Assembly: GCA_902363145.1 (NCBI GenBank)
Contig: CABIZB010000011.1
Coordinates: forward strand, 1 to 19,152
Source: Oscillospiraceae bacterium
GTDB lineage: Bacteria > Bacillota > Clostridia > Oscillospirales > Ruminococcaceae
Direction of reading: 5' to 3'
Length of the DNA: 19,152 nucleotides
Positions 1-19,152 of this stretch are shown piece after piece. Made by a program: the position numbers and the translations under genes. Below the pieces are notes generated by a model, which was not told where the DNA came from, did not search any database, and worked only from the letters and a program-made list of their open reading frames with translations. Numbering within the stretch: position 1 is the first letter of the stretch; every line of letters begins with the position of its first letter.

Positions 1-2
1 AT

Positions 3-122
3 CCTACCGCTTGGGAAAATTCATCTATTTTGAGATGTGTTTCACTGGGTAAGACAGACGAATTTGCCGCAGAGGTTATTGGCAACATTCACGATAATCC
101 CGAATTGCTGAAAAAGGAGTGA
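3..122 (+). CDS. C-terminus of a probable YopX-like phage protein (5' truncated)
   Basis: This frame is open from the left edge to a TGA at 120-122 and gives 39 residues. The end, which contains EVIGNIHDNPELL, resembles the conserved tail of YopX-family proteins (usually EVIGNIYENPELL-like), which are small proteins of unknown function common in early regions of Firmicutes phages. The start lies outside the window. The last codons also contain the AAGGAG ribosome site of the next gene, so the two genes are probably translationally coupled. A neighbouring frame is open for its first 50 bases, so the upstream part of this reading is less certain than its end. Confidence 0.5.
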   Translation, partial: PTAWENSSILRCVSLGKTDEFAAEVIGNIHDNPELLKKE

Positions 123-128
123 TGCATA

Positions 129-548
129 TTGACTGTGCAGGAGGTCAAGGCGGTGCTGAATGATGCACGAGAGGCAGGGAGCAAGTACCTTAATGCCAGA
201 AATAAGCACAAAAGCTATGAGAGCAGACTTACAGACGGCAAAACAGTGCGATATAACAGCACAGGCGCAGAATATGAGCGCAACGGAAATTCCGTTGAAG
301 AATCATATTGCGAGGTATCTGATTATGAAACCCAAGCGGACAAATGCAAAGCAGAACTTTCAAACCCGTATTGTGCGGCGGGCAGGCTCATTTACCTTGT
401 GAAAGATGAACGGCAGCGGGAGGTGCTTAACCTGCATTATCTTTACTGCAAGTCTTGGGGACAGATTGCTGCCAAAATGGGAATCAGTGTGCGGCACGTA
501 CATAGGCTTCACGGCAAGGCTCTTGTGAAAATTTCAAAAAATGCTTGA
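129..548 (+). CDS. Small sigma-region-4-like (ArpU/DUF1492-type) phage transcription regulator
   Basis: This 139-residue protein starts at TTG 129, chosen because AAAAAGGAG at 111-119 sits at the right distance and the frame holds no better start. The N-terminal ~85 residues are charged and probably helical. The C-terminal ~45 residues (from DERQREVLNLHYLY through WGQIAAKMGISVRHVHRLH) form a helix-turn-helix like sigma-70 region 4. Proteins of this type typically lie just upstream of the terminase in Firmicutes phages and are proposed late-transcription activators. That fits here: the gene's stop codon lies inside the -35 box of a strong promoter that precedes the packaging genes. DNA binding is inferred from the motif; the target site is unknown, though the inverted repeat at 553-584 is an obvious candidate. 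Confidence 0.75.
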   Translation: MTVQEVKAVLNDAREAGSKYLNARNKHKSYESRLTDGKTVRYNSTGAEYERNGNSVEESYCEVSDYETQADKCKAELSNPYCAAGRLIYLVKDERQREVLNLHYLYCKSWGQIAAKMGISVRHVHRLHGKALVKISKNA

Positions 549-584
549 CATGTCACTATGTTTGTGCTAAAATGGGTATAGTGA
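545..584 (+). promoter_or_regulatory. Near-consensus promoter with flanking inverted repeat (candidate late promoter/operator)
   Basis: A -35 box TTGACA (545-550) and -10 box TAAAAT (568-573) are separated by exactly 17 bases, with a TGC extended -10 just before the -10. Transcription would start near 580. A perfect 7-bp inverted repeat, TCACTAT (553-559) and ATAGTGA (578-584), brackets the -10 box with half-site centres 25 bases apart. That placement suits a regulator binding one face of the helix. The -35 overlaps the stop codon of the regulator gene at 129-548. Confidence 0.7.
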
Positions 585-592
585 ATTTTTAT

Positions 593-629
593 ATCCGCTT
601 ACGGTTAAAGGCTGTAAGCGGATTTTTTT
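593..629 (+). terminator. Intrinsic terminator directly downstream of the promoter
   Basis: A perfect 10-bp stem (ATCCGCTTAC at 593-602 paired with GTAAGCGGAT at 614-623) with an 11-base loop is followed by a T-run. It begins only about 13 bases after the predicted start of the 545-573 promoter. It could end early-region transcripts, or it could act as an attenuator that must be overcome to express the late genes. Confidence 0.85.
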
Positions 630-656
630 ATCCTATTTTTCGGCAGGTGGTGACCC

Positions 657-2306
657 GTGAATGAAAAAAATCTAATATCAAATTCCGAACGAACTCCGAG
701 TGAACTCCGAGAAATCACTCAAAAAGGCGGCAAAGCCTCGGGGGCTGCAAGGCGGAAAAAGCGTGATATGAAAAAATGTATGGAGCTGCTGTTGTCGCTG
801 CCTGCTTCTCAGGTGGCGGACTACCAGCTCCTTTCTGATATGGGCGTGAACTTTGATGAGCTGAGCGAGGACGAGGTCACGAATATGCTTGCGGTCAATG
901 CGGCACTGCTCAAACAGGCTAAAATGGGCGATGTGGCTGCGGTAAAGGAGCTGCGGAGCATTATCCGTGACGACGATATGATGCGGCACAGGATCAGGTA
1001 CGACAACGCCCGCCTTAAGCTTGACCGTGAAAGGTACTTCCCCTCGGCGGACGATCGGGAGGGCTTTTCTTACGGCGGTATTCCCGCAAGCATGGTGGCT
1101 CCTGCCTTTTCATCGGTGCTGTTTGACATTGCCGAGGGCGAACACTCCGAATATGTTTTCCCGGGCGGAAGAGGCTCTACCAAGTCCTCGTTTATCTCGC
1201 TGGCGGTCATCGACCTGCTGGAGAAAAACGAGGATATGCACGCCTGCATTCTCCGCCAGGTGGGTAACACTCTGAAAGATTCGGTGTATAATCAGATGCT
1301 GTGGGCGATATCTTCCCTCGGTCTTGACGATGAATATGCTGCCACAAAATCTCCGCTGGAGATAACCAAAACAAAAACGGGACAGAAGATATACTTCCGG
1401 GGGGCGGACGATGAGAACAAGATCAAGTCCATAAAAGTTCCCTTCGGGTTCATCGGCATTCTGTGGTTTGAGGAGCTTGACCAGTTCTCGGGTCCCGAGG
1501 CTGTCCGAAAGATAGAACAGTCGGTCATCAGAGGCGGCGACAGGGCTTACAAGTTCAAGTCTTTTAATCCCCCGAGATCGGCTCAGAACTGGGCAAACAA
1601 GTACATCAGGACGCCGAGGGCGGACAGGCTCGTTACCGAAAGCAATTATCTGACGGTGCCGAAAAAGTGGCTGGGCAAGCCGTTCCTCGATGATGCGGAA
1701 TATCTGAAAGAGACCAATCCCACTGCGTATGAAAACGAATATCTGGGCGCTGCCAACGGCACGGGCGGAAACGTGTTCGACAATGTGGTCACACGCAAGG
1801 TCACTGACGAGGACATCAAGACCTTTGGAACGATTCTTCACGGCGTTGACTGGGGCTGGTATCCTGATCCCTTTGCGTATGTCAGGTGCGCATATCTGGC
1901 GGCGCAGCACACGCTGGTGATATATGACGAGTTCCGCTGCAATAAAAAGGGCAATGCGGAGACTGCTGCCGAGCTGAAAAAGCGTGGCGTAACGGCAAAC
2001 GATATGCTAATGTGCGACAGTGCGGAGCAGAAGTCCGTTGCGGATTACCGCTCCTTTGGTCTGCTTGCCAGGGCGGCTGAAAAAGGACCCGGGTCGGTGG
2101 ATTATTCCATGAAGTGGCTGCAGTCCCTACGTGAAATAGTCATTGACAACGAACGCTGCCCCGAGACTGCGGCGGAATTTCTGGAGTACGAATACGAGCG
2201 CAGCAAGGACGGCGAGATCATATCGGGATATCCCGACAGGAACAATCACAGCATTGACGCTGTGCGGTACGCCACATCGCAGATTTGGAGGAGAAGCGGA
2301 AAATGA
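657..2306 (+). CDS. terL: Terminase large subunit with fused small-subunit-like N-terminus
   Basis: This is the ATP-driven DNA packaging motor and headful/cos nuclease. The start is GTG 657 with AGGTGG at 645-650. Residues ~10-110 (KGGKASGAARRKKR followed by short helices) resemble terminase small-subunit N-termini. The ATPase follows: Walker A GGRGSTKSS at 170-178, Walker B ILWFEELDQF at 268-277 with catalytic Glu, and a coupling-type SFNPP at 302-306. The C-terminal RNase-H-like nuclease carries D398 (GVDWG), E425 (YDEF), D454 (CDSAE) and D534 (HSIDAVRYA). At 549 residues it is about 120-140 longer than a usual PBSX-type large subunit, which matches the extra N-terminal segment. No separate small-subunit gene is seen. 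It overlaps the portal gene by ATGA. Confidence 0.93.
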   Translation: MNEKNLISNSERTPSELREITQKGGKASGAARRKKRDMKKCMELLLSLPASQVADYQLLSDMGVNFDELSEDEVTNMLAVNAALLKQAKMGDVAAVKELRSIIRDDDMMRHRIRYDNARLKLDRERYFPSADDREGFSYGGIPASMVAPAFSSVLFDIAEGEHSEYVFPGGRGSTKSSFISLAVIDLLEKNEDMHACILRQVGNTLKDSVYNQMLWAISSLGLDDEYAATKSPLEITKTKTGQKIYFRGADDENKIKSIKVPFGFIGILWFEELDQFSGPEAVRKIEQSVIRGGDRAYKFKSFNPPRSAQNWANKYIRTPRADRLVTESNYLTVPKKWLGKPFLDDAEYLKETNPTAYENEYLGAANGTGGNVFDNVVTRKVTDEDIKTFGTILHGVDWGWYPDPFAYVRCAYLAAQHTLVIYDEFRCNKKGNAETAAELKKRGVTANDMLMCDSAEQKSVADYRSFGLLARAAEKGPGSVDYSMKWLQSLREIVIDNERCPETAAEFLEYEYERSKDGEIISGYPDRNNHSIDAVRYATSQIWRRSGK

Positions 2307-3661
2307 GCATTTTATCTTGGCTGAAAGGAGCGATATGCAAATTGTTTGACACTAATGAGCTGGCTGCGAAAATGCAGACCCTGCCTGCTGACAAGGACAT
2401 GACCGAGGCGGTAAGGCTGTGGGCGGAATGCTACCGCTGCACGCCGCCGTGGGCTGTGGCTGACAGCAATGTGCGCTGCCTTAATCTCCCCTACTCTGTG
2501 GCCCATGAAATGGCACGGCTGGTCACGCTGGAGCTTAACTCGGAGCTGACTGGCTCGCCGAGGGCGGATCATCTTTCCGATGCGTACAGTCATGCGGTGG
2601 CGATGTCCCCCGTGTGGGTGGAATACGCCTGTGCTCTGGGCGGCGTGTTTCTCAAGCCTTATGTATCGGGCGAAAAGATATACACCGACATCATTCAGGC
2701 GGACGCTGCGGCGGTATCGGGCTATGACGGTGACAACATCACCGAATGCGTTTTCGCTGACAGGATAGTCCGCAAGGGACGGTACTTCACCCGCCTTGAA
2801 AAGCACTCCCTGACGGGGACAAATTACACAGTGGTAAACAAGGCGTATGTGTCCGACAGCTCGGCTCAGATAGGGCGGGAGATAGCTCTCGGGGCGGTTG
2901 CTGAATGGGCGGACATTGCTCCGTCGGCAACGTTCTCTGGGATAAAGCGGCCGCTGTTTGTATATATGAAAATGCCCGGGGCAAACATCATTGACAGGCG
3001 TTCCCCGCTGGGTGTTTCGGTGTTCAATGCGGCGATCTCCACTATCGAGGAAGCGGATATGCAGTTCACAAGAGGCATATGGGAGTTTGAAGGCTCGGAG
3101 CTGGCGGTATATGCCGATGTGACGGCGGTGCAGCGTGGCGATGACGGCACGGAGACGGCTCCCAAATTCAACAGGCGGCTGATAAAGACGCTGGACTTTA
3201 ACCAAGACCAGGCGTTCAATGTGTTCAGCCCTCAGATACGTGAAGAAGCTCAGAGGAACGGGCTCAACAATCTTCTTCGGCAGATAGAACGGCAGTGCGG
3301 ACTTGCTTTCGGTACCCTCTCCGAGGTGCAGGACACGGACAAGACTGCCACAGAAATAAAGGCATCAAAGCAGCGGTCATATGCCACGGTATCAGCCATT
3401 CAGGCGAACGTCAGAAAGGCTCTCACGGAATTTGTGCAGGTACTTGATATGCTCTGCGACATACATGAGCTTGCCCCCAGAGGGGCGTGCGAGCAGTCAT
3501 TTGACTTTGACGACAGCCTTGTTACCGACAGCGAGACCGAGCAGAAGATATGGCTCCAGGAAGTCTCTGCGGGGCTTATGTCTCCTGTGGAATACCGCAT
3601 GAAGCGCTACGGTGAGACGGAGGAGCAGGCGGCGGCAATGCTCCCCGAGAGCTTTGAATAA
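2303..3661 (+). CDS. Portal protein (SPP1/Gp6-like)
   Basis: This 452-residue protein would form the dodecameric ring at the unique capsid vertex through which DNA enters and leaves. The start is ATG 2303, inside the terminase stop (ATGA), with GGAGGAG at 2287-2293; a TTG at 2285 in the same frame is less likely because it lies on that ribosome site. Typical features are the N-terminal LWAECYRCTPPW-like segment, the wing/stem core, and a C-terminal region with FGTLSEVQDTDKTATEIK, the conserved region following the crown in this family. Length is normal for SPP1-type portals. It sits between terminase and MuF, the standard order, and its TAA overlaps the next ATG by one base (TAATG). Confidence 0.9.
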   Translation: MSILSWLKGAICKLFDTNELAAKMQTLPADKDMTEAVRLWAECYRCTPPWAVADSNVRCLNLPYSVAHEMARLVTLELNSELTGSPRADHLSDAYSHAVAMSPVWVEYACALGGVFLKPYVSGEKIYTDIIQADAAAVSGYDGDNITECVFADRIVRKGRYFTRLEKHSLTGTNYTVVNKAYVSDSSAQIGREIALGAVAEWADIAPSATFSGIKRPLFVYMKMPGANIIDRRSPLGVSVFNAAISTIEEADMQFTRGIWEFEGSELAVYADVTAVQRGDDGTETAPKFNRRLIKTLDFNQDQAFNVFSPQIREEAQRNGLNNLLRQIERQCGLAFGTLSEVQDTDKTATEIKASKQRSYATVSAIQANVRKALTEFVQVLDMLCDIHELAPRGACEQSFDFDDSLVTDSETEQKIWLQEVSAGLMSPVEYRMKRYGETEEQAAAMLPESFE

Positions 3662-5280
3662 TGCTTACTCCCGACTATTTGCAGGGAGCGCCTGCGGAAC
3701 TGGAGGAGCTTTTTCTCAGACTCGAGGAGGATATCATCGCCGACATATGCCGCAGGATAGCAAAGGCGGGGTATCTTACCGACAGTGCGGAGCATCAGGT
3801 GCTGCGGCTTCGTGAGCTGGGTGCGGGAACGGAGTACATCAAGCAGAAGATATCCGAATATTCGGAGCTTTCCGATGAGACTGTTGACCGTTTGTTCTTT
3901 GACGCTGCCCAGACCTCGGACGATTTTTACCGCAAGGCGTATGCGCAGGCGAATGTCGGCTACACGCCTTATGAATACAACGACTTCTTTCAGCAGGCGG
4001 TAACTGCCAGCGTGAACCAGACCAAGGGAGAATTGCGAAACTTTACGCAATCCATGGGATTTTCCTACCGTGGGTCAAACGGTCAGGTGCGGTTTCACGG
4101 TGCGGCGGAGGCTTACAGGGACTGTCTCGACTATGCGTATATGCAGGTGATGACGGGTGCTGTAGATCACAACACGGCGGTCAGGAACGCCACGAGGCGG
4201 CTCACAGAGGGCGGTTTGCAGTTTGTGGATTATGCTTCGGGGGTAAGGTGTCACGCTGATGTGGCTGCCCGCAGGGCTGTTCTTACGGGGCTGTCGCAAA
4301 TGACGGGCAAGGTCTCGGAACACAATGCGGCGGAGCTTGACACGGACATTGTGGAGGTCGATGCTCACGCAGGTGCAAGACCCGACCACGCAGAATGGCA
4401 GGGGCGGTGGTACTCGCTTTCGGGTAAGTCAAAGAAATATCCCTCTCTTGTAGAAGTGACAGGCTACGGAACGGGTGCGGGCTTAAAGGGCTGGAACTGC
4501 CGACACGATTTTTACCCTGTTATAGAGGGCATTTCCGAACCAAGTTATACGGAAGAGGAGCTTAAAAACATCGACCCGCCGCCCTTTGAATACAACGGCA
4601 AGACCTACACCTATTACGAGGCGACCCAGCGGCAGAGGGCTATGGAACGCTCCATGCGCAAGACCAAGCGAGAGATACTTGCGGCTGATGCCACGGACGA
4701 TAAGGACAGGTTCACGGAAAAGTCGGTGCTTCTCAGGAGGCAGAAAGAGGAGTACGGAAGATTTTCCAAGGCTGCGGGGCTTTCGGTGAGAAACGAGAGG
4801 GCGCAGGTCGGGGGATTTGGTCACAGTCAGGCAAGCAGAAGTGCAGCCGAATACAAAAAAATGTTGACTTTAGGCAATGGAGATGCTACAATAGGCTTAA
4901 AGGTCAACAGCTTCCGAAATGCTCTTGCAAGTGGCAGTGTCAATACTTCCGTGGATACCAAAAATCAGTCCAAGCACGTAAACGGCAAGGTTTGGAAAAA
5001 TCAGGTCAAGCAAGCTGTGCAGTCAGGCGGAAAAGTAACCCCCAGAAGCATACTTGCAAAGGGTCTTGACCCGCAGGATTTAATAAACAGGTATGCGGGA
5101 ACGGGTGATCATTATGAATTCCGAGGCAATAACAAGTATCCCGATGAGTTTATTACTTTGCCATTTGAAGCCGGTCGTACTTACAATAAAAAAACAGGTA
5201 AATATGAGGCTACTAACAGAGTTCAGATCAAATATGATGAAAACAAAGGTGCGCACATTTTTCCTGTTTTAATGAGGTGA
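3661..5280 (+). CDS. MuF/minor capsid protein with C-terminal polymorphic-toxin-like domain
   Basis: Residues ~1-330 match phage minor capsid protein 2 (MuF-type), which sits inside the head at the portal: YTPYEYNDFFQQAV, a RCHADVAARRAVL motif, DAHAGARPDHAEWQG and a cysteine/histidine segment GWNCRHDFYPV. Residues ~330-400 are a charged linker. The last ~110 residues are a separate domain: TKNQSKHVNG (434-443 region), DPQDLINRYAGTG (470-482) and a closing TNRVQIKYDENKGAHIFPV. This order (QxKH, then GTG, then HIxP) resembles the bacterial toxin 50 type of predicted RNase found at the ends of polymorphic toxins; H439 and H532 are candidate active-site residues. The toxin half is visibly lower in GC than the first 1.1 kb. 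The toxin assignment is from motif memory, not a search. Confidence 0.85.
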   Translation: MLTPDYLQGAPAELEELFLRLEEDIIADICRRIAKAGYLTDSAEHQVLRLRELGAGTEYIKQKISEYSELSDETVDRLFFDAAQTSDDFYRKAYAQANVGYTPYEYNDFFQQAVTASVNQTKGELRNFTQSMGFSYRGSNGQVRFHGAAEAYRDCLDYAYMQVMTGAVDHNTAVRNATRRLTEGGLQFVDYASGVRCHADVAARRAVLTGLSQMTGKVSEHNAAELDTDIVEVDAHAGARPDHAEWQGRWYSLSGKSKKYPSLVEVTGYGTGAGLKGWNCRHDFYPVIEGISEPSYTEEELKNIDPPPFEYNGKTYTYYEATQRQRAMERSMRKTKREILAADATDDKDRFTEKSVLLRRQKEEYGRFSKAAGLSVRNERAQVGGFGHSQASRSAAEYKKMLTLGNGDATIGLKVNSFRNALASGSVNTSVDTKNQSKHVNGKVWKNQVKQAVQSGGKVTPRSILAKGLDPQDLINRYAGTGDHYEFRGNNKYPDEFITLPFEAGRTYNKKTGKYEATNRVQIKYDENKGAHIFPVLMR

Positions 5281-5287
5281 TAATCAA

Positions 5288-5509
5288 GTGATAAGTTTTG
5301 AAAAATGGAGTAAAGCAGTTGATGATGCCGATGCTTTTTATAAAAAAAAGAAGGTCAGAGTGACCACAACTGACGGAACTGTATATGAGGGGATCTGTAT
5401 GGGATATCACGAAGACGAGGATTCAAATGAAGTTGCCTGCTGGGCAATAGGTGTTGGAGGATATAAATTTCTGCAAGAAGATGTTGAAGAAATCGAATTT
5501 ATCGACTGA
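5288..5509 (+). CDS. Small acidic protein, candidate immunity protein for the MuF-toxin (LSm-like pattern)
   Basis: This 73-residue protein starts at GTG 5288 with AGGTGAT overlapping the stop of the toxin gene, so the two are coupled. The sequence VRVTTTDGTVYEGICMGY, followed by an acidic stretch and EDVEEIEFID, follows the strand pattern of a small Sm-like barrel (DGxxxEG then a hydrophobic closing strand). The net charge is clearly acidic, as often seen in immunity proteins that block basic nucleases. A position immediately after a toxin-tipped MuF gene, similar low GC, and terminators directly behind support a toxin-immunity pair. Function is inferred from position. It could instead be an unrelated small capsid-associated protein. 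Confidence 0.7.
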   Translation: MISFEKWSKAVDDADAFYKKKKVRVTTTDGTVYEGICMGYHEDEDSNEVACWAIGVGGYKFLQEDVEEIEFID

Positions 5510-5536
5510 TTGCCTTACTTAGTAGGGCAATTTTTT
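5510..5536 (+). terminator. Intrinsic terminator 1 after toxin/immunity pair
   Basis: A 9-bp stem (TTGCCTTAC at 5510-5518 with GTAGGGCAA at 5522-5530, one G-U pair) with a 3-base loop is followed by six T. It begins at the base after the stop codon of the candidate immunity gene. Confidence 0.8.
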
Positions 5537-5548
5537 ATACTCACATAA

Positions 5549-5581
5549 GCGTTTTGCAGTTGACTGCAAGGCGCATTTTTT
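5549..5581 (+). terminator. Intrinsic terminator 2, in tandem
   Basis: An 11-bp stem (GCGTTTTGCAG at 5549-5559 with CTGCAAGGCGC at 5564-5574, including two G-U pairs) with a TTGA loop is followed by A and six T. It lies only 12 bases after the first terminator. Confidence 0.8.
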
Positions 5582-5604
5582 ATGTCTGAAAGGAGGGAAT
5601 AAGA

Positions 5605-5739
5605 GTGTTCTTTGACTTTTATAGCCATGGATTTACGGCACTGCCCGCACCTGATATCAGTGTTTATGCTGCACACTGTATCAAGCGCAAAAGGCACTCC
5701 AAGAGGCGAATGAGGCAGTATAAAAGGGGTCGAAACTGA
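5605..5739 (+). CDS. 44-residue basic mini-protein, unknown function
   Basis: The start is GTG 5605 with a strong AAAGGAGGG at 5590-5597, and the stop is TGA 5737-5739. The first half is neutral and aromatic (MFFDFYSHGF), the second half very basic (KRKRHSKRRMRQYKRG). It stands alone between the tandem terminators and the scaffold gene, where many Firmicutes phages carry a tiny unnamed gene. The strong ribosome site is the main support for it being real. A basic tail suggests nucleic-acid or capsid-interior contact, but that is a guess. Confidence 0.55.
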   Translation: MFFDFYSHGFTALPAPDISVYAAHCIKRKRHSKRRMRQYKRGRN

Positions 5740-5749
5740 CCCGGATAAA

Positions 5750-5767
5750 CTCCTCGAAATCGAGGGG
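5750..5767 (+). promoter_or_regulatory. Hairpin upstream of the scaffold ribosome site
   Basis: A 7-bp stem (CTCCTCG at 5750-5756 with CGAGGGG at 5761-5767, one T-G pair) with an AAAT loop. There is no T-run, so it is not a terminator. It may protect the 5' end of the scaffold message or slow read-through. Confidence 0.4.
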
Positions 5768-5798
5768 ATTAAACATTTTATATTAGGGAGGAAAAAAC

Positions 5799-6341
5799 AT
5801 GACCAAGGAATTTCTTACAAAGCTCGGAGTATCAGAGGAAAACGCAGCTCAGATACTTGCCGAAAACAAGAAGGACTGCGACGGAGTTTCCGCAAAGTTC
5901 GGGGACTACGAGGACGTGAAAAGTCAGCTCAGTGCCGCCAACAAGCAGATAGAGGAGTTCGGCAAGCTGGACTATGAGGGACTTAAAAAGACTGCCGACG
6001 ACTACAAGGAAAAGCTGGCGGCGGCGCAGAAGGAAAGTGCCGCAAAGCTGGAAAAGATGCAGTTTGACCACATTCTGGAGGGCAAGCTCTCGGAGCGCAA
6101 GCCCAGAAATGCTGTTGCCGTAAAGGCACTGCTCAACATGGACGGCTTGAAGCTTGCGGGCAACGAGATAGTCGGTCTCACGGAGCAGCTGGACAAAATC
6201 GCCAAGGAAAACGACTTTCTTTTCGAGAGCAGCGAGCCTGTGCCTAAGTACATGGGCCCCACAGGCGGCGGTTCGGGCGGTCAGGCGGACGACAGCGCCG
6301 CAAGGGCTGTTATGGGGCTTCCCCCTCTCGCCACAAAGTAA
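5799..6341 (+). CDS. Capsid scaffolding protein (Phage_GP20-like)
   Basis: This 180-residue protein has ribosome site AGGGAGG at 5785-5791. It is strongly charged and helical: residues ~35-90 form a coiled coil rich in E, K and A (QLSAANKQIEEFGKL and following), and a conserved LNMDGLKL-like segment with GLTEQLDKI lies after it, as in the GP20 minor structural/scaffold family. The C-terminus is a Gly-rich flexible stretch (PTGGGSGGQADDS). Length and position directly before the major capsid gene are typical. It would assemble with capsid protein into the procapsid and leave or be lost before DNA packaging. Confidence 0.88.
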   Translation: MTKEFLTKLGVSEENAAQILAENKKDCDGVSAKFGDYEDVKSQLSAANKQIEEFGKLDYEGLKKTADDYKEKLAAAQKESAAKLEKMQFDHILEGKLSERKPRNAVAVKALLNMDGLKLAGNEIVGLTEQLDKIAKENDFLFESSEPVPKYMGPTGGGSGGQADDSAARAVMGLPPLATK

Positions 6342-6351
6342 GGAGGACGGC

Positions 6352-6393
6352 ATGAACAAAGCAAGAGATGAGCCTTGTTTATCTTTGAGATGA
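6352..6393 (+). CDS. 13-codon leader ORF before the capsid gene
   Basis: ATG 6352 follows a perfect AGGAGG (6341-6346) that overlaps the scaffold stop. The peptide is MNKARDEPCLSLR and its TGA (6391-6393) lies inside the descending arm of the hairpin at 6371-6401. A translating ribosome would therefore melt the hairpin. It may be only a leftover ribosome site, but the geometry is that of a leader peptide. Confidence 0.4.
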   Translation: MNKARDEPCLSLR

Positions 6394-6407
6394 ACGAGGC
6401 TATTTTT
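6371..6407 (+). terminator. Strong terminator-like hairpin between scaffold and capsid genes
   Basis: A 14-bp stem (6371-6384 with 6388-6401, including two T-G pairs) closes on a TTG loop and is followed by A and five T. It could be an attenuator or a partial terminator that adjusts scaffold-to-capsid transcript ratio. With the T-run weaker than in the other terminators, substantial read-through into the capsid gene is expected. Confidence 0.65.
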
Positions 6408-6430
6408 ATACACTAAAAGGAGGAATTTAC

Positions 6431-7447
6431 ATGGCAAATGCTATTGCACTTTTCAAGAAGTACATTGACCTGCTGGACGATGTTTACAAGGCTGCTTCCT
6501 GCTCTTCCGTGCTTGATATGGACGGCTCCCTTGTACAGGCAGGCGCAAACGCAAACGAGATCATTATCCCCAAGATAAGCATGGACGGTCTGGCTGACTA
6601 CTCCCGCAACGGCGGCTATGTTCAGGGCAATGTGGAGATCACCAACGAGACCGTGAAGTTCAACTACGACAGAGGACGCAAGTTCAGCGTTGACGCTATG
6701 GACAACGAGGAGACTGCGGGTCTGGCGTTCGGCAAGCTGGCAAGCGAATTTATCCGCACCAAGGCTGTTCCCGAAATGGACGCTGTGCGCTTTGCCTCTT
6801 ACGCCGCCATCAACGGAATCGGTTCAAAGACTGAGACAATCAGCGGTGCCGAGGCGTTCATGGATTCGGTTCGTGAGGGCGTGAACGTACTGGACGAGGC
6901 GGAAGTTCCTGCGGACGGCAGATATCTTTTCGTTACCCCCACCCTTTACAATGCGGCTCAGAGCCTTTACAGCTATGTTTCCAAATCTGTGCTTGAGGGC
7001 TTTGCGGGCATTATCAAGGTACCTCAGTCACGCTTCTGGACTGCAGTATCCCTGCTCAACGGCACATCTTCCGGCGAGGAGATAGGCGGCTTCAAGAGGG
7101 CTGAGGCAACATATGAGGTCACTGCTTCCCAGCCCGATGACTGGAGCACAAACTACAAGGATTATTACACCGTTTCCGACGGCGTTTACTCCCCTGTTAC
7201 GGGCAACAGCGCTCCCGGCTGGACTGCAGGCAAATATTACAAGCAGACCTCCGCAGGCGGTGCGCCTATCAACTTTATGATAGTTCACAAGCCTGCTGTT
7301 ATCCAGTTCGGCAAGCATACTGTAAGCAAGGTGATCTCCCCCGACGCTAACCCCGATGCGGACGCATACATCTTCTCCTACCGTGCTTACGGTCTCACCG
7401 ATGCCTACGAAAACAAGGCTGCGGGCATTTACTGCTCTCACGCCTGA
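6431..7447 (+). CDS. Major capsid protein (HK97-fold)
   Basis: This 338-residue protein has AAAAGGAGG ribosome site just upstream. It would form the icosahedral shell. Seen features: an N-terminal AIALFKKYIDLLDDVYKAAS segment, KFSVDAMDNEETAG with a following helix FIRTKAVPEMDAVRFA (HK97 spine helix region), a LFVTPTLYNAA-type P-domain strand, and a C-terminal INFMIVHKPAVIQFGKH with YRAYGLTDAYENKAAGIYCS, conserved in this capsid family. Residues ~227-272 are an inserted module (DDWSTNYKDYYT to GKYYKQ) that is also present in the major tail protein. The 150-residue-or-so delta domain of HK97 itself is absent, so a separate scaffold (preceding gene) is expected, and is there. Confidence 0.92.
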   Translation: MANAIALFKKYIDLLDDVYKAASCSSVLDMDGSLVQAGANANEIIIPKISMDGLADYSRNGGYVQGNVEITNETVKFNYDRGRKFSVDAMDNEETAGLAFGKLASEFIRTKAVPEMDAVRFASYAAINGIGSKTETISGAEAFMDSVREGVNVLDEAEVPADGRYLFVTPTLYNAAQSLYSYVSKSVLEGFAGIIKVPQSRFWTAVSLLNGTSSGEEIGGFKRAEATYEVTASQPDDWSTNYKDYYTVSDGVYSPVTGNSAPGWTAGKYYKQTSAGGAPINFMIVHKPAVIQFGKHTVSKVISPDANPDADAYIFSYRAYGLTDAYENKAAGIYCSHA

Positions 7448-7448
7448 C

Positions 7449-7463
7449 TGCTGAATTTCAGCA
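7449..7463 (+). promoter_or_regulatory. Short hairpin abutting the connector ribosome site
   Basis: A perfect 6-bp stem (TGCTGA at 7449-7454 with TCAGCA at 7458-7463) with an ATT loop lies between the capsid stop codon and AAGGAG of the next gene. No T-run. It could limit translation of the low-copy connector relative to capsid, or stabilise the capsid message end. Confidence 0.4.
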
Positions 7464-7475
7464 AAGGAGCTGAGA

Positions 7476-7847
7476 ATGGCATACGCTGATTACAAGTTTT
7501 ACAGCGAGGTTTTTCACGGCACCATGAGCGAGGCGGACTTTGCAAGATTTGCGGAGCCTGCCTCTGCTTATATTGACGCTGTTACATTCGACAGGATAAC
7601 TCCCGAGCTTCTGGCGGACGAAAACATTGGCGGCAAGATACGCCGTGCCTGCTGCGCCTGCGCTGATGATATGTATTCATGCGGCAGGGCGGCAGATGTG
7701 AAGTCCGAGACCATAGGCAGCTATTCCGTGACCTACGGCGACAGGTCTCAGGCGGAAGTATCTTCGGCGAGGTACAATGCGGTGAAGATATATCTGGGAA
7801 ATGTTTATGCAGGCGGCGTGAAGCTGATGTTTAGGGGGTGTGGGTGA
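7476..7847 (+). CDS. Head-tail connector (adaptor) protein
   Basis: This 123-residue protein has AAAGGAG at 7463-7469. The pattern YKFYSEVFHGTMSEADFARFAEPASAYID followed by helices ending in SSARYNAVKIYLG fits the helical gp6/gp15-type adaptor that docks under the portal. It is the first of a compact four-gene neck block (this gene, stopper, second minor capsid, tail terminator), each overlapping the next by one to a few bases. Assignment rests on size, helical pattern and position. Confidence 0.75.
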   Translation: MAYADYKFYSEVFHGTMSEADFARFAEPASAYIDAVTFDRITPELLADENIGGKIRRACCACADDMYSCGRAADVKSETIGSYSVTYGDRSQAEVSSARYNAVKIYLGNVYAGGVKLMFRGCG

Positions 7848-8179
7848 TGACGCCTATACCAAGATATCTGCTGCCCCACTATGCTGACGTTGTACGCAAA
7901 ACGACGTCCGACGGCTGGGGCGGCGGTGATACCGAGACCATTACGCTGAGGTGGATACGGATAATCCCGGCACATTCTCAGGCATTTTCGCTGAATGGCG
8001 ATATCCCGCAGGTAAGCGCTAAGATGTTTTATGACTGTAAGAACAGTCTGCCCGAGAATATGGAATTTAAGACAGGTGACATTATCCGCTTTATGGGGCG
8101 GGATTACGCAGTCCAAAAGGTTGAAACACATTTTGAGGACAGTGCTGAGCCGCATCATCTGGAGGTGATACTGGCGTGA
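7847..8179 (+). CDS. Minor capsid protein 1 / head-completion stopper-like
   Basis: A 110-residue protein starting at ATG 7847, which overlaps the previous stop (TGATG) and has AGGGGG at 7833-7837 region at a good distance; GTG 7838 in the same frame lies on that ribosome site and is less likely. The strand pattern (VVRKTTSDGWGG, then KMFYDCKNSLPENMEFKTGD and IIRFMGRDYAVQKVE) matches the minor capsid protein family that plugs the head after packaging. The next gene begins within its stop codon. Confidence 0.78.
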   Translation: MTPIPRYLLPHYADVVRKTTSDGWGGGDTETITLRWIRIIPAHSQAFSLNGDIPQVSAKMFYDCKNSLPENMEFKTGDIIRFMGRDYAVQKVETHFEDSAEPHHLEVILA

Positions 8180-8523
8180 ATGTTGATGTACAGATAAACG
8201 GCCCTGATATGTTATTATCTGCTGACAGGGCTTTAAATCTGGCGGTAAAGGCGGTTGCCAATACTGCGCTGAGAAACTGCAATTACTACTGCAAACACGA
8301 TTCCAAGGCCCTGATAAGCTCGTCCATTATCCATTCGGATATGGGCAGCGCAGAGCTGAAATGGGTCACGCCCTATGCGGAATATCAGTATTATCTGCCC
8401 AACACCAGGACTGATATCAACCCGCACGCCGCTCCCCGCTGGTGCGAGGTCGCAGAGAAGAACCACAAAGACCAATGGCAGGCTGATTTCAAGCGTGTGT
8501 ATGACAGGGGGATAAGCCGATGA
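8176..8523 (+). CDS. Minor capsid protein 2 / neck protein
   Basis: 115 residues from GTG 8176, with a perfect GGAGGTGAT at 8161-8169 and a four-base overlap with the previous gene. Features: an N-terminal strand pair, a helix of ALNLAVKAVANTALRNCNYYC type, then a WVTPYAEYQYYLP segment and a C-terminal PRWCEVAEKNHKDQWQADFKRVY, which is the characteristic end of this neck family in Firmicutes siphoviruses (similar to HK97 gp10-type proteins). It probably sits at the head-tail interface. Confidence 0.78.
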   Translation: MNVDVQINGPDMLLSADRALNLAVKAVANTALRNCNYYCKHDSKALISSSIIHSDMGSAELKWVTPYAEYQYYLPNTRTDINPHAAPRWCEVAEKNHKDQWQADFKRVYDRGISR

Positions 8524-8897
8524 AAGGAAAGATATACACTGACATTGCCGAAGAGCTGAAAAGGCTGGGCGGCATTGACGAGATAGGCGTTGTATCGGCG
8601 GCAGGTCAGAGTGCGATCATCTATGCGGGCAACAAGGACATAAAGAAATATTATGACGGGAGCAAGATCCAGTCGGTAATATTTTCCGTATCCGCCATGG
8701 TCACCAACGACAGGCAGGAGGCGCTTGTGGAAAAGCTCTGCGGCATTGTGGATACGCTTGCCGAATCGGAACCTGCTGTCGATGGCATATCACAGGCAAG
8801 GATAAAAATAAATTCTCTGCCCGCACCCACGATGCACAATGAACATTACTGGATATACACTGCCGGTATCGAAATTGTATTTTTTATAAAAACATGA
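8520..8897 (+). CDS. Tail terminator / minor capsid protein 3
   Basis: 125 residues from ATG 8520, overlapping the previous stop (ATGA). The alternation of a first helix (YTDIAEELKRLG), strands containing QSVIFSVSAMVTND, a long second helix (RQEALVEKLCGIVDTL) and closing strands HYWIYTAGIEIVFFI fits the tail-terminator fold that caps the tail tube and joins it to the head. It precedes the major tail gene by 13 bases, the usual order. Confidence 0.75.
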   Translation: MKGKIYTDIAEELKRLGGIDEIGVVSAAGQSAIIYAGNKDIKKYYDGSKIQSVIFSVSAMVTNDRQEALVEKLCGIVDTLAESEPAVDGISQARIKINSLPAPTMHNEHYWIYTAGIEIVFFIKT

Positions 8898-8910
8898 AAG
8901 GAATGATATT

Positions 8911-9648
8911 ATGCTGATAAAGGATATGTTTGCAAATGTCGCTACAAATCCCGATTTTGTGGGATTTATCACTACTGATCAGATGGTGCTTGCCGTTGAT
9001 ATTTCGGACAAGCAGAACGCTGACGTTGATGAGTTTGCGGTGGCATACATGGGATTTACTGACCGCTCCTCATCGCTCAATCCCAAAGAAAAGACAAACA
9101 GCTACTATTACCACGGTGAGAGCACCACAAAGACAGGAAACCAGAGAACCATTGAGTTTAAGGCGGACAGGTACAAGGGCGACCCCTTCCAGGACTTTGT
9201 TACCTCGTTCAAGAAGAAGTATGCAAAGGGTCAGGACGCTATTGTGAGATATGCGTATTTCAACGTACTTACAGGCGAGGGCGAGATTGGCTCCGGCTCT
9301 CTGCTCCTGAGTGATGACGGTTCAGGTGCTCCCGAGGAAAATCTTTCTATCGGCGGCAGCATCAAGAAGGCTGCGGAAGAGCCAGCCGAGCTCAAATTCC
9401 AGGGTCTGGGCGGTTATACTGCTCTTGACAGCGAACCCACTGACTGGTCAAACAAATATACAGGCTATTTCACACGCTCTAACGGTGTATTTTCTGCTGT
9501 GGAAGGCAGCTCTGCACCTGAATTTGCAAAGGGCAGGTATTACAAAAAGGACACAGCCGAGCAGGCAGCATCGCAGTCAGCTGCTGTGCAGACCGTGCAG
9601 TCTGAGCAGACAGGTCAGTATGTACAGACTGAGACAGGAAAGAAGTAA
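8911..9648 (+). CDS. Major tail (tube) protein with an inserted DWS/YYK module
   Basis: 245 residues. The tube core is residues ~1-155: FVGFITTDQMVLAVD, a TDRSSSLNPKEKTNSYYYHGE loop and SFKKKYAKGQDAIVRYAYF, as in Firmicutes phage tail-tube proteins. Residues ~168-213 (EPTDWSNKYTGYFT to GRYYKK) form a module that also occurs in the major capsid protein of this phage. The last ~30 residues are a Gln/Ser/Thr-rich flexible tail (EQAASQSAAVQTVQSEQTGQ). The ribosome site AAAGGAAT is weaker than its neighbours. A strong terminator follows, as expected of a gene expressed in large amount. Confidence 0.85.
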   Translation: MLIKDMFANVATNPDFVGFITTDQMVLAVDISDKQNADVDEFAVAYMGFTDRSSSLNPKEKTNSYYYHGESTTKTGNQRTIEFKADRYKGDPFQDFVTSFKKKYAKGQDAIVRYAYFNVLTGEGEIGSGSLLLSDDGSGAPEENLSIGGSIKKAAEEPAELKFQGLGGYTALDSEPTDWSNKYTGYFTRSNGVFSAVEGSSAPEFAKGRYYKKDTAEQAASQSAAVQTVQSEQTGQYVQTETGKK

Positions 9649-9661
9649 GCGAATAATGCAG

Positions 9662-9695
9662 GCGGTATGCGGGATGTCCCGTATGCCGCTTTTTT
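9662..9695 (+). terminator. Intrinsic terminator after the major tail gene
   Basis: A 12-bp GC-rich stem (GCGGTATGCGGG at 9662-9673 with CCCGTATGCCGC at 9678-9689, with T-G pairs) and an ATGT loop is followed by six T. It would make the major tail transcript far more abundant than the downstream tape-measure transcript. Confidence 0.88.
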
Positions 9696-9720
9696 ACGAC
9701 CGTAACATGGAGGTAATATC

Positions 9721-10074
9721 ATGGACTTTAAATTCATAGACCGCATTTGCGTTATCGAGGTAGAGGACAAAAAGTATCCTGTTGTCTTTCAGAAGCCGCT
9801 CGTTGACAGACTGGGAAGCATAAAAGACACCTTTCTGAGCCTGAAAAACGACGGAGGGGCTGATGAGGAAAAGGTGATCTCCGCTTTTGACAATGCCATT
9901 GACAGCATTCTCGGAGACGGTTCCGCCTCAAAGATATTTGCTGACAGGCTGCCGAACATCGTTGAAAGATATGCTGTACTCAAGTACATTTACGATGAGA
10001 TCACTGCGTTTATGCAGAGGATAGCAGGTGAGAAAAATGTTGTTTTGCCCGAAGCCAAAGGTCATAAGCATTGA
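9721..10074 (+). CDS. Tail assembly chaperone (upstream partner, G-like)
   Basis: 117 residues with ribosome site GGAGGTAAT. It is largely helical and acidic, with an IEVEDKKYPVVF start and a LPNIVERYAVLKYIYDEITAFM end. Position between major tail and tape measure marks it as the first tail chaperone, which coats the tape measure during tail assembly. It overlaps the next gene by up to 47 bases in a frame displaced by +1 (or -2), the arrangement in which many phages make a frameshifted chaperone fusion. Confidence 0.78.
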   Translation: MDFKFIDRICVIEVEDKKYPVVFQKPLVDRLGSIKDTFLSLKNDGGADEEKVISAFDNAIDSILGDGSASKIFADRLPNIVERYAVLKYIYDEITAFMQRIAGEKNVVLPEAKGHKH

Positions 10075-10660
10075 CAGTATCCCAGTTCCCGTTGACCCCG
10101 ATTTCCGCATAATGTGCGATTACTCGGAGGCGATGTCGGACAAGGACGCTGACAAGGCCTGTGCGCTTGCGGGGCGTTTTTACTTTGCGGGGCTGCCTGA
10201 GGGCGTTTCGGAGAAGGCTGCGGCGGACGCTATGACGGACTTCTACATTTCGGGTCTTGCGCCCGGAGCGAGGAACAAGGGGACATCTGCCATGGGGTCA
10301 CATGAGCCGTCGTTTGACTTCTCGGAGGACGAGGCATATTTCTATGCGGATTTTCTCGGGCACTACGGCATTGACCTGAACACGGCAAAGCTTCACTGGT
10401 TCGATTTCTGTGCATTGTTTCGGGGTCTGCCCGATGAATGCAGGCTGAAAAGGATAATCGGTATAAGGGCCGAAAGCCTTTCGGAAATAAAGTCCTCTGC
10501 GGAAAGGTCGAGGGTGGCAAGGCTCAAACGTATTTTTGCGCTGAAAAAGAAGCAGGCGCCAAGATACAAGACGGCTGCCGAGAGGGACAGGGCTGTGCTG
10601 GACGAAATCCAGCGCATTCACAGAGAGGCTATGGAAAGAATGAGAGGTGAGGGCAGGTGA
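10037..10660 (+). CDS. Gp15-like tail assembly protein (downstream chaperone partner)
   Basis: About 207 residues. ATG 10037 is preferred because AGGTGAG at 10026-10032 is well spaced; GTG 10028 in the same frame is an alternative. The start (PKVISIDSIPVPVDPDFRIM) and a W-containing core (LHWFDFCALFRGLPDECRLKRIIGIRA) are recognisable as the bacteriophage Gp15 family that sits before the tape measure in Firmicutes phages. The C-terminal ~60 residues are highly basic and helical. It overlaps the upstream chaperone and ends by overlapping the tape-measure start (GTGA). Confidence 0.8.
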   Translation: MLFCPKPKVISIDSIPVPVDPDFRIMCDYSEAMSDKDADKACALAGRFYFAGLPEGVSEKAAADAMTDFYISGLAPGARNKGTSAMGSHEPSFDFSEDEAYFYADFLGHYGIDLNTAKLHWFDFCALFRGLPDECRLKRIIGIRAESLSEIKSSAERSRVARLKRIFALKKKQAPRYKTAAERDRAVLDEIQRIHREAMERMRGEGR

Positions 10661-13600
10661 CGGTTGGTGAGATAGTTTATCGTATTACAGGCGATGATTC
10701 AGGGCTTCGAGCCGCTCTGAACAACACCAAAAGCACTGCAAATCAGACTGCTCAGTCTGTTAGCGGTATTGCGGAAGCAGTAAACAGCACTGCTGAAAAC
10801 GCATCTGCGACGCAAGCTGTGATGAACGGAATAGCAGCATCAGCCGAAACCGCCGCAGCTGCTGCAAGTACTGCAGCTGCGGCGGTAGAGACTACGGCAC
10901 AGTCAGCGGCTATTTCACAGGAAGCATATGAAGCCGCTGTAAGCTCTCAGCAGCGTCTTTCGCAGCAGATACAGGCTACTGAAAACAAGCTTGCGGAATT
11001 AAAAGCTATGGAGGCTGATATGTCAGCTGCACGGCAGAGCGGCGATATTTCGGCGGCAGCATTTCAAAGGTATCAGCATGAGGTACAGCAAACCGCAGAC
11101 AAGCTTGTCACACTTAATATTCAGAACGCTGCGGCTACTGAGCGTATTGCGCAGATGAACGCAAGCCTTGCGGCAACCGAAGCGGTATCAAACAATGCGG
11201 CAGAAGCCGTAAGCCGAATAGGAGAAAGTGCAGAAACAACAACGGAAGCCGCAAGAGATGTAACTCGTGCCACTCAGGAAGTGGGCAATGAGGCAGAATC
11301 GGCAGCAAACAAAAGCACAAAAGCCTATGAAAAAATCGGTTCGGCAGCTCAGAAGGCTCTTGGAATGATCACAAAAGCTGCTATCACTGCTTCGGCTGCT
11401 GCATCTGCTGCGGTAGGCGCCCTGGCAAAAGAAGCTATCGCAAGTTTCGGCGATTATGAGCAGCTTGCCGGCGGTGCGCAGCTGATGTTCGGCGAGGCGT
11501 ATGATTACATTGCCGAAAAGGCTAAGACTGCTTTTAAGGACGTACAGATGTCCCAGAACGATTACCTTGAACAGGTAAACGGCTTTGCCATTGGCTTAAA
11601 AAACGCTATGGGCGGCGATGAGATAGGTGCGGCAAAGCTTGCCGACAGGATAGTTGCTGCCGAGGCGGACATTGTGGCTGCTACGGGCAACACTGCGGAG
11701 AATGTTCAGAACGCTTTCAACGGCATTATGAAAAGCAACTATACCATGCTCGACAATTTGCAGATAGGTATCACCCCCACGAAAGAGGGCTTTGCAGAGC
11801 TTATCGACAAGGTAAATGCGTACAAAAAGGCCCACGGCGAGGCAACGGAATACACCATTGACAACCTTGCTGACTGCCAGAACGCTCTTGTTGACTACAT
11901 TGAGATGCAAGGGCTTTCGGGATATGCTCAGGCTGAGGGTGCCGATACGCTGCAGGGCTCTATGGCAAGCATGACAGCTGCATGGCAGAATATGCTAACA
12001 GGAATGGCGGACCCCACGCAGGATTTTGACAGGCTCGTATCTGACCTTATTGACAGCGTTCTGAACGTATCCGACAATCTTATGCCCCGCATTATGGCGG
12101 TTCTGCCGCAGATGGCTACGGGCATTGCCGAACTTGCGAAGGGCATTCTTCCCTTGATACCGCAGACACTTGAAGATATGCTCCCCGATGTTATAAGCGG
12201 CGCAAACAGTCTTATTGCGGCTCTGCTTGACACGCTTTCTTCCATTGCTGACACGGCTATACCTATTGTAACAGATAATGCGGACGAGATAATCGACACG
12301 CTGCTGTCGGGGCTTATATCCGCATTGCCCAAGGTCGCAGGCTCGGCGGCTGACCTTTGCACGGCGCTTATCACGGCTATACATTCCAACGCCGATATTA
12401 TAACGCAGGGTGCTATGGACATTATAACGGCTCTTGCAAAGGGCATTTCCGACAATCTGGACACGCTTATACCCGCTGTTGTAAATGCGGTGCTGACCAT
12501 CACGGAAACGCTGATAAATAACACTGACAAGCTTATTTCGGCTGCCGAGGACATAATCATAGGTCTTGCTGACGGTCTGATAAATTCCCTGCCGATACTA
12601 CTGGCAAAGGCTCCGCAGATACTCATGGAGCTGAACACTGCTCTTGTCAGTGCCATTCCCGACATCATTGAGTTTGCGCTTGACCTGTGTGACCATATCG
12701 CAGACAATATCATAAACTACGACTGGGAAAGCGTAGGAGCCGATATGTATAAAAATATGCAGGAGGCTCTCAGCAATGCGCTCAGCGGTGACAGCAATGC
12801 AGTGGAAAAGGCTGCGCAGGCACAGGCGGAGCGCATAAAACGCTACGACGGTCTTACGCAGGAACAACTTGACAAAATGATAGCGGACAACACCCGAAAG
12901 CTGGGCGAATGGAACGATGCGTTCCTTACAGCTCAGGAAAACGGTTCGTTTGATTATGATCTGCTGCCAAAGTGGATGCAGACAGAAATGGATATGTCGG
13001 GCGAGACGAGCGTTGAAAAGTATCTGAGCAGCAGCCTCACAGCGGTAGATGCGACCATTGATGACCTGACCGAAGCAAGGAAAAAAGCCGTTTCCGAAAT
13101 TGAAAAGACAAACGGTGATATTGCGGGCGCCCTTGACGGCACTGCCGATGTGGAAGGCAGCGGAGCTGACAGTATGCCCGATGCAGGTGTTGACGGCGTG
13201 GTAGATAAGTCAGAAATGCTTGATGCGGCGCTCAAGGAGCTGGAGGACAAATATGCTGTCCACAAGGTCACGGAAGAAGAATACTGGGCGGGCAGAAAGG
13301 CGTTGCTCGAACAGTACCGCAATGAGGAAGACGCTGAGTGGTGGAAGCTTTATGACAAGGTAACGGAGCATTATGACAAGCTTGCGGACACCGAGGCAAA
13401 GGCAGCTGAAAAGGCTGCAAAAGAAGCGGAGCAGGCTAAAAAGGACGCTGAAAACGCCCTGAAAACTTCCGTCGAGGACAAGTTCCGTGAGCTGGAGACC
13501 GAACAGCTGGAAAAGGGCTATGACGACAGCTGGCTGCTGGAGCAGGAGAGGGCATTTATTGAGACCCTTGACCACAATTCTGAGGTGTACAAGGACTATA

Positions 13601-14418
13601 ACCTTAAAATGCTGAAAGAGCAGAAAAGCACCGACGATAAGGCAGCGAAAGAGGCTGAAACCGCTGCCAAAAAGCAGCGGGACACTCTTGAAAAAGCCTA
13701 TGACAGCGTTGTAAAATCCCGTGACAGTCTGGCAAGCAGTCTGAAAGGCAGCAGTGGCGATATCTTCAACAGCTCTGAGGAAACGGACAAGCGGACGGGG
13801 GCTAAAACCAAGTCAAACAAGATAGACCTTAGCGGATTTGAGAAAAAGCTTGCTGCCAAGAAAAAGCTGACATCAAAAATCGCCGAGCTGTATGAAAAGA
13901 ATGTGCCTGACAGCCTTATAACCGAACTGCTCAAACAAGACCCGGAAGCGGCGCTGGACTATGCAACGCAGCTGCTGAAGGACCCCAAGAAGCTTTCGAA
14001 AATCAAGTCTTTGTACAAGGACGATGAGGGCGTAAGCAACATCATCGCCAACATGGTGACGGAAAATTCGGAGGAGTTTGAGAAGTTAGGTACTGACGCA
14101 GGCACGCTGTTTGGTGACAGCTTTATGGAAGCGTTCCGCCGGAACTGGGAGCAGTCCATGAAGGACGTTTTTGACGGCAATTACGTTGACGCTGCGGCGG
14201 CGAATGTATCTGCTGCCAACTCTTCGGCGAGCATTTCCGCCAACACATCGGCGGCAAACACAACGGCGGCGGACAGTCAGGACACATCTGCGTCGGTCAA
14301 GCGTACATCTGCCTCGTCGGGCAACACCGTTTACAAGGTGGTTGATCTGGACGGCAAGTATGTGGCTAAGGTTGTTGCGCAGGAAAACAAGCGGGCTAAA
14401 ACTGCCAGCGGAGGTTAA
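10657..14418 (+). CDS. Tape measure protein
   Basis: 1253 residues from GTG 10657, which overlaps the previous stop; AGAGGTGAGGG lies just before it. It sets tail length and is ejected ahead of the DNA. Residues ~20-240 are Ala/Thr/Ser/Gln-rich coiled coil. Residues ~255-430 hold the conserved tape-measure domain (SFGDYEQLAGGAQLMFGEAY and onward to NLQIGITPTKEGF). Residues ~465-700 are a long hydrophobic block of repeated amphipathic helices separated by prolines, probably membrane-interacting. Residues ~860-950 and 1000-1060 are charged coiled coils. The end (~1180-1215) is Ser/Ala/Thr low complexity. No peptidase or lysozyme motif was recognised in it. Confidence 0.93.
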   Translation: MTVGEIVYRITGDDSGLRAALNNTKSTANQTAQSVSGIAEAVNSTAENASATQAVMNGIAASAETAAAAASTAAAAVETTAQSAAISQEAYEAAVSSQQRLSQQIQATENKLAELKAMEADMSAARQSGDISAAAFQRYQHEVQQTADKLVTLNIQNAAATERIAQMNASLAATEAVSNNAAEAVSRIGESAETTTEAARDVTRATQEVGNEAESAANKSTKAYEKIGSAAQKALGMITKAAITASAAASAAVGALAKEAIASFGDYEQLAGGAQLMFGEAYDYIAEKAKTAFKDVQMSQNDYLEQVNGFAIGLKNAMGGDEIGAAKLADRIVAAEADIVAATGNTAENVQNAFNGIMKSNYTMLDNLQIGITPTKEGFAELIDKVNAYKKAHGEATEYTIDNLADCQNALVDYIEMQGLSGYAQAEGADTLQGSMASMTAAWQNMLTGMADPTQDFDRLVSDLIDSVLNVSDNLMPRIMAVLPQMATGIAELAKGILPLIPQTLEDMLPDVISGANSLIAALLDTLSSIADTAIPIVTDNADEIIDTLLSGLISALPKVAGSAADLCTALITAIHSNADIITQGAMDIITALAKGISDNLDTLIPAVVNAVLTITETLINNTDKLISAAEDIIIGLADGLINSLPILLAKAPQILMELNTALVSAIPDIIEFALDLCDHIADNIINYDWESVGADMYKNMQEALSNALSGDSNAVEKAAQAQAERIKRYDGLTQEQLDKMIADNTRKLGEWNDAFLTAQENGSFDYDLLPKWMQTEMDMSGETSVEKYLSSSLTAVDATIDDLTEARKKAVSEIEKTNGDIAGALDGTADVEGSGADSMPDAGVDGVVDKSEMLDAALKELEDKYAVHKVTEEEYWAGRKALLEQYRNEEDAEWWKLYDKVTEHYDKLADTEAKAAEKAAKEAEQAKKDAENALKTSVEDKFRELETEQLEKGYDDSWLLEQERAFIETLDHNSEVYKDYNLKMLKEQKSTDDKAAKEAETAAKKQRDTLEKAYDSVVKSRDSLASSLKGSSGDIFNSSEETDKRTGAKTKSNKIDLSGFEKKLAAKKKLTSKIAELYEKNVPDSLITELLKQDPEAALDYATQLLKDPKKLSKIKSLYKDDEGVSNIIANMVTENSEEFEKLGTDAGTLFGDSFMEAFRRNWEQSMKDVFDGNYVDAAAANVSAANSSASISANTSAANTTAADSQDTSASVKRTSASSGNTVYKVVDLDGKYVAKVVAQENKRAKTASGG

Positions 14419-14421
14419 AGC

Positions 14422-14796
14422 ATGAATGATACGATATTAAAAATCGGCAATGTGGATATGTCCGAACACGTTATATGCGAGGCTGTGGATATATCAACAG
14501 CGCCTGTGTATTCGGACAGCTTCACTGCTGTAAACGGCAAGGAAAAGAAAAAGTGTCTGGGCGTGAGCGTCAGTCTGTCGGCTGATTTTCAGGTGCTGTC
14601 GGACACGGTAGCAACTGCCCTTGTGACCGCCTGCAATGCGGACGAGGTGACCGTAAAATACAAATGCCCTACGGTACAGACCAATGTGTTTGACCGCCCG
14701 GCTATCCGCTGTGTGCCTGTATTTAACGACGGCACGGTGGACTATTACAACATATCCGTATCTATGACCTGCCCTCTCACGGGCTCAGGCCTTTAG
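14422..14796 (+). CDS. Small distal tail protein (DUF6711-like)
   Basis: 124 residues from ATG 14422 with GGAGG just after the tape-measure end. Beta-rich sequence (ILKIGNVDMSEHVICEAVDIS, LGVSVSLSADFQVL, VKYKCP, and a closing YYNISVSMTCPL) fits a small distal-tail-type protein, the usual gene after the tape measure in these phages. It ends in CTT TAG, and the next coding frame opens by a +1 step at precisely this point with no usual start codon, so the protein may also be made as the N-terminus of a longer fusion with the gene that follows. Confidence 0.7.
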   Translation: MNDTILKIGNVDMSEHVICEAVDISTAPVYSDSFTAVNGKEKKKCLGVSVSLSADFQVLSDTVATALVTACNADEVTVKYKCPTVQTNVFDRPAIRCVPVFNDGTVDYYNISVSMTCPLTGSGL

Positions 14797-14797
14797 C
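14788..14797 (+). promoter_or_regulatory. Candidate +1 programmed frameshift site (CTT TAG C)
   Basis: The last sense codon CTT (14791-14793) is followed by TAG and then C. Slipping from CTT to the overlapping TTT and skipping one base gives AGC CTG CCG TAC, which is exactly the reading frame of the downstream tail protein. The layout matches the CTT TGA C site of bacterial release factor 2. A canonical upstream Shine-Dalgarno stimulator is not obvious. Confidence 0.5.
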
Positions 14798-15859
14798 CTG
14801 CCGTACAAGATAACCTATCAGGGTACGGAATACGGTGCGGACGTACTGACCAACATCAGGCTGAGGCGGTCGCTGGAGGGCAAGGGATTTGACGGTGTGG
14901 CCACAACGGAATTTTCCTGTGATGTATGGTCGGCTGTGCCGTTTATAGAGGGCAGCAAGGTAACATTTAACGGCTATTTGCTGCCTGATTTTTACATTGC
15001 CCAGCAGTCCTATGCGGGCGGTGTGGCAAGCATCACGGCGTATGATCTGTGTAAAAATCTGGATATTCCATTTGATTACAGCGGATATGATCAGTTTGAG
15101 TACACCTATGACGATGACGGCAACAAGGTTTTCGATGAAAGCAAGGCAAAGCGGTATCCCACGTCTCAGATAGTGGGAGCGATCGCCGATCAGTGCGGTT
15201 TCACCGAGGGCGGATATTCGGGGCGCATGGCACAGCTGTGCTATCAGGATTTCGCAGGCAAGACGTGCAGGGTCATACTCAGCGACCTGTCACACAATGA
15301 TGTGGGATACTGGCATGACAGCGGCGGTGTGCTGGCGTTTGTGCCTTTTTCTGCGCCCTCTTCGGGGCTGGATATGCCTGCGGAGAACGACAGGACGGAG
15401 GTCATCAGGCGGGGTACGAAGCACATCACAAGCATATATGCCACTGATGAGGCATATGGCAACGAGTATGCCTCGGGCTCCGACTGGCGGCACACGGAGC
15501 GCATTTCGGGACGGTATCTGACTGAGGCGGCTGTACAGCAGATGGTATCGCAGATAGTCGGCAGCGGCGGCGAGTACGCATATCACGGCTGGGAATGTTC
15601 GCAGATGATCACTGATTATTTGTACAACATTGGTGATTTCATCGCATACGGCGGCGACAAGCTTCCTGTGCTGAGTGTTGATTTTGATTTCACGGGACTG
15701 GGAATCGTGGCTGATGTTTCTGCGCCTGAGGCGGATTGCAGTTTCAGTGAGTATCATGATTTGTACAGCCGCAAGCTGGAGGGCAAGCTGGAGGCAAACA
15801 AGTCCTATGGCTGCTTTTTTGCAGGCGACAAGGGATTTGGACTGAGGATAGAAATGTGA
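14795..15859 (+). CDS. Tail hub/baseplate-like protein; start unresolved, probably a +1 frameshift extension of the upstream gene
   Basis: The convincing coding sequence begins at about 14798 (LPYKITYQGTEYGADVLTN, then RLRRSLEGKGFDGVATTEFS), but between the frame's upstream stop (14765) and GTG 14897 there is no ATG, GTG or TTG. Starting at GTG 14897 would cut into a conserved strand block and has no ribosome site. The stretch given here is therefore the frame after the CTT TAG C site; the fusion product would be about 478 residues. Otherwise initiation at CTG 14798 just after the TAG is possible. The product (about 354 residues) has the strand/helix pattern of hub proteins: SKVTFNGYLLPDFYIAQQ, ASITAYDLCKNLDIPFDY, SQIVGAIADQCGF, and a C-terminal part with LEGKLEANKSYGCFF. 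It would lie at the tail tip. Confidence 0.7.
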   Translation, partial: SLPYKITYQGTEYGADVLTNIRLRRSLEGKGFDGVATTEFSCDVWSAVPFIEGSKVTFNGYLLPDFYIAQQSYAGGVASITAYDLCKNLDIPFDYSGYDQFEYTYDDDGNKVFDESKAKRYPTSQIVGAIADQCGFTEGGYSGRMAQLCYQDFAGKTCRVILSDLSHNDVGYWHDSGGVLAFVPFSAPSSGLDMPAENDRTEVIRRGTKHITSIYATDEAYGNEYASGSDWRHTERISGRYLTEAAVQQMVSQIVGSGGEYAYHGWECSQMITDYLYNIGDFIAYGGDKLPVLSVDFDFTGLGIVADVSAPEADCSFSEYHDLYSRKLEGKLEANKSYGCFFAGDKGFGLRIEM

Positions 15860-15868
15860 GGCGGTTTG

Positions 15869-16075
15869 ATGGCAAAGACTGATTTACTGTGTTACCAACC
15901 CATTGAGGGAGCGCCTATTGTGAAGGTCGGTAACAGATTTCTTCCGCTGGCGGCGCCCTCCGACAAAGGCAAAAGCAGCGATAATGTGTTCTGGTTTATC
16001 TACTCGGGCAGCAAAAAAGCCAAGCTGACCATTGATGTGGAAAACTGGACTGAGACTTTGGAGGAGGTGGAATAA
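15869..16075 (+). CDS. Small tail-associated protein, unknown function
   Basis: 68 residues from ATG 15869 with GAGG at 15858-15861; TTG 15866 in frame is less likely. Sequence MAKTDLLCYQPIEGAPIVKVG followed by a FWFIYSGSKKAKLTIDVENW segment suggests a small beta-rich domain. It sits between the hub-like gene and the first fibre-like gene and overlaps the next ATG by TAATG, so it belongs to the same translational unit. No family recognised. Confidence 0.65.
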   Translation: MAKTDLLCYQPIEGAPIVKVGNRFLPLAAPSDKGKSSDNVFWFIYSGSKKAKLTIDVENWTETLEEVE

Positions 16076-16848
16076 TGTTTCCGTATCCTTTTCTGGAAGC
16101 GGCATATATGGCTAAGATGTCGGGCGGCGGAAAGGTCAAACCGCTGAGTGTCACAGAAAACGGCACATACAATGTTTCCAACGCTGAAAAGGCTGAGGGG
16201 TATGTGGGATTTGCGCCTGTGACGGTTGATGTTAAAACAACGGCTGTGATACAACCGCTGTCCGTATCAGAACCGGGTGTATATAATGCGTCCGACTATG
16301 GTTGTGACGGTTTTGACCCCGTGAACGTATCCAACAAATACAAGAAACTGTATGAGTATGCGACGGGTGGTGGAAGCGATAACACGACGGATGACGGACA
16401 GAATGTACCAAACTCATTGGGTTCGGGCGATACCGAAAATACAAACGAATACCTCGACCTGTCATCGGGCGAGTTTGACACCGTTACAAATTCGGGAAAT
16501 TCGTTACAAATCAGTATATATTTCGATGAAACCCCACACCCCACGCAAGCGAAATACTGGACGTTAGCCCCTATGTGGAAAGCTGTCAATCTATCTACTG
16601 GTGAAATATCGACGGGACGTGCATTTTCTACAGACGTTGGCTGGAATGAAGCAACCACAAAAAAACCGTTTTATAGAATAAAAAGTATTGAGTACGACAT
16701 TTCAATAACAAAGGTTCACATCGATTTAACGCGATATTGGGAAAGCGGCACAGAACGTGATACATGGTCAAACACGTTAACGTTCGACCACAATTCGTAT
16801 GGTGTGGGGCAGTTTACAGATAGTTGGTTCATTTCATCATCTCAGTAA
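16075..16848 (+). CDS. Tail fibre/baseplate protein with two TENGTY-type repeats
   Basis: 257 residues from ATG 16075 (TAATG overlap). Residues ~21-54 and ~59-87 are two copies of a short beta repeat: PLSVTENGTYN ... GFAPVTVDV and PLSVSEPGVYN ... GFDPVNVSN. This repeat is widespread in Clostridia phage distal-tail proteins and usually stacks into an elongated stalk. Residues ~95-130 are a Gly/Ser/Asn/Asp-rich linker, and residues ~130-257 are an unrecognised beta-rich C-terminal domain with many Trp and Tyr, possibly glycan binding. The C-terminal part is lower in GC than the N-terminal repeats, suggesting domain exchange at the linker. Confidence 0.7.
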   Translation: MFPYPFLEAAYMAKMSGGGKVKPLSVTENGTYNVSNAEKAEGYVGFAPVTVDVKTTAVIQPLSVSEPGVYNASDYGCDGFDPVNVSNKYKKLYEYATGGGSDNTTDDGQNVPNSLGSGDTENTNEYLDLSSGEFDTVTNSGNSLQISIYFDETPHPTQAKYWTLAPMWKAVNLSTGEISTGRAFSTDVGWNEATTKKPFYRIKSIEYDISITKVHIDLTRYWESGTERDTWSNTLTFDHNSYGVGQFTDSWFISSSQ

Positions 16849-16861
16849 AGGAGGTGCGACC

Positions 16862-16975
16862 ATGGGCACGGGTACGCAGCGCCAAGCGCAGTATCACTTT
16901 GTCCTTCCATTGCGACGGAGCTGTGCAAGGCAGAAAAGGCGTTTTATGAGACTTTTAAAACCTGAAAGAGAGTGA
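16862..16975 (+). CDS. Small ORF with perfect ribosome site; coding frame uncertain, possibly frameshifted
   Basis: ATG 16862 follows AGGAGGT and opens a 37-residue Arg-rich frame with codons (cga, cgt, cgg) unlike its neighbours. The frame one base back reads APSAVSLCPSIATELC ... KAFYETFKT to TGA 16963-16965, with this genome's usual codons, but has no start. The simplest reading is a small tail gene that has lost its frame by an indel near 16875-16880, or that relies on frameshifting. It sits between two fibre-like genes. Confidence 0.35.
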   Translation: MGTGTQRQAQYHFVLPLRRSCARQKRRFMRLLKPERE

Positions 16976-16982
16976 ATTTTTT

Positions 16983-18791
16983 ATGTCTATCAGTACAAGA
17001 GAAGCAACCGTTACGCTTAACGGCGTGACAACCGTAACATTTGACCGCAGATATCCATATTTTGCGGTAAGAAACGATAGCAGCGCACCTGTGTACATTT
17101 CCACAGTAAATGCGGATTGCACAGCAGGCGCCGACGGTGTAGTGACTGTCGCTAAGGACAGCAGTTTTGTTATTGCCAACTGCGGCGATAAATTCAATGG
17201 CACTGTGCTGTACCTGAATGGAAATGGCACTGTCACAGTCGTTGGTCAGTACAGCGACAGCAACCGTTTTAAGGTGGCACAGAAAGGGGGTGGTGAAACT
17301 GTTGATATAAACCCCACGTCACTAGGATATGCCTCAGGAGCAAAGATGTTCTATGACGGTGTTTATAATTTCCCGCCCAAACACGCCACGAACGGCAACA
17401 CATGGGTTGATATGGTAAAGAGTCAGACTATGAGCCGATACACAGACGGCAGCGGTAATGGTCTGATAGCATCTAACCATTACATCAAACAGACAGGTAT
17501 TGCAACAGCGATGAAGATACCAGACATGATTGATTATGACCGTTTTACTATAGAACTGTTCGTTGAAATAACGGGCGGAACTACTGGCGAAAATGATATG
17601 ATTAGTTGTTACGATAAGGCTGGTTTTGGCATTTACACCGAAAATGGTCAAATGATTGCGTCCATACGCTCTGAATCATTGGCCAGTTACCTGAATATCG
17701 CTACAGCGTTTACCCAGAACACGCCGTATGGTTTGGCTATAACCTATGACGGACAGGCGTTTAATTTCTATGTGAACGGCGCACTGGTCGGAACAAGAAC
17801 GTTATCCGACTACAAAAAATCAACCAAAAATACGTATCTGGGCTGTTTGGGCGCAGACGATACCAATTATGCGGTAGGCGCATATAATTTCTATCGTCTT
17901 ACGGCGTACAGCAGGGCGTTGACTGCGGCAGAAATTGCCCAGAACTACGATAAAGACGTTAAGCGCTATGTTGACGGCGAGCCTGATTTTCCTGCTGAGG
18001 ACGATACTGAATGGATTACCAGCATTGCAGAAAATCATAATAATATCTTTCGTGGCGATGATTTATTCGCCAAGGGATATGATATCAATGATATCTGCGC
18101 TATGATTGCTGACGGGTCGTTTTCTGACATTTACATCGGTGACTATTTCACGTTGTCAGGAAGTATTGAAAATGTTCCCTGTTTTGTGGAACAGACCGGT
18201 GATGATGGTACAAAAACGCTGGTGGAATCGACCCAGACGGTAACCTACAATACGAAATTCCGTGTCGCAGGTTTAGACACCTATTTAAACACTGGCGATA
18301 CGGCGTTTACAGCACATCACGCTGTTATTGTGCCTGATGGAGTTATCGGGCGCAACTATATGAATGGCACTAATACTACCAGTGACGGGTATATTGGCAG
18401 TTTCATGTTTGCATCGGTATTACCTGTGTATAATACGCATTTTTCAGCGAAACTGAACAATCACCTGTTGTCACATCGTGAAATTTTGAGTAATGGCGTG
18501 ATTGGAAATCAGGCAAATAGTTGGGCGTGGACAGACGTGAAAATAAATTTAATGTCTGAACCGGAAATATACGGGCTATCAATACGGGGCGATGGGTTTG
18601 ATGTAGGCGTGAATTATCGACAATTCCCATTATTCCGTATATCACCGACATATATGGTTAATTTCAGTTGGTGTTGGCTGCGAGCTGTCTATACATCAAG
18701 TAGTTTCGCATATATGGGCGGCTCAGGCGGTGCAGGTGCGGGTGCCGCCGCTACGTTATTTGGCGTCCGCCCCTGTTTCTGCATAGGCTGA
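16983..18791 (+). CDS. Host-recognition tail protein: LamG-like domain plus C-type-lectin-like variable tip
   Basis: 602 residues from ATG 16983 with a weak GAGAGTG site. Residues ~1-100 are a beta-rich virion-attachment module. Residues ~115-325 fit a LamG/concanavalin-like lectin (YDRFTIELFVEI, GLAITYDGQAFNFYVNGAL, YNFYRLTAYSRALTAAEIAQNY). Residues ~355-602 are a tropism domain with DGSFSDIYIGDYF, FTAHHAVIVPDGVIG and a closing FSWCWLRAVYTSSS ... FGVRPCFCIG, as in C-type-lectin-fold phage receptors and diversity-generating retroelement targets. The final 45 codons are Gly/Ala-rich with few adenines. The whole gene is more AT-rich than the head genes, so it has probably been acquired or swapped. 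It should decide which host surface structure is bound. Confidence 0.8.
   Translation: MSISTREATVTLNGVTTVTFDRRYPYFAVRNDSSAPVYISTVNADCTAGADGVVTVAKDSSFVIANCGDKFNGTVLYLNGNGTVTVVGQYSDSNRFKVAQKGGGETVDINPTSLGYASGAKMFYDGVYNFPPKHATNGNTWVDMVKSQTMSRYTDGSGNGLIASNHYIKQTGIATAMKIPDMIDYDRFTIELFVEITGGTTGENDMISCYDKAGFGIYTENGQMIASIRSESLASYLNIATAFTQNTPYGLAITYDGQAFNFYVNGALVGTRTLSDYKKSTKNTYLGCLGADDTNYAVGAYNFYRLTAYSRALTAAEIAQNYDKDVKRYVDGEPDFPAEDDTEWITSIAENHNNIFRGDDLFAKGYDINDICAMIADGSFSDIYIGDYFTLSGSIENVPCFVEQTGDDGTKTLVESTQTVTYNTKFRVAGLDTYLNTGDTAFTAHHAVIVPDGVIGRNYMNGTNTTSDGYIGSFMFASVLPVYNTHFSAKLNNHLLSHREILSNGVIGNQANSWAWTDVKINLMSEPEIYGLSIRGDGFDVGVNYRQFPLFRISPTYMVNFSWCWLRAVYTSSSFAYMGGSGGAGAGAAATLFGVRPCFCIG
18660..18788 (+). 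other. Candidate diversity-generating retroelement variable region (VR)
   Basis: The last 43 codons of the tropism gene carry the fixed frame WLR ... F ... GVRP of C-type-lectin VRs. Between them, 18714-18752 reads ATG GGC GGC TCA GGC GGT GCA GGT GCG GGT GCC GCC GCT, nearly free of adenine at codon positions 1 and 2 in an otherwise AT-rich gene. These are the codons expected when AAC/AAT codons of a template repeat are mutated at adenines. No template repeat or reverse transcriptase is in the window. Confidence 0.5.
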
Positions 18792-18804
18792 GGAGGTACG
18801 ACAA

Positions 18805-19053
18805 ATGGATATATACAATGAAATCCAGCAGAAAATTGCTGACTGCCGCTGGAAGTTGTCAGATAGCGCCAGCCCCATAGGCGACTGGAAAATAGCCAAG
18901 TGCTATGAATATGCGTTGATGGGGCTGCCTGCACCGTATGACATGACCGAATTAAACGCCAAGCGGCAGGCGGTAAGAGATGAAATTAACGAGCTGGAAG
19001 AGAAATTGAAAAAATTTGATATTCCTGTGGTTAGGAAATCTGAGGAGGAATGA
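18805..19053 (+). CDS. Small tail-associated protein before the lysis module
   Basis: 82 residues, ATG 18805 with AGGAGGT. It has a core SPIGDWKIAKCYEYALMGLPAPYD followed by a coiled coil (LNAKRQAVRDEINELEEKL). Proteins with this SPIGDWKI...YEY core are commonly found between the tail fibre and holin genes of Firmicutes phages; function is not established. Position suggests a tail-tip or assembly factor. The last codons contain the ribosome site of the holin. Confidence 0.75.
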   Translation: MDIYNEIQQKIADCRWKLSDSASPIGDWKIAKCYEYALMGLPAPYDMTELNAKRQAVRDEINELEEKLKKFDIPVVRKSEEE

Positions 19054-19055
19054 AA

Positions 19056-19152
19056 ATGTCAATGAACATCAAAACATATGTATGCGCCATTATCGGCGCA
19101 ATAGGCGGGGCTGTTTCGGCAGCCCTGGGCGGCTGGGACAATGCCATTATTA
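19056..19152 (+). CDS. Holin, N-terminal part (3' truncated)
   Basis: ATG 19056 with AGGAGG at 19043-19048; 32 codons are visible before the window ends. MNIKTYVCAIIGAIGGAVSAALGG is a short polar start followed by a small-residue hydrophobic helix, as in the phage/toxin-secretion holin family (Bacteriophage holin 4-type) of Clostridia. It would form membrane pores that time lysis; an endolysin gene is expected just beyond the edge. ATG 19062 is in frame but is less well spaced from the ribosome site. Confidence 0.75.
   Translation, partial: MSMNIKTYVCAIIGAIGGAVSAALGGWDNAII

Follow-up and report, generated by a model that had tools for sequence, protein, structure and literature searches.

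The ring gene, the hub frame and the candidate shift site

The window, meaning the whole stretch of 19,152 nucleotides that was analysed, carries a tape measure protein gene followed on the same strand by a short gene for a putative tail ring protein and by a longer coding frame for a putative tail hub. The features considered here are the following.

10657 to 14418, + strand: tape measure protein gene, an ORF matching PHROG tail length tape measure (best E 6.7e-36)
14422 to 14796, + strand: ring gene, 124 codons, zero-frame product of 124 aa with a predicted tail-tube-like (Dit-like ring) fold
14787 to 14789, + strand: weak Shine-Dalgarno (SD)-like AGG, 1 nt from CTT; the window is grouped with the loci lacking a good SD-like stimulator
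14788 to 14797, + strand: putative shift site GGC CTT TAG C; a CTT-stop followed by a +1 hub occurs in 64 loci
14788 to 14790: E-site codon of the shift site
14791 to 14793: slip codon CTT, which would re-pair on TTT 14792-14794
14794 to 14796: stop codon TAG, ending the GGC CTT TAG of the ring gene (14788-14796)
14797: C following the stop codon
14795 to 15859, + strand: hub domain coding frame that would be entered by the +1 shift, 354 residues plus stop, assigned by frame and structure model; predicted gp27/Mu gp44-type hub fold
14897 to 14899, + strand: GTG, first ordinary start of the hub frame, at which four near-identical database proteins begin (MATTEFSCDVW)

ORF analysis of the window placed the hub frame at +1 relative to the ring gene. 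This frame is preceded by a TGA at 14765-14767 and is open from 14768 to the stop at 15857-15859; a CTG is present at 14798, and GTG 14897 is its first ATG, GTG or TTG. When CTTT is read as a single Leu step, an uninterrupted product of 478 residues (124 + 354) is obtained with exactly one such step. The preliminary description of this DNA had already noted both the lack of an ordinary start between the stop at 14765 and GTG 14897 and the CTT TAG end leading by one +1 slip into a 478-residue product; its coordinates proved correct on re-analysis and its arithmetic was right when recomputed. Stop codons were checked for 20 genes of the window, and TAG was used by the ring gene only, the others ending in TGA (13) or TAA (6). 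The tape measure gene stops 3 nt before the ring gene, which leaves no space for a second ring gene between them.

Two other regions of the window were noted. A tail-chaperone-like pair is found at 9721-10074 and 10028-10660, with an overlap of 47 nt and the second gene at +1; this second gene has possible starts of its own (GTG 10028 and ATG 10037), and its counterpart ORF in one relative (L002) begins with ATG. The protein encoded at 16983-18791 combines a concanavalin-like (Laminin_G_3) domain with a weakly DUF6273-like end and is a candidate receptor-binding protein.

Conservation of the CTT-stop and the +1 offset among relatives

A protein search with the +1-frame product returned 54 homologues. 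These database hub proteins (P0003-P0056) start at many different places, either at equivalents of GTG 14897 or at out-of-frame starts such as MKDTGTFPF in the stretch shared with the upstream gene, a scatter that probably reflects gene callers having no model of the shift. In the first five genome loci fetched, the hub was at +1 in all five, behind CTT TAG C in L001 and CTT TGA C in L002-L005. Wider searches of genomes gave matches in 26 of 396 at the family level, 19 of 20 at the genus level and 12 of 391 at the class level. The site is also present on two IMG/VR contigs, L074 and L075, which belong to two subfamilies. Five different hub queries of phage records all returned one scaffold only, the deposited human faecal phage scaffold MT837472.1 (L071), which has AGT CTT TAG C, and several of the phage relatives come from gut samples. 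Scans with P0001 (viral contigs and genome contigs) and with A1 (viral contigs) found no relatives, and a plasmid search with P0009 gave no match.

The fetched loci were then scanned uniformly with ring and hub HMMs and duplicates were removed by site context, leaving 72 ring-hub rows; a few weak genome matches lie outside this count of fetched loci. Also left out were L039 and L065-L068 (weak or false matches), L128 (ring gene not found, with the contig end close by) and L054 (same place as L044). A CTT-stop with the hub at +1 was recovered in 64 distinct loci, that is, the window and 63 others. The sites read CTT TAG C (53), CTT TGA C (9), CTT TGA A (1) and CTT TAA A (1); C thus follows the stop in 62 of the 64, the departures being L091 (TAA A) and L125 (TGA A). 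Three distant ring-hub pairs (L121, L122 and L130) lack CTT and have GGG TAG C instead, with the stop, the C and the +1 offset unchanged. The other rows were three outgroup loci with separate genes (L061, L062 and L064), the separate ring-like gene that accompanies the in-frame fusion of L098 and one locus, L013 (1450-1456, G004:C73), in which CTT TAG C is kept at offset 0. A +1 slip would fail in L013 since its hub is in frame 0; this may be a damaged or mis-assembled copy (local indel or assembly fault) or a stop readthrough variant.

Such a gene end is rare outside this position. None of 203 other same-strand ORFs of 100 aa or more, taken from 47 loci including the window, ends in CTT TAG C or CTT TGA C; two end in CTT and one in TAG C. 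Comparison of the first 48 sites showed that the C, T, T, T and final C of the motif and a G at -2 were invariant, columns other than this G and the seven bases of the site carrying less than 1 bit. The G at -2 is only a strong bias, because it is broken in 5 of the 64 sites of the later-extended set (L084, L087, L117, L125 and L126). Hubs of loci outside the subfamily of the window share 19-32% identity with the window hub. A tree built from 74 hubs requires six changes of the TGA label, at least four of them forced by well supported branches; the stop has therefore switched repeatedly between TAG and TGA while CTT and the +1 offset stayed constant. A stop identity that varies with CTT and the +1 offset held fixed is what selection for slippage predicts. 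Judged from these sequence comparisons, the conserved loci would make a chance arrangement, an indel or an odd start untenable as readings of the site. The conserved site, its offset and the tree together lend strong comparative support to the RF2-like +1 frameshift that had been suggested for the window.

Predicted folds and the start of the hub

The model of the upstream protein has a tail-tube fold of the Dit N-domain or baseplate tube ring type; several tube-fold families tie in Z when it is compared with known folds, and Dit is not singled out. One of 43 ring family members matches DUF6711, weakly. The downstream protein, modelled in its frame from TTT 14792, reached a pLDDT of 91.8 (85 over the first ten residues) and is predicted to adopt the gp27/Mu gp44-type tail hub fold. 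Residue 1 of the hub falls, in structural matches, on residues 1-6 of several stand-alone hubs, among them T4 gp27 and the hubs of phages Milano and 7-7-1. A sequence search against solved structures gave no match below E 0.2, and none of 54 hubs was assigned a Pfam family at E 0.01. Fold prediction thus upholds the earlier guesses of a distal-tail-type domain upstream and a hub downstream, in the form of tail-tube-like and hub folds. Codons located after the site and before any start showed a pN/pS of 0.42 in the +1 frame versus 1.34 and 0.97 in the other frames (89 pairs), a value to be taken as support and not as a test, since the pairs were picked by +1-frame identity, overlap and are non-independent.

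These data bear on where the hub could begin by itself. One explanation is that a terminating ribosome re-initiates at a non-ATG codon right after the stop, namely CTG 14798, which lies 1 nt past TAG; L002 has TTG there, and a database protein (P0013, MPYKV) begins at the same point. The codon at this place varies, being CCG in L005 and TAT, GAT, AAT, TGG or CGG in others, and positions +7 to +9 carry 0.06-0.23 bits. Re-initiation would moreover leave unexplained why CTT is conserved, why the offset is always +1 and why TAA is nearly absent, and we consider it improbable. We regard a hub beginning at GTG 14897, and so lacking 35 residues, as less probable still, although this codon is preceded by an AAGGGA stretch and the four near-identical database proteins that start there are P0003-P0006. 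Strands 6-9, 12-14 and 19-27 of the confidently modelled hub precede GTG 14897 (residue 36), so that its first three strands would be deleted, and relatives lack any start codon after the site for 77 (L003), 116 (L017) or 120 (L034) codons. GTG 14897 is thus most likely not the real hub start.

An ordinary gene overlap, in which the hub would start within the ring gene, already in the +1 frame, and need no shift, would fit the 34 of 47 loci whose hub frame contains a start codon ahead of the site; it may apply to any single one of these, and certain database proteins do begin there (MKDTGTFPF...). Such a start is impossible in the other 13 loci, the window among them, 10 of which also lack a start within 10 codons after the site, and the CTT-stop would again be unexplained; we give this arrangement very little chance. 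Frame changes between adjacent genes are often errors, and L013 resembles one. Against an indel, a sequencing error or a decayed gene, the same +1 offset at the stop is found in 67 loci with proteins conserved on either side, coming from many genomes, the two IMG/VR contigs and the deposited phage scaffold. As a general explanation this is already refuted, and its probability is negligible. The most coherent reading is that a programmed +1 frameshift of the RF2 type yields a free ring protein plus a ring-hub fusion, the hub having no separate start, and we hold this to be very probable.

Proposed frameshifting, ring stoichiometry and known systems

According to this frameshift model, the ribosome would translate the ring gene up to and including CTT, the last sense codon. 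Termination would be slow at the TAG C or TGA C that follows, and the Leu tRNA would slip from CUU to UUU, after which the ribosome would read on through the hub domain in the +1 frame; without a slip, the free ring protein would be released. One gene pair would therefore give two products in a set ratio, free ring subunits and the ring-hub fusion (478 aa here). The site, the +1 offset, their conservation and the +1-frame constraint are read in the sequence and the folds are predicted; that slippage occurs, and how often, we infer.

Possible stimulators were looked for around the site. In the clearest loci an SD-like GGAGGT lies 3-4 nt before CTT, and it is strong in L014, L024, L026-L028, L030 and L040; the element is weak in the window (AGG) and absent at many sites. 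Calculated anti-SD pairing of 7-nt windows starting -12 to -8 from CTT reached -5 kcal/mol in 10-16 of 47 loci, versus 0-7 elsewhere from -60 to +30. No downstream RNA stimulator was found in the 47 loci (mean fold z -0.37, one locus below -2). Transcriptional slippage was rejected, as there are just three consecutive T at the site.

The hub of distant Clostridia phages (eight loci, L058-L064 and L070) begins at an ordinary start codon of its own, in most cases an ATG preceded by SD-like sequence, and the gene upstream has no CTT-stop. This upstream gene was recognised by the ring HMM in five of the eight (L060, L061, L062, L064 and L070) and its ring likeness was judged by eye in L058, L059 and L063. 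An ordinary start with no frame offset, which the preliminary description had held would speak against a shift, is thus encountered in distant outgroups only; in the close family, L002 has TTG at the position of CTG 14798 yet retains CTT TGA C and the +1 offset.

Some relatives do encode one fused ORF, a point that had been singled out for checking. An in-frame ring-hub ORF of about 500 aa was found in one clade (support 100/100), represented in the tree by two loci (L051 and L098) and four database proteins; both loci scored 'far' in the uniform scan, ring and hub being one ORF. The L051 fusion used as query returned 31 proteins including itself, 28 of which match at least 90% of its length. 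L097, also of the in-frame family, was excluded because it covers just the later part of the fusion, preceded by unrelated sequence. In an outgroup-rooted tree, whose deep branches are long and whose rooting is uncertain, the in-frame clade falls among frameshifting hubs.

In both readable in-frame loci, a further small ring-like gene separates the tape measure gene from the fusion. In L051 (732-1055), it shows 28% identity by BLASTP to the fused ring domain (E 4e-13), profile comparison with A2 giving a probability of only 47%. The gene of L098 (3989-4321) is 32% identical to the L051 paralogue (E 2e-12), with a weak HMM hit and a poor match to its own fused ring domain (E 0.008). The HMM scan for a second ring gene was insensitive, since it missed the L051 paralogue. 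In the window and in L001-L005, at most 47 nt separate the ring gene from the long ORF before it, leaving no room for an extra ring-like gene. The presence of a separate ring-like gene beside the in-frame fusion in two of two readable loci suggests that free and hub-fused ring proteins are both needed and that frameshifting is one of two routes to both.

By analogy with homologues, the ring would be a hexamer and the hub a trimer at the tail tip. The shift may then serve to build a six-domain ring of which part, most simply three domains, carries the three hub copies, and the ring-hub fusion probably exists because six ring domains must carry three hubs. We tentatively propose, at somewhat less than even odds, that about half of the ribosomes slip, giving a six-domain ring of alternating free and hub-fused subunits in which the trimeric hub is covalently fixed in the hexameric ring, and that after in-frame fusion the separate ring-like gene supplies the free subunits. 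If so, the frameshift would be a stoichiometry device solving the symmetry mismatch of the tail tip. The frameshift, in-frame fusion and separate-gene relatives would form a natural system for studying the joining of six-fold rings to three-fold hubs in tails. On the frameshift reading itself, the database hub proteins of this phage group are truncated or mis-started.

Bacterial prfB (CUU UGA C with an SD-like stimulator) shares with the present site the slip codon CUU, a stop followed by C, the +1 direction and, in a subset of loci, the SD-like GGAGGT. The SD-like element of RF2 has a position relative to CUU like the 3-4 nt spacing seen here. The gene pair is a tail ring and hub and not the RF2 gene, the stop is mostly UAG, read by RF1 (TAG in 53 of the 64 CTT sites), and both products are probably structural, unlike in prfB. 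Since RF2 does not recognise UAG, the stop at most of these sites, RF2 feedback cannot be the purpose here. In genomes of the relatives' genus, all five complete prfB genes were single ORFs without such a site, a sixth genome giving a partial prfB gene only. CTTTGAC was seen inside the ORF in four of five of these prfB genes (L111-L115), solely in a stretch reading SPFD. A search for the RF2 pattern in related genomes was uninformative, since its reversed control was nearly as frequent.

The release factor 2 shift site is CUU-stop-C, for which the GeneTack paper lists the consensus YTT_TRA_C (PMC3711429). A review reports that in the most extensive test of CUU slippage, which placed UAG after the slip codon, CUU_U slipped far more efficiently than any other (PMC5009743). 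Every CUU-stop +1 entry of RECODE is prfB according to the PRFect paper (PMC10885494), and no report of ring/Dit-hub frameshifting was found in the titles and abstract openings of open-licence PMC papers. The ring-hub context thus looks new for this type of shift, and a well-studied bacterial +1 site would now be placed in a conserved phage structural gene, mostly with UAG instead of UGA.

Like lambda gpG/gpGT, the pair combines a conserved tail-operon frameshift with short and long products. The lambda proteins are made upstream of the tape measure gene. The site in the window, unlike this chaperone frameshift, lies downstream of that gene. The lambda shift is -1 (-1, -2 or +1 in other phages) and the chaperones are absent from the virion, as stated in PMC5009743. 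Closer in type are SPP1 gp17.1/gp17.1* (CCCUAA) and the tsh genes of Listeria PSA, A118 and A500 (CCC_UGA), in which a +1 slip on the last sense codon at the stop of a phage tail gene gives two products, present at 3:1 in SPP1 tails (PMC6316719, PMC5009743). Those shifts lengthen the major tail protein at CCC, whereas here a whole hub would be added to a tail-tip ring protein at CUU. The SPP1 tail tip likewise combines a ring, the gp19.1 (Dit) hexamer, with a hub, the gp21 (Tal) trimer, encoded by adjacent genes after the tape measure gene; according to PMC6316719, these are two separately started genes, whereas in the window the hub would be a frameshift extension of the ring.
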